Source: Clostridiales bacterium
Lineage (GTDB): Bacteria > Bacillota > Clostridia > Oscillospirales > Oscillospiraceae
NCBI GenBank assembly: GCA_022786995.1
Contig: JALFUW010000025.1
Location: 1-64,000 of the forward strand
Direction: 5' to 3'
Length of the DNA: 64,000 nucleotides
Positions 1 to 64,000 of this stretch are shown in pieces; within the stretch, counting starts at the first letter, position 1, and the number at the start of each line of letters is the position of its first letter. Both the position numbers and the translations under genes were made by a program. Below the pieces are notes generated by a model. The model was not told the origin of the DNA, did no database searches, and saw only the letters and a program-made list of their open reading frames with translations.

Positions 1-984
1 GCCCACAGCGATGGTGCCCCAGATACCGTTCATGCAGTGAACAGCCACAGCACCAACGGGATCATCAATGCGCAGCTTGTGGTCAAGCAGCCACACACCG
101 AATACCACCAGCACACCGGCAACAGCGCCGATGACAGTAGCCCCCAGACAGTCCGTCACATCGCAGCCAGCGGTGATGGCTACCAGACCGGCAAGGGAAG
201 CGTTCAAACACATGGAAACATCGGGCTTACCATACTTCAGCCAAGTGAAGATCATGCACACGACAGTGGCAACAGCGGGGGCAACGGTGGTGGTCAGGAA
301 AATGGAACCCAGCTGGCCAACGGAAGTCGCGGCGGCGCCGTTAAAGCCATACCAGCCCAGCCAAAGGATGAAGACACCCAGAGCACCCAGAGCAATGCTG
401 TGACCGGGGAAGGCGTTGACCTTTACGATCTTACCGGAAGCGTCGTGGGTAAACTTGCCGATACGGGGTCCCAGCAGCTTGGCGCCGATGAGAGCGGAGA
501 TGCCGCCGACCATGTGGATAGCACAGGAACCGGCAAAATCGTGGAAGCCAAGGCTGGCCAGCCAACCACCGCCCCAGATCCAGTGGGCTTCAATGGGATA
601 GATCAGCGCGGAAATCACTGCGGAATAGATGCAGTAGGACAGGAACTTGGTCCGCTCTGCCATGGCGCCGGATACGATGGTTGCGGTAGTGGCGCAGAAA
701 ACCAGGTTGAATACAAAGCTGGAGAAATCGAAGCTTTCGTAGGCAGTGAACAGGTCGAAGCCGGGCTTTCCGATGAAACCGAACAGATCCTCACCCATCA
801 GCAGGCTGAAACCGATCAGGATGAATACAACCGTGCCGATACAGAAGTCCATCAGGTTCTTCATGATGATATTGCCGGTATTTTTGGCTCTGGTAAAGCC
901 GGCTTCCACCATTGCAAAGCCAGCCTGCATCCAGAATACCAAAGCCGCGCCGATCAGATACCATACACTCCATACTTCACTCAT
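1..984 (-). CDS. amtB: Ammonium transporter (Amt family), 3' end outside window
   Basis: Moves ammonium/ammonia across the cytoplasmic membrane. The reading frame runs open off the left edge, so it is absent from the ORF track; I translated it by hand. The 328 visible residues begin MSEVWSVWYLIGAALVFWMQAGFAM, followed by typical Amt segments: AMAERTK, IEAHWIWGGGWLA with the conserved pore-region histidine, and GHSIALGALGVFILWLGWYGFNG. At least eight hydrophobic helices are visible. An AGGAGGT ribosome site lies 6 nt before ATG at 984. The gene follows type III glutamine synthetase on the same strand with a 206-nt hairpin-rich spacer, so the two probably share nitrogen control. The C-terminus is missing only because of the window edge. 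Confidence 0.95.
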   Translation of the reverse strand, partial: MSEVWSVWYLIGAALVFWMQAGFAMVEAGFTRAKNTGNIIMKNLMDFCIGTVVFILIGFSLLMGEDLFGFIGKPGFDLFTAYESFDFSSFVFNLVFCATTATIVSGAMAERTKFLSYCIYSAVISALIYPIEAHWIWGGGWLASLGFHDFAGSCAIHMVGGISALIGAKLLGPRIGKFTHDASGKIVKVNAFPGHSIALGALGVFILWLGWYGFNGAAATSVGQLGSIFLTTTVAPAVATVVCMIFTWLKYGKPDVSMCLNASLAGLVAITAGCDVTDCLGATVIGAVAGVLVVFGVWLLDHKLRIDDPVGAVAVHCMNGIWGTIAVG

Positions 985-1024
985 AATCTTACCTCCTTGT
1001 AATTTGGTTCTTCTCTTTTTCCCT

Positions 1025-1143
1025 GGGAACCACGAAAGTTCCCATAAATGGCTTTCCCGATTTGGACAGAGCGCTCAAACCGGGAAAGTACTTAACATGG
1101 AAACATAGGCCGCTTTCCGGGAGGGGGTGGTCAGCCCCCTCCC
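1025..1143 (-). promoter_or_regulatory. Three consecutive hairpins between glnN and amtB
   Basis: Read on the minus strand, the 206-nt spacer holds GGGAGGGGG/CCCCCTCCC (1119-1143, perfect 9 bp), CTTTCCCG/CGGGAAAG (1052-1088, 8 bp) and GGGAAC/GTTCCC (1025-1043). None is followed by a strong T-run, so these are not plain terminators. They may set the glnN to amtB expression ratio, or be targets of the nearby ANTAR protein. I could not fit the published paired hexaloop motif to them. Function is inferred. Confidence 0.4.
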
Positions 1144-1190
1144 ACGGGCCGTCCGAGACGGCATTTGGCAGCTATGAAAGGGTAGCGGTT

Positions 1191-3284
1191 TTAACGAACG
1201 CCGAAGAGCAGATCACCGTAGGTGGGGAAGGGCCAGTACTTCTCAGCGGTCTGGGTCTCAGCCTCATCGGCTACGGCACGAAGAGCGGCCATCTTTCCGA
1301 GAATGGTATCGCGAATGGCGAAGGACTCTTCCTTGGTATCGGCGATGCCGTTCAGATCCAGCAGCGCGGTCTCCAGTTCATCGGTCTTTTCAGCGATCTG
1401 ATCCGTGAGAACAGAGAGCTTTGTAATCAGGCCGGTCTCATAGGCGCAGGCTGCGGCGGGAGCGACGGCCTTCTTGGCGGCGGAAGCCTTTGCCAGGTCA
1501 CTGACATAGCTTTCCACTGCGGGAAGAATCTGCTTCCGGGCCATATCAATCATGGTGGTTGCCTCGATGCGGACGGTCTTGCAGTAGTTCTCCAGCATGA
1601 TTTCACAGCGGGACTCCAGCTCAGCAACGGTGAAGACCTTGTGAGAGGTCAGCATCTTTACATTCTTCTCGTCCAGCAGGTGGGGCATACAATCAGGTGT
1701 GGTACGGTAATTACACAGGCCGCGCTTTTCGGCTTCCGCGATCCAGGCATCATCGTAGCCGTTGCCGTTGAACAGGATGCGCTTGTGATCCTTGATGGTC
1801 TTCTTGATCATCTCGTGCAGGGCGGTCTCGAAATCCTCAGCGCCTTCCAGACGGTCAGCATAGATTTTCAGAGATTCTGCAACAGCGGAGTTGAGCATCA
1901 TATTGGCACAGGCAATGGAGTTGGAGGAGCCCAGCATACGGAACTCAAATTTGTTGCCGGTAAAGGCGAAAGGAGATGTACGGTTGCGGTCTGTGGTGTC
2001 CCTGGCGAAACGGGGAAGCACATCCACACCCAGCTTCATGGTAGTCTTCTGGGTGCCGGCATAGGGGGTATCGTTCTCAATGGCATCCAGAATCGCCATC
2101 AGCTCGTCACCCAGGAAAATAGACACAACGGCGGGAGGCGCTTCGTTGGCACCCAGACGATGGTCGTTGCCGGCGGTGGCTACGGACAATCTCAGCAGAT
2201 CCTGATAGTCGTCAACGGCCTTGATGACCGCGCACAGGAACAGCAGGAACTGGGCGTTCTCGTAGGGAGTTTCACCGGGAGACAGCAGGTTCACGCCGGT
2301 GTTGGTGGCAATGGACCAGTTGTTGTGCTTGCCGGAGCCGTTGACACCGGCGAAGGGCTTCTCGTGGAGCAGGCACACCAGGCCATGCTTTGCTGCTACC
2401 TTCTGCATGATCTCCATGGTCAGCTGGTTATGGTCGGTAGCGACATTCGTAGTAGTATAGATGGGAGCCAGCTCGTGCTGAGCGGGGGCTACCTCGTTGT
2501 GCTCGGTCTTTGCCAGAATGCCCAGCTTCCACAGCTCCTCATTCAGGTCAGCCATGTAAGCGGCAACTCTGGGCTTGATAACGCCAAAGTAATGATCGTC
2601 CATCTCCTGACCCTTGGGGGGCTTTGCGCCGAACAGGGTACGCCCGGTGTAGATCAGATCCTTGCGCTTGTCGTACATTTCTTTGTCAATCAGGAAATAC
2701 TCCTGCTCGGGGCCGACGGAAGTGCGAACACATTTCACATCCTTGTTGCCGAACAGCTTCAGGATGCGCATGGCCTGACGGTTCAGCGCCTCCATGGAGC
2801 GGAGCAGAGGAGTTTTCTTATCCAGTGCCTCACCGCCATAGGAACAGAAGGCGGTGGGAATGCAAAGGGTCTTGCCCTTAATAAAAGCGTAAGAGGTGGG
2901 ATCCCAGGCGGTATAGCCTCTGGCTTCAAAGGTTGCGCGCAGGCCGCCGGAGGGAAAGCTGGAAGCGTCAGGCTCGCCCTTGATCAGTTCCTTGCCGGAG
3001 AAGTCCATGATCACGCCGCCGTCGGGGGCAGGGGAGATAAAGCTGTCATGCTTCTCGGCGGTGATGCCGGTCAGCGGCTGGAACCAGTGGGTAAAATGGG
3101 TAGCACCGTTGGCGATTGCCCAATCCTTCATGGCAGCGGCAACAGCATTCGCTACGCTGGCATCCAGCTTTGCGCCCTGATCGATGGTCTTGCGAAGAGA
3201 CCGATAAACGTCAGAACTCAAATTCGCCTTCATAACGCGGTCGTCAAAAACCAGACAGCCAAAATAATCGGATATAGTACCCAT
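1191..3284 (-). CDS. glnN: Type III glutamine synthetase (GlnN)
   Basis: Makes glutamine from glutamate, ammonia and ATP; members of this family are large oligomers found in Bacteroidetes, cyanobacteria and many Clostridia. The track ORF starts at 3359, but ATG at 3284 has an AAAGGG site in front and gives 697 aa, the usual GSIII length; the earlier start would use the leader hairpin as coding sequence. Visible motifs: [10 protein letters not shown] near residue 191, [14 protein letters not shown] near 313 (ATP/glutamate pocket), and NGNGYDDAW near 507. The N-terminus ([13 protein letters not shown]) is typical. It has its own consensus promoter with a palindromic operator and is divergent from a type I homologue. 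Confidence 0.95.
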
Positions 3285-3321
3285 AAACAAACACCCTTTC
3301 AAATTCATAGCTGAAATAAAG

Positions 3322-3368
3322 AAGGCAAGGATGCCTATGAGACCGAAGCTCAAAGACATCCTTGCCTT
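3322..3368 (-). promoter_or_regulatory. 5'-terminal leader hairpin of glnN mRNA
   Basis: AAGGCAAGGATG and CATCCTTGCCTT form a perfect 12-bp stem, with an inner stem capped by TTCG. The predicted start site (about 3371) lies only a few nucleotides before it, so the glnN transcript would begin with this structure. It is followed by CTTTATTTC, a weak T-rich stretch, so it could be an attenuator or an mRNA-stabilising 5' stem. Confidence 0.6.
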
Positions 3369-3377
3369 ATGGGACGC

Positions 3378-3406
3378 ATTTTACAACAGAATATTCTGTT
3401 TGTCAA
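3378..3406 (-). promoter_or_regulatory. glnN promoter with palindromic operator in the spacer
   Basis: On the minus strand TTGACA (3401-3406), a 17-nt spacer, then TAAAAT (3378-3383). The spacer contains AACAGAATATTCTGTT (3385-3400), a perfect 16-bp palindrome, ideally placed for a dimeric repressor to block RNA polymerase. It does not match the GlnR box (TGTNAN7TNACA). The regulator is unknown. Confidence 0.8.
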
Positions 3407-3443
3407 CACCCTGCACAAAAAAAGTTTTTTGTCTTTGGGTAGA

Positions 3444-3472
3444 TTGACAAGGTGCAGAAAATGGAATATAAT
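3444..3472 (+). promoter_or_regulatory. Consensus sigma-A promoter of the type I glnA-like gene
   Basis: TTGACA (3444-3449), a 17-nt spacer and TATAAT (3467-3472) match the consensus exactly. It is divergent from the glnN promoter, with the two -35 boxes about 38 bp apart. A leader of roughly 180 nt precedes the ATG at 3657. Confidence 0.85.
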
Positions 3473-3488
3473 GGCTCCAGTGAGCAAA

Positions 3489-3535
3489 GGCGTTCATGAG
3501 TGGGGCGAGTCTACCCCTTTTATGACCGTCTTTTT
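3489..3535 (+). terminator. Leader terminator/attenuator before the glnA-like gene
   Basis: A long hairpin (GGCGtTCAT pairs with ATGAcCGTC, inner stem GGGG/CCCC) is followed directly by TTTTT. It starts about 10 nt after the predicted transcription start and lies upstream of the gene it would cut off, as expected for antitermination control. The ANTAR gene in the same operon is the natural candidate factor; that link is inference. Confidence 0.6.
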
Positions 3536-3656
3536 GCATTTTGGAACAATTTCCATATTCAATTGTAGAATTCTCTGATAACATCTGGTATCATATCCTT
3601 GTCCGAACCGGGCGCCGGTGCGGCGCTTAAAACGTATTCAGAAAGCAGGTAGCTGT

Positions 3657-4865
3657 ATGAAATATACGCCCCAGGAAGTAATTCAGTTCATTCAGGAAGA
3701 AGATGTCAAATTCATCCGCCTTGCCTTCTGCGATGTGCAGGGGCGGCATAAAAACATTTCCATTATGCCCCACGAGCTGGAGCGCGCGTTTGAATACGGA
3801 ATAGCTATTGACGCTTCTGCCATTGATGGATTTGGCGATGAGGTGCATTCCGACCTGTTTCTGCGCCCTGACCCCACCACCATTGCGGTTTTGCCATGGC
3901 GGCCGGAGCACGGCAGGGTTGTGAGAATGTACTGCACAATTACGGATCAGAGCGGCAACGTTTTCATTCATGATTCCAGAAGCATTCTGAAGCAGGCCGT
4001 TGCGGATGCCGCTGAAGCGGGCTATACATTCCGCTTTGGCTCTGAACTCGAATTCTATCTATTTAAGCTGGATGATGCTGGAGAGCCTACGCATATTCCT
4101 TATGATCAGGCGACCTATATGGATGTTTCCCCCGACGATAAGTGCGAGAATGTCCGCCGTGAGATCTGCCTGACGCTGGAGAGAATGGGAATTCAGCCGG
4201 AATCGTCCCACCATGAGCAGGGCCCCGGACAGAATGAGATCGATTTTCGGTACTCGGATGCGCTCACTGCTGCGGACAATGCTGTGACGTTCTGCACTGT
4301 GGTAAAGACGATTGCCGCCGCCAACGGTCTTTATGCGGATTTCTCTCCCAAGCCGATCGCGGATCAGCCCGGCAGCGGCTTCCATATCAACATGTCCGTC
4401 CGCGGAGGCAGTGAGGATCAGATGCAGCACATGATTGGCGGCATTCTTTGCCATATTGCGGACATGACGCGTTTCTTAAATCCCACTGTCCAATCGTATA
4501 GTCGTCTTGGTGTCTGTAAGGCTCCCAAATACATTTCCTGGTCCAATAACAATCGCTCGATGCTGATTCGAATCCCCGCGGCTTCCGGCGAATACAGAAG
4601 AATGGAGCTTCGCTCACCTGACTGCACCGCGAATCCGTATATTGCGTTTGCATTGCTGATATGGGCCGGCTTGGATGGATTAAACAATCAGATCCTTCTG
4701 CCTGAAAAAGCCAATGTGAATCTGTATACGGCTGGGCCGAAGGATGTTTGGGATATGGAAACGCTTCCGCTGACACTGAGCGCGGCAAGCAAACTGGCGG
4801 AGGGAAGCGAATTCATTCGAAAGCACCTGCCGGAATCGCTCATTGAGTATTATTGCAGGCATTGA
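3657..4865 (+). CDS. glnA: Short type I glutamine synthetase family protein
   Basis: Glutamine synthetase fold, 402 aa from ATG at 3657, versus about 440-470 aa for usual GSI enzymes. Catalytic-domain signatures are present: GSELEFYLF near residue 127, HEQGPGQNEIDF, GSGFHINMS (usual form GSGMH), KYISWSNNNRS near 298 and RSPDCTANPYIAFA. Several loops between these blocks are shorter than in GlnA, so it may be a divergent glutamine synthetase or a glutamate/amine ligase relative. The next gene is an ANTAR regulator 32 bp on, which supports a nitrogen role. The track start at 3618 lacks a ribosome site. Confidence 0.85.
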   Translation: MKYTPQEVIQFIQEEDVKFIRLAFCDVQGRHKNISIMPHELERAFEYGIAIDASAIDGFGDEVHSDLFLRPDPTTIAVLPWRPEHGRVVRMYCTITDQSGNVFIHDSRSILKQAVADAAEAGYTFRFGSELEFYLFKLDDAGEPTHIPYDQATYMDVSPDDKCENVRREICLTLERMGIQPESSHHEQGPGQNEIDFRYSDALTAADNAVTFCTVVKTIAAANGLYADFSPKPIADQPGSGFHINMSVRGGSEDQMQHMIGGILCHIADMTRFLNPTVQSYSRLGVCKAPKYISWSNNNRSMLIRIPAASGEYRRMELRSPDCTANPYIAFALLIWAGLDGLNNQILLPEKANVNLYTAGPKDVWDMETLPLTLSAASKLAEGSEFIRKHLPESLIEYYCRH

Positions 4866-4897
4866 TTTGAATCGCCAGAAGAAGGGAGAGTGTTCGA

Positions 4898-5482
4898 TTG
4901 GTTTTCAGTGCAGAGACATACAGCGTGCTGGTGGTTTCCAATCAGCACAGATTTAATGACGCCCTGACTCCAATGCTGCCGCCTTCTGAATATTACCCGA
5001 TATGCTTCTGTTCCAATATTGCTGCTGCCCGCAGGGAGCTTTTGTCGCGTAACTTTGATTTTGTTATCATCAATGCGCCGCTTCCGGATGATCCTGGCAC
5101 TGGATTTGCGATTGATGCCGGTAACCGCTCTGACACCGTTGTTCTCCTGCTTCTCCGAGCCGAAAACTATGAGGAAGTGAACGAGCGTGTGATTTCTCAT
5201 GGCGTATTTACGCTTCAGGTACCATTTCCTGCCAGCACAATCCGTCAGTGCCTGAAATGGATGATCTCTGCTCGGGAGCGGCTGCGTAAAATGGCAACAA
5301 ATAATCTGTCGGTAGAAGAAAAGATGGAGGAAATTCGTCTTGTCAACCGCGCCAAGTGGATTCTGATTGAGCAGCTGAAAATGAATGAAGCCGATGCCCA
5401 TCGACATATCGAGAAGCAGGCAATGAATCGATGCACATCCAAAAAGGAAATAGCGCTTAGTATCATCAAAACCTATACATAA
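4898..5482 (+). CDS. ANTAR-domain antitermination regulator with degenerate receiver
   Basis: Predicted RNA-binding antiterminator, 194 aa, TTG start after GAAGGGAGAG. The N-terminal domain (about 5-120) resembles a response-regulator receiver, but the phospho-acceptor position reads FVIINAPLPD, with Asn59 where Asp is expected, as in pseudo-receivers of the AmiR type. A helical linker is followed by the ANTAR domain (about 135-190): RLVNRAKWILIEQLKMNEADAHRHIEKQAM. Members of this class release leader terminators of nitrogen and ethanolamine genes. Next to amtB, glnN and a glnA-like gene with hairpin leaders, control of these genes is likely but inferred. Confidence 0.9.
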   Translation: MVFSAETYSVLVVSNQHRFNDALTPMLPPSEYYPICFCSNIAAARRELLSRNFDFVIINAPLPDDPGTGFAIDAGNRSDTVVLLLLRAENYEEVNERVISHGVFTLQVPFPASTIRQCLKWMISARERLRKMATNNLSVEEKMEEIRLVNRAKWILIEQLKMNEADAHRHIEKQAMNRCTSKKEIALSIIKTYT

Positions 5483-5490
5483 TTCACTCC

Positions 5491-5518
5491 TACGCCGGCG
5501 TCTGCGGATGCCGGCGTA
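5491..5518 (+). terminator. Inverted repeat after the ANTAR gene
   Basis: TACGCCGGC and GCCGGCGTA form a 9-bp stem just after the stop codon. There is no T-run, so it is a weak terminator candidate only. Confidence 0.45.
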
Positions 5519-5548
5519 TAAACGCAATTGCGTCATTGAAAAAAACAG

Positions 5549-5576
5549 TTGTATTATTCTGGATTTGTGGTACAAT
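5549..5576 (+). promoter_or_regulatory. Putative promoter of the asp23-nusB operon
   Basis: TTGTAT, a 16-nt spacer and TACAAT stand 54 bp before the Asp23 ATG, which has a strong AGGAGGT site. Moderate match to consensus. Confidence 0.5.
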
Positions 5577-5629
5577 AAACGAAAGTATGTCGTGCCGAAA
5601 GGCAGGACCATCATCTAGGAGGTATCCCT

Positions 5630-5977
5630 ATGGCAGAGGCGAAGCAGTACATTTCACACGCTCAGGATGGCGGAAAGGTTTTGATTTCCGAGGATGTTGT
5701 CAGCACCATCGTTGAAAACACCCTTACCGAGGTTGACGGTGTTGTGAAGGGTGGCTCAGAGGTCGTTGGCAAAAAAAGCTGGGGCAAAGGCATTCGGATT
5801 CAGATTGCCGAAGATAACACCCTGACCATCGGCTGCAATATCATCGTTCGTTACGGTGAGAGCGTTATTCAGGTTGCAAAAGCGGTTCAGGAGGCGATTA
5901 CCAGCGCTGTAGAATCTGTTACCGGCGTTACCGTACAGGATGTGGATGTAAACGTCTGCGGAATCATCCGCAAGTAA
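5630..5977 (+). CDS. Asp23/Gls24 family envelope stress protein
   Basis: 115 aa with the Asp23/Gls24 fold: GGKVLISEDVVSTIVENTL, LTEVDGVV and a C-terminal VTGVTVQDVDVNVCGI. Homologues are small envelope-associated or stress proteins; in Clostridia one copy usually sits just before nusB, as here (11 bp gap). An AGGAGGT site lies 8 nt from the ATG. The exact molecular role is not known. Confidence 0.92.
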   Translation: MAEAKQYISHAQDGGKVLISEDVVSTIVENTLTEVDGVVKGGSEVVGKKSWGKGIRIQIAEDNTLTIGCNIIVRYGESVIQVAKAVQEAITSAVESVTGVTVQDVDVNVCGIIRK

Positions 5978-5988
5978 AGGGAACGGGT

Positions 5989-6453
5989 ATGACGAGAGGG
6001 AATGCCAGAGAACTTGCGGTACATCTGATATATGGTCGCGCTTTTACCGGCGAAGAGCCGGAGCAGGTGATTTCCACCCGCATGGAGAAGGAATACTATG
6101 CGCAGCTGGCGGAAGAGAACGACGTGTATTCCGACCGTCCCAGCCGTGCACAGCTTCGCTATATTGACACGGTTGTGACTGGAGTCGCCAACCGGGAGGA
6201 AGAGCTGGATGAACAGATCCAGAAATACTCCATTGGCTGGGATATCAGCAGAATCTCCAAGCTGGCCCGCTGCATCCTGCGGCTGGCGATTTACGAGATT
6301 CAGTATGTTGACGACGTCCCCGCCGGAGTCGCTGTTTCGGAAGCTGTCCGCATTGCCAAGAAATACAATGACAATGATACGGGCGCTTTTGTGAACGGAA
6401 TTCTGGGCAGCTATGTCAGACACTTGGCTCCTGCTGGAGAGGCAAAACAATGA
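5989..6453 (+). CDS. nusB: Transcription antitermination factor NusB
   Basis: 154 aa, NusB fold. NusB with NusE (S10) binds boxA RNA and supports processive rRNA transcription. The start is typical (RGNARELAVHLIYGRAF) and the C-terminal half shows DISRISKLARCILRLAIYEI and AVSEAVRIAKKYNDNDTGAFVNGILG, both strong NusB signatures. The stop overlaps the next ATG by 4 bp, so translation is probably coupled. Confidence 0.95.
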   Translation: MTRGNARELAVHLIYGRAFTGEEPEQVISTRMEKEYYAQLAEENDVYSDRPSRAQLRYIDTVVTGVANREEELDEQIQKYSIGWDISRISKLARCILRLAIYEIQYVDDVPAGVAVSEAVRIAKKYNDNDTGAFVNGILGSYVRHLAPAGEAKQ

Positions 6454-7376
6454 ATTCAGTCTTGGGAATCGACACCAGCAATTATACCACTTCCATTGCT
6501 TTCTACGATGGCAATGAAGGGGAAAACTGCTCAAAGCTTCTGCCTGTAAAACAGGGAGAATTGGGCCTTCGGCAGTCAGATGCCGTTTTCGCGCACATAA
6601 AGAGCCTGCCGGAGCTTTCCGGCAGGCTGTTTTCCCATATTCAGGCAGAAAAAATAACTGCGGTGGGTGTCAGCACCCGGCCACGAGCAGTTAAGGGCAG
6701 CTATATGCCCTGCTTTATGGTGGGTTATTCTCACGCGAAATTACTGTCCGATATGCTAAACGTGCCCCTGATTGAGGTTTCCCACCAGCAGGGACATGTG
6801 GCTGCTTCCCTGTGGAGTGCCGGTCATATGGAGCTTCTGTCCCAGCCCCATCTGGCGTGGCATTTATCCGGGGGTACGACGGAGCTTTTGCTGGTGGAGC
6901 CGGATGGAAAAAATGTGTCCTGTACAAAGATTGGCGGCACATCGGATATTTCCGCTGGGCAGTTGATTGACCGCACTGGCCAGCTTCTTAACTTGCCGTT
7001 TCCTTCGGGGAAGCACCTGGACGTCCTGAGTCAGGAAGCGGGCGGTAAGGAACTGTTTAAGGTGAAATGCGCGGATATGACGTTCTCTCTTTCCGGCGTA
7101 CAGAATAAGGTTCAGCAGTATCACGCGCAAAAGGGAATCCCGGCGGAAACTGCGGCTTACGCTCTGCGTTGTGTTGCCAATGCGGTGTTTCAGGCAACGC
7201 AGCAGGCACTTGCGCGGTACCCAGGCCTGCCGGTGGTTTTCTCCGGCGGTGTGGCGTCCAATTCCATGCTGCGGCAGTTTCTGGAGCCACTGAAACCGAT
7301 CTTTGCTCAGCCACAGTATTCAACGGATAACGCAATGGGTGTGGCGGTATTGACCTACCGTTCCATGGAGGTGTAA
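6450..7376 (+). CDS. TsaD/Gcp/Kae1-like paralogue
   Basis: ASKHA-fold protein of 308 aa related to TsaD, which makes the N6-threonylcarbamoyl modification of ANN-decoding tRNAs. Visible motifs: GIDTSNYTTS at the N-terminus, the metal-site HxxxH as HQQGH near residues 112-116, LSGGTTELL, and FSGGVASN near 264. It departs from true TsaD: the canonical DDAxGEAFDK block reads SDISAGQLIDR, and the protein is about 30 aa shorter. It is more likely a paralogue of unknown role than the housekeeping enzyme. It sits inside nusB-xseA with 4-bp and 1-bp junctions. Confidence 0.8.
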   Translation: MNSVLGIDTSNYTTSIAFYDGNEGENCSKLLPVKQGELGLRQSDAVFAHIKSLPELSGRLFSHIQAEKITAVGVSTRPRAVKGSYMPCFMVGYSHAKLLSDMLNVPLIEVSHQQGHVAASLWSAGHMELLSQPHLAWHLSGGTTELLLVEPDGKNVSCTKIGGTSDISAGQLIDRTGQLLNLPFPSGKHLDVLSQEAGGKELFKVKCADMTFSLSGVQNKVQQYHAQKGIPAETAAYALRCVANAVFQATQQALARYPGLPVVFSGGVASNSMLRQFLEPLKPIFAQPQYSTDNAMGVAVLTYRSMEV

Positions 7377-7377
7377 G

Positions 7378-8586
7378 ATGGCCCAGAATGTACTGTCGAT
7401 TACCCAGCTGAATGAATACATCCGTGGAAAAATGGATACGGATCCGCTGCTGACACAAGTTGCTGTTCGAGGGGAAATCAGCAATTATAAGCTTTATCCA
7501 TCCGGACACCACTATTTCACACTGAAAGATGAGGGCAGCGCGTTAAGGTGCGTTCTGTTTAAGGGGAATGCGGCGAGGCTTCGCTTCCGGCCGGAAAACG
7601 GCATGAAAATTATCGCGATGGGGAAGGTGTCTGTTTATCCCAGAGACGGCGCCTATCAGCTGTACTGCACTGGGTTGACCATGGATGGTGTCGGCGACTT
7701 ATACGCGGCATTTGAGCAGCTTAAGAAAAAACTGGAGGCTCAGGGCTTGTTTGACCCGGCACATAAAAAACCGATCCCCAAATATCCGGGAACCATCGGA
7801 ATCATTACCAGTTCCGCCGGTGCGGCTGTTCACGATATGCTGCGAATTCTGAGAAAACGCTATCCGCTCAGTAAGGTTCGGCTGCTGCCTGTCCGGGTAC
7901 AGGGTGTGGAAGCACCTGGTGAGATTGCGGCGGCGATTGGATATGCCAATCATTACCGGCTTGCGGATTTGCTCATAGTTGGCCGGGGCGGTGGCTCCAT
8001 TGAAGATTTGTGGGCATTTAACGACGAGCGGGTTGCCTATGCCATTTATCATTCCGAAATTCCTGTGATCTCAGCGGTTGGACACGAGCCGGACGTTACA
8101 ATTTCCGATTATGTTGCAGACCTGCGGGCAGCAACGCCATCTAATGCAGCCGAGCTTGCTGTCCCGGATCAGGATGCCCTGCGGCAGAATTTGGACGCAA
8201 TGTCAAACGCCATGGTGTCCAGCCTGAGCCGGCAGGTGAAAGCGGCCCGCCAGCATTTGAAGGTTTTGTCCGCTTCGCAGGCACTGCGCAGTCCCACAGG
8301 ATATCTGGAGCAGAGAAGTCAGTCTGTGGAGCTGCTGAAAAACCGTCTGGTTGCAGCACAAAATCAGAATATCACCAGAGCCAGACAGCGCTACATTGCG
8401 CAAATCTCCAAGCTGGAGGCCATGAGCCCGCTGAAGGTATTGACACGGGGCTATTCCATGGCGCAGACGCAGAGGGGAGAAGTGGTTCGCTCGATCAACC
8501 AGGTAGAGCTGGGGGAACGAATCCGAATCAGACTCAGTGACGGTACTATTTCCGCAACGGTCATGAATAAGGAGGAAGGAAAATGA
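7378..8586 (+). CDS. xseA: Exodeoxyribonuclease VII large subunit
   Basis: 402 aa. With XseB it degrades single-stranded DNA from both ends. An N-terminal OB fold (VLSITQLNEYIRGKMDTDPLL, VRGEISNYKLYPSGHHYFTLKD) is followed by the catalytic domain with GTIGIITSSAGAAVHDM, LLIVGRGGGSIEDLWAFNDE and SAVGHEPDVTISDYVAD, then a coiled-coil tail. Starts 1 bp after the previous stop and overlaps xseB by 4 bp. Confidence 0.97.
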   Translation: MAQNVLSITQLNEYIRGKMDTDPLLTQVAVRGEISNYKLYPSGHHYFTLKDEGSALRCVLFKGNAARLRFRPENGMKIIAMGKVSVYPRDGAYQLYCTGLTMDGVGDLYAAFEQLKKKLEAQGLFDPAHKKPIPKYPGTIGIITSSAGAAVHDMLRILRKRYPLSKVRLLPVRVQGVEAPGEIAAAIGYANHYRLADLLIVGRGGGSIEDLWAFNDERVAYAIYHSEIPVISAVGHEPDVTISDYVADLRAATPSNAAELAVPDQDALRQNLDAMSNAMVSSLSRQVKAARQHLKVLSASQALRSPTGYLEQRSQSVELLKNRLVAAQNQNITRARQRYIAQISKLEAMSPLKVLTRGYSMAQTQRGEVVRSINQVELGERIRIRLSDGTISATVMNKEEGK

Positions 8587-8816
8587 ATCAGGAGAATCAG
8601 ACCTTTGAAGCATCCATGGCTCGGTTGGAGCAGATCGTTCGTGCAATGGAGCGGGGAGACGTGGCTCTGGAAGAATCACTGAAACTGTTCCAGGAGGGTA
8701 CCGAGCTGGTCAGAAACTGCCAGAAGCTGTTGGATGATGCCCAACTTCAGATTAAAAAGATCATGACGGCGCCGGATGGAAGCCCTGTAGAGGAGGAATT
8801 TCAGGATGAACCTTGA
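8583..8816 (+). CDS. xseB: Exodeoxyribonuclease VII small subunit
   Basis: 77 aa, normal family length. Signature TFEASMARLEQIVRAMERGDVALEESLKLFQEGTELVRNCQ. It binds the coiled coil of XseA and is required for activity. ATGA overlap with xseA gives coupled translation; the next gene starts inside its 3' end. Confidence 0.96.
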   Translation: MNQENQTFEASMARLEQIVRAMERGDVALEESLKLFQEGTELVRNCQKLLDDAQLQIKKIMTAPDGSPVEEEFQDEP

Positions 8817-9681
8817 GAAGCAGTGCCATGAATACCGTGAGTATGTGGAGGGCTATCTGAAAGAGCACTACGAGGCCCTGTCAGACCAGCCCCAGAAGCT
8901 GCTGTTTGATGCCATGCAGTATAGTCTGATGGCGGGAGGAAAGCGTTTGCGTCCAATCCTTGCGTTTGAATTCTGCCGAATCTGCGGCAATGATTGGAAG
9001 GCAGCCGCGCCCTTTGCGGCCGCGATTGAAATGATCCATACTTATAGCCTGATTCACGACGATTTGCCCTGCATGGACAACGACGACTATCGTCGTGGAC
9101 GCCTGACCAACCACAAGGTGTATGGAGAAGGAATGGCGGTATTAGCAGGTGACGCGCTGCTGACGGACGCTTTCGGAATTGCGGCTTCCGCAAAGCTTCC
9201 CAGGCCAGAGGATATGGCAACTGCCATTGGCGTTCTTTCCGAATGTGCCGGTTCGATCGGAATGGTTGGCGGTCAGGTGCTGGATATCATGAGCGAAGAA
9301 CGGGAGCTGACTGAACAGGAGGTTCTGGATATCCAGAATCGGAAAACAGGCTGCCTGATCTCCGCTGCTTGTGCCCTCGGCGTTCTTGCGGGCGGCGGAA
9401 GTGAAAAGCAGCATGATGCTGCCTGCCAGTTTGCGGCAGGTCTTGGGCTGGCTTTTCAGATTCGTGACGATATGCTGGATGTGATCGGAACACAGGAGGA
9501 GCTTGGAAAGGCAACCGGTGTAGATTCTCAAAAAAACACATTTGTAAAACTTTATGGCCTAAAAAGATGTGAAGAATTGGTTGCATCCTATACAAATTAC
9601 GCAATCAAGGCACTAAATGCGTTTGCAGATCCCGGCATCTTAAAAGCGCTTGCAGCATCTCTGACAGATCGGAGAGTGTAG
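8806..9681 (+). CDS. ispA: Farnesyl/geranyl diphosphate synthase (polyprenyl synthetase)
   Basis: 291 aa. Condenses isopentenyl diphosphate with allylic diphosphates, feeding bactoprenol and quinone synthesis. The first aspartate-rich motif is DDLPCMDND (about 84-92) and the second is FQIRDDMLD (about 218-226); GGKRLRP lies near residue 45. Strong AGAGGAGGAAT site inside xseB. Usually dxs follows in this operon in Firmicutes; here a DNA alkylation repair gene follows by 1 bp instead. Confidence 0.95.
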   Translation: MNLEKQCHEYREYVEGYLKEHYEALSDQPQKLLFDAMQYSLMAGGKRLRPILAFEFCRICGNDWKAAAPFAAAIEMIHTYSLIHDDLPCMDNDDYRRGRLTNHKVYGEGMAVLAGDALLTDAFGIAASAKLPRPEDMATAIGVLSECAGSIGMVGGQVLDIMSEERELTEQEVLDIQNRKTGCLISAACALGVLAGGGSEKQHDAACQFAAGLGLAFQIRDDMLDVIGTQEELGKATGVDSQKNTFVKLYGLKRCEELVASYTNYAIKALNAFADPGILKALAASLTDRRV

Positions 9682-9682
9682 T

Positions 9683-10360
9683 GTGCTCTCAAGTCAGCTT
9701 CTCGATGTTCTATACGAAAACCAGGATGAAACGTACAGGCAGATGCAGATCAGGCTGCTCCCAAATCTGGAACCTGATTCCATTATCGGCGTAAGAACGC
9801 CTGTGTTACGTTCAATCGCCGGGCAGCTGGAGGATGCTTCTGTTTTTCTGGATAGCCTTCCTCATCGTTTCTTTGAAGAAAACCAGATCCACAGCTTTCT
9901 TATCGAGCTGGAAAAGAATTTTGATGTGGCTGTTTCAGAAATTGAAGGTTTTTTACCGTTTGTCGATAACTGGGCAACATGCGATCAGCTCAGGCCAAGA
10001 TGCTTTCAAAGGAACCGGCGGAAGCTTTTGCCGTATATCCGTAAATGGATTGCTTCCGATGAGACGTATACGATTCGCTTTGGTGTTGGTATGCTGATGG
10101 TTCATTTTTTGGATGAGGATTTTGAGGCATCCCTTTTGGAACTGCCTGCGGGGGTGCATTCAGAGGAATACTATGTTCGAATGATGATTGCGTGGTATTT
10201 TGCAACCGCGCTTGCAAAGCAATATGATGCCGCTCTTCCGTATATCAGCGGTTACAGGCTTGATAAATGGACGCATAACAAGACGATTCAGAAGGCAATT
10301 GAAAGCAATCGGGTTGCGCCGGAGCATAAACAAGAGTTGGTTGGATATCGCCTGAAATAG
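9683..10360 (+). CDS. DNA alkylation repair protein (AlkD family)
   Basis: 225 aa, HEAT-like repeat glycosylase related to AlkC/AlkD, which removes alkylated bases. Signatures: IIGVRTPVLRSIA, the aspartate-bearing FVDNWATCD (about residues 93-101), IRFGVGMLMVHFL, YYVRMMIAWYFA and a C-terminal WTHNKTIQKAIES. It starts with GTG directly after the ispA stop, with GGAGAG inside ispA, so it belongs to the nusB-ispA transcript. A strong terminator follows. Confidence 0.9.
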   Translation: MLSSQLLDVLYENQDETYRQMQIRLLPNLEPDSIIGVRTPVLRSIAGQLEDASVFLDSLPHRFFEENQIHSFLIELEKNFDVAVSEIEGFLPFVDNWATCDQLRPRCFQRNRRKLLPYIRKWIASDETYTIRFGVGMLMVHFLDEDFEASLLELPAGVHSEEYYVRMMIAWYFATALAKQYDAALPYISGYRLDKWTHNKTIQKAIESNRVAPEHKQELVGYRLK

Positions 10361-10365
10361 AAACA

Positions 10366-10402
10366 AGTCTGGAAGAGGAAACCCCTTCCAGACTGTTTTT
10401 TA
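10366..10402. terminator. Bidirectional terminator between alkD-like and aroF/G
   Basis: AGTCTGGAAG and CTTCCAGACT form a 10-bp stem followed by TTTTTT on the plus strand; the minus strand gives an A/T-rich tail for the converging DAHP synthase gene. Confidence 0.85.
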
Positions 10403-11431
10403 TATTTGTTCGGCAATTTCCTGAACCAGACGTTCTGTTTCATTCCAACCAATACAGGGATCGGTGATGGACTTTCCGTAGATGCCCTCGCCGATTTTCT
10501 GACAGCCGTTTTCCAGATAGGACTCGATCATAAATCCCTTTACCATAGAGCGTATCTCGGCGCTATGGCGGCAGGTATAGAGAACATCCTTGCAAATTCT
10601 CGGCTGCTGATCGTATTTCTTGGCGGAGTTAGAATGGTTTGCGTCTACAATCAGAGCCATATTCTGAAGGCCCTTGGCCCGATATGCCTGATTGAGAAAT
10701 TCCAAATCCTCATAGTGGTAGTTGGGATGGGCTTCACCATGCTTATTCACATAGCCACGAAGAATTGCATGGGCCAGGGGATTTCCAGTGGTTTCCACCT
10801 CCCAGCCCCGGTAGATAAAGGTGTGAGGACTTTGCGCTGCCAGAATGGAATTGAGCATCACAGAGATATCACCGCTGGTAGGATTCTTCATACCGACCGG
10901 GACAGAAATTCCGCTGGACGTCAGCCGATGCTCCTGATTCTCCACGCTTCTGGCGCCGACAGCAACATAGGAAAGCAGATCTGACAGGTAGCGGTAATTG
11001 TCGGGATAGAGCATTTCGTCAGCGGTAGACAATCCAGTGCTTGCCAATACGTTTGTGTGAAGCCGGCGAATGGCAATTACACCCTGAAGCATGTCCGATT
11101 TCTGTTCAGGATCCGGCTGATGAAGCAATCCCTTATACCCAGCGCCAGTCGTGCGGGGTTTGTTGGTATATACTCGGGGAATCAGGATTAACCTGTCCGA
11201 AACGACCTCCTGGAGCTTCGCCAGACGCTGGCAATAATCAAGAACGGCATCTTCCCGATCAGCAGAACAAGGCCCGACAATCAGGACCATTTTGTCGCTG
11301 TGTCCAGTGAATATGTCGGCAATTTCCGCATCCCGTGCTTCTTTGAGGCGAGACAGCTCAGCGGTCAGCGGATATTGTTCTTTGATTTCTTTTGGAACCG
11401 GCAGCTTCCGATTAAAGTGCATGTTTTTCAT
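10400..11431 (-). CDS. aroF: 3-deoxy-7-phosphoheptulonate synthase (DAHP synthase, AroF/G type)
   Basis: First step of the shikimate pathway: phosphoenolpyruvate plus erythrose 4-phosphate. 343 aa, class I enzyme of the AroFGH kind: LIVGPCSADRE, RVYTNKPRTTGAGYKGLLHQPD, VGARSVENQEHR, VGMKNPTSGD and IVDANHSNSAKK. GPCS and KNPT line the active site. AAAGGAC precedes the ATG; a second Met three codons in is possible. Feedback specificity (Phe, Tyr or Trp) cannot be read from the sequence. Appears monocistronic. Confidence 0.95.
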   Translation of the reverse strand: MKNMHFNRKLPVPKEIKEQYPLTAELSRLKEARDAEIADIFTGHSDKMVLIVGPCSADREDAVLDYCQRLAKLQEVVSDRLILIPRVYTNKPRTTGAGYKGLLHQPDPEQKSDMLQGVIAIRRLHTNVLASTGLSTADEMLYPDNYRYLSDLLSYVAVGARSVENQEHRLTSSGISVPVGMKNPTSGDISVMLNSILAAQSPHTFIYRGWEVETTGNPLAHAILRGYVNKHGEAHPNYHYEDLEFLNQAYRAKGLQNMALIVDANHSNSAKKYDQQPRICKDVLYTCRHSAEIRSMVKGFMIESYLENGCQKIGEGIYGKSITDPCIGWNETERLVQEIAEQI

Positions 11432-11461
11432 ATTTTTTTCGTCCTTTTCTATATTACCGTT

Positions 11462-13468
11462 TTATTCGGGCTTTTTTCGCATATAAACAATCAGGCCAAA
11501 GATTGCTGCCAGAGACACGATGGCGATTACCAGCGGCAAGACAGGGAAGGGAGCAGACTCCGCTTCCACGGGGAGCTTTTCTACAGTCTCCGCAGGTGCG
11601 GTTTCGGTAACTTCCGTTGGAACAGTGACTTCCTCACTTGGCATTGGATCGTGTTTTCCTTCGGCAAATACAATTCGCCCGGAGCCATTGACTGCCCCAT
11701 AGTCAATCCCAAAGCTGGGGTACTTCTCCAGCAGCGGGGAATTCGATGCCTTGACGGTGTTATCTTCAAATGCCTGTACATAGTTCGCAAGAACCATATA
11801 ACCCCGCATGACATAATCAATCACATTGACCCCAGAGGACAACATAGTATACCCGTTTCCGGAATTTCTGAGGATATAATCGGAGCCTGCAATCCGATAA
11901 TTGGCTTGCGTATCCAGCGGTTTCCAGCCATCCGTGGCCTTGTCATAGATTTCTACGTCGTGAACGCGGTATCCATCAGTTGGGCCGCCAATCCACATGA
12001 AGCCATCGTCGCTTTTCTGCGTGGAATCCGGCCATTGGGTATCCACTTGATAACGGATGCCTGAAACTTGCAAAAAACCATTGCATTCTTCTCCGCTTCC
12101 GGCACGACGAGCGCCCCATTCCAGTGCATCCAGAAGCTGCTGCCCGGTTATGATCTGCAAACAGACAGAATCGCTGAAGGGTTGGATATTCTTGCAGGTT
12201 TTGTAGGTCATGGCACCCTTGATCGACTCATTTCGAATCCCGCCACCATACACGATTGCACCATCCACATTCATACCCATTTGATCAAACAGATAATAAA
12301 GTGCGTCCGCTGCGAAGTCGCCGGTATTGGTCTCCTGCATGCAAGCAAGCTGCTTTCCATCCTCAGAGGAGTTTTCAAGAACGACGTTTGTTTCTCCAAT
12401 CTTCTGTTTCAATGCCAGATTGACTTTTTTAATCCACTGATTCTTTTGCGCGGCAATGGTGTAATCAATCGGCCAATCTGGCCCACCGTATAGTTCGGAA
12501 GAGAGCTGATAACCAACGATCTGAGAGGTCTTGGAGCCATCCTTGTTGGTGACGGTTTTCTGCAGTTCATTGCAATCTATGAGATCGGAACGAATTTCGC
12601 CGGTTTCGTAGTCGATAATCATAATCCCGACCTTATTCAGATTTTCCCCGGCCTGTGTCAGAAGGGTAGTCGTTCCATTGGCGCTGAGCACCTGCTTTTG
12701 CCTTATCATGCTATGGGAGTGCCCATCGATGAAGGCATCCAGACCGCTGACATTTTCAATCACTTCTTCACTTGTCCAGGGAGAGGAGGATGGATCGTCA
12801 CCCAGGTGGCCTACAGCGATGACTTTGGTAGCACCGGCTTTGCGGACGGCATTTACCGTATTCTGAACCTCGTCATATAGGGCCTTTCCATTATCACTGC
12901 CGGAAATTTCATAACAGAAATTGCCATTATCATCCTGGAAATGGGCAGGTGCAGCATTCAGGATCGTTTCAGGCGTTGTAATCCCGATAAAAGCCACAAT
13001 TTCTTTTCCAAAATGGTAAGCGTGAAAAGGTTCCAGCAGCCGCTCTCCGCGAACGCCATCTGACTGATGATAAAAGTTACAGGAAAGGTAGGGAAACTCC
13101 GCTTCCTGTGTGCGCTTCAAAAAGGTATCCATTCCGTAATCAAAATCATGGTTTCCCGGGACTGCCAGATCAAAACCGGCTTTGTTCATCAGCTGTACAA
13201 TGGTCGCACCCTTATCCAGTGATCCGAATTCTGTCCCTTGCAGATGGTCTCCGGCATCCACAAGAAGAACATAGCGGTATTCTTTTTCCAACTGTTTTTT
13301 GATTGCCCCAATGGTGTCATAGCTCAAGGGGCGGTCTATATTGGCGTGGGCATCATTGATGTACAGTATCACAATATCATTGGATTTGCCTTCATCCAAG
13401 GCGGATACAGGAACACACAATATGGCAATCAGCATCACGGAGCAAAGGAATGAAAACAGTTTCCGCAT
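11462..13468 (-). CDS. Secreted, membrane-anchored 5'-nucleotidase / UDP-sugar hydrolase family protein
   Basis: 668 aa from ATG at 13468, which has a strong AGGAGGG site; the longer track start does not. Signal peptide MRKLFSFLCSVMLIAILCVPVSA, then a calcineurin-like phosphoesterase domain (about 28-270) with metal ligands in INDAHANID, VDAGDHLQG, PGNHDFDYG and DGHSHS. The C-terminal 5'-nucleotidase domain (about 370-545) has TNTGDFAADALYY and YGGGIRN. After a threonine/glutamate-rich spacer comes a C-terminal helix, LPLVIAIVSLAAIFGLIVYMRKK, with no LPXTG motif. It likely salvages extracellular nucleotides. Confidence 0.9.
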   Translation of the reverse strand: MRKLFSFLCSVMLIAILCVPVSALDEGKSNDIVILYINDAHANIDRPLSYDTIGAIKKQLEKEYRYVLLVDAGDHLQGTEFGSLDKGATIVQLMNKAGFDLAVPGNHDFDYGMDTFLKRTQEAEFPYLSCNFYHQSDGVRGERLLEPFHAYHFGKEIVAFIGITTPETILNAAPAHFQDDNGNFCYEISGSDNGKALYDEVQNTVNAVRKAGATKVIAVGHLGDDPSSSPWTSEEVIENVSGLDAFIDGHSHSMIRQKQVLSANGTTTLLTQAGENLNKVGIMIIDYETGEIRSDLIDCNELQKTVTNKDGSKTSQIVGYQLSSELYGGPDWPIDYTIAAQKNQWIKKVNLALKQKIGETNVVLENSSEDGKQLACMQETNTGDFAADALYYLFDQMGMNVDGAIVYGGGIRNESIKGAMTYKTCKNIQPFSDSVCLQIITGQQLLDALEWGARRAGSGEECNGFLQVSGIRYQVDTQWPDSTQKSDDGFMWIGGPTDGYRVHDVEIYDKATDGWKPLDTQANYRIAGSDYILRNSGNGYTMLSSGVNVIDYVMRGYMVLANYVQAFEDNTVKASNSPLLEKYPSFGIDYGAVNGSGRIVFAEGKHDPMPSEEVTVPTEVTETAPAETVEKLPVEAESAPFPVLPLVIAIVSLAAIFGLIVYMRKKPE

Positions 13469-13561
13469 GACGTAATCCCTCCTTTTTCGACACTGGTATT
13501 TTACACCATTTCGTCGCAAAAGGGAAGTCCTGAAAAAGAGAATGCGCTATTATTTCACATA

Positions 13562-13590
13562 TGGACAACGCCATGGTTTTATGCTATTCT
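13562..13590 (+). promoter_or_regulatory. Putative promoter of the GH25 lipoprotein gene
   Basis: TGGACA, a 17-nt spacer and TATTCT lie 46 bp before ATG 13637. The divergent 5'-nucleotidase start is about 120 bp away. Confidence 0.5.
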
Positions 13591-13636
13591 ATTGATGATA
13601 TTTTGGGAATTCCTCGCAAAGGAAATGGTAAAGAGT

Positions 13637-15220
13637 ATGAAAAATAGAGCTATTCTTCGCATGACAGCGGCTTTCTTGATTTTGTTCATTTGCAGTAGCT
13701 GCCTGTTTGGCTGCGGTAAGAAAAAAAGGGTGACAAAAGAGACGGAGGATACCACCTACGGTATCGATGTTGCCCGGTATCAGGGAACAATTGACTGGAA
13801 TGAGGTCGCCCAATCCGGGGTAGATTTTGCGATGATCCGGGTTGGATATCGCGGGCAGACCGACGGCATCATAAAGGAAGATCCCAACGGACGCTACAAT
13901 CTGCAGGAAGCTACAAAAGCCGGAATCAAGATTGGCGCGTATTTCTTCTCAACTGCCGTTTCCGAAGAAGAGGCAAAAGAAGAAGCGGCGTGGATGGGGG
14001 AGATTCTGGCAAAATACCCCATCACATACCCAGTGGTCTATGACTGTGAAGGGTTTCGGGAGACTTCCAGCAGACAGTACGCGATGAGCAAGCGCGAAAG
14101 AACGGATGCCGCATTGGCGTTTCTTGCGGCCATTGAGCGCCTTGGCTATGAAGGCATGTTTTACGCATCAAAAGGCGACATGGAATTTGACAATCACTGG
14201 GAAACTTCAAGAATTGAGGACAAATACAAAATATGGGTAGCACAATATCCGGCAGAACCGCATCCCCAGACGGAGGTATCCAGCTACGCGCAGACACATC
14301 ATATGTGGCAGTATTCCACAACGGGTTCTGTGCCGGGCATTTCTCTGCCTGTTGATTTGAATATCGCTTATTTTGGATATGATGGCATCGAACCGGCGCA
14401 AGACAAGACGCCTCCGGAGGAAGCGGAAGCGGATATCGAAGCCATGATGGACTTTACGCCGGTGTCGGAGGAGGTAACCGCCAAGGACGAAACGAATCTG
14501 CGTGATATCCCCAGTCAGGGTGATGACAGCCATGTGATGTGCACACTGAAAAACGGCGAAATCGTCAAGCGAATTGCAATCAGCAGCAGTGGATGGTCAA
14601 AGGTTGCATATGGGGAGAATATCTATTATGCTGTCTCCAGCTATTTAACGACGGATTTGAGCGTGAAACCTGCGGAAACAGAGGAAGATGATGGCATTCA
14701 GACGAAGTTTTCGCCAGTTAATGAAAGTGTTACCGCAAAGAAGCTGGTAAATCTCAGGAAACTGCCCAGCGTGGAGCATGAAGACGCGACTGTAATAGCG
14801 CAGCTAAAGCACGGCGATATTGCGACACGGGTTGGTATCAGTGATAATGGGTGGTCAAAGCTGAACTATCAAGGTGAAACCTGTTATGCCGTCAGCAGTT
14901 ATCTGGAACCGTTAGGACAGAGCACAGTGGCACCATCTTCAGAACAAACCGAAGATGATGCTTCTGCCGCCGAATCGTCGCCCATCGGCGAAATTCAAAC
15001 GCAGTTTGAGCCGATACAGGATCGTGTTACCGCAAAGGTTGAAGTGAACCTGCGTTCATTGCCCAGCGTGGAGGATCCGCGCTGTGTTGTAGTCGCCACT
15101 CTAAAAAACGGTGAGGTTGTCACGCGCAATGGTATCAACCGTGATGTGGGCTGGTCCAGAGTTGAGTACTATGGTCAGATTTTGTACTGCGTCAGTAACT
15201 ATCTGACTGCCGCGGAATAG
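13637..15220 (+). CDS. GH25 muramidase lipoprotein with three SH3-like domains
   Basis: Predicted peptidoglycan muramidase on the outer face of the membrane. ATG at 13637 follows GGAAATGG; the track start (13592) lies beside the predicted promoter. The lipobox LFGC ends the signal peptide. The GH25 domain (about 40-240) starts YGIDVARYQGTIDWNEVAQSGVDFAMIRVGYRG and has YFFSTAVSEEEAKEEA, YPVVYDCEG and HMWQYS. Three bacterial SH3 units follow, each with a VNLRxLPS-like core (NLRDIPS, NLRKLPS, NLRSLPS), separated by acidic linkers; these usually bind cell wall. 528 aa from the chosen start. Confidence 0.9.
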   Translation: MKNRAILRMTAAFLILFICSSCLFGCGKKKRVTKETEDTTYGIDVARYQGTIDWNEVAQSGVDFAMIRVGYRGQTDGIIKEDPNGRYNLQEATKAGIKIGAYFFSTAVSEEEAKEEAAWMGEILAKYPITYPVVYDCEGFRETSSRQYAMSKRERTDAALAFLAAIERLGYEGMFYASKGDMEFDNHWETSRIEDKYKIWVAQYPAEPHPQTEVSSYAQTHHMWQYSTTGSVPGISLPVDLNIAYFGYDGIEPAQDKTPPEEAEADIEAMMDFTPVSEEVTAKDETNLRDIPSQGDDSHVMCTLKNGEIVKRIAISSSGWSKVAYGENIYYAVSSYLTTDLSVKPAETEEDDGIQTKFSPVNESVTAKKLVNLRKLPSVEHEDATVIAQLKHGDIATRVGISDNGWSKLNYQGETCYAVSSYLEPLGQSTVAPSSEQTEDDASAAESSPIGEIQTQFEPIQDRVTAKVEVNLRSLPSVEDPRCVVVATLKNGEVVTRNGINRDVGWSRVEYYGQILYCVSNYLTAAE

Positions 15221-15229
15221 GGGAGTATT

Positions 15230-15742
15230 GTGATACAAATTCGAAGAGGGACAATGCAGGACATGGAGCCGTTTATTGAATTGATGGCTCATGTCAGGCG
15301 GAACATGGAGCATAAGGAATGGTTGTATCTTGACCCGCCTGAGGAAGTGCGAAAAATGCTGCACAATGGTACCATGTCTCTATGGGTTGCAGTCGATAAC
15401 AAACGGATCGTGGGTGCATTTGATGCGCTGAAGCCCAAGCTCGCGCCGTTTAATTATGGCTATACCATTGGCCTTACCGAAGAAGACCTGCTGCGGGTAG
15501 TTAACATGGATACCGCAGTTGTGCATCCAGATTACCGTGGACATGGCTTGCAGCAGCGCCTGATGCAATGTGCGCAGATGGATCTGGTTGAATCGGGCGA
15601 ACGTATTCTGATGTGTACAGTGCATCCGCAGAATCAATTCAGTCTCAATAATGTACTTTCACAAGGATACAGGATTTGCAGGACTATGCCTATGTATGGA
15701 TCCATACGCCATGTGTTGAGAAAAGACATTGGTTCGTGGTAA
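15230..15742 (+). CDS. GNAT family N-acetyltransferase
   Basis: 170 aa, GTG start after GGGGAGT, 9 bp after the GH25 gene. The acetyl-CoA site is seen in VVHPDYRGHGLQQRLMQCA, and the tail MCTVHPQNQFSLNNVLSQGYRICRTMPMYG is typical. The substrate is unknown. Its stop codon falls inside the left arm of an inverted repeat (see 15740-15892). Confidence 0.85.
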   Translation: MIQIRRGTMQDMEPFIELMAHVRRNMEHKEWLYLDPPEEVRKMLHNGTMSLWVAVDNKRIVGAFDALKPKLAPFNYGYTIGLTEEDLLRVVNMDTAVVHPDYRGHGLQQRLMQCAQMDLVESGERILMCTVHPQNQFSLNNVLSQGYRICRTMPMYGSIRHVLRKDIGSW

Positions 15743-15892
15743 CGATTCAGGCGCCCCGTCCAAACGGGCCGGATTTGCGCAAAATGTGGAATGATTCCAG
15801 ATTGCCCAGATGCCGTGCATTGGCGCTGTGGATAGATTCTCACTGCCGGCCATGTGGAAAAACGCGTCTTTTCCCGGCTGCTGAATCGTTAC
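15740..15892. repeat. Noncoding segment bounded by 12-bp perfect inverted repeat
   Basis: GTAACGATTCAG at the left and CTGAATCGTTAC at the right enclose about 130 bp without a credible ORF. The left arm includes the GNAT stop codon. It resembles in size and position the two 164-bp palindromic repeats elsewhere in the window, but its interior aligns only weakly to them. Confidence 0.45.
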
Positions 15893-15914
15893 AAAAAATG
15901 ATTATTTCTGACAG

Positions 15915-15943
15915 CCACTCCGCTTTTCGCGGAGTGGTTTTTT
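15915..15943 (+). terminator. Strong terminator before spoIIIA
   Basis: CCACTCCGC, a TTTTC loop, GCGGAGTGG and TTTTTT. It separates the GH25-GNAT unit from spoIIIA. Confidence 0.92.
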
Positions 15944-15991
15944 GTGCTACTTCCGTTTCGGGGCGCATAGTCTATGGCAGGAGTGATGCAA

Positions 15992-16819
15992 ATGATTTGT
16001 GCATGGAAGCAGCTGCTGAGTGTATTGCCGCCGGACATCGGGCAGCAGGTGGACAGTGCCGGAAAAGAGACAATGCAGGAGCTTCGGCTGCGGCTGAATG
16101 CCCCGCCGGAAATGGTCTGCGGCACCGGGAGTGTCTGGCTGAAAGGAACGGCAAAAAAAGAAGACCTGAACTATATTGTCAATTCTGCCAGCCGTTATTC
16201 TCCGTGGTGCGCAAGCACCATGGCCCTCGGCTACATCACAGCGCCCGGAGGTCACAGAATCGGTATCTGCGGCGACGCGGTGCTCCATGCTGACGCACCC
16301 GGCAGCTTTCAGAGCATCACATCCCTGTGTATCCGTGTGGCTCGGGACTATCCGGGAGCTGCAGACAAAATCAAGGACATCTGGAAGTCCATCCTGATCA
16401 TCGGCGCCCCCGGCTGGGGGAAGACCACATTGCTTCGGGATCTGACAAGAAGAATTGCGAATGAGAGAGTTGTCTGCGTCGTGGACGAGCGTGAAGAACT
16501 TTTCCCGGAGGGCATCCAGCGAGGGAAACGGATGGATGTTCTGCACGGATTCCCGAAACCCCGTGGAATGAATATGATGCTTCGGACAATGGGGCCGGAT
16601 TATATCGCTGTGGACGAAATCACCGCGGAGCAGGACTGCGCCGGACTGATTCAGGCTGCGAACTGCGGTGTCCGCCTGATTGCCACGGCCCACGGTTCCG
16701 GCTTGCAGGATCTGCGGCAAAGGCCGCTGTACCAGCCACTTCTTGACAGAAAAATCTTCCAGACAATCGTACTTCTCAATAAGGACAAGTCCTACAGCGT
16801 AGAAAGGGTGGTATCATGA
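15992..16819 (+). CDS. spoIIIAA: Stage III sporulation protein AA (ATPase)
   Basis: AAA+/secretion-type ATPase that energises the SpoIIIA-SpoIIQ feeding channel from the mother-cell side. Walker A GAPGWGKTTLLRDL, Walker B YIAVDEI, and SpoIIIAA blocks YSPWCASTMALGYITAPGGHRIGICG and CVVDEREELFP. AGGAG at 15979-15983 best fits ATG 15992 (275 aa); 15974 and 15986 are alternatives. First gene of an eight-gene operon with overlapping junctions throughout. Transcription by sigma-E is known for the family; CATAGTCT just upstream is only a weak candidate for its -10 box. Confidence 0.95.
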   Translation: MICAWKQLLSVLPPDIGQQVDSAGKETMQELRLRLNAPPEMVCGTGSVWLKGTAKKEDLNYIVNSASRYSPWCASTMALGYITAPGGHRIGICGDAVLHADAPGSFQSITSLCIRVARDYPGAADKIKDIWKSILIIGAPGWGKTTLLRDLTRRIANERVVCVVDEREELFPEGIQRGKRMDVLHGFPKPRGMNMMLRTMGPDYIAVDEITAEQDCAGLIQAANCGVRLIATAHGSGLQDLRQRPLYQPLLDRKIFQTIVLLNKDKSYSVERVVS

Positions 16820-17328
16820 ACGCCAAGTGGATTGGGGCGATATTTGTACTGGTCAGCTGCGGCGGATTCGGTTTCAGCATCGCCCGCGGCTATCGTCAGC
16901 GGGAACGTCTTCTGCATCAACTGCTGAACGTTCTGGAAACGATGGCATCGGAGCTGGAGTACCGTCTCACGCCGCTGCCTGAGCTTTCCCGGAAGGCGGC
17001 AAGGGATACCTGCGGTGTATTGCGGGATGTATTCGCGAACCTCGCCAGAGAGCTGGACTGGCAGTCTGAGCCGGACGCGGGAAGTTGTATGCGTGCCGCT
17101 ATGGATAAATGTCATGATCTTCCGGCCTGCCTGCGCCGCCCCCTTCGTCTGCTGGGCCAGACGCTGGGCCGCTTTGATCTTCCGGGACAGCTGAAGGGAA
17201 TCAAAGCCGTTCAGGAATCCTGCCGCCGGGAGCTTGCCCGTCTGGAGCGGAACCGGGATGCCCGGCTGCGGAGCTACCAGACACTGGGACTGTGCGCCGG
17301 GGCGGCACTGGTGATTCTGCTTGTATAA
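16816..17328 (+). CDS. spoIIIAB: Stage III sporulation protein AB
   Basis: 170 aa, one N-terminal membrane helix (WIGAIFVLVSCGGFGFSIARGYRQRERLLHQLL), then the SpoIIIAB domain with LETMASELEYRLTPLPELS, and a C-terminal helix. Resembles type II secretion GspF. ATGA overlap with spoIIIAA. Confidence 0.92.
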   Translation: MNAKWIGAIFVLVSCGGFGFSIARGYRQRERLLHQLLNVLETMASELEYRLTPLPELSRKAARDTCGVLRDVFANLARELDWQSEPDAGSCMRAAMDKCHDLPACLRRPLRLLGQTLGRFDLPGQLKGIKAVQESCRRELARLERNRDARLRSYQTLGLCAGAALVILLV

Positions 17329-17329
17329 C

Positions 17330-17524
17330 ATGGACATCGACCTGATATTCAAAATCGCCGCGGTAGGAATCATTGTTTCCATTCTGAACCAGGTGCTTTC
17401 CCGGTCTGGACGGGAAGAGCAGGCCACAATGACCAGCCTTGCGGGTCTTGTGGTCGTACTGATGATTCTTGCCCAGAAAATTGCCGAACTGTTTGAACTG
17501 GTGAAGAATCTCTTTGAATTCTGA
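17330..17524 (+). CDS. spoIIIAC: Stage III sporulation protein AC
   Basis: 64 aa from ATG 17330 (the track uses an upstream TTG). Two helices; MDIDLIFKIAAVGIIVSILNQVLSRSGREEQATMTSLAGLVVVLMIL is the family signature. Its stop shares one base with the spoIIIAD start. Confidence 0.95.
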   Translation: MDIDLIFKIAAVGIIVSILNQVLSRSGREEQATMTSLAGLVVVLMILAQKIAELFELVKNLFEF

Positions 17525-17919
17525 TGAGCGAGTTTTTGAAAATTGTGTCCCTTGTTCTGCTGACGGTTGTACTTGGCCTGTCAGTCGGAAAAACGGAGAA
17601 GGATATTTCTGCCGTTCTGGGGATGGTTTCTCTTTGTATTGCGGCTTGCGCGGCTGTTACGGTTCTGGAACCAGTGCTGGATTACCTGGTGGAGCTGCGG
17701 CGGGTCTTCAATCTGCCGGATGAACTGGTCAGCACGCTGCTGAAAGCGGTCGGAATCGCATTGACGGCAGAGCTTTCCGCAGCAGTCTGTACGGATGCCG
17801 GCAGTGCTTCGCTGGGAAAGATTCTGCAAATTCTGGGCGGAGCAGTGGTGCTGTCCCTGTCCATACCCATGTTCCGTACACTAATGACAATCATCAAGGA
17901 GATGACCGGTGGAATATGA
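17524..17919 (+). CDS. spoIIIAD: Stage III sporulation protein AD
   Basis: 131 aa, four hydrophobic segments; homologous in fold to SpoIIIAC. LPDELVSTLLKAVGIALTAELSAAVCTDAGSASLGKILQILGGAVVLSLSIPMFRTL is diagnostic. Overlaps spoIIIAE by 4 bp. Confidence 0.95.
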   Translation: MSEFLKIVSLVLLTVVLGLSVGKTEKDISAVLGMVSLCIAACAAVTVLEPVLDYLVELRRVFNLPDELVSTLLKAVGIALTAELSAAVCTDAGSASLGKILQILGGAVVLSLSIPMFRTLMTIIKEMTGGI

Positions 17920-18956
17920 TCCGTTTGATCGCTTCCGTTTTTCTTGTTTTCTGCCTGTGCCTGCCTGCCTCAGCGGTGGAATATACCGCGCCTGAGGTGC
18001 CGGATTCCGGCCGCGATCTGATGCCCGCCGAAACCGGCAGCTTTGGCAAGGGACTGGCGGAGCTGCTCAAGAAAGCCTGCCTGCAGATTCGCCCGGATCT
18101 GAATGAGGCTGTCAGGCTTGGCGCAGGCATCATTGCTTCTTCGCTGCTGGTCAGCATTCTGCGTACCTTTTCCGGCTTTTCCAAAGATGCTGTGAACCTG
18201 TCTGGTGTTGTAATTGTTTCCCTGCAGCTGCTGTCTTCCGCAAACGCCATGATCCGCCTCGGATGCGATACCATCCAGGAGCTGAGCAATTACGGAAAAC
18301 TCCTGCTGCCGGTTATGGCGGCGGCGCTTGCGGCAGAGGGAGGGGTTACCTCCGCTGCCGCGCTGTATGTCGGTACGACTGTATTTGACACACTGCTGGG
18401 CAGTTTGATCGCCGGAATCTTTACGCCGATGGTCTTCATTCTCCTGACGGTTGGCATTGCCGGGTGTGCGCTCGGGGATGAAACGCTGAAAAAGATACAG
18501 GATATGGGTAAGAGCGTCCTGACATGGAGCCTGAAAACCATTTTGATTGTGTACATGGCATATATGGGGATTACGGGTGTTGTCAGCGGAACAACAGATG
18601 CCGTGGCACTGAAAGCCGCCAAGCTGACAATTTCCACCGTCGTCCCCGTGGTCGGAGGAATTCTGTCTGATGCCTCAGAAGCGGTTCTGGTCAGTGTGGG
18701 TGCCATGAAAAACGCGGCGGGTATCTACGGCATTCTCGCGGCGGCGGCAGTTTTTCTGGAACCCTTTCTGAAAATCAGCGCCCACTATCTGGTTCTGAAA
18801 GGGACAGGTGCTGTCTGCGGGATTCTCGACCCCAAAGGCACAGGAGGACTTCTGGAGGTTTTTTCAGCCGCGATGGGTCTGATCCTTGCTATGACAGGGG
18901 TATGCTGCCTGCTGCTTCTGATCAGTACCGTCTGCTTTTTGCGGGGTGTGAGCTGA
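17916..18956 (+). CDS. spoIIIAE: Stage III sporulation protein AE
   Basis: 346 aa polytopic membrane protein with a signal sequence (MIRLIASVFLVFCLCLPASA) and about six to seven helices. SpoIIIAE blocks include GAGIIASSLLVSILRTFSGFS and WSLKTILIVYMAYMGITGVVSGTTDAVALKAAKLTISTVVPVVGGILSDASEAVLVS. Probable channel component. Stop and next start share one base. Confidence 0.95.
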   Translation: MIRLIASVFLVFCLCLPASAVEYTAPEVPDSGRDLMPAETGSFGKGLAELLKKACLQIRPDLNEAVRLGAGIIASSLLVSILRTFSGFSKDAVNLSGVVIVSLQLLSSANAMIRLGCDTIQELSNYGKLLLPVMAAALAAEGGVTSAAALYVGTTVFDTLLGSLIAGIFTPMVFILLTVGIAGCALGDETLKKIQDMGKSVLTWSLKTILIVYMAYMGITGVVSGTTDAVALKAAKLTISTVVPVVGGILSDASEAVLVSVGAMKNAAGIYGILAAAAVFLEPFLKISAHYLVLKGTGAVCGILDPKGTGGLLEVFSAAMGLILAMTGVCCLLLLISTVCFLRGVS

Positions 18957-19426
18957 TGGCGTGGCTGCGGGAGTATCTGGTCAGCGTTGTGTCGGCCTCT
19001 ATGCTCAGCGGAATTCTGATTCGTTTGACCCGCAACAGCGCCAGCGGGGAAATTGTCAGAATGCTGTGCGGAATCCTAATCACAATCGTACTGATCCAGC
19101 CGATTACTGGGAAAAAGGCGCTTTTGTGGGAGTCCGCACTGCCGGAATTCAGTGCGCAGGCCGAGGATGTCATTGCGGAAGGAACTGCCGCCGCGGACAA
19201 TATGAGAAAGGAATTCATAAAGCAGCGGGTGCAGACATATATCTTAAGCAGAGCCGGGGCTATGGACGCGGATATCCAGGCAAGCGTTACGCTGGGGGAA
19301 AACTTCGTCCCGTGCCACGTTCGTATCACCGGCAGAATATCACCAATAAACAGGAGTAAACTGACACAGATCATTGCTTCAGAATTGGGGATACCAAGGG
19401 AGCAGCAGGAATGGATTGGACAGTGA
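18956..19426 (+). CDS. spoIIIAF: Stage III sporulation protein AF
   Basis: 156 aa. The track starts at 18902, but ATG at 18956 overlaps the spoIIIAE stop (TGATG) and gives the usual start MAWLREYLVSVVSASMLSGILIRL. Two N-terminal helices, then a soluble ring-building-like domain. Overlaps spoIIIAG by 16 bp. Confidence 0.9.
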   Translation: MAWLREYLVSVVSASMLSGILIRLTRNSASGEIVRMLCGILITIVLIQPITGKKALLWESALPEFSAQAEDVIAEGTAAADNMRKEFIKQRVQTYILSRAGAMDADIQASVTLGENFVPCHVRITGRISPINRSKLTQIIASELGIPREQQEWIGQ

Positions 19427-19905
19427 ATAGAAACGCGGTTCTGGACTATCTTAAAAAATATAAATTCGTGATTCTTATTTTGCTGGCGGGAATTGTACTA
19501 CTGATGCTGCCGGGCGAGGAGGAAAAGAAGGAGGCGCCTGCCCTGGTCAGCCAGGAAATCACCCTTCAGGAGTCTCTGGAGAGCATACTGGGGGAGATTT
19601 CCGGCGCGGGTGAGGTATCCGTGCTGCTGACCCAGTCTGCGGGAGAAGAAACCATCTATCAAACCGACGAAAACACGTCTGTACAGGAAAACGGAAACAG
19701 CAGTCATAACCAGACAGTGCTGGTTTCCGGCTCAGGCAGAGAGGAAACCGGCCTCGTCAGAAAAGTGAAAGCACCAACCTATTTTGGGGCAGTTGTCGTA
19801 TGCCAGGGGGCGGACAACGCTTCTGTTCGTCTGGCAGTTGTGGAGGCGGTGAGAAGTGCCACCGGGCTTTCTACCGACCGAATCAGTGTTTTGAAAATGA
19901 AATGA
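19411..19905 (+). CDS. spoIIIAG: Stage III sporulation protein AG
   Basis: 164 aa. One membrane helix (FVILILLAGIVLLML) then a ring-building motif domain, LESILGEISGAGEVSVLLTQSAGEE and TYFGAVVVCQGADNASVRLAVVEAVRSATGLSTDRISVLKMK. SpoIIIAG forms the large ring of the feeding channel in the intermembrane space. Confidence 0.94.
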   Translation: MDWTVNRNAVLDYLKKYKFVILILLAGIVLLMLPGEEEKKEAPALVSQEITLQESLESILGEISGAGEVSVLLTQSAGEETIYQTDENTSVQENGNSSHNQTVLVSGSGREETGLVRKVKAPTYFGAVVVCQGADNASVRLAVVEAVRSATGLSTDRISVLKMK

Positions 19906-19920
19906 ATGGAGGCATTTTTT

Positions 19921-20484
19921 ATGAAAGTGTGGAAGAAGAATCTGGTTGCTGCCGCAATTCTGGTGACCGTTTGCGCCGGGATTTATGTCAACTGGCTGTA
20001 TACAGAAGACAAAACAGCCGCCAGTCTGGAGGATTCACTGGACACGCAGAAGGTCATGAACGAGGATACTCTGGTACTTAGCGGAGATATGGAGGCCATC
20101 GCCGCAGGCGAGGACGTGACTTCGACAGCCACGGACTATTTCGCCGCTGTGCGTCTGTCCCGGCAACAGGCCAGAGACAATGCGGTAAACCTGCTTCAGG
20201 AAGCCATGGCGTACAGCGGAAGTGAAAGCTCCAAGGATGTGGAATCGGCCATGGAACTGGAGGATATTGTGCAGACGGCGCTGAGCGAAGCGCAGATTGA
20301 AAGCCTGATCATTGCCAAGGGCTACGCCGACTGCGTCGCTTATATGTCAGGTGAGGGAATCTCGGTGGCTGTTTCTTCCCCGGAAGGCGGTCTGCAGCAA
20401 GCGGACGTGGCGGTAATCGCCGATATCGTGATGACCCAGTCCGATTATTCTCTGGACGATATCCGAGTGGTAGAAGTTCAGTGA
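19921..20484 (+). CDS. spoIIIAH: Stage III sporulation protein AH
   Basis: 188 aa from ATG 19921 (GGAGG 8 nt upstream; the track ATG at 19906 has no site). N-terminal helix WKKNLVAAAILVTVCAGIYVNWLY, then a ring-building domain with YFAAVRLSRQQARDNAVNLLQEA and EAQIESLIIAKGYADCVAYM. It pairs with forespore SpoIIQ. Last gene of the operon; a strong hairpin follows. Confidence 0.94.
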   Translation: MKVWKKNLVAAAILVTVCAGIYVNWLYTEDKTAASLEDSLDTQKVMNEDTLVLSGDMEAIAAGEDVTSTATDYFAAVRLSRQQARDNAVNLLQEAMAYSGSESSKDVESAMELEDIVQTALSEAQIESLIIAKGYADCVAYMSGEGISVAVSSPEGGLQQADVAVIADIVMTQSDYSLDDIRVVEVQ

Positions 20485-20493
20485 AACAAAACA

Positions 20494-20524
20494 GTCCCGC
20501 AGACGCTTGAGACGTCTGCGGGAC
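20494..20524. terminator. Terminator between spoIIIAH and the converging glycosyltransferase
   Basis: GTCCCGCAGACG and CGTCTGCGGGAC form a perfect 12-bp stem, 7-nt loop. T-rich tails exist on both sides (TTATTTTT plus, TGTTTTGTTT minus), so it can serve both genes. Confidence 0.88.
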
Positions 20525-20529
20525 TTGCG

Positions 20530-21468
20530 TTATTTTTGGGGATAATCCAGCACTTCCTTGGCAATATAAATTGGACGCTCCTTGCTCTGCTCAAAGATTC
20601 TGCCAACATACTCGCCAATGATTCCGATGCAGAACAGCTGAACACTGCTAAATAGAAGGATCAGGACGATAATTGTCGCATAGCCCGGGACGGCGATACC
20701 CCATACAAGCTTTTCAATGATGACCCAGATCAGGTAAAGAATCGCGACGATGCCGGAAACGCTGCCCAAAACGGTTGCCAGCCGGAGCGGGGCGGTGGAA
20801 AACCCGATGATTCCCTCAATTGCGTACTCCACCAGCTTCCAGAAGCTCCATTTTGTTGTTCCCGATGCACGCTCACAGGCGGTGTAGGGGATAAATTTGG
20901 TTTCATATCCCACCCAGGCAAACAGGCCTTTCGAAAACCGATGATACTCCGCAAGCTCCAGCAGGCTGTCCCGGACGCTTCGGCGGAAGGTGCGAAAATC
21001 GCTGGCATCCGGCTGAAGAGATACGCGCGAAAGCTTGTTGATCAGGGTATAGAAGCTCTTTTTGAAGAAGGAGAGCACCTTACCTTCGCCGCGTCGGTCC
21101 TGATAGGCCGCCACCACATCCACATTCTGGTCTTCATCCAGAATCCGAACCATATCCCGAACAATCTCAGGCCTTTGCTGCAAATCCGCGTCAATCAGAG
21201 CAATGTATTCGCCCCGGGCGTGCTCCAGACCTGCGTAAAGGCCGGCTTCTTTACCAAAATTACGGGAAAAGGAGATTACCTGAACCGGGCATTTCTGAGC
21301 GGCATGGATTTTCCTCAGGTTATGGAGCGTAGCGTCCCGGCTGCCGTCGTTGACAAATACGATCTCATAGTCGTAATCGCAGCCATCGAAAGCCGAGATA
21401 ACGGCATTCTGAAAAGCAGCTACGTTTTCCGCTTCGTTGTAGCAGGGAACTACCAGTGATAATTTCAT
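20530..21468 (-). CDS. Family 2 glycosyltransferase, GtrB/DPM1-like
   Basis: 312 aa from ATG 21468 (GTG 21477 is the alternative). The cytoplasmic GT-A domain (about 1-215) has LSLVVPCYNEAENV, IVFVNDGSRDAT, FGKEAGLYAGLEHA and the DXD-type ALIDADLQQRPE. Two C-terminal helices follow (VLGSVSGIVAILYLIWVIIEKL, ATIIVLILLFSSVQLFCIGIIGEYVGRIF). This is the polyprenyl-phosphate glycosyltransferase layout: sugar loaded onto bactoprenol phosphate for wall or teichoic acid decoration. No flippase or GT-C partner is next to it. The sugar cannot be read from the sequence. Confidence 0.9.
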   Translation of the reverse strand: MKLSLVVPCYNEAENVAAFQNAVISAFDGCDYDYEIVFVNDGSRDATLHNLRKIHAAQKCPVQVISFSRNFGKEAGLYAGLEHARGEYIALIDADLQQRPEIVRDMVRILDEDQNVDVVAAYQDRRGEGKVLSFFKKSFYTLINKLSRVSLQPDASDFRTFRRSVRDSLLELAEYHRFSKGLFAWVGYETKFIPYTACERASGTTKWSFWKLVEYAIEGIIGFSTAPLRLATVLGSVSGIVAILYLIWVIIEKLVWGIAVPGYATIIVLILLFSSVQLFCIGIIGEYVGRIFEQSKERPIYIAKEVLDYPQK

Positions 21469-21570
21469 TATGATCACTCACAATACAATAGGAATACCAA
21501 GATTATATTGTTTGGAGCTGCAAACGTCAAGCAGAAAGATTTCATTTGCAAAAGAATGTACGGAAACCTG

Positions 21571-21599
21571 TTGACAAGCTGCGAAAAATATGCTAACTT
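21571..21599 (+). promoter_or_regulatory. valS promoter
   Basis: TTGACA, a 17-nt spacer and TAACTT. Predicted transcription start is near 21606, which leaves room for the full T-box leader. Confidence 0.75.
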
Positions 21600-21605
21600 A
21601 AGCGA

Positions 21606-21830
21606 GAAATGTGTAGATGGGGAGGTTCCGCTTCCTGCGCCGAAAAGAGAGTACCCGGCTGGTGTGAGGGTATGCGGTGAAAAGCGGATGGTCGCCCCGG
21701 AGCGGACTCTCTGAATGTAGTAGGGGAGTACGGGCCTGCCCGTTACAGCGGATTGAGTGCCCGAAAGGGAATTCAGGTGGTACCGCGGAAAAATTTCGCC
21801 CTGAGTCAGCGATGACTCGGGGCGTTTCTT
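21606..21830 (+). promoter_or_regulatory. T-box riboswitch, valine specifier (GUA)
   Basis: Stem I is closed by CTTCCT/AGGGGAG and continues as AGAGAGT/ACTCTCT; between them the 3' side of the specifier loop reads GAATGTAGT, with GTA (Val) at 21717-21719. The T-box proper, AGGTGGTACCGCGG, is at 21775-21788. The terminator CGCCCTGAGTCA/TGACTCGGGGCG plus TTTCTT is at 21797-21830. Uncharged tRNA-Val should pair with both the GTA and the T-box bulge and permit valS transcription. Confidence 0.93.
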
Positions 21831-21851
21831 ATTTGCAAAGGAGCGAAAAAA

Positions 21852-24497
21852 ATGGCAAGAGAATTACCGAAGATCTACGAGCCTCAGCAGGTCGAGTCCC
21901 GGATCTACCAGATGTGGCAGGACGGCGGCTTCTTCCATGCGCAGAAGGATGAAAGCAAGAAGCCTTTCACCATCGTAATGCCCCCACCAAACGTTACCGG
22001 CCAGCTGCACATGGGCCACGCCATGGACGCGACATTGCAGGATACCCTGATCCGCTTCAAGCGGATGCAGGGCTATAATGCCCTGTGGGTTCCCGGTGTT
22101 GACCATGCCGGTATCGCCACCCAGATCAAGGTAGAGGAGGAGCTGCGCAAGGAAGGCCTGACCCGCTACGACCTGGGCCGTGAAAAGTTCCTGGAGCGTG
22201 TCTGGGACTGGAAGAATAAGTACGGCAATCGGATCGTGGAACAGCAGAAGAAGCTGGGCGCCTCCTGCGACTGGGACCGTGCCCGGTTCACCATGGATGA
22301 GGGCTGTTCCAAGGCTGTCCGGGAAGTGTTTGTTTCCCTGTATGAAAAGGGCCTGATCTACAAGGGTAGCAGGATCATCAACTGGTGCCCCCATTGCGTC
22401 ACCGCCCTGTCTGATGCCGAGGTGGAATATGTGGACAAGCCCGGCCACCTGTGGCATATCCGCTACCCACTGGCAGATGGCACCGGCGAAGTGATTGTGG
22501 CCACTACCCGTCCTGAGACCATGCTGGGCGACTCCGGCGTGTGCGTCAACCCCGATGATGCGCGCTACAAGGATATCGTCGGTAAGAAGGTCATCTTGCC
22601 CCTAGTGAATAAGGAAATACCCGTTGTTGCCGACGACTATGCCGAGATGGAATTCGGCACCGGCTGCGTCAAGATGACCCCTGCCCACGACCCCAACGAC
22701 TTTGAAGTCGGCCTGCGGCACAATTTGGAAGTTATCCGGGTTCTGGACGACAAGGGCGTTGTCAACGAGTTTGGCGGTAAGTATCAGGGCCTTGACCGTT
22801 ACGAAGCCCGCAAGCAGATCGTCGCGGATCTGGAAGCCGGTGGCTATCTGGTGAAGGTGGAGGACTACTCCCACAATGTGGGCACCTGCTACCGCTGCCA
22901 TCAGGATGTTGAGCCCATCATCTCCGCCCAGTGGTTTGTGAAGATGAAGCCCCTGGCAGAGGAAGCCATCCGGGTCGTGAAGGAAGGGGAGACGAAGTTT
23001 GTCCCTGATCGCTTCAGCAAGACCTATATGAACTGGATGGAAAATGTCCGTGACTGGTGCATTTCCCGTCAGCTGTGGTGGGGCCATCAGATCCCCGCCT
23101 GGACCTGCGCCGACTGCGGCCACATCACCGTGTCCCGGGAGGATGCCTGCAAGTGTGAAAAGTGCGGCAGCACCAACATCACCCGGGAGGAGGATGTGCT
23201 GGATACCTGGTTCTCCTCTGCCCTTTGGCCCTTCGAGACTCTGGGCTGGCCTGAAAAGACCGAGGATTATGACTACTTCTATCCCACGGACGTGCTGGTC
23301 ACCGGCTATGACATTATTTTCTTCTGGGTTGCCAGAATGATCTTCTCCGGCTGTGAGCACACCGGCAAGACCCCCTTCCACACGGTTCTGATTCACGGCC
23401 TTGTTCGGGACAATCTGGGCAGAAAAATGTCCAAGTCTCTTGGCAACGGCATCGATCCTCTGGAAATGATCGATAAGTACGGCTGTGATGCCCTGCGGAT
23501 GAACATGGTCACCAGCAATTCTCCCGGCAACGACATGCGTTTCTACACCGAGCGCTGCGAGGCCATGCGGAATTTCGCCAATAAACTGTGGAACGCTTCC
23601 CGCTATGTTTTGATGAATCTGGGTGAGGACGCTGTCAACGCACTGCCTGCGGCTGAAAAGCTGGAAATCTCCGACAAATGGGTGCTGTCCAAGCTGAACA
23701 CCCTGATTGCCGAAGTGACCGAGAATCTGGAAAAGTACGAACTGGGCGTGGCTGTACAGAAGGTGTACGATTTCATCTGGGATACCTACTGTGACTGGTA
23801 TATCGAGCTGACCAAGGCACGGCTGTATTCCGAGGATGCCGACCGAAAGCAGACCGCCTTGCAGGTGCTCGTCTACGTTCTGGATCAGGTGCTGCGGCTG
23901 CTGCATCCCTTCATGCCCTTTATCACCGAGGAAATCTGGCAGAGCCTGCCCCATGACGGCCCGGCTCTGATCGCTGCCCAGTGGCCTCAGTACCGGCAGG
24001 AGTTGGCCTTCAGCGCGGAAGAAAGCCACATGGAGTCCGTTATGGAAGCCATCCGTGCCATTCGTGCCCGCCGTACAGAAATGAACGTTCCTCCCAGCAA
24101 AAAGGCTGCCCTGTATATCCTGACCAGCAAGCCTCAGATCTACGCCGAGGGCGAGGGCTTCATCCAGAGACTGGCCTACGCGGATACCGTGACGCTGCTG
24201 AGCGCGGAGCCGGAGAATCTGGACGGCATGGTGACCATCACCACCGCGGATGCCAAGCTGTATATTCCCATGGGACAGCTGGTGGATGTGGCGAAGGAGC
24301 TGGAGCGCATCGCCAAGGAGCTGGCGGATGCCAGAAAGTTCCTTGCTTCTGTGGAGGGGAAACTCGCCAACGAGAAGTTTGTTTCCCGAGCCCCGGAGGC
24401 CGTTGTGGAAGCAGAACGCCAGAAGGCACAGAAGACCCGGGATCTGATCGCGCAGCTGGAGCAGAGCGAAGCTGCCATGCAGAAATTGTCCAATTAA
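21852..24497 (+). CDS. valS: Valyl-tRNA synthetase
   Basis: 881 aa class I synthetase. HIGH motif as GQLHMGHAMD near residue 50, KMSKS near 524, editing (CP1) domain with TTRPETMLGD, zinc-like cysteine pairs CADCGH and CEKCGS, anticodon-binding domain and a C-terminal coiled-coil arm. The upstream T-box gives the amino acid identity. AAAGGAG site before ATG 21852. Confidence 0.98.
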   Translation: MARELPKIYEPQQVESRIYQMWQDGGFFHAQKDESKKPFTIVMPPPNVTGQLHMGHAMDATLQDTLIRFKRMQGYNALWVPGVDHAGIATQIKVEEELRKEGLTRYDLGREKFLERVWDWKNKYGNRIVEQQKKLGASCDWDRARFTMDEGCSKAVREVFVSLYEKGLIYKGSRIINWCPHCVTALSDAEVEYVDKPGHLWHIRYPLADGTGEVIVATTRPETMLGDSGVCVNPDDARYKDIVGKKVILPLVNKEIPVVADDYAEMEFGTGCVKMTPAHDPNDFEVGLRHNLEVIRVLDDKGVVNEFGGKYQGLDRYEARKQIVADLEAGGYLVKVEDYSHNVGTCYRCHQDVEPIISAQWFVKMKPLAEEAIRVVKEGETKFVPDRFSKTYMNWMENVRDWCISRQLWWGHQIPAWTCADCGHITVSREDACKCEKCGSTNITREEDVLDTWFSSALWPFETLGWPEKTEDYDYFYPTDVLVTGYDIIFFWVARMIFSGCEHTGKTPFHTVLIHGLVRDNLGRKMSKSLGNGIDPLEMIDKYGCDALRMNMVTSNSPGNDMRFYTERCEAMRNFANKLWNASRYVLMNLGEDAVNALPAAEKLEISDKWVLSKLNTLIAEVTENLEKYELGVAVQKVYDFIWDTYCDWYIELTKARLYSEDADRKQTALQVLVYVLDQVLRLLHPFMPFITEEIWQSLPHDGPALIAAQWPQYRQELAFSAEESHMESVMEAIRAIRARRTEMNVPPSKKAALYILTSKPQIYAEGEGFIQRLAYADTVTLLSAEPENLDGMVTITTADAKLYIPMGQLVDVAKELERIAKELADARKFLASVEGKLANEKFVSRAPEAVVEAERQKAQKTRDLIAQLEQSEAAMQKLSN

Positions 24498-24508
24498 CTT
24501 ATTTTTCA

Positions 24509-24550
24509 AGACAGAGCGCAAACCATTGGTCTGCGCTCTGTCTTTATTTT
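24509..24550 (+). terminator. valS terminator
   Basis: AGACAGAGCGCA and TGCGCTCTGTCT form a perfect 12-bp stem followed by TTATTTT. Confidence 0.9.
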
Positions 24551-24553
24551 GAT

Positions 24554-24593
24554 AAAAACCCGTTTTCGACTGAAAAATCGGAAACGGGTTTTT
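24554..24593. terminator. Second, bidirectional terminator before spoIIAA
   Basis: AAAAACCCGTTTTCGA pairs with TCGGAAACGGGTTTTT (one G-T pair). It has A/T runs on both flanks and insulates the spoIIA operon from valS. Confidence 0.8.
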
Positions 24594-24628
24594 ATACTTA
24601 AGAAGACAAAGAACAAGGAGGAGATTAT

Positions 24629-24946
24629 ATGCACTTTACAAGCTTTTTGGAGGAAGGGCGACTGACGGTTGCTCTGACCGGGGAAATAGACCACCACTGT
24701 GCAAAAGCGTATATTCAGGCGATCGCGGCTAAAATTGAAGCGTATATGCCCGATGTCTGCGTGCTGGATTTTCGTGAGGTTTCGTTTGTGGATTCCTCTG
24801 GAATCGCTGTGGTTATCAACGCCCTGCGGAGTATGACACAGATCGAGGGACAGCTTCTGCTGACCGGTATCGCGCCCCAGCCTATGCGGGTATTCCGTGC
24901 ATCCGGGATTGATAAACTGGTTGAGATCAGGGAGGCAGTATCATGA
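24629..24946 (+). CDS. spoIIAA: Anti-sigma F factor antagonist (STAS domain)
   Basis: 105 aa STAS protein. The phosphorylatable serine lies in REVSFVDSSGIAVVI. When unphosphorylated it binds SpoIIAB and frees sigma-F in the forespore. AAGGAGGAG before the ATG. Gene order spoIIAA-spoIIAB-sigF with 4-bp overlaps identifies it. Confidence 0.95.
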   Translation: MHFTSFLEEGRLTVALTGEIDHHCAKAYIQAIAAKIEAYMPDVCVLDFREVSFVDSSGIAVVINALRSMTQIEGQLLLTGIAPQPMRVFRASGIDKLVEIREAVS

Positions 24947-25374
24947 AATTCGAAAACTATATGATTCTGGATTTTCCGAGCAAGTCCAGCAATGAAGCCT
25001 TTGCGAGATCTGCGGTTGCGTGCTTTGCGGCCCAAATGGATCCTACGTTGGAGGAGCTGGGGGACATCCGTACAGCGGTGTCCGAGGCCGTTACCAACTG
25101 CATCGTTCATGCCTATCCTGAAAAATTGGGTAACATTACCCTGCGCTGCCGCATTCTCAAGGATAATGTGCTGGATATTGTGGTAAAGGATAGGGGCGTC
25201 GGAATCCCTGACGTGGAACAGGCAAGAAGGCCCTCCTTCACCACAGGCGGAAACGAACGAAGCGGTATGGGATTCACCATCATGGAGAGCTTCATGACCA
25301 ATCTGGATATCTCATCCAAGCCAGGTAAGGGGACCACGGTACATATGCGTCGAAAACTGCAGCGCCGCCAATGA
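24943..25374 (+). CDS. spoIIAB: Anti-sigma F factor / serine kinase
   Basis: 143 aa GHKL kinase. N box DIRTAVSEAVTNCIVHAY, G1 box VKDRGVGIPDVEQA, then NERSGMGFTIMESFMTNLDISSKPGKGT. Phosphorylates SpoIIAA and sequesters sigma-F. Overlaps both neighbours by 4 bp. Confidence 0.96.
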   Translation: MKFENYMILDFPSKSSNEAFARSAVACFAAQMDPTLEELGDIRTAVSEAVTNCIVHAYPEKLGNITLRCRILKDNVLDIVVKDRGVGIPDVEQARRPSFTTGGNERSGMGFTIMESFMTNLDISSKPGKGTTVHMRRKLQRRQ

Positions 25375-26075
25375 GTGTATCGGAAGAACTGATTCACCTT
25401 GCCCAGGCCGGGGACAGGGATGCCGCGGAAAAGCTGGTAACAGAAAACTCCGGCCTGATCTGGGCAGTGGCAAGACGTTTCCTCGGCAGAGGCGTGGAGA
25501 CAGACGATTTGTATCAGCTTGGCTGCATGGGATTCCTGAAAGCGGTAGATGGATTCGATCTGTCCTTCGGAACACAGTTTTCCACCTACGCGGTGCCGAA
25601 AATCGCCGGTGAAATCCGACGTTTTTTGCGTGACGACGGAGCTGTGAAGGTATCGAGGAGTATTAAAGAGCGTGCCGCTGTTATCCGCTCCTGCCGCAAC
25701 CAGCTGGCAGCCGCGCTGGGAAGGGAACCGACAATTCAGGAGATATCGCGGCAGACCGGCATTTCGCCGGAGGATATCGCGCTGGCCGAAACGGCAACCG
25801 CTTCTACGGAATCCATCCAGCAAGAAAATGGGGAAGAGGGCTTTTCTCTGGAGGATGTTCTGACTGATACAGAATCAGAAGATCAGATGCTGGAGAAAAT
25901 CGCACTGCGTCAGGCAATTGCGAAGCTGCCCCAGCGGGAACGCTCCGTTGTGGAGCTTCGGTACTTCCACAGTCTGACCCAGCAGAGAGTTGCGAAAATT
26001 CTGGATGTCAGTCAGGTGCAGGTATCCCGCATTGAAAAAAGGGCCATTGCTCTGCTGCATGAAATGCTGAACTAA
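25371..26075 (+). CDS. sigF: Sporulation sigma factor F
   Basis: 234 aa. Region 2: LVTENSGLIWAVARRFLGRGVETDDLYQLGCMGFLKAVDGFD; region 3: PTIQEISRQTGISPEDI; region 4: RERSVVELRYFHSLTQQRVAKILDVSQVQVSRIEKRAI. Position after spoIIAB makes it sigma-F rather than sigma-G. The stop codon's last base is the first base of a palindromic repeat. Confidence 0.95.
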   Translation: MSVSEELIHLAQAGDRDAAEKLVTENSGLIWAVARRFLGRGVETDDLYQLGCMGFLKAVDGFDLSFGTQFSTYAVPKIAGEIRRFLRDDGAVKVSRSIKERAAVIRSCRNQLAAALGREPTIQEISRQTGISPEDIALAETATASTESIQQENGEEGFSLEDVLTDTESEDQMLEKIALRQAIAKLPQRERSVVELRYFHSLTQQRVAKILDVSQVQVSRIEKRAIALLHEMLN

Positions 26076-26238
26076 GGAAACGCTGATTAAATCGTCTGCG
26101 GCTGGGCGGCGAATCTTTTGCCCCTTCCGTGCAGTTCTGACAACGGGAAATACATACAGTATTCCTCCATTTTCAGAACTTTCGGCTGGGCCAAAATCTT
26201 CTGCCGCCAGCTCTTGCCGATTTATTCAGAGCTTCCCT
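26075..26238. repeat. 164-bp palindromic repeat, copy 1
   Basis: Imperfect terminal inverted arms (AGGAAACGCTGATTAAATCG left; AGGGAAGCTCTGAATAAATCG in the complement of the right end) surround a centre that reads GGAATACTGTATGTATTTCCC on the minus strand. The reverse complement aligns along its length with 49820-49983, also 164 bp. No coding potential. Confidence 0.8.
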
Positions 26239-26249
26239 AAAACAAACAC

Positions 26250-26278
26250 TTTACCTTTTGAGAAAAATGCGCTAAAAT
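26250..26278 (+). promoter_or_regulatory. pcrA promoter
   Basis: TTTACC, a 17-nt spacer and TAAAAT. The track's ATG (26277) lies inside the -10 box, so the real start must be downstream. Confidence 0.65.
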
Positions 26279-26309
26279 GGTCGCATCTTATATTTGGATT
26301 GGTGCGACT

Positions 26310-28706
26310 ATGAACGAACAACTGGATGAACGTTTTTTAACTGCCCGGCGCCGCTATATCGAGAGCCAGTTTTCTCAGCTCAATGAAATGCAGCGTCAGG
26401 CGGTGATGACGACGGAAGGTCCGCTTTTGCTGCTGGCTGGCGCTGGAAGCGGAAAGACGACGGTTCTCATTAACCGAATCGCAAATCTTATGCGGTTTGG
26501 CCGCGGCAGCGACAGTAATGAGATTCCTGCCGATGTTTCTGAGGATGACGTTGCTTTTCTTGAATCCCTTGAGCCGGATGGCGAATATGACCGCTGGCGT
26601 GCCGAGCATCTTTGTACGGTGGAACCGGCGGCACCCTGGAGCATTCTGGCGATTACGTTTACCAACAAGGCGGCAAATGAAATCCGCGACCGCCTGTCAT
26701 CCCTGCTGGGCCCCGGTGCCCAGGATATCTGGGCAATGACCTTCCACTCCGCCTGCTGCCGGATTCTTCGGCGGGACATTGAGATAATGGGCTATACCCG
26801 CAGCTTTACCATCTATGATACATCGGATTCCGAGCGGATCATGAAGGATATCATCAAGGACATGGGCCTGGATGATAAGACCTTCCCGGCAAAATATGTT
26901 CTTGGAGCCATCAGCCGGGAAAAGGATAAGATGGTGTCCCCGGAGGAAATGCTGGAACGGGCGGAAGCCAGCGGAGATCTACGGGCTTTGCACATTGCCC
27001 GATGCTATGTAAAGTATCAGACCCGTCTGAAGGACAACAACGCGCTGGACTTTGACGATATTATTTTCGTGACGGTAAAGCTTCTGCAGGAGCATGAGGA
27101 TGTCAGGCAGTATTATCAGCGCAAGTTCCGATATGTACTGGTGGACGAGTATCAGGATACCAACCATATGCAGTATCTTCTGACCTCTTTGCTGGCGGGC
27201 GGGTATGAAAACGTCTGTGTGGTTGGCGACGATGATCAGAGCATCTATCGATTCCGCGGCGCTACCATTGAGAATATTCTGAACTTTGAAAAACAGTACC
27301 GTGGCTGCCGTACCATTCGGCTGGAACAGAACTATCGTTCAACACAGTCGATTCTGGACGCGGCGAATGCGGTGATTTCTCACAACCTCGGGCGGAAAGG
27401 AAAACGTCTGTGGACATCTAACGGACGTGGAGACCCCATTACCCTGTACGAAGCCAGCGACGAGGGAACGGAAGGCAATTATGTCGCCAGCCGCATCATA
27501 GCCGGTTCCCGGGGCAAGAATTTCAAGGACTTTGCAATCCTTTATCGAACGAACGCGCAGTCCAATGCTCTGGAATTCGCGCTGAAACGAAACGGAATTC
27601 CGTATCGCGTCATTGGCGGCACCCGCTTTTTTGACCGGGCGGAAGTCAAGGATATGCTGTCCTATCTGTGCGTTATCAACAACCGCACCGATGATCTCCG
27701 GCTGCGGAGAATTATCAACAATCCGCCCCGGGGGTTGGGCGCCAAGACCATTGAAACAGCCCAGCGGCTGGCGGACGCGGCGCATAAGCCGCTGTATGAT
27801 ATCGTGTCCGATCCCTATTCCTACGCACCGCTGGAAAAACCGGCTATGAAGCTGCTGCAATTCTCCGCGCTGATCGAGGAACTGGCGCAGATGCTGGACG
27901 ACGGTATGAGCCTGCCTGATTTCTACGAGGAACTGCTCATTCGTTCCGGCTATGTGGATATGCTGAAGGCGAAAGATACAGAGGAGAATAAGACCCGGCT
28001 TGAAAACGTCCGTGAATTGAAATCCAGCATTCTGTCCTACATGGAGAACACAGAAGCGCCGACGTTGGCAGGATTCCTTGAGGAAATTGCCCTGTACACC
28101 GACTTGGAGCAGTACAACGACAGCGATGACGCAGTTGTCATGATGACCATGCACTCGGCAAAGGGTCTGGAATTTCCCAATGTGTTCCTTGTTGGCTTCG
28201 AGGACGGCCTCTTCCCGGGTATGCGCGCCATCGGAGATGCCGAGGAAATGGAGGAGGAACGGCGGCTGTGCTATGTTGCCATTACCCGGGCAAAGCAGTC
28301 GCTGACCATCAGTTACGCCCGGCAGCGAATGCTGTATGGCCGCACCTCTGCGTCGCTGCCTTCCCGGTTTCTGAAAGAAATCCCGGAAGAATGCCTGATT
28401 CGCAAGGGCGGCTACCGCCGCGCGGCCCCGGAATACGGCGGCTATGTTGATTATTCCCAGAGCCGTCCATCACCTGCCCGTAAACCCCAGCCACGGTTTA
28501 CAGGAAGCTCCGTCGGCACATCCGCGGGGGTCGCGATGCTGGAACTGAATGCCGGGGATATGATCCAGCATGCTGCATTCGGCCGGGGTATGGTGCTGTC
28601 CGTTATGAAGATGGGCGCAGATGCACTGCTCGAAATTGCCTTTGACGATATCGGCACCAAAAAGCTGATGGCGAAAACGGCCTCAGCCCACATGAAAAAG
28701 CTGTAA
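26310..28706 (+). CDS. pcrA: ATP-dependent DNA helicase PcrA/UvrD
   Basis: 798 aa superfamily 1A helicase for repair and for removing obstacles from replication forks. Q-motif LNEMQRQAV, Walker A LAGAGSGKTTVL near residue 45, LAITFTNKAANEIRDRL, VDEYQDTNHMQYLL, VVGDDDQSIYRFRGA, LEQNYRST, MTMHSAKGLEFPNVF and CYVAITRAKQSL. The C-terminal tail carries the PcrA-type domain (IQHAAFGRGMVLSV). A roughly 25-residue acidic insertion (about 70-95) after motif I is longer than usual. Confidence 0.95.
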   Translation: MNEQLDERFLTARRRYIESQFSQLNEMQRQAVMTTEGPLLLLAGAGSGKTTVLINRIANLMRFGRGSDSNEIPADVSEDDVAFLESLEPDGEYDRWRAEHLCTVEPAAPWSILAITFTNKAANEIRDRLSSLLGPGAQDIWAMTFHSACCRILRRDIEIMGYTRSFTIYDTSDSERIMKDIIKDMGLDDKTFPAKYVLGAISREKDKMVSPEEMLERAEASGDLRALHIARCYVKYQTRLKDNNALDFDDIIFVTVKLLQEHEDVRQYYQRKFRYVLVDEYQDTNHMQYLLTSLLAGGYENVCVVGDDDQSIYRFRGATIENILNFEKQYRGCRTIRLEQNYRSTQSILDAANAVISHNLGRKGKRLWTSNGRGDPITLYEASDEGTEGNYVASRIIAGSRGKNFKDFAILYRTNAQSNALEFALKRNGIPYRVIGGTRFFDRAEVKDMLSYLCVINNRTDDLRLRRIINNPPRGLGAKTIETAQRLADAAHKPLYDIVSDPYSYAPLEKPAMKLLQFSALIEELAQMLDDGMSLPDFYEELLIRSGYVDMLKAKDTEENKTRLENVRELKSSILSYMENTEAPTLAGFLEEIALYTDLEQYNDSDDAVVMMTMHSAKGLEFPNVFLVGFEDGLFPGMRAIGDAEEMEEERRLCYVAITRAKQSLTISYARQRMLYGRTSASLPSRFLKEIPEECLIRKGGYRRAAPEYGGYVDYSQSRPSPARKPQPRFTGSSVGTSAGVAMLELNAGDMIQHAAFGRGMVLSVMKMGADALLEIAFDDIGTKKLMAKTASAHMKKL

Positions 28707-28751
28707 TTTTTGTAAAATCCCGGGCATATCCTGTTCCCGGAGGGGATGGGC

Positions 28752-31350
<2,599 letters not shown>

Positions 31351-31354
31351 AACA

Positions 31355-31391
31355 GACGGAGGTCAGCTCACAGGGGCTGACCTCCGTCTTT
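31355..31391. terminator. Terminator between ligA and the converging small gene
   Basis: GACGGAGGTCAGC and GCTGACCTCCGTC, a perfect 13-bp stem followed by TTTACAG; the minus side reads TGTTTTATT. Confidence 0.85.
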
Positions 31392-31599
31392 ACAGAGTAA
31401 AATCTTCCTGATCATATTTGGAAAAATCCAGTGCTTTCGCCTTCTTTGGAATCCGTTTGCAGGGATCATATCGGAAGCGCCAGCACTTATCCTCCGGCAG
31501 ACGCAGTCCTTTCCGGGCGCACAGAATCTGCCCATCCTCAAGCTCCGCACCGCTTTCGCAATAGCTGCAGAGTCGTTTCATTTTTTTTCGAAACAGCAT
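31390..31599 (-). CDS. Small cysteine-rich protein of unknown function
   Basis: 69 aa from ATG 31599, placed 7 nt after GGAGGG. Not recognised. A basic start (MLFRKKMKRL) precedes CSYCESGAELEDGQILCARKGL, then DKCWRFRYDPCKR, so CxxC plus later cysteines could bind zinc. Conserved-looking RYDPCKRIPKK. It may share a transcript with the ylbJ-like gene upstream (31-bp gap). Confidence 0.7.
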   Translation of the reverse strand: MLFRKKMKRLCSYCESGAELEDGQILCARKGLRLPEDKCWRFRYDPCKRIPKKAKALDFSKYDQEDFTL

Positions 31600-31629
31600 A
31601 ATTCGCCCTCCACATATCATTCTTACATA

Positions 31630-32598
31630 TTATACACCAGACAGAGCCTGATTTCCACTTCTTTTTTTACGGATCCTGTACAGCAGGGGTAGAACAAATA
31701 AAAATGGTACAATCGTCCGATATACGATGCAGCAGCTCAGAACAAGGCTGACCAGAAGCTGTATCATTTTTCCTAACCAATAGTATCGCAAAGACAGAGC
31801 CTTTGTAACGGAGACAGTTTGCGCCGTAACACACAACCCGCCTGCCGCAAGCATTCCGCTGCATAGGATGAAGCGGATAGAAACATTGGAAATCTGTGTC
31901 AATTCACAGCATCCATTGGACAGCTCCAGCAACCCGACAACCGCGACACGCACAGCCTGCGGCAAAAGCCAAAGAAACCATCTGTCCAGGAAAGCAATCC
32001 ATACACGAAACAGAACAATCCAGCCGCACACGACGCCCATTGTCTTGACGGCCCCCGCCATAATGTCACCATTTGAACTGACAGGCTGCTTATCAACACA
32101 TTCGGAATCATCCATATCAGACAAACAGCGTGCCGCAACCAGTGCGCCAGCGATATGGATTCCCCATAGTGCCCATGGCATCCAGGGCTTTGGAAACATC
32201 TGACCGACCACGCCAAAGACAAACGCGGGACCTGCGTTATTGCAGAACGCTAGCAGCTTCTGTGCCGAAGCTTTCCGCAAATGCCCATCCGCGTAGGCTT
32301 GATAGACACTCTGTGCCCCCACGGGGTATCCTCCCAGAAAGCAGGGAAGCGCAAGGGCCCCAGCTCCCCGAGGAAAACCAAGCAGAGAAGGTAGGCCCTT
32401 TTCCCGCCACGAAAAAGAGGCGGAGAAACTGAGGAAGGTGGAGGACAGGAGAAAAAAGGGAAACAGTGCCGGAATCACTGTTCGAACGCACATATCAATA
32501 CCATCAGCCGCCCCGGAAAGGGTGGTCTTCCCATCCAGAATCAGTATTAGCAGTCCGAGCGCGGATAAAATACAGGTTAATTGCCTGTGTCGATTCAC
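31630..32598 (-). CDS. ylbJ: YlbJ-like sporulation integral membrane protein (nucleoside-recognition/Gate domain)
   Basis: 322 aa from GTG 32598, which follows GAGGTGAGG; the track's longer start runs into the yqfC upstream region. About eight helices. CVRTVIPALFPFFLLSSTFLS, PCFLGGYPVGAQSVYQAYADG and KLLAFCNNAGPAFVFGVVG are YlbJ/Gate signatures. In Bacillus subtilis YlbJ is sigma-E dependent and needed for heat-resistant spores. It is divergent from yqfC, another sporulation gene. The family is clear; strict orthology less so. Confidence 0.82.
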   Translation of the reverse strand: MNRHRQLTCILSALGLLILILDGKTTLSGAADGIDMCVRTVIPALFPFFLLSSTFLSFSASFSWREKGLPSLLGFPRGAGALALPCFLGGYPVGAQSVYQAYADGHLRKASAQKLLAFCNNAGPAFVFGVVGQMFPKPWMPWALWGIHIAGALVAARCLSDMDDSECVDKQPVSSNGDIMAGAVKTMGVVCGWIVLFRVWIAFLDRWFLWLLPQAVRVAVVGLLELSNGCCELTQISNVSIRFILCSGMLAAGGLCVTAQTVSVTKALSLRYYWLGKMIQLLVSLVLSCCIVYRTIVPFLFVLPLLYRIRKKRSGNQALSGV

Positions 32599-32673
32599 GT
32601 TCCTCACCTCGAAAGAATCTATGCAAACGAGGGTGCAGTCATTCATATCATAGTCAAAAAGGGGGTGTACGGT

Positions 32674-32961
32674 ATGGGAAAAGGATATCGAATCATGGAA
32701 CTGCTTGCAGACCGGGCGGAATTGGAATCAGAACCGATGCCGGCACAGCCCATTATCGAAATTGCCGGTGAGCAACGGATACTTGTTGAAAACCACAGGG
32801 GCGTCAGTGCATACAGTACGGAAAAGGTTGTCATCAACGTTGAATTCGGCACGATCTGTGTTTGTGGGTGCGGTCTTCGTCTGTTTCGGATGACAAAGGA
32901 ACAGCTGGTGATTCGAGGCAGGATTGACACCGTCTCCTTGCAGAGGAGGAATGGAAAATGA
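32674..32961 (+). CDS. yqfC: Sporulation protein YqfC
   Basis: 95 aa from ATG 32674 after GGGGGTG. YabP/YqfC fold: IIEIAGEQRILVENHRGVSAYSTEKVVINVEFGTICVCGCGLRLFRMTKEQLVIRGRIDTVSL. Sigma-E regulon member in Bacillus. Overlaps yqfD by 4 bp. Confidence 0.92.
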   Translation: MGKGYRIMELLADRAELESEPMPAQPIIEIAGEQRILVENHRGVSAYSTEKVVINVEFGTICVCGCGLRLFRMTKEQLVIRGRIDTVSLQRRNGK

Positions 32962-34154
32962 CGTTCTGGAGATCCATCGACGGGCTCGTCGATGTGGAGT
33001 TAACCGCGGCGGAACCGGAAAAAGCGCTGACCGCTATCACACTCTCAGGCATAGGGCTGTTCGAGGTGCGTCATGATAAGAATCTTGTCTGCTCCTTTTC
33101 CATTCTGCGCAGAGACTATGCCAGACTGGCAGCATTGTGCGAAAAACAGGGACTGTCTTTGAAAACGAATCGCAGGCGAGGGATTTACTATGATTTTCTA
33201 AAGCTGCGTCATCGGAAAATACTGCTGACAGGCATAGGACTGCTTCTGTTCAGCGCACTTTTTCTGCCGTCAAGAATCCTGTTCGTCCGTGTGGAGGGAA
33301 ATGATGGGATACCGGCAAATCGGATCCTTTCCGTGGCGGAGGAATGCGGAATCCATATGGGTGCCTCCAGAAGGTATGTTCGTAGCGAGAAAGTCAAAAA
33401 TGCCTTATTGGACGCGATCCCACAGCTTCAGTGGGCAGGTGTGAATACGAGCGGCTGTACGGCCGTCATTTCTGTCCGGGAACGGGTGGTCAGCCCTTCT
33501 TTTCAGGAGCAAAGCGCTGTATCAAGCATCATAGCTGACAGGGACGGCTATATTCTATCCTGTGTCGTTACGCAGGGTACTGCCAAGATTCAGCCGGGGC
33601 AGTCTGTTCGAAAGGGACAAACACTGATTTCCGGCTATACGGAATGCGGCATTTACATTCAGGCGGCGCAGGCAAAAGGCGAGATCATTGCCCAGACCAA
33701 CAGGGAACTGAATGTGGTTGCCCCCGTAAACTGTATGAAACGGACAGTCAGGACAGATTCCACAAGGGGGATCAGCCTGCTTCTGGGAAAAAAACGTATC
33801 TTTTTTTGGAAAGGTAGTGGAATTTTGGATGCCGGATGTGGTAGAATGTATAAACAGTATGATTTAACGTTACCGGGCGGTTTTCGGCTGCCCGTCGCTC
33901 TGTGCGTGGACACATACAAGCACTTTGATTTGGAGAACTATGCGTCCGAGGCATCTTCACTGGAAGCGTTTGCCCCTCGCTATCTGAAATCACAAATGGT
34001 CGCGGGACAGATTCAGAGCGGTACGCAGGCGGTTGTGCGAAGCGGTGACGTGCTTCTGCTTAGGGGAAGCTATGTCTGCACAGAATCAATCGGTAAAGTG
34101 AAACCAGAACAGATTGGAGAGACAAATGGCAAAACAAACGGAGAGAATCGTTAA
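32958..34154 (+). CDS. yqfD: Sporulation protein YqfD
   Basis: 398 aa. A soluble N-terminal domain (FRSIDGLVDVELTAAEPEKALTAITLSGIGLFEV) precedes one helix near 86-106 (KILLTGIGLLLFSALFLPSRI), then the extracytoplasmic YqfD/SpoIV-like domain (FVRVEGNDGIPANRILSVAEECGIHMGA, VNTSGCTAVISVRER). Role in spore formation known only genetically. Its 3' end overlaps the phoH start. Confidence 0.92.
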   Translation: MTFWRSIDGLVDVELTAAEPEKALTAITLSGIGLFEVRHDKNLVCSFSILRRDYARLAALCEKQGLSLKTNRRRGIYYDFLKLRHRKILLTGIGLLLFSALFLPSRILFVRVEGNDGIPANRILSVAEECGIHMGASRRYVRSEKVKNALLDAIPQLQWAGVNTSGCTAVISVRERVVSPSFQEQSAVSSIIADRDGYILSCVVTQGTAKIQPGQSVRKGQTLISGYTECGIYIQAAQAKGEIIAQTNRELNVVAPVNCMKRTVRTDSTRGISLLLGKKRIFFWKGSGILDAGCGRMYKQYDLTLPGGFRLPVALCVDTYKHFDLENYASEASSLEAFAPRYLKSQMVAGQIQSGTQAVVRSGDVLLLRGSYVCTESIGKVKPEQIGETNGKTNGENR

Positions 34155-35139
34155 TGCGGATCGTGTAGAGGACCTGATTGCGGTTTTTGGATCCTTTGAC
34201 GAGAATATCAAGCGTATCGAGCAGGCTTTGAACGTGCAGGTTGTCAATCGCGGCACCGATCTGCGGGTGTCCGGCGACGAGGAAATGGTCGACAAAGCTG
34301 TCCGTACAATCGAGGGGCTTCTGACGCTGGCCTCCAAAGGGGAAGTAATTGATGAGCAGCGTGTCCGATATCTGATTACACTGGTCAATGAGGGAAATGA
34401 TCAGCAGGTCGCCCAGATGACAAAGGACGTGGTCTGCATCACCGCCAAGGGAAAGCCCATCAAAGCCAAAACCGTTGGTCAGCAGCGCTATATGCGGGCG
34501 ATCCAGTCCAATACGGTCACCATTGGCGTTGGCCCTGCCGGTACGGGCAAGACCTATCTGGCTGTGGCGGCAGCGGTTGCCGCTTTTCGTGAGCGAACGG
34601 TGAATCGGATCATTCTGACCCGCCCCGCTGTTGAGGCAGGGGAGCGCCTGGGATTTCTGCCGGGAGATCTGCAGAATAAGGTTGACCCCTACCTTCGCCC
34701 GCTTTACGATGCGCTGTATGATATGCTGGGTGCGGAAACCTTCCAGAAGTACCAGGAGCGCGGCTCCATTGAGGTGGCGCCCCTTGCCTATATGCGCGGC
34801 AGAACGCTGGATGACAGTTTTATCATTCTGGATGAAGCCCAGAATACCACACGGGAGCAGATGAAAATGTTCCTTACCCGTCTGGGTTTTGGTTCGAAAA
34901 TCGTGATCACCGGCGATGTGACCCAAATTGACCTGCCGGAGGATAAGGTTTCCGGCCTGAAGGACGCCATCCGGGTTCTGGACGGAGTAAAAGATATCGC
35001 GATCTGCCGCCTGACCTCAGCGGATGTAGTACGTCATGCGCTGGTACAGGAGATTATCAACGCTTACGAGAAAGCGAACAGCAAGCCGACTGCAAAGAAG
35101 CCCCAGCAGTTCAGCGGGCGGTATAAGAGGAAGAATTAA
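34126..35139 (+). CDS. phoH: PhoH-like ATPase
   Basis: 337 aa from ATG 34126 (GGAGAG upstream). An N-terminal RNA-binding-like region precedes the ATPase domain: Walker A VGPAGTGKTYLAVA, RPAVEAGERLGFLPGDLQNKVDPYLRPLYDAL, Walker B FIILDEAQNTT and ITGDVTQIDLP. The phoH-ybeY-era arrangement is the standard one for RNA maturation and ribosome assembly genes. Confidence 0.95.
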   Translation: MAKQTERIVNADRVEDLIAVFGSFDENIKRIEQALNVQVVNRGTDLRVSGDEEMVDKAVRTIEGLLTLASKGEVIDEQRVRYLITLVNEGNDQQVAQMTKDVVCITAKGKPIKAKTVGQQRYMRAIQSNTVTIGVGPAGTGKTYLAVAAAVAAFRERTVNRIILTRPAVEAGERLGFLPGDLQNKVDPYLRPLYDALYDMLGAETFQKYQERGSIEVAPLAYMRGRTLDDSFIILDEAQNTTREQMKMFLTRLGFGSKIVITGDVTQIDLPEDKVSGLKDAIRVLDGVKDIAICRLTSADVVRHALVQEIINAYEKANSKPTAKKPQQFSGRYKRKN

Positions 35140-35140
35140 C

Positions 35141-35641
35141 ATGACACATAAGATTAATCTGGTTTTTGAGCAGCTCAGCCTGCAAAAATTTACAATCAGC
35201 GGTATTATCCGTAAATGCATTCAGGAAACGCTCCGTGCCGAGGGCATCAGTGCAAAATGCGAAATTAACGTACTGGTGACCAATGATGGGGGCATTCATA
35301 CCATCAATCGGGAAAGCCGGGGCATCGACAGGCCAACGGATGTATTGAGTTTTCCTATGTTTCAGCTGGAGGCGGGGAATCCACCCAACGACTGGTCAGA
35401 ATATGAGGACCCGGAGACCGGTCTTGTTCCGTTGGGAGATATGTGCATCAGCCTGGAGCGGGCCACGGCGCAGGCGCAGGAATTCGGTCACTCCGTCCGC
35501 CGGGAGGTTGGCTATCTGACCATCCATTCCATGCTGCATCTGCTGGGCTATGACCATCTGGATGAGGCAGAGCAGAAACGCCAGATGCGCGCCAGGGAAG
35601 AAGCAATCGCCGCGGGTATTCACGGAATGTGCAGAGATTGA
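35141..35641 (+). CDS. ybeY: Endoribonuclease YbeY
   Basis: 166 aa from ATG 35141, one base after the phoH stop. Metal-binding HSMLHLLGYDH motif and NRESRGIDRPTDVLSFPMF. 16S rRNA maturation and ribosome quality control. Confidence 0.96.
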   Translation: MTHKINLVFEQLSLQKFTISGIIRKCIQETLRAEGISAKCEINVLVTNDGGIHTINRESRGIDRPTDVLSFPMFQLEAGNPPNDWSEYEDPETGLVPLGDMCISLERATAQAQEFGHSVRREVGYLTIHSMLHLLGYDHLDEAEQKRQMRAREEAIAAGIHGMCRD

Positions 35642-35661
35642 TGATTACACAGGAGAAGAAT

Positions 35662-36549
35662 ATGAAAACGAAAACCGCTATCATTACCATTGCAGGCCGC
35701 CCCAATGTGGGAAAGTCCACCCTGACCAACTATCTGGTAGGTGAAAAGATTGCCATCGTGTCCAATAAACCCCAGACCACCCGAAATCGAATCTGCGGAA
35801 TTGTCACGAAGGACAACCTGCAATTCATTTTCATGGATACCCCCGGCTACCACAAGGCCCGTACCAAACTGGGAGATTACATGGTCAGCACCGTCCGGGA
35901 GTCCATCTCCGATGTGGACGCCACCATTCTGGTTGTGGAACCAATTCCCTCCGTCGGCACCCAGGAGGAGGCTCTGATTGAGCGAATCCGTGCCACCCAC
36001 TGTCCCGCAATTCTGGTTATAAATAAGATTGATACCGTGGAGAAGGACAAGCTGCTGGAGGTCATTGCGGCCTATTCCGCCACCGGCGCATTTGACTCCA
36101 TCATTCCCATCTCCGCCAAAACCGGCGATGGCGTGGACGTCCTGCTGGCGGAATGCGAAAAGTATGCACAGGAGGGCCCCTTCCTGTTCCCGGATGACGT
36201 AACCACCGACCAGCCGGAGCGGCAGGTCATGGCCGAGATCATTCGGGAAAAGCTTCTGTGGTGTCTGGATAAGGAAATCCCCCACGGAACGGCGGTGGAA
36301 ATCAACACCTTCAGCGAACGTGACAATGGCATTATCGATCTGGATGCTACCATTTACTGCGAAAAGGCCAGCCACAAGGGCATTATCATCGGAAAGCAGG
36401 GAGCCATGCTGAAGAAAATCTCGTCTCTTGCCCGGGCGGATTGTGAGAAATTCATGGGAACCAAAGTCTACCTGACCACATGGGTAAAGGTGAAGGAAAA
36501 CTGGCGTGACAGTGATTTCATGGTTCGAAATTTTGGCTACAGCGAATAA
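35662..36549 (+). CDS. era: GTPase Era
   Basis: 295 aa from ATG 35662 after AGGAGAAG. G1 GRPNVGKST, G3 DTPG, G4 NKID, then a C-terminal KH domain (GIIIGKQGAMLKKISSLARADCEKFMGTKVYLTTWVKVKENWRDSD). Binds the 3' end of 16S rRNA. The diacylglycerol kinase and cytidine deaminase genes often found between ybeY and era are absent. Confidence 0.97.
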   Translation: MKTKTAIITIAGRPNVGKSTLTNYLVGEKIAIVSNKPQTTRNRICGIVTKDNLQFIFMDTPGYHKARTKLGDYMVSTVRESISDVDATILVVEPIPSVGTQEEALIERIRATHCPAILVINKIDTVEKDKLLEVIAAYSATGAFDSIIPISAKTGDGVDVLLAECEKYAQEGPFLFPDDVTTDQPERQVMAEIIREKLLWCLDKEIPHGTAVEINTFSERDNGIIDLDATIYCEKASHKGIIIGKQGAMLKKISSLARADCEKFMGTKVYLTTWVKVKENWRDSDFMVRNFGYSE

Positions 36550-36604
36550 TTTCCAGTGGTAAAACCGCCATCATTGCAAATCCTATCCACAGGAGGGATG
36601 CACG

Positions 36605-36748
36605 ATGGAAGCAAGAGAGTATTGGCAGCTTTTTTGGGAGACCGGCGCGCCGGAAGCCTATCTACTCTACAGCAGGCAAGTAAAATCGGAGGCACAATAT
36701 GTACTTGACCGTTCAGGGCATCGTCCTGAGAGTGACGGACTACAATGA
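36605..36748 (+). CDS. YqzL-like small protein
   Basis: 47 aa, too short for the ORF track. Translation: MEAREYWQLFWETGAPEAYLLYSRQVKSEAQYV and on to DGLQ. The W..F..TG....YLLY....K pattern fits the YqzL family, which lies between era and recO in Bacillus. AGGAGGGATGCACG precedes the ATG. Its 3' end overlaps recO by 50 bp in another frame. Function unknown. Confidence 0.65.
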   Translation: MEAREYWQLFWETGAPEAYLLYSRQVKSEAQYVLDRSGHRPESDGLQ

Positions 36749-37457
36749 CCGTGATGCCCTGCTCACGGTGCTGACCAGGGGACATGGCAGGCTGACCATC
36801 AAGGCCCGGGGTCTGCGTCGAAAAAACAGCCCACTGACCGCACCCTGCCAGCTGCTGGCCTTTGGTGAATTTACACTGTTTGAATACCGGGGGCAGTATA
36901 CAATCAATGAGGCCCACTCTATTGAGCTGTTCTCGCCATTGCGCAGAAGCTTAACCAAGCTTTCGCTGGCAACGTACTTTGCGCAGGCTTCCGAGATGCT
37001 CTCTCAGGAGGACCTGCCAAACCCCGAACTGCTATCGCTGCTGCTGAACAGCCTGTATGCACTGTGCAATTTGAAGCTGCCTGAAGCACAGATTAAGGCG
37101 GTCTTTGAACTGCGGGCAGCCTGCCTGTCTGGCTACACGCCGGATTTGTTTGGCTGCCACATCTGCGGCAATCAGAATCCGACCCGCTTTGACCTGCGGG
37201 CAGGACAGCTGGAATGTGAGAATTGCCGCAGTTCAGAATCCGATGGTATTCGTTTGCCGGTAACGCCGGCGATTCTGGAAGCCATGCGGTATATCTGTTT
37301 GTGTGACCCAAAACGGCTGTTTTCCTTTACGATAGGGGAAGAAACGCTGTTGCAGCTGGCAAATCTGACAGAAGCTTATCTGGCAACCCAGCTGGAACGG
37401 GGCTTTTCTACCCTGGATTTCTACAAATCTCTTTACATAGGAGAAAAATATGTCTGA
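36699..37457 (+). CDS. recO: DNA repair protein RecO
   Basis: 252 aa. OB fold start LTVQGIVLRVTDYNDRDALLTVLTRGHGRLTIKARGLRRKNSPL; zinc site CHICGNQNPTRFDLRAGQLECENC. Loads RecA on SSB-coated DNA with RecR. GGAGG 7 nt before the ATG; overlaps mutS2 by 8 bp. Confidence 0.95.
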   Translation: MYLTVQGIVLRVTDYNDRDALLTVLTRGHGRLTIKARGLRRKNSPLTAPCQLLAFGEFTLFEYRGQYTINEAHSIELFSPLRRSLTKLSLATYFAQASEMLSQEDLPNPELLSLLLNSLYALCNLKLPEAQIKAVFELRAACLSGYTPDLFGCHICGNQNPTRFDLRAGQLECENCRSSESDGIRLPVTPAILEAMRYICLCDPKRLFSFTIGEETLLQLANLTEAYLATQLERGFSTLDFYKSLYIGEKYV

Positions 37458-39828
37458 ATTATATGAAAAATCTCTGCAAAAACTGGAATTGCCCCAGGTT
37501 TTACAACTGCTGTCTGCCTGCGCCGGCAGCATAGGCGGCAAAGAAGCCTGTCTGCGGCTTTCTCCGACTACAGATCTGGAGGAAGTGGAGCTGCTGCTTC
37601 AGCAGACAACTGCTGCCTCTGATTTATGTGACCGAAAGGGCAACCTGGTCTTTGGTGATGTCACGGATGTATCTGCCTCTCTTGAGCGTGCCGAACGGGG
37701 CGGAACCCTGCAGCCCAAGGAACTAACGCGCATTGCGGGCATCCTTCGCTGTGCCCGAACCACCCGGGGCTATGTCTCCGAAGACGACGAAAAAACAGTT
37801 CTGGATTCTCTGTTCAGCGCACTGACACCCAACAAGTATCTGGAAGACAGAATTTTCGGCGCGATACTGTCTGAGGATGAAATCGCTGATACGGCCTCTG
37901 CCGCGCTGGCTGATATCCGCCGCCATATGCGTATTCAGTCAGGCAAAATTCGGGATAGCCTGCAGAAGGTGATTTCCTCTCCTGCTTATTCCAAATTTCT
38001 TCGGGAGCCCATTATCACCATTCGTCAGGGCCGCTATGTTGTCCCGGTAAAAAGCGAGTGTAAAAATGATGTGCCCGGTCTTGTACATGATGTTTCCGCC
38101 TCCGGCTCAACTTATTTTGTGGAACCCATGTCCGCAGTCAACGCAAATAATGCCCTGCGGGAGCTGGAACTGAAGGAAAAGAAGGAAATTGAGCGGATTT
38201 TGGCGGAGCTGTCTGCCGAGGCAGCAGGTTATCGAGAAGCCATCAACCTGGACTACCAGATGCTGGTACAGCTGGATGTGATCTTCGCCAAGGCAAAGCT
38301 TGCCTATCAGATGCGTGCAGGCGCGCCCATTATGAACGATCAGGGCAGGGTAGAGCTGCGCAAGGCCCGGCATCCGCTGATTGATACAAAATCGGTCGTG
38401 CCGATTACCGTTCGGCTGGGCACAGACTTCGACACCATGATCATCACCGGCCCCAACACCGGCGGCAAAACTGTAACATTGAAAACCATCGGCTTGCTGA
38501 CGCTGATGGCCGAATGCGGTATGCACATTCCGGCTGGGGACGGAAGCGTACTGTCGACCTTCGATGCCATTCTGGCAGACATCGGCGACGAGCAGTCTAT
38601 CGCGCAAAGCCTGTCCACCTTCTCCAGCCATATGCGCACCATCGTGGATGTGGTAGCCCAGTGTGATGATCGGACGCTGGTGCTGTTCGACGAATTGGGC
38701 GCCGGTACGGATCCGGCGGAGGGTGCCGCTCTGGCGACTGCTATTATTGAATTCTGCCGAAAAATGGGCAGTCATGTTGTGGCTACGACCCACTATGCGG
38801 AGCTAAAGCTCTACGCCATGCGCACAAAAGGAGTCATCAACGCCTCCTGTGAATTTGACGTGGAAACACTGCGTCCTACCTATAAACTGCTCATCGGCAT
38901 TCCCGGAAAGTCCAACGCCTTCGCCATTTCCCGGAAGCTTGGCCTGGCGGAGGAAATCCTGAAAGAAGCGGACGACCTGGTAGATAAGAGTGATAAGGAT
39001 TTTGAAGATGTCCTTGCCCAGCTGGAACAGCAGCGTCAGCAAATGGAGTCTGCCCGTCAGGAGGCAGAGCGGCTGCGTCAGGAAACCGCGAAAATCAAGC
39101 AGCAGAGTGAGGAATACCACGAGCAGCTTCGCCGGGAAAAGGAGAAAGCCATGGAATCCGCCCGGCGGGAGGCACAGCATATCATTGAGGAAGCCCGTGC
39201 CGCCGCGAATATTGCCAGCGAAGAGCTGAAAGCCATGAAGAAACAGCTTCAGGACAGTGCGGACACCACGGGCATCAACCAGCGGCAGTCTGATCTGCGC
39301 AGAAATCTGAATGAGGTGGAGGAAAAGCTCCATGCCGCCCAGCCCCAGCGGGAGCGTCCCAAGCCCAGCCGCGGTATACTGGTGGGCGATACTGTGGAGC
39401 TTCTGAAACTGGGGACAAAAGCCAGTGTTATCGCCATCAATAAGGATGGCACCCTTCAGCTTCAGGCGGGCATTCTGAAAATGACCGCTGCTCAGGAGGA
39501 AGTGTACCTGCTGGAAAACCAGAATCCCTACAAAGAAAAGGGCGCCCGTCCCAAGCATTCCGGCAAGGAAATGAAGCTGACCGCCATGCCGACGGAAGTT
39601 GATCTGCGCGGCATGGATGCCATTGAAGCGGTGTGCGTATTGGAGCGGTATCTGGACGAGGCCATGCGAGCCAATCTGACACAGGTTCGCATCATCCATG
39701 GAAAAGGTACCGGCACCCTTCGGGCGGCTGTGCAGCAGGCACTGAAGAAGAACAGGTTTATCAAAAGCTTCCGACTTGGTCAATACGGGGAAGGTGAAGA
39801 CGGCGTAACCATTGCTGCATTCCGATAA
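37450..39828 (+). CDS. mutS2: Endonuclease MutS2
   Basis: 792 aa. Core and lever regions, then the ATPase with Walker A GPNTGGKT near residue 334, STFSSHMRTIV, LFDELGAGTDPAEGAALA and ATTHYAELK; a long coiled coil (about 515-640); and a C-terminal Smr domain (VDLRGMDAIEAVCVLERYLDEAMRANLTQVRIIHGKGTGTLR). Acts on collided ribosomes and/or recombination intermediates in Firmicutes. Confidence 0.97.
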   Translation: MSELYEKSLQKLELPQVLQLLSACAGSIGGKEACLRLSPTTDLEEVELLLQQTTAASDLCDRKGNLVFGDVTDVSASLERAERGGTLQPKELTRIAGILRCARTTRGYVSEDDEKTVLDSLFSALTPNKYLEDRIFGAILSEDEIADTASAALADIRRHMRIQSGKIRDSLQKVISSPAYSKFLREPIITIRQGRYVVPVKSECKNDVPGLVHDVSASGSTYFVEPMSAVNANNALRELELKEKKEIERILAELSAEAAGYREAINLDYQMLVQLDVIFAKAKLAYQMRAGAPIMNDQGRVELRKARHPLIDTKSVVPITVRLGTDFDTMIITGPNTGGKTVTLKTIGLLTLMAECGMHIPAGDGSVLSTFDAILADIGDEQSIAQSLSTFSSHMRTIVDVVAQCDDRTLVLFDELGAGTDPAEGAALATAIIEFCRKMGSHVVATTHYAELKLYAMRTKGVINASCEFDVETLRPTYKLLIGIPGKSNAFAISRKLGLAEEILKEADDLVDKSDKDFEDVLAQLEQQRQQMESARQEAERLRQETAKIKQQSEEYHEQLRREKEKAMESARREAQHIIEEARAAANIASEELKAMKKQLQDSADTTGINQRQSDLRRNLNEVEEKLHAAQPQRERPKPSRGILVGDTVELLKLGTKASVIAINKDGTLQLQAGILKMTAAQEEVYLLENQNPYKEKGARPKHSGKEMKLTAMPTEVDLRGMDAIEAVCVLERYLDEAMRANLTQVRIIHGKGTGTLRAAVQQALKKNRFIKSFRLGQYGEGEDGVTIAAFR

Positions 39829-39848
39829 AAAGTGTCGAAGGAAGATAC

Positions 39849-39862
39849 TGGAAACGTTTTCA
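39849..39862 (+). promoter_or_regulatory. Catabolite-responsive element (cre) upstream of HPr
   Basis: TGGAAACGTTTTCA matches the CcpA operator consensus WTGNAANCGNWNNCW. It lies about 55 bp upstream of the HPr -35 box, a position compatible with activation or autoregulation by CcpA with HPr-Ser-P. Confidence 0.7.
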
Positions 39863-39916
39863 ACAAGAATCGACATTCTTTTAGCACACTTCTTGTGAAA
39901 ACAGGACGAAAATTAG

Positions 39917-39944
39917 TTGACTTTTTCGGTAAAAATGCTATGAT
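39917..39944 (+). promoter_or_regulatory. HPr gene promoter
   Basis: TTGACT, a 16-nt spacer and TATGAT, about 50 bp before the HPr ATG. Confidence 0.65.
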
Positions 39945-39994
39945 ATAGGCAGACCCGTTGCATCCGCACGGATGTGATGAAAAGGAGTGGAATT

Positions 39995-40255
39995 ATGTTT
40001 AATAAAGAAGTCGTTGTTCGCTGCGAATCCGGTCTGCACAACAGACAGGCAACCTATTTTGTGCAGAAAGCTAACGAATTTGAAAGCAGCATCTGGCTGG
40101 AGTCCGGAAGCCGCAAGATGAACGCCAAGAGTCTTCTGGGCATTATGTCTCTGGGAATTGTCACCGGCTCTACTGTTACACTGAGCGCGGTTGGCCCCGA
40201 TGAGGAAGCTGCGGTGGCGGCTCTGGATGTGCTGCTCCAGCGGGACGTTTATTAA
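39995..40255 (+). CDS. ptsH: HPr-family phosphocarrier protein
   Basis: 86 aa from ATG 39995 after AAGGAGTGG. His15 is present in GLHNRQA, but canonical GLHARPA is changed at two positions (Ala to Asn, Pro to Gln). The regulatory Ser46 region is kept as NAKSLLGIMSLGI. It could be the PTS phosphocarrier or a mainly regulatory Crh-like version that still has the histidine. A cre site upstream links it to CcpA control. Monocistronic. Confidence 0.88.
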   Translation: MFNKEVVVRCESGLHNRQATYFVQKANEFESSIWLESGSRKMNAKSLLGIMSLGIVTGSTVTLSAVGPDEEAAVAALDVLLQRDVY

Positions 40256-40270
40256 CATCACTTTACTTAA

Positions 40271-40302
40271 CCGCCTCGGTGCCCGGAAAAGCATTGGGGC
40301 GG
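40271..40302 (+). terminator. Hairpin after the HPr gene
   Basis: CCGCCTCGGTGC pairs with GCATTGGGGCGG over 12 bp with wobbles; the tail TATTCATTT is a weak T-run. Confidence 0.55.
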
Positions 40303-40333
40303 TATTCATTTCCAATTTGAGGGGAGAATCTGC

Positions 40334-42151
40334 GTGACATTTGATGAGCTGAAAGAAAAGGCGCTGAGTCTGCCCTATGCACCGGGCGTCTACATCATGC
40401 GGGATCAGACGGATAAGGTGATTTATGTCGGAAAGGCAAAGAAGCTGAAAAACCGGGTCAGCCAGTATTTTCAGGACACCGCGTCCCATACACCGAAAAC
40501 CCGTATCATGGTCAGTAAAATTCATCATTTTGACGTGATTGTCGCGGCTTCCGAGTTTGAAGCGCTGGTGCTGGAGTGCTCCCTGATCAAACGGTATCTT
40601 CCGAAGTACAATATCCTTCTGAAGGATGACAAAGGCTATCCCTATCTTCGCCTGGATATGCGGGAGATCTATCCCAAGATCACCCTGGTAAGTAAGCTCA
40701 GTGACGATGGAGCAGAATATTTTGGCCCCTTCGGCGGCAGGAGTGTCACCCATGACGTGATGGAAGCCCTTCGCCTGACATTGAAGCTCCCCGGTTGCCA
40801 TTTGCAGTTTCCCAGGGATGTGGGGAAGGGGAGACCTTGCCTCAATTACCACATGAACCAGTGCGCCGGATGGTGTCAGGAAGGGAAGTCCTGCACGGAA
40901 TACCGGCAGACCATGCTGCAGGCCCGAGAACTGCTCCGTGGAAACTACAAAGTCGTGGCTGATGAGATTCGGGAGCAGATGCTTTCCGCTTCGGAAAATC
41001 TGGAATTTGAGCTTGCCGCAAATCTTCGCGACCGATTACATGCCGTGGAGAATCTGGGTCAGAAACAGCTTGTAACAGCCGGTACACTGGCCGATACGGA
41101 CGTAATTGGCTATGGCGAAACCGAAGCAAAAGCCTGCTTTGCGGTGCTTCATTTCTCCGGCGGTAATCTGCTGGATAAAGAATACGAAGTGTTTCCAAAG
41201 CCGGACGAAAAAACCGAGGCCGTATCGAGCCTGATGAAGCAATTCTATTTAAGCCGTGGACTGGCTCCCAAACGTGTCCTCCTGCCTTTTTCACTGGATG
41301 ATTCAGAGCTTTTTTCCCGGCTTCTGGAGCAGCAGCTTGGCCGTCTTCCGAAGCTGTCGGTACCACAAAGGGGGGATAATGCGCGTCTTGTGGAATTGGC
41401 CTGCAAAAACGCGCAGGAGGAGGCAGAGCGGGTGACGGGGAAGGACGAACGCGTCAGCGCAACACTGTCCCTCCTTGGAAAAATGCTGATGATGGAACCG
41501 CCAATGCGGATTGAATCTTTTGATATTTCCAACATTTCGGGGACAGATATTGTTGCCAGCATGGTGGTTTTCCAATCAGGAAAACCATACAAAAGCGGCT
41601 ATAAACGCTTCAAAGTGGAAGGCCTTGACAATCAGGATGATTATGCTTCCATGCACCAGGTTGTGAAACGGCGATTTGCGCATTATAAGGAAGGGGATAA
41701 GGGCTTTGAGGCGGCACCGGATCTGCTGCTGATTGACGGCGGCGTAAACCACGCCAGAACCGCGGTGCGCGCGTTGGGAGAATTGGAACTGGAGTTTCCT
41801 GTGTTCGGTATGGTGAAAGATGACAGGCACCGTACAAGGGCACTGGTGACGTCGGAGGGGCAGGAGATCCGCATTGACAATAACCAGGCGGTCTTCTCCC
41901 TGATAGGAAGCATTCAGGAGGAAACCCACCGATTTGCCATTTCGTACCACCGTCAGCTGCGCAGCAAGAGGCTGCGCCATTCCGAACTGGATGATATTCC
42001 CGGAATCGGCCCGAAAAGAAAACAGGAATTGCTGAGGCAGTTTAAATCCATTCAAGCAATCCGTCAGGCTACGCTGCCCGAGCTGGAGCGCCTGCTTCCG
42101 AAAGATGCGGCGGCGGCAGTTTACGCACATTTCCAAAATACAGAAGGCTAG
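40334..42151 (+). CDS. uvrC: Excinuclease ABC subunit C
   Basis: 605 aa, GTG start after GGGGAG. N-terminal GIY-YIG nuclease (PGVYIMRDQTDKVIYVGKAKKLKNRVSQYF), UVR region (ENLEFELAANLRDRLHAVEN), RNase H-like nuclease (IESFDISNISGTDIVASMVVF, LLLIDGGVNHA) and a C-terminal helix-hairpin-helix pair (LDDIPGIGPKRKQELL). Makes both incisions in nucleotide excision repair. Confidence 0.97.
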   Translation: MTFDELKEKALSLPYAPGVYIMRDQTDKVIYVGKAKKLKNRVSQYFQDTASHTPKTRIMVSKIHHFDVIVAASEFEALVLECSLIKRYLPKYNILLKDDKGYPYLRLDMREIYPKITLVSKLSDDGAEYFGPFGGRSVTHDVMEALRLTLKLPGCHLQFPRDVGKGRPCLNYHMNQCAGWCQEGKSCTEYRQTMLQARELLRGNYKVVADEIREQMLSASENLEFELAANLRDRLHAVENLGQKQLVTAGTLADTDVIGYGETEAKACFAVLHFSGGNLLDKEYEVFPKPDEKTEAVSSLMKQFYLSRGLAPKRVLLPFSLDDSELFSRLLEQQLGRLPKLSVPQRGDNARLVELACKNAQEEAERVTGKDERVSATLSLLGKMLMMEPPMRIESFDISNISGTDIVASMVVFQSGKPYKSGYKRFKVEGLDNQDDYASMHQVVKRRFAHYKEGDKGFEAAPDLLLIDGGVNHARTAVRALGELELEFPVFGMVKDDRHRTRALVTSEGQEIRIDNNQAVFSLIGSIQEETHRFAISYHRQLRSKRLRHSELDDIPGIGPKRKQELLRQFKSIQAIRQATLPELERLLPKDAAAAVYAHFQNTEG

Positions 42152-42159
42152 GTGATAAA

Positions 42160-42696
42160 ATGCGTGTCATAACAGGAAAGGCCAGAGGTGTGCAGCTGAA
42201 AACCCCGGATGGGATGCTGACACGCCCAACGGCGGATCGTGTGAAAGAGGCATTATTCAGTATCATCAACTTTGATATCCCGGGTGCCAATGTGCTGGAT
42301 CTGTTTGGCGGTACCGGGCAGCTTGGCATTGAAGCGCTGAGCAGAGGCGCAGAACTATGCGTGTTTGTGGATGCTCGTGAAGAAGCCTGCCGACTGATCA
42401 AGGAAAACCTGAGACGGACGAAACTGGAAGGTACCGTTGTTCGCTGCGACTATATGGATTACCTGAACAGATGCAAAGAAAGGTTTTCCATCATTTTTCT
42501 TGATCCTCCGTATGCAGAGGAATTTCTTGAAAACGCGATAAAACGAATCATGGAAATTGACATTTTGCAAACCGATGGTATAATAGTCGCAGAGAGACCT
42601 GCCGGAAAGGAATTGCCTTGGGAATTCGACGGCTATCAGCGCTCCAAAGACTATAAGTATGGGAAAACGCTGCTTACAATCTACCGTAGGCTGTGA
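42160..42696 (+). CDS. rsmD: 16S rRNA (guanine966-N2)-methyltransferase RsmD
   Basis: 178 aa SAM-dependent methyltransferase: MRVITGKARGVQL, RPTADRVKEALFSII, VLDLFGGTGQLGIEALSRGA and the catalytic DPPY (FLDPPYAEEF). Usual neighbour of coaD. Confidence 0.95.
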   Translation: MRVITGKARGVQLKTPDGMLTRPTADRVKEALFSIINFDIPGANVLDLFGGTGQLGIEALSRGAELCVFVDAREEACRLIKENLRRTKLEGTVVRCDYMDYLNRCKERFSIIFLDPPYAEEFLENAIKRIMEIDILQTDGIIVAERPAGKELPWEFDGYQRSKDYKYGKTLLTIYRRL

Positions 42697-42713
42697 GCGG
42701 TGTCTGAGTATCT

Positions 42714-43208
42714 ATGAAAATAGCGATTTATCCGGGTAGTTTTGACCCGATTACCAGCGGGCACTTGAATATCATACGCAGGGCCTCCAGCATTTTTGAT
42801 AAGCTGATTGTTTGCGTCATGGTCAATGCAGGCAAGAATCCTATGTTTACGCAGGAAGAACGGGTGGAATTGATACGCCGCGTAACCGGGGATCTGCCGA
42901 ATGTAGAGATCGACAGCTCTAACGAGCTGCTGGCGGAATACGCTAGGCGGCGGGGGAGCTGCGTAATTGTAAAGGGCCTGCGAGCTGTATCTGATTTTGA
43001 GACAGAATTTCAGATGGCGCTGATCAACCATAAGATCAATTCGGAACTGGATACGATGTTTCTAACCGCTGACAGCCAGTATATGTACCTGAGTTCCAGT
43101 ATGGTAAAGGAACTGGGAACCTACGGGGTAGACCTTTCGGATTTGCTTCCCAGTGAAATTATTCCAGATTTTCAGGAAAGAATAGAGCACAGGAAACAAC
43201 ATTTTTAG
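42714..43208 (+). CDS. coaD: Phosphopantetheine adenylyltransferase
   Basis: 164 aa. Nucleotidyltransferase motif YPGSFDPITSGHLNII with the TxGH signature; VIVKGLRAVSDFETEFQMALINHKI; MYLSSSMVKEL. Fourth step of coenzyme A synthesis; other CoA genes lie at 49983-52774. Confidence 0.97.
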   Translation: MKIAIYPGSFDPITSGHLNIIRRASSIFDKLIVCVMVNAGKNPMFTQEERVELIRRVTGDLPNVEIDSSNELLAEYARRRGSCVIVKGLRAVSDFETEFQMALINHKINSELDTMFLTADSQYMYLSSSMVKELGTYGVDLSDLLPSEIIPDFQERIEHRKQHF

Positions 43209-43220
43209 GAGGAAAACAGT

Positions 43221-43724
43221 ATGGCAGACCGTAGCACAGAGGATATCATTGGCGCTTTATATGACATGGTTCAGGATGCCCGCTCCATGCCTTTGGCAGC
43301 GGATAAGTGTATTCTGGAACGGGATCGTGTCTTGGATATGCTGGATGAAATTTTGGCTCAGCTGCCAGGAGAAATCAAACAATCCCGCGCCATTGTTGAG
43401 TCCCGTACCGAAATCGTTGGTCAGGCACGTCGTGAAGCTGAAAATATTGTAAAAGAAGCGCAGGAAAAAGCAAAGCAGATGGTAACCAAGGAAGCAGTAT
43501 ATATTGAAGCGAAAAAACGCAGCGAAGAGTTGGTTTCTCAAACGCAGAATCGGATTAACCAGCTTCGCAAAGCGGCAAACGAGTATATGGACGAGTCGCT
43601 GAGACAAACAGAAGAGGTCATTTCCGGCGCGTTGAATGAAGTGCGTGATACCAGAATGAAATTCCGCGCGGTTACAGAGTCGCAGGAGCAACGCAGAACG
43701 ATGAATGTGGATATTGAAGTATAA
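43221..43724 (+). CDS. Coiled-coil protein of unknown function after coaD
   Basis: 167 aa, AGGAGG start. Nearly all helical; the middle (ARREAENIVKEAQEKAKQMVTKEAVYIEAKKRSEELV) resembles the b-subunit/stator stalk or DivIVA-type coiled coils. No membrane segment or catalytic motif. Its place directly after coaD suggests cotranscription. Function unknown. Confidence 0.8.
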   Translation: MADRSTEDIIGALYDMVQDARSMPLAADKCILERDRVLDMLDEILAQLPGEIKQSRAIVESRTEIVGQARREAENIVKEAQEKAKQMVTKEAVYIEAKKRSEELVSQTQNRINQLRKAANEYMDESLRQTEEVISGALNEVRDTRMKFRAVTESQEQRRTMNVDIEV

Positions 43725-43738
43725 TGAATATGACGAAG

Positions 43739-43777
43739 TATCGGGACGAGCTGGATGGCTCGCCCCGGTATTTTTTT
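43739..43777 (+). terminator. Terminator after the coiled-coil gene
   Basis: TATCGGGACGAGC pairs with GCTCGCCCCGGTA (one mismatch) and is followed by TTTTTTT. Confidence 0.88.
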
Positions 43778-43818
43778 GCCATCAATCGAATAGCATTTAG
43801 GGAAGGGGGGATGTGCAC

Positions 43819-44271
43819 ATGACATACAATCGGAAAGTCACAGGCAGGGCGCTGTCAGCGCCGGCAGCCTTTACAATAGGTGTGTGTAGCAGCATAGGGA
43901 TAACGCTGCTTCTATCGGCAATATTGGCAAAACTAATCAGTTTAGAAAAACTTGAATGGGAAAAGATTGGATATGGGATAATCGTGATTCTTCTGATTGC
44001 CTCAGCAATTGGCGCAAAAGTAACGTGTCTCGTGCTCAAAAGAAGAAAAATATTATGTTGTTTCCTTTCCGGAGTTTTGTATTGGTTGGGGTTGCTGATC
44101 ATTGCGGCTCTATTCTATGGTGGTCAGTATAGCGGAATTGGTGTATCGGGTGCTATTATCTTATGTGGATGTGCAGTAGTATGTCTGCAGGAGGTAAGAT
44201 CAGACTGTTGCACAAAAACGCCCACTGCGAAAGGGAAGCGAAGAAAAAAACATTATAACCCAGGTAGGTAA
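43819..44271 (+). CDS. Four-helix membrane protein, TIGR04086/YrzE-like
   Basis: 150 aa from ATG 43819 (GGGGGG 9 nt upstream; GTG 43813 is the alternative). Four hydrophobic segments (ALSAPAAFTIGVCSSIGITLLLSAIL; IGYGIIVILLIASAIGAKVT; LCCFLSGVLYWLGLLIIAALF; GVSGAIILCGCAVVCL) and a basic tail. The layout fits TIGR04086 proteins of Clostridia, whose function is unknown. Confidence 0.7.
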   Translation: MTYNRKVTGRALSAPAAFTIGVCSSIGITLLLSAILAKLISLEKLEWEKIGYGIIVILLIASAIGAKVTCLVLKRRKILCCFLSGVLYWLGLLIIAALFYGGQYSGIGVSGAIILCGCAVVCLQEVRSDCCTKTPTAKGKRRKKHYNPGR

Positions 44272-44285
44272 ATCTAATTTACCCA

Positions 44286-44341
44286 TAGATATTGGATTTG
44301 CAAGGCGGGCTGCAAATCCAATATCTAGTGTTGCACCGCCT
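44286..44341 (+). other. Perfect 17-bp hairpin with possible loop pseudoknot
   Basis: TAGATATTGGATTTGCA and TGCAAATCCAATATCTA pair perfectly around an 8-nt loop AGGCGGGC. The loop's AGGCGG is the exact complement of CCGCCT at 44336-44341, nine bases after the stem. No T-run follows, so it is not a standard terminator. It lies in a 339-bp gap that otherwise holds only the hairpin and promoter before the next gene. Confidence 0.55.
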
Positions 44342-44454
44342 TTCTTGCCGCAATATATTGGAAAAAAGTAAAAATTGGTAAAGATTGACCTTCCAAACTT
44401 TACGTCGGTTTACATAACGCTGTTAACATAATTATCCGTCAAAATCTACAAAAA

Positions 44455-44478
44455 AAGCATTTTTGGCTAAAAATGCTT
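44455..44478. terminator. A/T-rich hairpin before the SpoIIM-like gene
   Basis: AAGCATTTTT, GGCT, AAAAATGCTT. On the minus strand it is followed by a run of T, and on the plus strand by GAATTTTTG. Its right arm overlaps the next promoter's -35 box. Confidence 0.5.
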
Positions 44479-44505
44479 GAATTTTTGTAAGAAATGGAGT
44501 ATAGT
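44477..44505 (+). promoter_or_regulatory. Promoter of the SpoIIM-like gene and xerD
   Basis: TTGAAT, a 17-nt spacer and TATAGT, about 105 bp before the GTG start. Confidence 0.6.
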
Positions 44506-44610
44506 GTGTGTACAAAGTTTTCCGGCAGATTTGTATTATTTACCGCACTTCACTCCCTTTTTTCGTAAGCGTGTTTTTGCTGTTTGATCGTGTATGGGGG
44601 TGGTTGTGCG

Positions 44611-45141
44611 GTGCGCAAGCGTTTGTTCCTCTCACATAATATCAGCCGCAAGGGATTGCCGTTGGTTCTTGCAGTCTTCTGGCTCGTTGGCCTTCTTTGT
44701 GGTATTTGCTATTTCTCAGCTTGTGACAATAGAGTGATTTCGCTGATGCACAGAATGGCTTCCTGTTCTGTGTCGATCGTTGGCCTACTGAATACTGCGT
44801 TTATACCCTTTCTACTGACTGTGTTATTTATGGCCTTATCCAGACCTTGGGCGGTTATTGGAATTTGCTTTTTTAAGTCTTTTCTTTTTTCTTTTGTCTC
44901 GATAGGTTGCCTGGCAACATTTGGCTCTGGTGGTTGGCTGTTTCGATACTTCCTCCTCTTTGGTGACTGCGTTCTCCTGCCTGCTCTATTTTGGTATTGT
45001 ATGCGGTATACTTCTAAACCAATAGGAGTTTGCTGGAGTGTGATTTCGATTGCATTCGCTATTGTGATTGTACTTGTCGCTGTGCTGGATTATCGCATTA
45101 TAGCACCGTTTGCGTGCTTGATAGATTCTATGAAAGGGTAA
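44611..45141 (+). CDS. SpoIIM-like integral membrane protein
   Basis: 176 aa from GTG 44611 (GGGGGTGG upstream; the track start at 44584 is possible). About five helices. The order helix (LVLAVFWLVGLLCGICYF), small polar stretch, helix (FIPFLLTVLFMAL), then FFKSFLFSFVSIGCL and LLFGDCVLLPALFWYCM resembles SpoIIM, which in Bacillus lies near xerD and joins SpoIID and SpoIIP in septal peptidoglycan hydrolysis. Here xerD follows by 16 bp. Assignment rests on weak similarity plus context. It is T-rich compared with its neighbours. Confidence 0.5.
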   Translation: MRKRLFLSHNISRKGLPLVLAVFWLVGLLCGICYFSACDNRVISLMHRMASCSVSIVGLLNTAFIPFLLTVLFMALSRPWAVIGICFFKSFLFSFVSIGCLATFGSGGWLFRYFLLFGDCVLLPALFWYCMRYTSKPIGVCWSVISIAFAIVIVLVAVLDYRIIAPFACLIDSMKG

Positions 45142-45157
45142 ATAGGTAGGCTGTTTC

Positions 45158-46045
45158 ATGCTGGACATTATTTGTGAATATGAAGATTACCTGAGCAGGG
45201 TAAGACAGGCGTCCGGTAATACGGTTTCCTCCTATATTCGTGACATTCGTCAGTTTTCTGATTGGCTGGAACGTGCAGAGAAAACCGAACTGCTGAGTGC
45301 TACACAACAGAATATCAGTACATATCTTACTTACCTGGTGGACCATGGGAAATCTGGTTCGACAGCATCGCGAACGCTGGCCAGTCTTAAGAATTTCTAT
45401 GCGTACGCCGTATCTTCTGGTGTTCTGGAAACCTCTCCGATTACTGAGCAGATTCATGTGGATCGTGGCGAGCGCAAACCTCCGCAGATTCTGACAGGTA
45501 GGGAAGTGGAGCTGCTTTTATCGCAACCTGTTACTACTGATCCGAAGGGTCTTCGCGACAAAGCAATGCTGGAACTTATGTACGCAACCGGCATTCGCGT
45601 TTCGGAACTGATTGACTTGGATGTTGAGAGCGTAAATCTCGAAATGGGTGTTATTCGCTGTCAAGGAGCGAAAAAGACGCGTGTTATTCCTGTGTATCCC
45701 GCTGCACAAAAGGCCCTTGCAGTTTACCTCAGTGATGCCCGGCCTTACTTGACTGTGGGCACTTCGGAATCTGCGTTGTTTGTAAATATAGGCGGCGCCC
45801 GTATGAGCCGTCAGGGTTTCTGGAAGATTCTGAAATACTACCAGGGAAAAGCTGGAATTGAGAAGGAAATAACACCACATACTCTGCGCCATAGTTTTGC
45901 GGTACATCTTTTGGAAAATGGCGCTGATTTGAGTGCGTTGCAGGAGTTGATGGGGCACAGCGATATTTCCTCAACGCAAATGTACGCATCCCTCATAAAT
46001 CAAAAAGTCAAGTCTGTATATAAAAAATGTCATCCGAAAGCATAA
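45158..46045 (+). CDS. xerD: Tyrosine recombinase XerD
   Basis: 295 aa. SAM-like N-terminal domain (YEDYLSRVRQASGNTVSSYIRDIRQFSDWL) and catalytic domain with R (ATGIRVSELIDLD), K, HTLRHSFAVHLLENGADL, GHSDISSTQMY. All RHRHY residues are present. Resolves chromosome dimers at dif with its XerC partner; the second recombinase at 48078 is a possible partner. Confidence 0.9.
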   Translation: MLDIICEYEDYLSRVRQASGNTVSSYIRDIRQFSDWLERAEKTELLSATQQNISTYLTYLVDHGKSGSTASRTLASLKNFYAYAVSSGVLETSPITEQIHVDRGERKPPQILTGREVELLLSQPVTTDPKGLRDKAMLELMYATGIRVSELIDLDVESVNLEMGVIRCQGAKKTRVIPVYPAAQKALAVYLSDARPYLTVGTSESALFVNIGGARMSRQGFWKILKYYQGKAGIEKEITPHTLRHSFAVHLLENGADLSALQELMGHSDISSTQMYASLINQKVKSVYKKCHPKA

Positions 46046-46049
46046 AAAA

Positions 46050-46078
46050 GGGGCTGTTTTTCTACAGCCCCTTTTATT
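46050..46078 (+). terminator. xerD terminator
   Basis: GGGGCTGT, TTTTCT loop, ACAGCCCC, TTTTATT; the A-run upstream makes it workable for the converging pfkA too. Confidence 0.9.
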
Positions 46079-46106
46079 AACAGTATAACGAACGAGAAGG
46101 AAAGGA

Positions 46107-47078
46107 TTAAATGCCGGTCATTGCTGCAAGCAAATCAACTTCCATTTTCTGGATACTCTTGTGCATGGACAGTCCTTCGTCAATATCAACATCTGTGAAT
46201 TCACCATCGTGTGTACAGACAATTCGGTTTGTCTTACCCTGCAGTAGAAGTTCTACAGCCAAATATCCCATTTTGGTAGCGTTGACGCGATCGCGTCCCG
46301 TAGGTGTGCCGCCTCTTTGGATGTGTCCCAAAACAGTCACACGGGGATCCAAATCAGTAGCTTCTTTAATTTTTACCGCGATTTCAGAAGCCGAGCCAGC
46401 GCCCTCAGCTACAACAATCATGTAGTGAGTAAAACCATTGAATCTTGCCTTTCGTATCTTTTCAACAACATCGCGCTCAAAATCAATTTCCTCTTCGGGT
46501 ACCAGGACCGCGGTGGCGCCAACAGCCAAACCAACATACATGGCAAGATATCCAGCGTTCCGGCCCATCACCTCAACAACAGAGCAGCGTTCGTGAGACT
46601 GCATGGTATCGCGAAGCTTATCAATACACTCAATAGCAGTATTCGCCGCAGTATCAAAGCCAATACAATAATTCGTGCAGCTAATATCGTTATCAATCGT
46701 ACCAGGAATACCAATTACATTGATTCCGTATTTGCTTAATGCGCGTGCTCCGCGGAAGGTGCCATCACCTCCAATGGCTATGATACTGTCTAAGCCAAGG
46801 AATTTACAAGTAGAAACTGCCTTTCTTTGACCTTCCTCAGTCATAAACTCCTTGCTTCGAGCTGTATACAGGATCGTTCCGCCTCTGTTAATCGTATGAG
46901 ATACACTTTTCTCATCCAATCTTACAATATCACCGGAAATCAGGCCATTCCATCCGCGACGAATTCCGTAGCACTCCAAACCATGATACAATGCTGTGCG
47001 GACGACCGCACGGACGCAGGGGTTCATGCCAGGGGCATCGCCACCACTGGTAAGTATACCAATTCTCTTAACACTCAT
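46107..47078 (-). CDS. pfkA: 6-phosphofructokinase (ATP-dependent)
   Basis: 323 aa from ATG 47078 after GGAGGAACC. RIGILTSGGDAPGMNPCVRAVVR, AIGGDGTFRGAR (GGDGS/T ATP site), GIPGTIDNDISCTNYCIGFDTA with the catalytic PGTIDND, and EVMGRNAGYLA. Gly after GGD fits an ATP- rather than PPi-dependent enzyme. Commits glucose to glycolysis. Monocistronic with its own promoter. Confidence 0.97.
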   Translation of the reverse strand: MSVKRIGILTSGGDAPGMNPCVRAVVRTALYHGLECYGIRRGWNGLISGDIVRLDEKSVSHTINRGGTILYTARSKEFMTEEGQRKAVSTCKFLGLDSIIAIGGDGTFRGARALSKYGINVIGIPGTIDNDISCTNYCIGFDTAANTAIECIDKLRDTMQSHERCSVVEVMGRNAGYLAMYVGLAVGATAVLVPEEEIDFERDVVEKIRKARFNGFTHYMIVVAEGAGSASEIAVKIKEATDLDPRVTVLGHIQRGGTPTGRDRVNATKMGYLAVELLLQGKTNRIVCTHDGEFTDVDIDEGLSMHKSIQKMEVDLLAAMTGI

Positions 47079-47116
47079 TGTAGGTTCCTCCATTCATACA
47101 GGTTGGATTCGCCTCT

Positions 47117-47145
47117 ATTGTAGCTGCAAATCAAGAAAAAGTAAA
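47117..47145 (-). promoter_or_regulatory. pfkA promoter
   Basis: Minus strand TTTACT, a 17-nt spacer and TACAAT. Confidence 0.65.
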
Positions 47146-47249
47146 GACATAATTCGACTATGAACGCACAGAATTTTTCATACCCCTATTACCTTTGAAA
47201 ACTACATCCAAAAGGGCAGAGGGAACGAAAGAAGAAGCATGCCGTGCTG

Positions 47250-47754
47250 CAATATATTTGGTTCAATGAAAAAACTTGTGAGATTTTTAGACGAACCGAC
47301 AAATGGAGCGTTTGTTGCACAGGTTCAAACATTTCAAAAATGCTGTCATCCTGAGCGAAGCGCAGCGTAGTCGAAGGATCTTGGCACGGAATGGACTGCA
47401 AAGGATAACGCAATGCGTAGATCCTTCGACTACGCTGCGCATTTTTCTGAGGTATGACTGCCACCGGCAGTCATGGAATCCGAAATCGCTGACGCTATGC
47501 TCAGGATGACAAGGTTTTCTGTTATTTGCGGCTGCCCGACAAATTCCAATTTCGTAACAGCTTATGGTCGAGGGGCCCAAAGGATGTAGGATGACCGCCC
47601 AGCGTCCGTGACGCATTGGCTGCGGGCCCTGCCCGCCAAATTCCAATTTGTCTGACAGTGGAAGCTTTCGGTCAATATTCCTGAATCCTGCGCCCCGGTG
47701 GAAAGCAGGCAAGGGAAAGGCACACACAAACTCTTTCATTGAACCATAAATTTG
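47250..47754. repeat. About 505-bp noncoding element with 30-bp imperfect terminal inverted repeats
   Basis: Left end CAATATATTTGGTTCAATGAAA..TTGTG and the complement of the right end CAAATTTATGGTTCAATGAAAGAGTTTGTG match over about 30 bp. Inside are an inverted pair sharing GCGCAGCGTAGTCGAAGGATCT (47340-47459), a further TCAGGATGAC copy near 47508, and a direct repeat around AAATTCCAATTT (about 47541 and 47640). No believable ORF. It looks like a nested, non-autonomous repeat such as a MITE. Confidence 0.6.
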
Positions 47755-47814
47755 TAATATCATTTCGGCAAATCCGAGAATGGCGTACGGGGACAGAAAA
47801 CAAACGAAACAAAA

Positions 47815-47840
47815 CGCTACAAAACCGCAATTTTGTAGCG
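47815..47840. other. Palindrome 1 before the tyrosine recombinase
   Basis: CGCTACAAAA, CCGCAA, TTTTGTAGCG. The half-site differs by one base from that of palindrome 2 at 47953. Confidence 0.6.
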
Positions 47841-47952
47841 ACTGAGCCAGATACGGCTTGGGTTAGCGTCGGCAGCAGCTAGGGAGGGGAGCGCCCACCC
47901 GGTGAGGGGTTCGGCACTGGAACTTCAGAAGCAGTTATTCGTAGGCCTGACG

Positions 47953-47982
47953 AACGCAACAAAATAAAAATTTTGTTGCGTT
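47953..47982. other. Palindrome 2 before the tyrosine recombinase
   Basis: AACGCAACAAAAT, AAAA, ATTTTGTTGCGTT, a perfect 13-bp arm. Its right arm contains the candidate -35 box of the recombinase gene, so a bound protein could repress it. Confidence 0.65.
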
Positions 47983-48004
47983 TAGATGCAATTTGTGATA
48001 GAAT
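47976..48004 (+). promoter_or_regulatory. Candidate promoter of the second tyrosine recombinase
   Basis: TTGCGT, a 17-nt spacer and TAGAAT, 74 bp before ATG 48078. Confidence 0.5.
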
Positions 48005-48077
48005 ATAAGCACAGCCGCATCGACTATGATCCCAAGGATTATCACCGAATCGATAACACATGTTTTTTGGAGGCTTT

Positions 48078-49076
48078 ATGAAACGCTATTCAGATTGTCC
48101 GCAAGTTCTGCGAGAATTTCTAATTTACCACGAAAACATTATGGGCCAGTCACCGTTGACAATATCTGAGTATTATCTGGATCTGAGAATGTTTCTCAGG
48201 TTTATCAAACTCATGCGTAATGATATGCCCATCTCAACCCAGCTGGACAATATTGATATTCGCGATGTAGATATTTCGTTTATTCAAAGTATCGATACTT
48301 CTGATGTATTTGATTTTCTATCGTACTTAGCGAATGATCGGGCTATCCACCCGGACTCAGTTTCTCCAGACTACGGAGTATCTCCATCTGCCCGTGCAAG
48401 AAAGCTTTCTTCGATTAAATCGTTTTTCAAATACTTAACAGTAAGAACGAAGCAACTGCAGGAAAATCCCGTTGCGGATTTGGAGTATCCAAAACTTCGC
48501 AAAAGTCTACCGAAGTACCTGACTATGGAACAGTCAGCTGCTTTGCTTCAGGCCGTTTCTGGGCAAAACGAAAAGCGCGATTATGCAATCTTGATGCTGT
48601 TCTTGAACTGTGGAATCCGCCGCAGTGAGTTGGTCGGGTTAAATCTTTCAGATGTTTATGAAGATCGCATCCGTGTCCTTGGCAAAGGCAATAAAGAACG
48701 CTTTGTGTACTTCGGAAAGGCTTGCCGCAAGGCTATTGATGCGTATCTGATTGAGCGCAACAAGAAAGAACTGTCGGACAACCGGGCGTTGTTTGGTTCA
48801 AGGGATAACAACAGAATCAGTGTCACAGCGGTGCACAGATTGGTAAAAAAAGCGCTTCTGAAGGCTGGCCTAGATTCCACACAGTTTTCAGCACACAAGC
48901 TGCGTCATACTGCCGCAACAATGATGCTCTCAGGTGGTGTTGATGTAAAAACTGTACAGGAAGTGCTGGGACATGAAAATCTGAATACAACCCAGATATA
49001 CACCCATATTGAAAATACGGAGTTGAGGATCGCGGCCGAAGCGAATCCACTCTCAAAACTTGATTTCGAAAAATAG
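48078..49076 (+). CDS. xerC: Tyrosine recombinase, XerC-like
   Basis: About 332 aa from ATG 48078 (TTGGAGG upstream; the track starts at 48060). The core-binding domain LREFLIYHENIMGQSPLTISEYYLDLRMFLRFIKLM is followed by a catalytic domain with NCGIRRSELVGLNLSDV, AHKLRHTAATMMLSGGVDVKTVQEVLGHENLNTTQIYTH. RHRHY is complete. A roughly 30-residue insertion (about 60-95) lies between the N-terminal helices. It may be the XerC partner of XerD, or a stand-alone recombinase acting on the nearby palindromes. Confidence 0.85.
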   Translation: MKRYSDCPQVLREFLIYHENIMGQSPLTISEYYLDLRMFLRFIKLMRNDMPISTQLDNIDIRDVDISFIQSIDTSDVFDFLSYLANDRAIHPDSVSPDYGVSPSARARKLSSIKSFFKYLTVRTKQLQENPVADLEYPKLRKSLPKYLTMEQSAALLQAVSGQNEKRDYAILMLFLNCGIRRSELVGLNLSDVYEDRIRVLGKGNKERFVYFGKACRKAIDAYLIERNKKELSDNRALFGSRDNNRISVTAVHRLVKKALLKAGLDSTQFSAHKLRHTAATMMLSGGVDVKTVQEVLGHENLNTTQIYTHIENTELRIAAEANPLSKLDFEK

Positions 49077-49130
49077 TGGAAATAATGTCGATTGCAACTG
49101 ATTGTTGCTAAGAAATTGTGGGTAATTCTT

Positions 49131-49520
49131 ATGTCTATTGGAGAAAGAATTGTACAGTTGAGGAATGATAAGGGCGTTTCTCAGGGGCAGCTTGCGCAAA
49201 TCCTGGGCGTGTCTCGCCAGGCGATCAGCAAATGGGAAAATGATCAAAGCAGTCCAGACACTCTTCACCTTATCAAGCTTGCGGATGTTTTGGATACCGA
49301 GGTTGAATATCTGGCGACAGGACGGAAACCGGTCTATGAAGAGGCTCCGATTGTTGTAAATATGGTTCATAAAGTTGATAAAGTGGTAGAGAAAGTAGTC
49401 GAAAAGCCTATACTCAGAAAGATTGTGCGGGTAAAATATGTCAGAAATCCTTTGGAATACTTTTTGCTTGCTGTTATTTCCCTGATCATTGGCCTTATTC
49501 TTGGAGCAATTTTCCTTTAA
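49131..49520 (+). CDS. Xre-family HTH protein with C-terminal membrane helix
   Basis: 129 aa from ATG 49131. HTH (2-60): IGERIVQLRNDKGVSQGQLAQILGVSRQAISKWENDQSSPDTLHLIKLADVL. After a charged linker (HKVDKVVEKVVEKP) comes a helix, LEYFLLAVISLIIGLILGAIFL. A membrane-tethered transcription factor. Its targets are unknown. Confidence 0.85.
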   Translation: MSIGERIVQLRNDKGVSQGQLAQILGVSRQAISKWENDQSSPDTLHLIKLADVLDTEVEYLATGRKPVYEEAPIVVNMVHKVDKVVEKVVEKPILRKIVRVKYVRNPLEYFLLAVISLIIGLILGAIFL

Positions 49521-49552
49521 CCCCCCTCCCCTTCTCCCCTTTTAGATAAAAA

Positions 49553-49585
49553 AAGAAGGTACACAATTGTGCACCTTCTTTTTTT
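49553..49585. terminator. Bidirectional terminator between the Xre gene and tRNA-Leu
   Basis: AAGAAGGTACACAATTGTGCACCTTCTT with T-runs on both strands. Confidence 0.88.
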
Positions 49586-49672
49586 GGTGGGCGAGGCGGG
49601 ACTTGAACCCGCACGTCCGCAGTGAACACTAGAACCTGAATCTAGCGAGTCTACCAATTCCACCACTCGCCC
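49585..49672 (-). tRNA. tRNA-Leu (anticodon CAG)
   Basis: Minus strand GGGCGAGTGGTGGAATTGG...; the acceptor stem GGGCGAG/CTCGCCC closes, the anticodon loop TTCAGGT gives CAG, a long variable arm fits a class II tRNA, GGTTCAAGTCC is the T loop, and CCA is encoded (49585-49587). Confidence 0.97.
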
Positions 49673-49704
49673 ATATCTCGTTGCCGTCTCTCAACGACCA
49701 ACAT

Positions 49705-49733
49705 ATGATACCACAGGTTCTTGTAATTGTCAA
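49705..49733 (-). promoter_or_regulatory. tRNA-Leu promoter
   Basis: Minus strand TTGACA, a 17-nt spacer and TATCAT, about 33 bp before the tRNA. Confidence 0.8.
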
Positions 49734-49819
49734 TAAGAAAAAACTTGAGTTTCGGTATATCTTAGTCCCCAAGTTATCCACAGGAGAAAAACCACCAAAC
49801 AAGAAAAGCCGAAATAGTT

Positions 49820-49983
49820 AGGGCAACACCGCATAATGGGACAAGGAGATTCGGTGAGAGATTTTGACCCGAGCGAAAGTATGAAAAATGCGGGAATACT
49901 GGATGTATTTCCCATTTTTCATACTGCACGATTGGGGCAAAAGATCCGCCGAAGCCCGCAGTGCCCATTGTACGGTGTTGCCT
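49820..49983. repeat. 164-bp palindromic repeat, copy 2
   Basis: Ends AGGGCAACACCG and (complement of right end) AGGCAACACCG. Inner arms GTATGAAAAATG/CATTTTTCATAC-like flank the centre GGGAATACTGGATGTATTTCCC. Aligns with the complement of 26075-26238 in the centre and in AGATTTTG and GGGGCAAAAGAT blocks. Its last base is the first base of the coaX stop codon. Confidence 0.8.
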
Positions 49984-50753
49984 TAGCATTTTTTGTTCTT
50001 TTTGTAAATTATGTTCAAGCCTTTCAGCAGAAGATCCTTCTCAAGTATGATCTCCCGCTTACACAGCGGTGTAATGAACTGCGCCAGACCGCCAGTGGCA
50101 ATCAACGTGCAGCGGTGTCCAAGCTCTTCTTCCATCCGCTCAACAAGTCCGTCAATCATTGCAGCGGTTCCGTACATCATTCCGCTGCGCATACAGTCCA
50201 CCGTATTTTTACCAATGACCTGTTTCGGCTGGTCAAGGCTGATTCCCGGCAGCTGCGCCGCGCGGCTGGTCAGTGCGTCCAGCGAGACCCGGACACCGGG
50301 GAAAATCACGCCGCCCATATACACATTTTCTGGCTCCACCGCTTCAATGGTGGTAGCGGTACCCAGATCCAGCAGAAGCAGCGGCGCTTTGTATTCAGCC
50401 AATGCGGCAACCGCGATCACGATCCGGTCGCTGCCCACCTGAGAAGGCACATCCACATGGATGTTAAGGCCCGTTTTCAGTCCGGGGCCCACCACCATGG
50501 GCTGCTTTCCGATGATCTTGATCACGCCGGTTCGTACGGAGTTAAATACCGGCGGAACCACCGAAGAAATAATGCAGTCCTTGATATCCGACCGATCTAC
50601 ACCATATGCTTCCAGCATGTTTTTGATCTCCACGCCGTACTGATCCGATGTTCTGGTGCGGTCGGTGGCGATACGGGCTTTGAAAAGGATTTTATCGTCA
50701 CGAAAGCAGCCAATTACAAGATTGGTATTGCCGATATCAATGGCCAGAAGCAT
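49983..50753 (-). CDS. coaX: Type III pantothenate kinase
   Basis: 256 aa. ASKHA fold: MLLAIDIGNTNLVIGCF, ATDRTRTSDQYG, SSVVPPVFNSV, VGSDRIVIAVAA, LLLDLGTATTIEAV, GGVIFPGV. First step of CoA synthesis. AGGAGGAAATAGT before the ATG; lies 12 bp after the pantothenate transporter gene on the same strand. Confidence 0.96.
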   Translation of the reverse strand: MLLAIDIGNTNLVIGCFRDDKILFKARIATDRTRTSDQYGVEIKNMLEAYGVDRSDIKDCIISSVVPPVFNSVRTGVIKIIGKQPMVVGPGLKTGLNIHVDVPSQVGSDRIVIAVAALAEYKAPLLLLDLGTATTIEAVEPENVYMGGVIFPGVRVSLDALTSRAAQLPGISLDQPKQVIGKNTVDCMRSGMMYGTAAMIDGLVERMEEELGHRCTLIATGGLAQFITPLCKREIILEKDLLLKGLNIIYKKNKKC

Positions 50754-50765
50754 ACTATTTCCTCC

Positions 50766-51398
50766 TTATCGATTCTTCATGCGTGCCATCAGATGCAGCA
50801 GCGCTTTGCCGATGACAGTCACCAGCACCGCCGCAATAATTGCCTCGGGAATGCCGGAAGCCGTAACGGTTCCCATCACAAGCCCAAAGACGGCAGTGAT
50901 CGCCACATTCTTTGCCTGGGCGTACTGCTGGGCCAGCAGCAGATAGATGCTGCCCATCACCAGAATCGTGTGGCAGATGGTAGAGACAGCCGCCGTCACC
51001 GGCAGAGCCAGATAGTCCTGCTTCAGCACTTTTTTTAGCCCTTTCCAGAGCCAGCCGGCAATCACACCCAGCAGAATCCGGCAGCCCAGGGCGATCCAAA
51101 GGCTTTTCAAAACACCCGGCAGACCTTCCGTGGTCATAAACGGAGAAAAGGCGAATGCCAGCAGTCCGGGAGAAGTGGTATTGGCCCAGATGGAACAAAG
51201 GCCAAATACGCCGCCCAGTACCGCGCCCGCGGCGGGTCCCAGAAGGACGGCGCCCAGAATCACCGGGATGTGCATGGTGGTGGCTTTGATCACAGGCAGC
51301 GGAATAAATCCGATGCCGGTGGCGCCCATCACCAGCAAAATTCCGCAGAACATTGCCAGCGTCGCCATATAGCGGGTGTCCATTTTTTTACGGTTCAT
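50766..51398 (-). CDS. panT: ECF transporter S component, probably pantothenate (PanT-like)
   Basis: 210 aa from ATG 51398, 8 nt after AGGAGG (the track uses TTG). Six hydrophobic segments; IKATTMHIPVILGAVLLGPAAGAVLGGVFGLCSI is typical of S components. The substrate is inferred from cotranscription with pantothenate kinase. It would use shared EcfAA'T modules encoded elsewhere. Confidence 0.82.
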   Translation of the reverse strand: MNRKKMDTRYMATLAMFCGILLVMGATGIGFIPLPVIKATTMHIPVILGAVLLGPAAGAVLGGVFGLCSIWANTTSPGLLAFAFSPFMTTEGLPGVLKSLWIALGCRILLGVIAGWLWKGLKKVLKQDYLALPVTAAVSTICHTILVMGSIYLLLAQQYAQAKNVAITAVFGLVMGTVTASGIPEAIIAAVLVTVIGKALLHLMARMKNR

Positions 51399-51472
51399 AT
51401 TCAATTACCTCCTGCTGCCGTTCCTCATGTAAGGATACAGCGCAAATTTTACGGGCTTCCGCCCAAAACGGT

Positions 51473-51501
51473 ATTATAGCAGAGCTGTTTCAAAAAAACA
51501 A
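51473..51501 (-). promoter_or_regulatory. panT-coaX promoter
   Basis: Minus strand TTGTTT, a 17-nt spacer and TATAAT. Confidence 0.55.
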
Positions 51502-51515
51502 GTAAAAATCCTGCC

Positions 51516-51544
51516 TTTACATCAAGGCCCAATCGGGGTATAAT
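51516..51544 (+). promoter_or_regulatory. coaBC promoter
   Basis: TTTACA, a 17-nt spacer and TATAAT, divergent from panT. The two CoA transcripts could be co-regulated from this 180-bp region. Confidence 0.7.
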
Positions 51545-51577
51545 GAACGCAAATGAGCCGATTCGGGAGGATTTTGT

Positions 51578-52774
51578 ATGCTGAAGGGAAAAACGGTTTT
51601 GCTTGGCGTTACCGGCGGAATCGCTGCCTATAAGGCCGCGGCGCTGGCATCGACTCTCGTCAAGCAGCATGCGGCTGTGGAAGTGGTCATGACGGAGCAT
51701 GCCACTGAGTTTATTACGCCGCTGACCTTTGAACAGCTCACCGGTCGAAAGGTCATGGTCGATACCTTTGACCGAAATTTCGTCCATCAGGTGGAGCATA
51801 TTTCCCTTGCCCAGCGCACGGATCTGGTCATCATCGCTCCCGCAACCGCCAATATCTGCGCCAAGCTGGCCCACGGGCTTGCCGACGATATGCTGACAAC
51901 CACCGTGCTTGCCTGCCGCTGTCCCAAGCTGATTGCCCCTGCCATGAACACGAATATGTACGAAAACCCCGTGACCCAGGACAATCTGGATACCCTGCGG
52001 CGCTACGGCTGGGATGTAATTTCCCCAGCCAGCGGACGCCTGGCATGCGGCGCGGTAGGGCCCGGCAAGCTGCCGGAGCCGGAGGAGTTGCTGCAATATA
52101 TTCTGCGGCGGCTGGCATTTCCTCATGATCTGGAGGGTAAGAAAGTGCTCATCAGCGCCGGCCCCACCCAGGAAGCGCTGGATCCCGTGCGATACCTGAC
52201 AAACCATTCCACGGGAAAAATGGGCTATGCGCTGGCCCGGATGGCCATGCTGCGGGGTGCGGAGGTGACATTGGTTTCCGGTCCGGTCTCTATTGCTCCT
52301 CCTCCCTTTGTTCGGCTGGTTCCCATCGTATCCGCACAGGATATGTTCGAGGCCATTACGGCCGACGCGCCCGGCGCTGACTATATCTTTATGGCGGCAG
52401 CCGTGGCGGACTACACACCCGCCCAGTACGCGGACGATAAAATCAAGAAACACGACGGCGATATGTCTATTCCTCTGCAAAGAACCAAAGATATTCTGGG
52501 ATATTTGGGAGAACACCGTTCTGATAACCAGATCATCTGCGGATTCTCCATGGAAACCCAGGATATGCTGGAAAACAGCCGGGCAAAACTCCAAAAAAAG
52601 AAGGTAGATATGATCTGCGCCAACAATCTGAAGGTTCCCGGCGCCGGCTTTGGGGTGGATACCAATGTCATTACCATGATCACGAGGGACAACATCACAG
52701 AGCTTCCGCTGCTGACCAAGGACGAAACCGCAAACGCCATCCTTGATAAGGCAGTAAACCTTTCCAATCGATAA
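51578..52774 (+). CDS. coaBC: Phosphopantothenoylcysteine decarboxylase/synthase
   Basis: 398 aa bifunctional CoA enzyme. N-terminal flavin decarboxylase CoaC: LLGVTGGIAAYKAAALAS, APATANICAKLAHGLADDML, APAMNTNMYENP. C-terminal synthase CoaB: VLISAGPTQEALDPVRYLTNHSTGKMGYALA, FMAAAVADYTP. GGGAGGA site. Works downstream of CoaX. Confidence 0.97.
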   Translation: MLKGKTVLLGVTGGIAAYKAAALASTLVKQHAAVEVVMTEHATEFITPLTFEQLTGRKVMVDTFDRNFVHQVEHISLAQRTDLVIIAPATANICAKLAHGLADDMLTTTVLACRCPKLIAPAMNTNMYENPVTQDNLDTLRRYGWDVISPASGRLACGAVGPGKLPEPEELLQYILRRLAFPHDLEGKKVLISAGPTQEALDPVRYLTNHSTGKMGYALARMAMLRGAEVTLVSGPVSIAPPPFVRLVPIVSAQDMFEAITADAPGADYIFMAAAVADYTPAQYADDKIKKHDGDMSIPLQRTKDILGYLGEHRSDNQIICGFSMETQDMLENSRAKLQKKKVDMICANNLKVPGAGFGVDTNVITMITRDNITELPLLTKDETANAILDKAVNLSNR

Positions 52775-52781
52775 TATGAAT

Positions 52782-52811
52782 ATATCGGCTGTCCGATCGG
52801 ACAGCCGATAT
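52782..52811. terminator. Palindrome between coaBC and radA
   Basis: ATATCGGCTGTCCGATCGGACAGCCGATAT, a perfect 30-bp palindrome between converging genes. Probable bidirectional terminator, though T-runs are short. Confidence 0.65.
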
Positions 52812-52814
52812 TCG

Positions 52815-54176
52815 TTACAGCGCCGTTTCAATGGCTTCCCGCAGATTCCGCACCCGATACACCGTCAGACCCTTTGGGATTTCCACCTTCTCTGAGCCGC
52901 TTCTGGGAATCATACACTTCGTAAAGCCCAGACGGGACACTTCGCCCAGACGCTGGGAAAGATGGGACACCGCCCGAATCTCGCCTGTCAGGCCCACTTC
53001 CCCAATGGCAACCAGATCGTCCGCAATGGGAACATCCCGATAGGACGAGGCAATCGCCAGCGCCACCGGCAGATCGGCGCCCGGTTCGTCCAGATGCAGG
53101 CCGCCGATCACATTGATATAGGCGTCAAATGCGCTGAGCTTCATCCCGGCCCGCTTCTCCGCAACCGCCATCAGAAGCACCGCCCGGTTGAAGTCAAAGC
53201 CGTCCGATGCCCGGCGGGGAACATTAAAGGTGGTCTTGGCAATCAGCGCCTGTACCTCCGCCAGAACAGGCCGGGTGCCCTCCATGACGCAGGCAACGCA
53301 GGTGCCGCTGGCGCCCTCAGGTCTGCCCTCCAGCAGCATCTGCGACGGATTCGGAACCTCCTCAAGACCCGTATCCAGCATCTCAAAAACACCGATTTCG
53401 TTTGTGGAGCCAAATCGGTTTTTTGCCGCCCGCAGAAGCCGGTAGGAGGTATTGGGATCACCTTCAAAGTACAGCACGCAGTCCACCATGTGTTCCAGCA
53501 CCTTCGGCCCCGCAATGTTTCCGTCCTTGTTGATGTGACCCACCACAAAAACCGTGATCCCCTGGGCTTTGGACAGCTGCATCATGGTCATGGTGCAGTC
53601 CTTGACCTGGGATACACTGCCGGGAGAAGAATCGTTATTCTCGTTATAGAGCGTCTGGATGGAATCCACGATCAGAATATCCGGCTGCATATCGTCTACG
53701 GTTTCCACAATGTCGGACAGTCTGGTTTCCGACAGGATATATAAATCCTCTGGCGATACCCCCAGCCGCTCCGCCCGGAGCTTCAGCTGGCGCTCGCTTT
53801 CCTCGCCGGAGATATAAAGAACCCGCCGTCCGTTGCACAGACTGTTGCAGATTTGCAGCAGCAGCGTGGATTTTCCGATACCGGGCGCACCGCCCACCAG
53901 CACCAGGGAACCGGCCACCGCGCCGCCGCCCAGCACACGATCCAGCTCCCCCATGCCGGTAGAAAAACGGATTTCACCGTCACTATCCACCTCCCGGATA
54001 CGCTGAGGCCTGCGGCTCATTCCCACAGGCGCGGATTTTGCCTTACCCGGGGCAACCGGCTTCTCTATGTGTTCCTCCATGGTGTTGTAGGCCCCGCAGC
54101 TGGGGCATCGTCCCATCCATTTCGGCGTCTCATTTCCGCAGTTGGTGCAGAAAAAAACAGATTTTGTCTTTGCCAT
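52815..54176 (-). CDS. radA: DNA repair protein RadA (Sms)
   Basis: 453 aa from ATG 54176 after GGAGGATGG. Zinc finger CTNCGNETPKWMGRCPSCG, Walker A GGAPGIGKSTLLLQ, KNRFGSTNEIGVFEM (the RadA KNRFG motif) and a Lon-like C-terminal domain (LPVALAIASSYRD). Branch-migration helicase in recombination. Confidence 0.97.
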   Translation of the reverse strand: MAKTKSVFFCTNCGNETPKWMGRCPSCGAYNTMEEHIEKPVAPGKAKSAPVGMSRRPQRIREVDSDGEIRFSTGMGELDRVLGGGAVAGSLVLVGGAPGIGKSTLLLQICNSLCNGRRVLYISGEESERQLKLRAERLGVSPEDLYILSETRLSDIVETVDDMQPDILIVDSIQTLYNENNDSSPGSVSQVKDCTMTMMQLSKAQGITVFVVGHINKDGNIAGPKVLEHMVDCVLYFEGDPNTSYRLLRAAKNRFGSTNEIGVFEMLDTGLEEVPNPSQMLLEGRPEGASGTCVACVMEGTRPVLAEVQALIAKTTFNVPRRASDGFDFNRAVLLMAVAEKRAGMKLSAFDAYINVIGGLHLDEPGADLPVALAIASSYRDVPIADDLVAIGEVGLTGEIRAVSHLSQRLGEVSRLGFTKCMIPRSGSEKVEIPKGLTVYRVRNLREAIETAL

Positions 54177-54236
54177 ATGCCATCCTCCGACGGAATCGTT
54201 GTCTATCACGGATTATACCAGCAAAAGACATTTTGG

Positions 54237-54935
54237 TCAACTGTTCGATAGATGCTGACTGACCACCGCCGCTATGACGCAGCAAAGCCTTTTCTGGTAT
54301 TCACTGTCACGGAGTCTTGCTTCTTCTCTCGAATTGGACAGGAATCCGCATTCAACCAGTATGCCGGTACAGTTTATTCTTTCCATAAGGTATACGCCTT
54401 GGATTGGCTTGCTCTTTCGGTTACTGCCCGGATTCAGAGCTTCAACCAATCTTGTCTGAAGCTGCTGCCCCAGTTCTTTGCTCCCGTCCGTCTTTGCGTA
54501 AAACACCTGCGCCCCGCTGTAGCGGGAATCACTGAACTGATTCTGATGGATACTGACAAGCAGGGCGTTGTTGACTTCATTTACGATTCTGACCCGTTCC
54601 TTTAGATCAGAGACCTTTTTCTGCGCGATGGTCTCGCCGGTTGTGTAGATGGAAACGTCCGAAGTTCGGGTCATGCGGGTTCGGTAGCCTAAAAAATGCA
54701 GCAGATCATCCAGCCTCCGGGATATCGCGAGATTGTACTCGCTTTCCATCCGCCCGGTGCAGGAGGTCGCGCCGCCATCCTCTCCCCCATGACCAGGATC
54801 GATCACGATACAATGCTTCCGTTCAAAGGGAAGCGTTTCTGAAATCACACTCACCGCTCTGCTGCCCCACCAGGAACACAGCAGTACCAGCGCCATCGTC
54901 GCTACACAAAACAGATAATAGTTCCAGCGTTTCAA
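54237..54935 (-). CDS. cwlD: N-acetylmuramoyl-L-alanine amidase CwlD
   Basis: Amidase_3 protein of about 232-235 aa. N-terminal helix (YYLFCVATMALVLLCSWWGSRAV), then zinc ligands in VIDPGHGGEDGG, the Glu in ESEYNLAISRRLDDLL, SIHQNQF and catalytic Glu in LVECGFLSN. CwlD makes muramic-delta-lactam in spore cortex. Start unclear: AGGAGG best fits TTG 54935; the track uses GTG 54944. Divergent from cotJ genes, consistent with a sporulation role. Confidence 0.88.
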   Translation of the reverse strand: MKRWNYYLFCVATMALVLLCSWWGSRAVSVISETLPFERKHCIVIDPGHGGEDGGATSCTGRMESEYNLAISRRLDDLLHFLGYRTRMTRTSDVSIYTTGETIAQKKVSDLKERVRIVNEVNNALLVSIHQNQFSDSRYSGAQVFYAKTDGSKELGQQLQTRLVEALNPGSNRKSKPIQGVYLMERINCTGILVECGFLSNSREEARLRDSEYQKRLCCVIAAVVSQHLSNS

Positions 54936-55052
54936 GCCCACCACCTCCTGAAATTTCTATGCCGTGTCAGACATTTTTTGAACAATCACCAAAAAGAATG
55001 CATAGTATGACACGGATGAAAATCCGACTCTATCTTACAGGAGGTATGGAAA

Positions 55053-55499
55053 TTGGACAGACAAAATCAAGAACCGTCCTATCGTGACGGGCGCTTACCC
55101 GCTATGGCACCCCTGGCAAACCCCTATGTCCCCTTCCAGATGGAAAACCCGGCAAAGTATGAAGCAAAAAAGGGGCTTGTTCGGGGCACGCTGTTCCCGG
55201 GACTGGATCTTCCCTTTATGGGCATGGTCAACCAGTATGAGCTGCCGCCGTCCACACAGGCAGAGCTTCAGGCTCTGGGATTTGCAGTACAGGAACTGGC
55301 GCTTTATCTGGACACCCACCGGGAAGATAAGGAAGCATTGGCTCTGTACCGGGAATATCAGCAGATGTACGATAAATGCAGACAGCTGTATATCCGGGAG
55401 CATGGCCCCCTCAACCACGGAATGCCGTCGCAGTCCGATGGCTACAGCTGGCTGGATGACCCATGGCCCTGGGAATACTGCGGAAATAAGGAGGCGTAA
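55053..55499 (+). CDS. cotJAB: CotJA-CotJB fusion spore coat protein
   Basis: 148 aa in one frame, TTG start 8 nt after AGGAGG. Residues 1-70 match CotJA (LANPYVPFQMENPAKYEAKKGLVRGTLFPGLDLPF). Residues 70-148 match CotJB (LQALGFAVQELALYLDTHREDKEALALYREYQQMYDKCRQLYIREHGPLNHG, ending WLDDPWPWEY). In Bacillus these are two separate genes. It precedes cotJC, as in the usual cotJABC operon. CATAGTAT at about 55005 could be a sigma-E -10 box, weak evidence. Confidence 0.85.
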   Translation: MDRQNQEPSYRDGRLPAMAPLANPYVPFQMENPAKYEAKKGLVRGTLFPGLDLPFMGMVNQYELPPSTQAELQALGFAVQELALYLDTHREDKEALALYREYQQMYDKCRQLYIREHGPLNHGMPSQSDGYSWLDDPWPWEYCGNKEA

Positions 55500-55501
55500 T
55501 C

Positions 55502-55939
55502 ATGTTTGTATATGACAAGAAGCTGCAATACCCGGTAAAAATCGCGAACACAAACCCACGGCTGGCAGCGATTATCATTTCCCAGTATGGCGGTCCCGAC
55601 GGGGAGCTGGGCGCGTCCCTGCGGTACCTGTCCCAGCGCTATTCCATGCCCTTTGACGAACTGAAGGGCTTGCTGACGGACATCGGAACAGAAGAACTGG
55701 GGCACCTGGAGATGATCGGCGCCATTGTGCATCAGTTGACCCGAAATCTGAACGACAGTCAAATCAAGGATGCCGGTTTCGCTCCGTATTTTGTTGACCA
55801 TACCATCGGGGTTTATCCCACTGCCGCGTCCGGCAGTCCCTGGAACGCTGCCAGCATGGCGGTAAAGGGCGATCCTATGGCGGATCTGGTAGAAGATCTC
55901 GCGGCTGATGGTACGACTGTGCAAGAACAACGTGGCTGA
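55502..55939 (+). pseudogene. cotJC: CotJC (manganese-catalase-like coat protein), 3' end lost to mobile element
   Basis: 145 aa readable; the family is about 190 aa. The start FVYDKKLQYPVKIANTNPRLAAIIISQYGGPDGELGASLRYLSQRYSMP and GTEELGHLEMIGAIVHQLTRN near residue 62 (first ExxH metal site) are intact. The normal sequence ends near LVEDLAADGTT; the next residues VQEQRG then stop are foreign. The lost part should carry the second Glu/His pair of the dimanganese site (ATYE and REVVHFQRFGE in homologues), so the product is probably inactive unless the element excises. Good AAGGAGG start site. Confidence 0.85.
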
Positions 55940-56064
55940 AAACCCTTGAAAATACAGGATTTTTTGTTGTACGAGTTTTTTCATGCTACGTTTGTAAAAG
56001 GACAACCTACCTAAATTACAGATAGGACAAGCTATTTCACATACCAAAATTCCATATCGTACCT

Positions 56065-56095
56065 ATGGGCGTTCCGAAATGGACGCCCATTTTTC
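56065..56095 (+). terminator. Hairpin at the left end of the element
   Basis: ATGGGCGTTCC, GAAAT, GGACGCCCAT and TTTTT. It shields the element from cotJ transcription or attenuates its first gene. Confidence 0.75.
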
Positions 56096-56124
56096 ATGCC
56101 CAAAAGCAGAAAGGAGGCGACGCT

Positions 56125-57324
56125 ATGTACTTTACTTCCGGCCAAGACCGGGCCTTTGAACGGCTGATGCAGGAAAAGCCCGGTTTCGATCATTACGACG
56201 GCGGCGGGGCGAACGCGCCGGAGGATTGCGGTAGTTGCCGCTTCTATCGCCCGGATTGGAAATATCAATACTGCGTGTATGCAGAGTGTCCCTATCAGCC
56301 GGGCAAGCTGACCGCCCTTGCTGCGGTCAAATTCACAGTGAAAGGAGCTGACGACGATATGGCAGTATTCCGTGTGGAGAAGAACAAAGGCTATACGGTG
56401 ATGTCCAACCACCACCTGCGGAACAAAGCCCTGTCCCTGAAAGCCAAGGGCCTGCTGTCACAAATGCTGTCCTTGCCGGAGGATTGGGACTACACCCTAA
56501 AGGGCCTGTCCCTTATCAACCGGGAAAGCATTGACGCCATCAGGACAGCGGTGTGGGAGCTGGAACGGGCCGGATATATCAGACGGGAGCAGGGCCGTGA
56601 CGCAAAGGGCAAAATGGCCGATATGGTCTATACCATTTACGAGCAGCCGGTGTTGGATAAGCCGGTATTGGAAAACCCGGTGTTGGAAAATCCAACATCG
56701 GATAACCCGACATCGGATAATCCGGTGTCGGGAAATCCAACGCAATTAAATAAAGAGATACAAAGAACTAACTTACCAAGAAAAGAAAAATTAAATACAG
56801 ATAGACAAAGTACCGATTCCATTCCTTTCCCATCCCTGACCCCTGCCCCTGCGAGGAACGAGGCGGCGGCTGCACCGCCGGAACGGAAAGGAACAGGAAA
56901 GGATGCGGCAGTACAGATTTATCGGGAAATCCTTATGGAGAATATCGAGTATGACTATCTCATTCAGGATAGCCACATTGACCGGGAGCAGCTTGACGAG
57001 ATCGTTGACCTGATGCTGGAAACCGTCTGCACTTCCCGCAAGACCATCCGTATTGCCGGGGATGATTACCCCGCCGAGCTGGTGAAGTCCAAGTTTATGA
57101 AGCTGAACAGTGAACATATCCGCTTTGTCTTTGACTGCCTGCGGGAGAACACTACGAAAGTCCGCAACATCAAGCAGTATTTACGGGCTATGCTGTTCAA
57201 TGCCCCCAGCACCATCAGCAACTACTACACATCCCTTGTGGCGCACGATATGGCGCAGCCGGATTGGGGCAAGCCGAAATCCGGCCTGCCGGACTATTCC
57301 TGTTCGCCGGATGAAAGCCTGTGA
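56125..57324 (+). CDS. ICE replication initiator (RepA_N/DUF6017 type) with N-terminal cysteine-rich domain
   Basis: 399 aa from ATG 56125 (AAAGGAGGCGACGCT upstream). Residues 1-95 form a small domain, FTSGQDRAFERLMQEKPGFDHYDGGG then CGSCRFYRPDWKYQYCVYAECPYQPGK, with four or more cysteines. From residue 79 on, MAVFRVEKNKGYTVMSNHHLRNKALSLKAKGLLSQMLSLPEDWDYTLKGL is a winged-helix initiator start with its own AAAGGAG, so an internal start at 56359 is likely. A PVLEN/PTSDN repeat linker and a DnaD-like C-terminal domain follow. In my recollection of related elements these are two genes. Confidence 0.8.
   Translation: MYFTSGQDRAFERLMQEKPGFDHYDGGGANAPEDCGSCRFYRPDWKYQYCVYAECPYQPGKLTALAAVKFTVKGADDDMAVFRVEKNKGYTVMSNHHLRNKALSLKAKGLLSQMLSLPEDWDYTLKGLSLINRESIDAIRTAVWELERAGYIRREQGRDAKGKMADMVYTIYEQPVLDKPVLENPVLENPTSDNPTSDNPVSGNPTQLNKEIQRTNLPRKEKLNTDRQSTDSIPFPSLTPAPARNEAAAAPPERKGTGKDAAVQIYREILMENIEYDYLIQDSHIDREQLDEIVDLMLETVCTSRKTIRIAGDDYPAELVKSKFMKLNSEHIRFVFDCLRENTTKVRNIKQYLRAMLFNAPSTISNYYTSLVAHDMAQPDWGKPKSGLPDYSCSPDESL
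56647..56736 (+). repeat. Six 15-bp tandem repeats inside the initiator gene
   Basis: Codes for PVLDK PVLEN PVLEN PTSDN PTSDN PVSGN. Flexible linker between the winged-helix and C-terminal domains; copy number could vary by slippage. Confidence 0.85.
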
Positions 57325-57418
57325 GGAAAAGGAGGCGCTTTGAACCGTTGTTACCTGCGGCGTCTGGTGGTTCCACCTTAGACGCAATTTTTGACTTTCT
57401 GACAAGGAGGGATGCTTA

Positions 57419-57895
57419 TTGCAGGAAGAAGTCGATCAGAAAACCATTGCCCTGTCCATGAAAACGGGCAAGCTCACGGCCCAAGTGCTGCAAGCGGCGC
57501 TGAAAAAGTATTTGCAGCACCGGGCCAAGGGCAAGACCACGCTGCACCACGGCCAGCAGAGCCTAAAGCGGCTCAAAAAGCATGGGGCGGCCCTCTCCAA
57601 CATTGAGATCACCGAGGCCAACATAGGTGCGTTCAAGCCCTGTGCCAAGAAATACGGCGTGGATTTTGCTTTGCGAAAGGATAAGACCACCCAGCCGCCC
57701 CACTACGTTGTAATCTTCAAGTCCAAGGACGCGGACAATCTGGAACAGGCGTTCCGGGAGTTTACGGCAAAGACACTCTCCAAGGAGCAGCGGCCCTCCA
57801 TCCGTAAGGTGCTGTCTGCCATGAAGCAAAAGACAGCGGAGCAGACCAAGCAGAGGGCCAAGGAGAAAATCAGAGAAAGGGGGCTGGAACGGTGA
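57419..57895 (+). CDS. pcfB: PcfB family conjugation protein
   Basis: 158 aa, TTG start after AAGGAGGGA. DUF3801/PcfB signature: TGKLTAQVLQAALKKYLQHRAKGKTTLHHGQQSLKRLKKHGAALSNIEIT. Basic C-terminal tail. PcfB works with the coupling protein PcfC, encoded next with a 4-bp overlap. Confidence 0.88.
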   Translation: MQEEVDQKTIALSMKTGKLTAQVLQAALKKYLQHRAKGKTTLHHGQQSLKRLKKHGAALSNIEITEANIGAFKPCAKKYGVDFALRKDKTTQPPHYVVIFKSKDADNLEQAFREFTAKTLSKEQRPSIRKVLSAMKQKTAEQTKQRAKEKIRERGLER

Positions 57896-59700
57896 AGCCT
57901 GATATAAAAAAGCTGGTGATCCTCAACCTCCCATATCTAATTTTTGTGTACCTGTTCGGAAAATGCGGGCAGGCGTACCGGCTGGCTGCCGGTGCTGACC
58001 TGTCGGGAAAGCTCCTGCATCTTGCGGACGGCTTCACAGCGGCCTTTGCAAATCCCCTCCCCAGCCTGCACCTGTTTGATTTCTGCGTCGGCGTCGCCGG
58101 TGCTTTGATCGTGCGGCTGGTGGTGTACTGCAAGGGCAAGAACGCCAAGAAGTACCGCAAGGGCGTGGAGTACGGCAGCGCCCGTTGGGGAACGGCCAAG
58201 GATATTGCCCCCTACATCGACCCTAAGTTTGAAAACAATATTTTGCTGACCCAAACAGAACGGCTTACCATGACCGGGCGTCCCAAAGACCCCAAGACCG
58301 CCCGGAACAAAAACGTGCTGGTGATTGGCGGCAGCGGTTCAGGTAAGACACGATTTTTCGTGAAGCCCAACCTGATGCAATGCTTTCCGACCACGGACTA
58401 CCCAACCTCATTTGTGGTGACTGACCCGAAAGGCACCCTTATTCTGGAAACGGGAAAGATGTTTCAGCAGGCGGGCTACCGCATTAAAATCCTGAACACC
58501 ATCAACTTTTCCAAGTCCATGAAATACAATCCGTTCGTCTACATCCACTCGGAAAAGGACGTGCTAAAGCTGGTAAATACCCTGATTGCCAACACCAAGG
58601 GAGAGGGCGAAAAATCAGCAGAGGATTTTTGGGTCAAATCGGAACGGCTGTTTTACACGGCCCTGATCGGCTACATCTGGTATGAGGCCCCGGCAGAGGA
58701 AATGAACTTCACAACGCTGCTGGAAATGATAAATGCCAGTGAAGCCCGCGAGGACGACCCGGAGTTTCAAAGCCCCGTAGACCTGATGTTTGAACGGTTG
58801 GAGCAGAAAGACCCAGACCACTTTGCCGTGCGGCAGTATAAGAAATTTCTGCTTTCCGCTGGCAAAACCCGTTCCTCTATCCTGATAAGCTGCGGCGCAC
58901 GTTTGGCCCCCTTTGACATCCGGGAAGTGCGCGAACTGATGGAGGACGACGAAATGCAGCTGGACACCATCGGGGACGAAAAGACGGTACTGTTTCTCAT
59001 TATGAGCGACACGGACACCACTTTCAATTTCATTCTGGCAATGCTCCAAAGCCAGTTAATCAACTTACTTTGTGACCGGGCCGATGATAAGTACGGCGGA
59101 CGGCTGCCTGTCCATGTGCGGCTGATCTTAGACGAGTTTGCCAACATCGGCCAGATACCAAATTTTGATAAATTGATCGCCACCATCCGAAGCCGGGAAA
59201 TCTCGGCTTCTATTATTTTGCAGAGCCAGTCGCAGTTAAAGGCCATCTACAAGGATGCTGCCGAAATCATATCGGACAACTGCGATTCTGTGCTTTTCCT
59301 GAGTGGGCGCGGCAAAAATGCCAAGGAAATCTCCGATGCGCTGGGGAAAGAAACCATTGACAGTTTCAACACCAGCGAGAACCGGGGAAGCCAGACATCC
59401 CACGGACTGAACTACCAGAAGTTAGGAAAGGAGCTGATGAGCCAAGACGAAATCGCCGTGATGGACGGCGGCAAGTGTATCTTGCAGCTACGGGGTGTGC
59501 GCCCATTTTTATCGGAGAAATTCGATATTACCAAGCACCCACGCTACAAGTATCTTGCTGACGCCGACAAGAAAAACACCTTTGATGTGGACAGGTTTTT
59601 GACCGCTACGCGCCGGAAACGGCAGCAAGTGGTGACGCAGGACGAGATTTTCGACCTGTACGAAATTGACCTGTCGGACGAGAACGCCGCCGCTGAATAA
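57892..59700 (+). CDS. virD4: VirD4/TraG-type conjugative coupling protein
   Basis: 602 aa, GTG start. Two N-terminal helices; Walker A VIGGSGSGKTRFFVKPNL near residue 144; FVVTDPKGTLI; RLILDEFANIGQIPNFDKLIATIRSREISASIILQSQSQL. Links the relaxosome to the mating channel. The CD1115 family is the closest recalled type. Confidence 0.95.
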   Translation: MKPDIKKLVILNLPYLIFVYLFGKCGQAYRLAAGADLSGKLLHLADGFTAAFANPLPSLHLFDFCVGVAGALIVRLVVYCKGKNAKKYRKGVEYGSARWGTAKDIAPYIDPKFENNILLTQTERLTMTGRPKDPKTARNKNVLVIGGSGSGKTRFFVKPNLMQCFPTTDYPTSFVVTDPKGTLILETGKMFQQAGYRIKILNTINFSKSMKYNPFVYIHSEKDVLKLVNTLIANTKGEGEKSAEDFWVKSERLFYTALIGYIWYEAPAEEMNFTTLLEMINASEAREDDPEFQSPVDLMFERLEQKDPDHFAVRQYKKFLLSAGKTRSSILISCGARLAPFDIREVRELMEDDEMQLDTIGDEKTVLFLIMSDTDTTFNFILAMLQSQLINLLCDRADDKYGGRLPVHVRLILDEFANIGQIPNFDKLIATIRSREISASIILQSQSQLKAIYKDAAEIISDNCDSVLFLSGRGKNAKEISDALGKETIDSFNTSENRGSQTSHGLNYQKLGKELMSQDEIAVMDGGKCILQLRGVRPFLSEKFDITKHPRYKYLADADKKNTFDVDRFLTATRRKRQQVVTQDEIFDLYEIDLSDENAAAE

Positions 59701-59779
59701 GCAGCGGCTATTTTCATACCCAAAATCCAAATCAAACAATTTTGTGAGCCGCAAAACGCGGCAGAAAGTGAGGACATTT

Positions 59780-59995
59780 ATGGAATTTTTCAACAGCGCA
59801 GTGAACACTTTGCAGACTATCGTGATTGGACTGGGCGGCGGCCTGTGCGTCTGGGGCGGCGTCAATCTTCTGGAGGGCTACGGCCAGGACAACCCCGGCG
59901 CTAAGAGCCAGGGCGTGAAGCAGCTTGTCGCTGGCGGCGGTGTGGCCCTGATCGGCGTGACCCTGATTCCCCTGCTGTCCGGCCTGCTGGGATAA
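59780..59995 (+). CDS. Maff2-family small membrane protein
   Basis: 71 aa from ATG 59780 (AGTGAGG upstream). FNSAVNTLQTIVIGLGGGLCVWGGVNLLEGYGQDNPGAKSQGVKQLVAGGGVALIGVTLIPLLSGLL: two helices around a polar loop, similar in layout to VirB2-type pilin or channel subunits. Constant member of this ICE type. Confidence 0.88.
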   Translation: MEFFNSAVNTLQTIVIGLGGGLCVWGGVNLLEGYGQDNPGAKSQGVKQLVAGGGVALIGVTLIPLLSGLLG

Positions 59996-60084
59996 GCCCG
60001 GCATTCGTCCGTAACCATCCACACTAATCCCCTCTGCGCTCTCCCGGCCTGACCGGGAGAGCGCGGGAAAGGAGGTGTTTACCC

Positions 60085-60948
60085 GTGATTAGTGAAATCA
60101 TTGAAGAATGGATAAAAGGTATTCTGATCGACGGCATCACGGGCAACCTGTCCGGGCTGTTTGACAATGTAAATGCCAAAGTCGGAGAAATCGCCGCCGA
60201 TGTGGGAGCCACCCCGCAGGCGTGGAACAGCGGCATTTTCAATATGCTGCAAAACCTGTCCGAAACGGTGGTGCTGCCCATTGCAGCGGCCATCCTTGCC
60301 TGTGTCATGTGCATGGAGCTGATACAGATGATAACCGAGAAAAACAATATGCACGACTTTGACAGCTCTATGTTCTTCCGCTGGATTTTCAAGTCTGCGT
60401 TTGCCATTCTTATTGTCAGCAACACATGGAACATCGTCATGGGCATCTTTGACGCCACCCAAAACGTCGTCAACCAAAGCGCCGGTGTGATTATCGGGGA
60501 AACGTCCGTGGACTTTAACAGCCTGATACCTGACCTTGAAAGCCAGTTGGAGGCTATGAGCGTGGGCGGACTTCTGGGCCTGTGGTTCCAGACCCTTGTG
60601 GTGGGCCTTACCATGAACATCCTCGCCATCTGCATTTTCCTTGTGACCTACGGGCGTATGATTGAAATTTACGTCGTGACCTCGTTAGGGCCTATCCCCC
60701 TTGCCACCATGGGAAACAGCGAATGGCGCGGCATGGGCCAGAACTACTTGAAATCCCTGCTGGCGCTGGGCTTCCAAGCCTTTTTAATCATGGTTGTTGT
60801 CGGTATCTATGCGGTGCTGATACAGAACATTGCTTCCGCTTCTGACATATCCGGCGCAATCTGGGGCTGCATGGGCTACACAGTGCTTCTGTGCTTCTGC
60901 CTGTTCAAGACCGGCAGCATCAGCAAATCCGTGTTCTCGGCGCATTAA
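60085..60948 (+). CDS. VirB6/TrbL-like conjugal transfer membrane protein
   Basis: 287 aa, GTG start after AAAGGAGGTG. Extracytoplasmic N-terminus, then about six helices (VVLPIAAAILACVMCMELIQM; AFAILIVSNTWNIVMGIF; LWFQTLVVGLTMNILAICIFLVTYGRMIEIYVVTSLGPIPLATM; LLALGFQAFLIMVVVGIYAVLI; GYTVLLCFCLF). TrbL-type signature around the GPIPLAT loop. Part of the mating channel. Confidence 0.9.
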   Translation: MISEIIEEWIKGILIDGITGNLSGLFDNVNAKVGEIAADVGATPQAWNSGIFNMLQNLSETVVLPIAAAILACVMCMELIQMITEKNNMHDFDSSMFFRWIFKSAFAILIVSNTWNIVMGIFDATQNVVNQSAGVIIGETSVDFNSLIPDLESQLEAMSVGGLLGLWFQTLVVGLTMNILAICIFLVTYGRMIEIYVVTSLGPIPLATMGNSEWRGMGQNYLKSLLALGFQAFLIMVVVGIYAVLIQNIASASDISGAIWGCMGYTVLLCFCLFKTGSISKSVFSAH

Positions 60949-60965
60949 CAGAAAGGAGGTGCCAG

Positions 60966-61388
60966 ATGGCTTATGTAACTGTCCCCAAGGACTTAACCCA
61001 TGTGAAATCCAAGGTTGTGTTTGGCCTTACCAAACGGCAACTGATCTGTTTTGGCGGGGCGCTGCTGGTAGGCGTCCCGTTATACTTTCTCACCCGTGAC
61101 TATCTCTCCACCAGTGCGGCGGCCCTGCTCATGGTATTTATCATGCTGCCGGGCTTTTTGCTTGCCATGTATGAGCGTCACGGCCAGCCCCTTGAAGTGG
61201 TGGTAATGCAGATGATTCAGTGCTGCTTCCTCCGTCCCAAGGAGCGCCCCTACCAGACCAACAACGCCTATGCCGCCCTTATGCGGCAGCATCAAATGGA
61301 ACAGGAGGTAAAGGCCATTGTCCAAAAAAGAAATCCCAAAAGAACCAGAAAAAACAAAGCTGACCCGCGCCCAGCGAAAAGAAATTGA
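60966..61388 (+). CDS. PrgI family conjugation protein
   Basis: 140 aa from ATG 60966 (AAAGGAGGTG upstream). VTVPKDLTHVKSKVVFGLTKRQLICFGGALLVGVPLYFL with two helices and a basic tail; VirB3-like role. The tail overlaps the virB4 start by 71 bp. Confidence 0.9.
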   Translation: MAYVTVPKDLTHVKSKVVFGLTKRQLICFGGALLVGVPLYFLTRDYLSTSAAALLMVFIMLPGFLLAMYERHGQPLEVVVMQMIQCCFLRPKERPYQTNNAYAALMRQHQMEQEVKAIVQKRNPKRTRKNKADPRPAKRN

Positions 61389-63717
61389 GGCGGTGATCCG
61401 CAAGTACAAGGGCGACGGCAAGCCCCATACGGCGCAGGCCACCATCCCCTATGAGGCCATGTACCCGGACGGCGTGTGCCGCCTGACGAAAAACACCTTT
61501 TCCAAGTGCATTGCCTTTGAGGACATCAGCTATCAGCTCGCCCAGCCGGACACCAAGACGGCCATCTTTGAACATCTTTGCGACCTCTACAACTATGTGG
61601 ACGCCTCTATCCACGTCCAGTTTTCGTTCCTGAACCGCAGGGTTGACCCGGTGCAGTACGCCAAGAGCTTTGAGATCGCGCCGCAGGGGGACGACTTCGA
61701 CGACATCCGGGCCGAGTACACCGGCATCCTGCAAAAGCAGCTTGCAAACGGCAACAACGGCATCGTCAAGACCAAGTACCTGACGTTCACCATTGAGGCC
61801 GATAGCCCGAAATCCGCAAGGGCCAGGCTGAACCGCATCGGCCTTGACCTTTTAGGTTATTTCAAGACGATGGGAGCTGTGGCCCATGTGATGAACGGCA
61901 AAGAACGGCTTGCGGTGCTGCATGGGGTGTTCCACCCGGACGGGGAGCTGTTCAATTTTGACTGGAAGTGGATGACCCCCTCCGGCCTTTCCACCAAGGA
62001 CTTTATCGCCCCGTCCTCCCTGTGCTTCGGCAATGCAAAAACCTTTGGCATGGGCGGCAAATACGGCGCGGTAAGTTTTTTGCAAATCCTCGCCCCGGAA
62101 CTGTCGGATGAAATGCTGGCGGATTTTCTCAATACGGACAGCGGCATTTTGGTGAACCTCCATGTGCAGGCCATCGACCAGACGGAGGCCATTAAGACCA
62201 TCAAGCGCAAGATCACCGACCTTGACGCCATGAAGATACAGGAGCAGAAAAAGGCCGTCCGCAGCGGCTACGATATGGACATACTGCCCAGCGACCTTGC
62301 CACCTATGGGGAGGACGCCAAAAAGCTGCTGACCAAATTGCAGACCCGCAACGAGCGTCTTTTCATGCTGACGTTTCTTGTGCTGAACGTGGCCGATACC
62401 AAACAGAAGTTGAGCAACGATGTGTTTCAGGCCGCCGGTGTGGCACAGAAATACAACTGTTCCCTTGTCCGTCTGGACTACCAGCAGGAACAGGGCCTTG
62501 TGAGCAGCCTGCCGCTGGGCGTCAACCAGATCAAAATTCAGCGGGGCCTTACCACTTCCAGCGTGGCTGTGTTCGTGCCGTTTGTGACGCAGGAGCTTTT
62601 TCAGGGCGGCGCAGCCATGTATTACGGCGTCAACGCCAAGTCCCACAACATGATTATGCTGGACAGGAAACAGGCCCGGTGTCCCAACGGTTTGAAATTA
62701 GGCACCCCCGGCAGCGGCAAGTCCATGAGCTGTAAATCCGAGATCGTCAGTGTGTTCTTAACGACGCCTGACGATATTTTTATCTCCGACCCGGAGGCTG
62801 AATACTATCCGCTGGTGAAGCGGCTTCATGGACAGGTTATCCGGCTGTCCCCCACAAGCAAGGACTATGTGAATCCGCTGGACATTAACCTGAACTATTC
62901 CGAGGACGATAACCCGCTGGCCCTGAAATCCGACTTTGTGCTGTCGTTCTGCGAGCTGGTCATGGGCGGCAAGAACGGGCTGGAACCCATTGAAAAGACA
63001 GTGATTGACCGGGCCGTGCGGGTGATCTACCGTCCCTATCTGGCAGACCCCCGCCCGGAAAATATGCCGATTCTGTCCGACCTCCACAAAGCGTTGTTAG
63101 ATCAGCACGTCCCGGAGGCTGACCGTGTGGCGCAGGCCCTTGACCTGTATGTGTCCGGCTCCCTGAATGTCTTTAACCACCGTACCAACGTGGACATCGG
63201 CAACCGGCTTGTGGCCTTTGACATCAAGGAGCTGGGCAAGCAGCTCAAAAAGCTGGGGATGCTCATTGTCCAAGACCAGATTTGGGGTCGCGTCACCGCC
63301 AACCGCAGCCAGGGCAAGGCCACATGGTACTTTGCCGACGAGTTCCACTTGCTTCTGAAAGAGGAACAGACGGCGGCCTATTCCGCTGAAATCTGGAAGC
63401 GTTTCAGGAAATGGGGCGGTATCCCCACCGGCGCGACGCAGAACGTGAAAGACCTGCTTTCCTCCCCGGAGATCGAAAACATTCTGGAAAACAGCGATTT
63501 TATTACGCTGCTCAATCAGGCGTCCGGGGACAGAAAAATTCTTGCGGAACGGCTCAACCTGTCCGCAGACCAGCAGAAGTACATCGACAATTCCGAACCC
63601 GGCGAGGGCCTTTTGATCTTTGAAAATGTGGTGCTACCCTTTACCAACCCGATCCCCCACAACACCCAGCTCTACAAGATTATGACGACCCGGTTAAGCG
63701 AGGTGGTAAGCCAATGA
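61318..63717 (+). CDS. virB4: VirB4-like conjugation ATPase
   Basis: 799 aa, TTG start 8 nt after GGAGGT. Walker A LGTPGSGKSMSCKSEIV near residue 463, FISDPEAEYYPLV, WYFADEFHLLLKEEQTAAYSAEIWKRFRKWGGIPTGATQNVKDLL. Drives assembly and substrate transfer of the mating machine. Confidence 0.95.
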   Translation: MSKKEIPKEPEKTKLTRAQRKEIEAVIRKYKGDGKPHTAQATIPYEAMYPDGVCRLTKNTFSKCIAFEDISYQLAQPDTKTAIFEHLCDLYNYVDASIHVQFSFLNRRVDPVQYAKSFEIAPQGDDFDDIRAEYTGILQKQLANGNNGIVKTKYLTFTIEADSPKSARARLNRIGLDLLGYFKTMGAVAHVMNGKERLAVLHGVFHPDGELFNFDWKWMTPSGLSTKDFIAPSSLCFGNAKTFGMGGKYGAVSFLQILAPELSDEMLADFLNTDSGILVNLHVQAIDQTEAIKTIKRKITDLDAMKIQEQKKAVRSGYDMDILPSDLATYGEDAKKLLTKLQTRNERLFMLTFLVLNVADTKQKLSNDVFQAAGVAQKYNCSLVRLDYQQEQGLVSSLPLGVNQIKIQRGLTTSSVAVFVPFVTQELFQGGAAMYYGVNAKSHNMIMLDRKQARCPNGLKLGTPGSGKSMSCKSEIVSVFLTTPDDIFISDPEAEYYPLVKRLHGQVIRLSPTSKDYVNPLDINLNYSEDDNPLALKSDFVLSFCELVMGGKNGLEPIEKTVIDRAVRVIYRPYLADPRPENMPILSDLHKALLDQHVPEADRVAQALDLYVSGSLNVFNHRTNVDIGNRLVAFDIKELGKQLKKLGMLIVQDQIWGRVTANRSQGKATWYFADEFHLLLKEEQTAAYSAEIWKRFRKWGGIPTGATQNVKDLLSSPEIENILENSDFITLLNQASGDRKILAERLNLSADQQKYIDNSEPGEGLLIFENVVLPFTNPIPHNTQLYKIMTTRLSEVVSQ

Positions 63718-63748
63718 CCCCAAAGCACAGCAAAGGAGGTGACGGCCA

Positions 63749-64000
63749 TTGAAAGAGCTGAAAGCAAAGCCAAAGGTGACACAGGCCATGACCCGCGATG
63801 GCCTGACGCTGGAAAATCAGGCCACCGGCGAGGTTGAGAACATTTCCAGCCGGGAGGCCGAACAGGACTATACCCCGGAGGCTGGCGGCACAGCGGAAAA
63901 GCTGCTGGAACGGGCCGACGATGCCCATGACCGGCACAAGGCTAAAAAGTCCGCAAAGCAGGCAGCGGCCACCACAGCCGAGGGGGACGCCGCCCTGCAC
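63749..64000 (+). CDS. ICE gene after virB4, 5' part only (probably CD1108-type wall hydrolase)
   Basis: 84 codons visible to the window edge; not in the ORF track. TTG 63749 follows AAAGGAGGTGACGGCCA. MKELKAKPKVTQAMTRDGLTLENQATGEVENISSREAEQDYTPE, then an Ala/Lys-rich stretch. In elements of this type the next gene is a peptidoglycan hydrolase with a similar charged N-terminus; only position and style support this. Confidence 0.6.
   Translation, partial: MKELKAKPKVTQAMTRDGLTLENQATGEVENISSREAEQDYTPEAGGTAEKLLERADDAHDRHKAKKSAKQAAATTAEGDAALH

Follow-up and report, generated by a model that had tools for sequence, protein, structure and literature searches.

In C. difficile, the large serine recombinase (LSR) CD1231 of the skin element is driven by sigma-A and present in all cells, and the small directionality factor CD1234, which is controlled by sigma-E and SpoIIID, limits excision to the mother cell (PMC5025042). 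SPbeta of B. subtilis resides in spsM, a spore-surface gene from which an LSR removes it during sporulation (SprA, SprB; PMC4191935). Other sporulation genes that carry such elements are gerE (gin), spoVFB (vfbin), spoVR (vrin) and yabG (yin) (PMC5595907, PMC10747680, PMC4191935). No description of cotJC, the mother-cell gene of a spore-coat catalase, as the target of a removable intervening element was found in the literature searched.

The locus described here lies in a stretch of 64,000 nucleotides (the window) from a Clostridiales bacterium of the Oscillospiraceae, on the contig that we call C88; the host genome encodes SpoIVA and Spo0A, and the host genes to the left of the break include radA, cwlD and cotJA/cotJB. 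The cotJ operon is preceded by a putative sigma-K-like promoter (AC-N17-CATAGTATG, 54982..55009, + strand, as are all features of the window given below). Here cotJA and cotJB are fused into a single ORF of 148 aa (55053..55499; PF11007 and PF12652, both above the cut-off), and the same fusion is present in relatives of the window. The 5' piece of cotJC (55502..55908) comprises codons 1-135 and the dinucleotide GA, and matches positions 1-150 of the profile PF05067 (E 7e-37). The host frame runs as far as this GA at 55907-55908 and then continues into element DNA (ADGTTVQEQRG) up to a stop at 55939. The first-pass annotation, which had reported an interrupted cotJC, is borne out by a profile match that ends at position 150, where the frame leaves the family; its figure of ~45 lost C-terminal residues was too low, the actual number being ~62, which are the residues carried by the 3' piece. 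It was right that half of the metal site is removed, as the Glu of AAEQKAR and the His of REREIVHFQRF both fall in the missing piece. These are residues that, from the known Mn-catalase family, we presume to be metal ligands of CotJC.

The DNA beyond the break had been called a Tn1549-type element, and the conjugation and replication gene set of that family is indeed present. The left part of the element begins at 55909, fills the window to 64000 and runs on to the end of the contig (C88:68619). It encodes a DUF6017 replication-initiator-like protein of the Tn1549 type (56065..57324; PF19481, E 3e-71), a DUF3801 (PcfB-type) protein (57419..57895; PF12687), a VirD4/TraG coupling protein (57892..59700; PF02534, PF12696), a Maff2 protein (59780..59995; PF12750), a TrbL/VirB6-like channel protein (60085..60948; PF19478), a PrgI protein (60966..61388; PF12666) and a VirB4-like ATPase with a TraG P-loop domain (61318..63717; PF19044), followed by the start of the next conjugation-module ORF (63749..64000), which extends past the window. 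Genes for DUF4315, CD1107-like and topoisomerase III proteins follow further along C88. The right part of the element lies on a second contig, at about C1:72616-81085, and the middle part between C88 and C1 is missing from the assembly; a relaxase gene would be located there, and a tyrosine integrase and excisionase module could be. This right part carries genes of a two-component system and an ABC transporter (G000:C1:75000-81085), which possibly form a peptide-antibiotic resistance cassette. At the right end there is no integrase of the Tn1549 type but an LSR of 519 aa, with Resolvase, Recombinase, Zn-ribbon and DUF4368 domains, whose gene lies directly before the 3' piece of cotJC.

This 3' piece was located by a profile search of the whole assembly, at G000:C1:72447-72602(-), and covers PF05067 positions 147-198. 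A gene-loss outcome had been tied beforehand either to the absence of a 3' fragment beyond the right end of the element or to an intact second copy elsewhere; the fragment is there, and the assembly holds exactly two PF05067 matches, the window's 5' piece and the 3' piece on C1, with no second copy of cotJC. The contig ends at C88 68619 and C1 81085 are both within element DNA. Both pieces have the same nearest relatives, the genome G323 (97.8% for the 5' piece, 98.5% for the 3' piece) followed by G331, and in tetranucleotide composition the host parts of C88 and C1 correlate at 0.944, against 0.949 between halves of one contig. As relatives and composition agree in this way, C88 and C1 are the two ends of one Tn1549-like conjugative element.

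A short direct repeat that would restore cotJC had been predicted, and one was found, though the shared core is just GA within GCnGCnGA. The proposed crossover core is the GA at 55907..55908, inside the Glu codon of AAEQKAR; attL and attR have it in common in the aligned junctions of many loci, and same-genus species show the empty site. In the window's element the left junction reads GCGGCT-GA-TGGTACG and the right one GATTGCAGCA-GA-GCAAAAAGCG. The left element arm of attL (TGGTACGACTGTGCAAGAACAAC, 55909..55931) repeats the right arm GTTGTTCTTATATGATTGCAGCA imperfectly and in inverted form, and the arms GTTGTTCTTATATGATTGCA and TGCAATCATATAAGAACAAC are near-perfect inverted copies flanking GA; with such arms, and once the core had changed, the element could sit either way round. 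When the flanks are joined at GA, the result is an uninterrupted CotJC of 198 aa containing VEDLAAEQKARVTYDN, in which the Glu codon of AAEQKAR is restored and which is close to the CotJC of sister species. At the DNA level the joined sequence agrees, normal divergence aside, with the unoccupied site in the sister genome G331, and an intact cotJC at the empty site is found in other species of the genus as well.

The recombinase belongs to a family with strong specificity for this site. Relatives of the window's LSR were collected from named genomes of the Lachnospiraceae and Oscillospiraceae (80 loci, 81-97% identity), and in 72 of the 80 a piece of cotJC lies directly behind the LSR gene, always broken at the same codon (site 3). 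It is the 3' piece in 59 of these loci and the reversed 5' piece in the other 13, and comparison of attL and attR showed that the site-3 junctions are all of one form. Complementary cotJC pieces are present in nearly all of 50 genomes with such an LSR. Four loci (L080, L124, L137 and L144) have close LSR relatives without cotJC behind them, and in L080 and L124 the usual right arm is joined to other DNA, so that secondary insertion sites exist. Phage records contained no LSR more than 60% identical to that of the window.

Interruption of cotJC is also recurrent. In a sample of 201 genomes that spans the family, cotJC is broken in 36, which represent 28 genera, and the breaks recur at three places in the PF05067 profile, near positions 30, 63 and 150. 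In the window's genus cotJC is broken in roughly half of the species that have it, by our count and with some doubt over a few pieces that lie at contig ends, and an additional break occurs there near codon 51. Because the same codon is broken in tens of genera, the split is not a matter of chance. LSRs of other, divergent types are found where the gene is broken near codons 30, 51 and 62, and the shared junction sequences of these sites lie in YGGPDGE, PFDE and IGTEELGH; three of the four insertion sites coincide with conserved motifs, in which metal-ligand glutamates are probably included. Genes in three pieces are found, for example, in G151, G024, G112, G204, G234 and G237, and Candidatus Evtepia faecigallinarum (G226) has cotJC in four. 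Where neighbouring pieces share a contig, 56 of 60 pairs by our count retain the order and orientation that reassembly by deletion requires; the exceptions, with a piece inverted or out of order through rearrangement or assembly error, are G144:C1, G201:C1, G215:C11 and G229:C122. Carriers that have been cultured include Anaerotignum lactatifermentans DSM 14214, Roseburia faecis M72, Parablautia intestinalis, where the interval is as short as 7.2 kb, and Clostridium fessum; in all four the element is at site 3.

The intervening DNA varies widely in content. Several elements at codon 62 (L202, at G331:C73:60000-65600, L057 and L058) hold host-type genes and apparently have the LSR as their sole mobility gene, and the cargo at this codon includes glucose-6-phosphate isomerase (pgi) in G331 and thymidine phosphorylase (deoA) in G098 and G167. 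Others are tiny, ~2.2-2.8 kb with a recombinase and almost nothing else (L204 in G318:C22, L194 in G300:C96 and L056 in G024:C53). In L097 and L086 the cotJC site is occupied by tandem elements that meet at an attP-like junction, as in accretion, and the second LSR copy of L097 is degenerate. The attR of the phi027 prophage in C. difficile R20291 lies directly upstream of the CotJC-like catalase gene CDR20291_1465 (PMC11222575), which is possibly a case of related targeting.

The fate of the broken gene was judged from its sequence evolution, for which synonymous and non-synonymous changes were counted by the Nei-Gojobori method. All 16 of the site-3 3' pieces fetched from the window's genus are open. 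Compared with their nearest neighbours, these pieces have a dN/dS of 0.070-0.077, and the corresponding region in 33 intact genes gives 0.062. As such values may reflect selection before insertion, pairs of species that share an insertion weigh more. In the 3' piece of G053 and G199 there are 26 synonymous and 0 non-synonymous changes; the two genomes align colinearly, at 87% identity, along 6.4 kb that take in the element from end to end, and this insertion is therefore not recent. The corresponding counts are 28 and 5 for G132 and G193, and 8 and 0 for the loci L151 and L154. Together the three pairs have 62 synonymous and 5 non-synonymous changes over ~214 synonymous and ~695 non-synonymous sites, where neutral decay would give about 3 non-synonymous changes for each synonymous one. 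In genes split into three or four, every piece is still open. Thus, the split cotJC is under purifying selection while it is interrupted, which means that it still yields a selected product, and reassembly is the simplest way to read this. The window's own insertion may be recent, as no DNA match to the region of its LSR exists in G323, the closest sister that is split at site 3.

The arrangement of genes and promoters around the LSR suggests how reassembly might be confined to sporulation. At site 3 the LSR gene is served by a sigma-A-like promoter with an operator-like palindrome, and directly upstream of the gene lies a conserved ORF of ~50 aa with the consensus ICkSVFKSGEnTTsKxqFTxKWIELINqlEKnKg. 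No Pfam or NCBIfam family matched this protein over the cut-off, and its PHROG matches were weak and insignificant. It is probably the recombination directionality factor. About 50-66 bases before its start, ATA-N17-CATA is found in 48 of 59 loci, where shuffled sequences lead one to expect 0.7, a count that is inflated by shared ancestry, though the spacer between the boxes varies among lineages. A spacing of 17 accounts for these 48 loci, and every other spacing for at most 4. A mapped sigma-E promoter of C. difficile reads ATA-N16-CATATATA, with 16-18 bp being the classical spacing, and sigma-K promoters of this species use AC and CATATAAT, cotCB and cotD being sigma-K targets (PMC3789822). 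In our set, 20 of 36 cotJ operons are preceded by AC-N17-CATA, 17 being the spacing at which the matches peak. We infer from these resemblances that the promoter of the small ORF is of the sigma-E type and that of cotJ of the sigma-K type; the host spoIVA promoter, taken as a sigma-E control, contains no exact ATA-N17-CATA. A second family of small ORFs (LALKEQGTLTEMQFKYA-like) accompanies some codon-62 elements (L202 2939-3160, L077 3882-4220, L171 1005-1232), and the one in G331 lies directly upstream of the LSR gene and is a candidate directionality factor for the codon-62 recombinases.

We consider it likely, on the sequence evidence, that this conjugative element with its own LSR undergoes programmed excision in the mother cell, by which cotJC is rebuilt. 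The LSR, made from its sigma-A-like promoter, would integrate the Tn1549-like element at its dedicated site inside cotJC. The ~50-aa directionality factor would be made from its sigma-E-like promoter, and so be confined to the mother cell during sporulation; together with the LSR it would bring about precise excision at the GA core. Excision at sigma-E time would restore cotJC before its sigma-K-like promoter fires, with expression at sigma-K time, and the genome of the forespore would keep the element. That excision is specific to the mother cell is likewise the likely reading of these promoters. A search for a rejoined attP returned none in 401 assemblies of the family and none in viral contigs, an absence expected if circles are confined to terminal mother cells and equally if there is no excision at all. 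Three candidates for an excised circle were rejected: OY725852, a circular 23.9-kb “plasmid” with a 72% identical LSR, carries a 3' piece of cotJC; the apparent attP of L086 lies ~10 kb from the 3' cotJC piece on the same contig and is a junction between tandem elements; and the attP-like junction of L097 is a similar tandem case.

The first-pass annotation had left open whether the insertion is a switch or simple gene loss. In the latter case cotJC would be a dispensable safe harbour, permanently inactivated, and its pieces the remnants of recent insertions. This finds support in the fast turnover of insertions within the window's genus, in the want of an excised circle in viral contigs or the 401 family genomes, and in C. 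difficile, where the homologues of cotJC are dispensable for coat formation: mutants in cotCB and cotD lose catalase activity and have no clear coat defect (PMC11222575). It follows from these mutants that reconstitution of cotJC need not be essential, and if the gene is equally dispensable here, a small benefit to the cell may explain the rapid turnover. Gene loss nevertheless sits badly with orphan 3' pieces that stay open and, in the shared-insertion pairs, have remained under purifying selection while interrupted, with an insertion as old as that of G053 and G199, and with genes split three or four times in which no piece has closed; we therefore hold it to be unlikely, and the excision switch is the alternative that the pieces support.

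Polymorphism within species could in principle conserve the pieces without any programmed excision, through selection on intact alleles and homologous exchange, and insertions are indeed present in one and absent from another of two close species. It leaves unexplained, however, why insertions are shared at a dS of ~0.4-0.5 with the element diverging in parallel, and why a sigma-E-like promoter is conserved before the small ORF, and we think it quite improbable. A split catalase, whose two pieces are expressed separately and then assemble, would suit the intact operon promoter of the 5' pieces and the open frame of the 3' pieces, but the 3' piece lacks its own start signal, and at all site-3 loci the codon that is broken specifies a conserved Glu, presumably a metal ligand; we give it very little credence. 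Hardly any weight attaches, finally, to a binning artefact by which C1 would belong to another organism: contamination of the assembly stands at 5.4% and its cotJC halves are on two contigs, yet these halves agree in their two nearest genomes and in composition, as set out above, and in many other genomes both halves are on one contig.

Programmed excision at the window's locus may be one instance of something broader. With rather less confidence than for the window itself, we favour the view that removable DNA of the Lachnospiraceae and Oscillospiraceae has in cotJC a general docking gene, used by several independent LSR families with att sites at or near its best-conserved motifs, YGGPDGE, IGTEELGH and AAEQKAR, and divided into two to four pieces with a recombinase for each interval; reassembly in the mother cell would be programmed and sometimes multi-step, and for at least one LSR family would be driven by a small directionality factor under sigma-E. 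If this is true, domesticated intervals with pgi or deoA would be lost by the dying mother cell. The repeated splitting of this one coat gene suggests that many gut spore-formers delete DNA during sporulation, and that mobile DNA, conjugative elements included, has more than once taken to settling in a gene that only a dying cell needs. The cultured carriers make the claim directly testable, and the loci offer a new family of LSRs paired with candidate directionality factors.

Comparison with known systems shows where the cotJC elements stand. Of the proteins in the PDB, TnpX of Tn4451 matches the window's LSR best, and TndX of Tn5397 matches it at ~32%, the Resolvase, Recombinase, Zn-ribbon and DUF4368 domains being common to all three; YokA (SprA) of SPbeta is also among the closest solved LSR structures. 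GA is the crossover core of both Tn4451 and Tn5397. In contrast to TnpX and TndX, the cotJC LSR is strongly specific for a single site in cotJC. With elements of the Tn1549 type the window's element has in common VirD4, VirB4-like, TrbL, PrgI, Maff2, DUF6017, DUF4315, CD1107 and topoisomerase III proteins, but Tn1549 itself uses a tyrosine integrase, whereas here a cotJC-type LSR occupies the right end.

Among gene-intervening elements, skin in C. difficile sigK has a sigma-A-driven LSR inside the element and a separate small protein under sigma-E, and a mother-cell gene is precisely rebuilt there; the cotJC elements have the same layout with putative promoters of these types, and their removal would rebuild cotJC, whose frame is restored by the joining of the flanks. 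The differences are that the target is cotJC and not sigK and that the cotJC elements span a range from conjugative to tiny cargo elements; the ~50-aa protein may be likened to CD1234 in gene layout and putative promoter type. SPbeta likewise sits in a spore-surface gene, but it is a phage, not a conjugative element, and it belongs to another host group; cotJC has several sites within one gene. Nor is cotJC among the described targets of gin, vfbin, vrin and yin, for which the reports that we found give one element per gene. The known removable elements of sporulation genes are a handful, mostly derived from prophages, whereas cotJC is used by several unrelated recombinases on conjugative as well as minimal elements. 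What is found at the window's locus nonetheless resembles skin and SPbeta: an element in a sporulation gene of which both pieces are present, the frame can be restored and purifying selection persists, with a predicted LSR adjoining attR whose family stands beside cotJC in 72 of 80 loci. The reading that suits the window's element best is that of a conjugative element which belongs with the gene-intervening elements skin and SPbeta, in a target, cotJC, that the literature searched does not describe.
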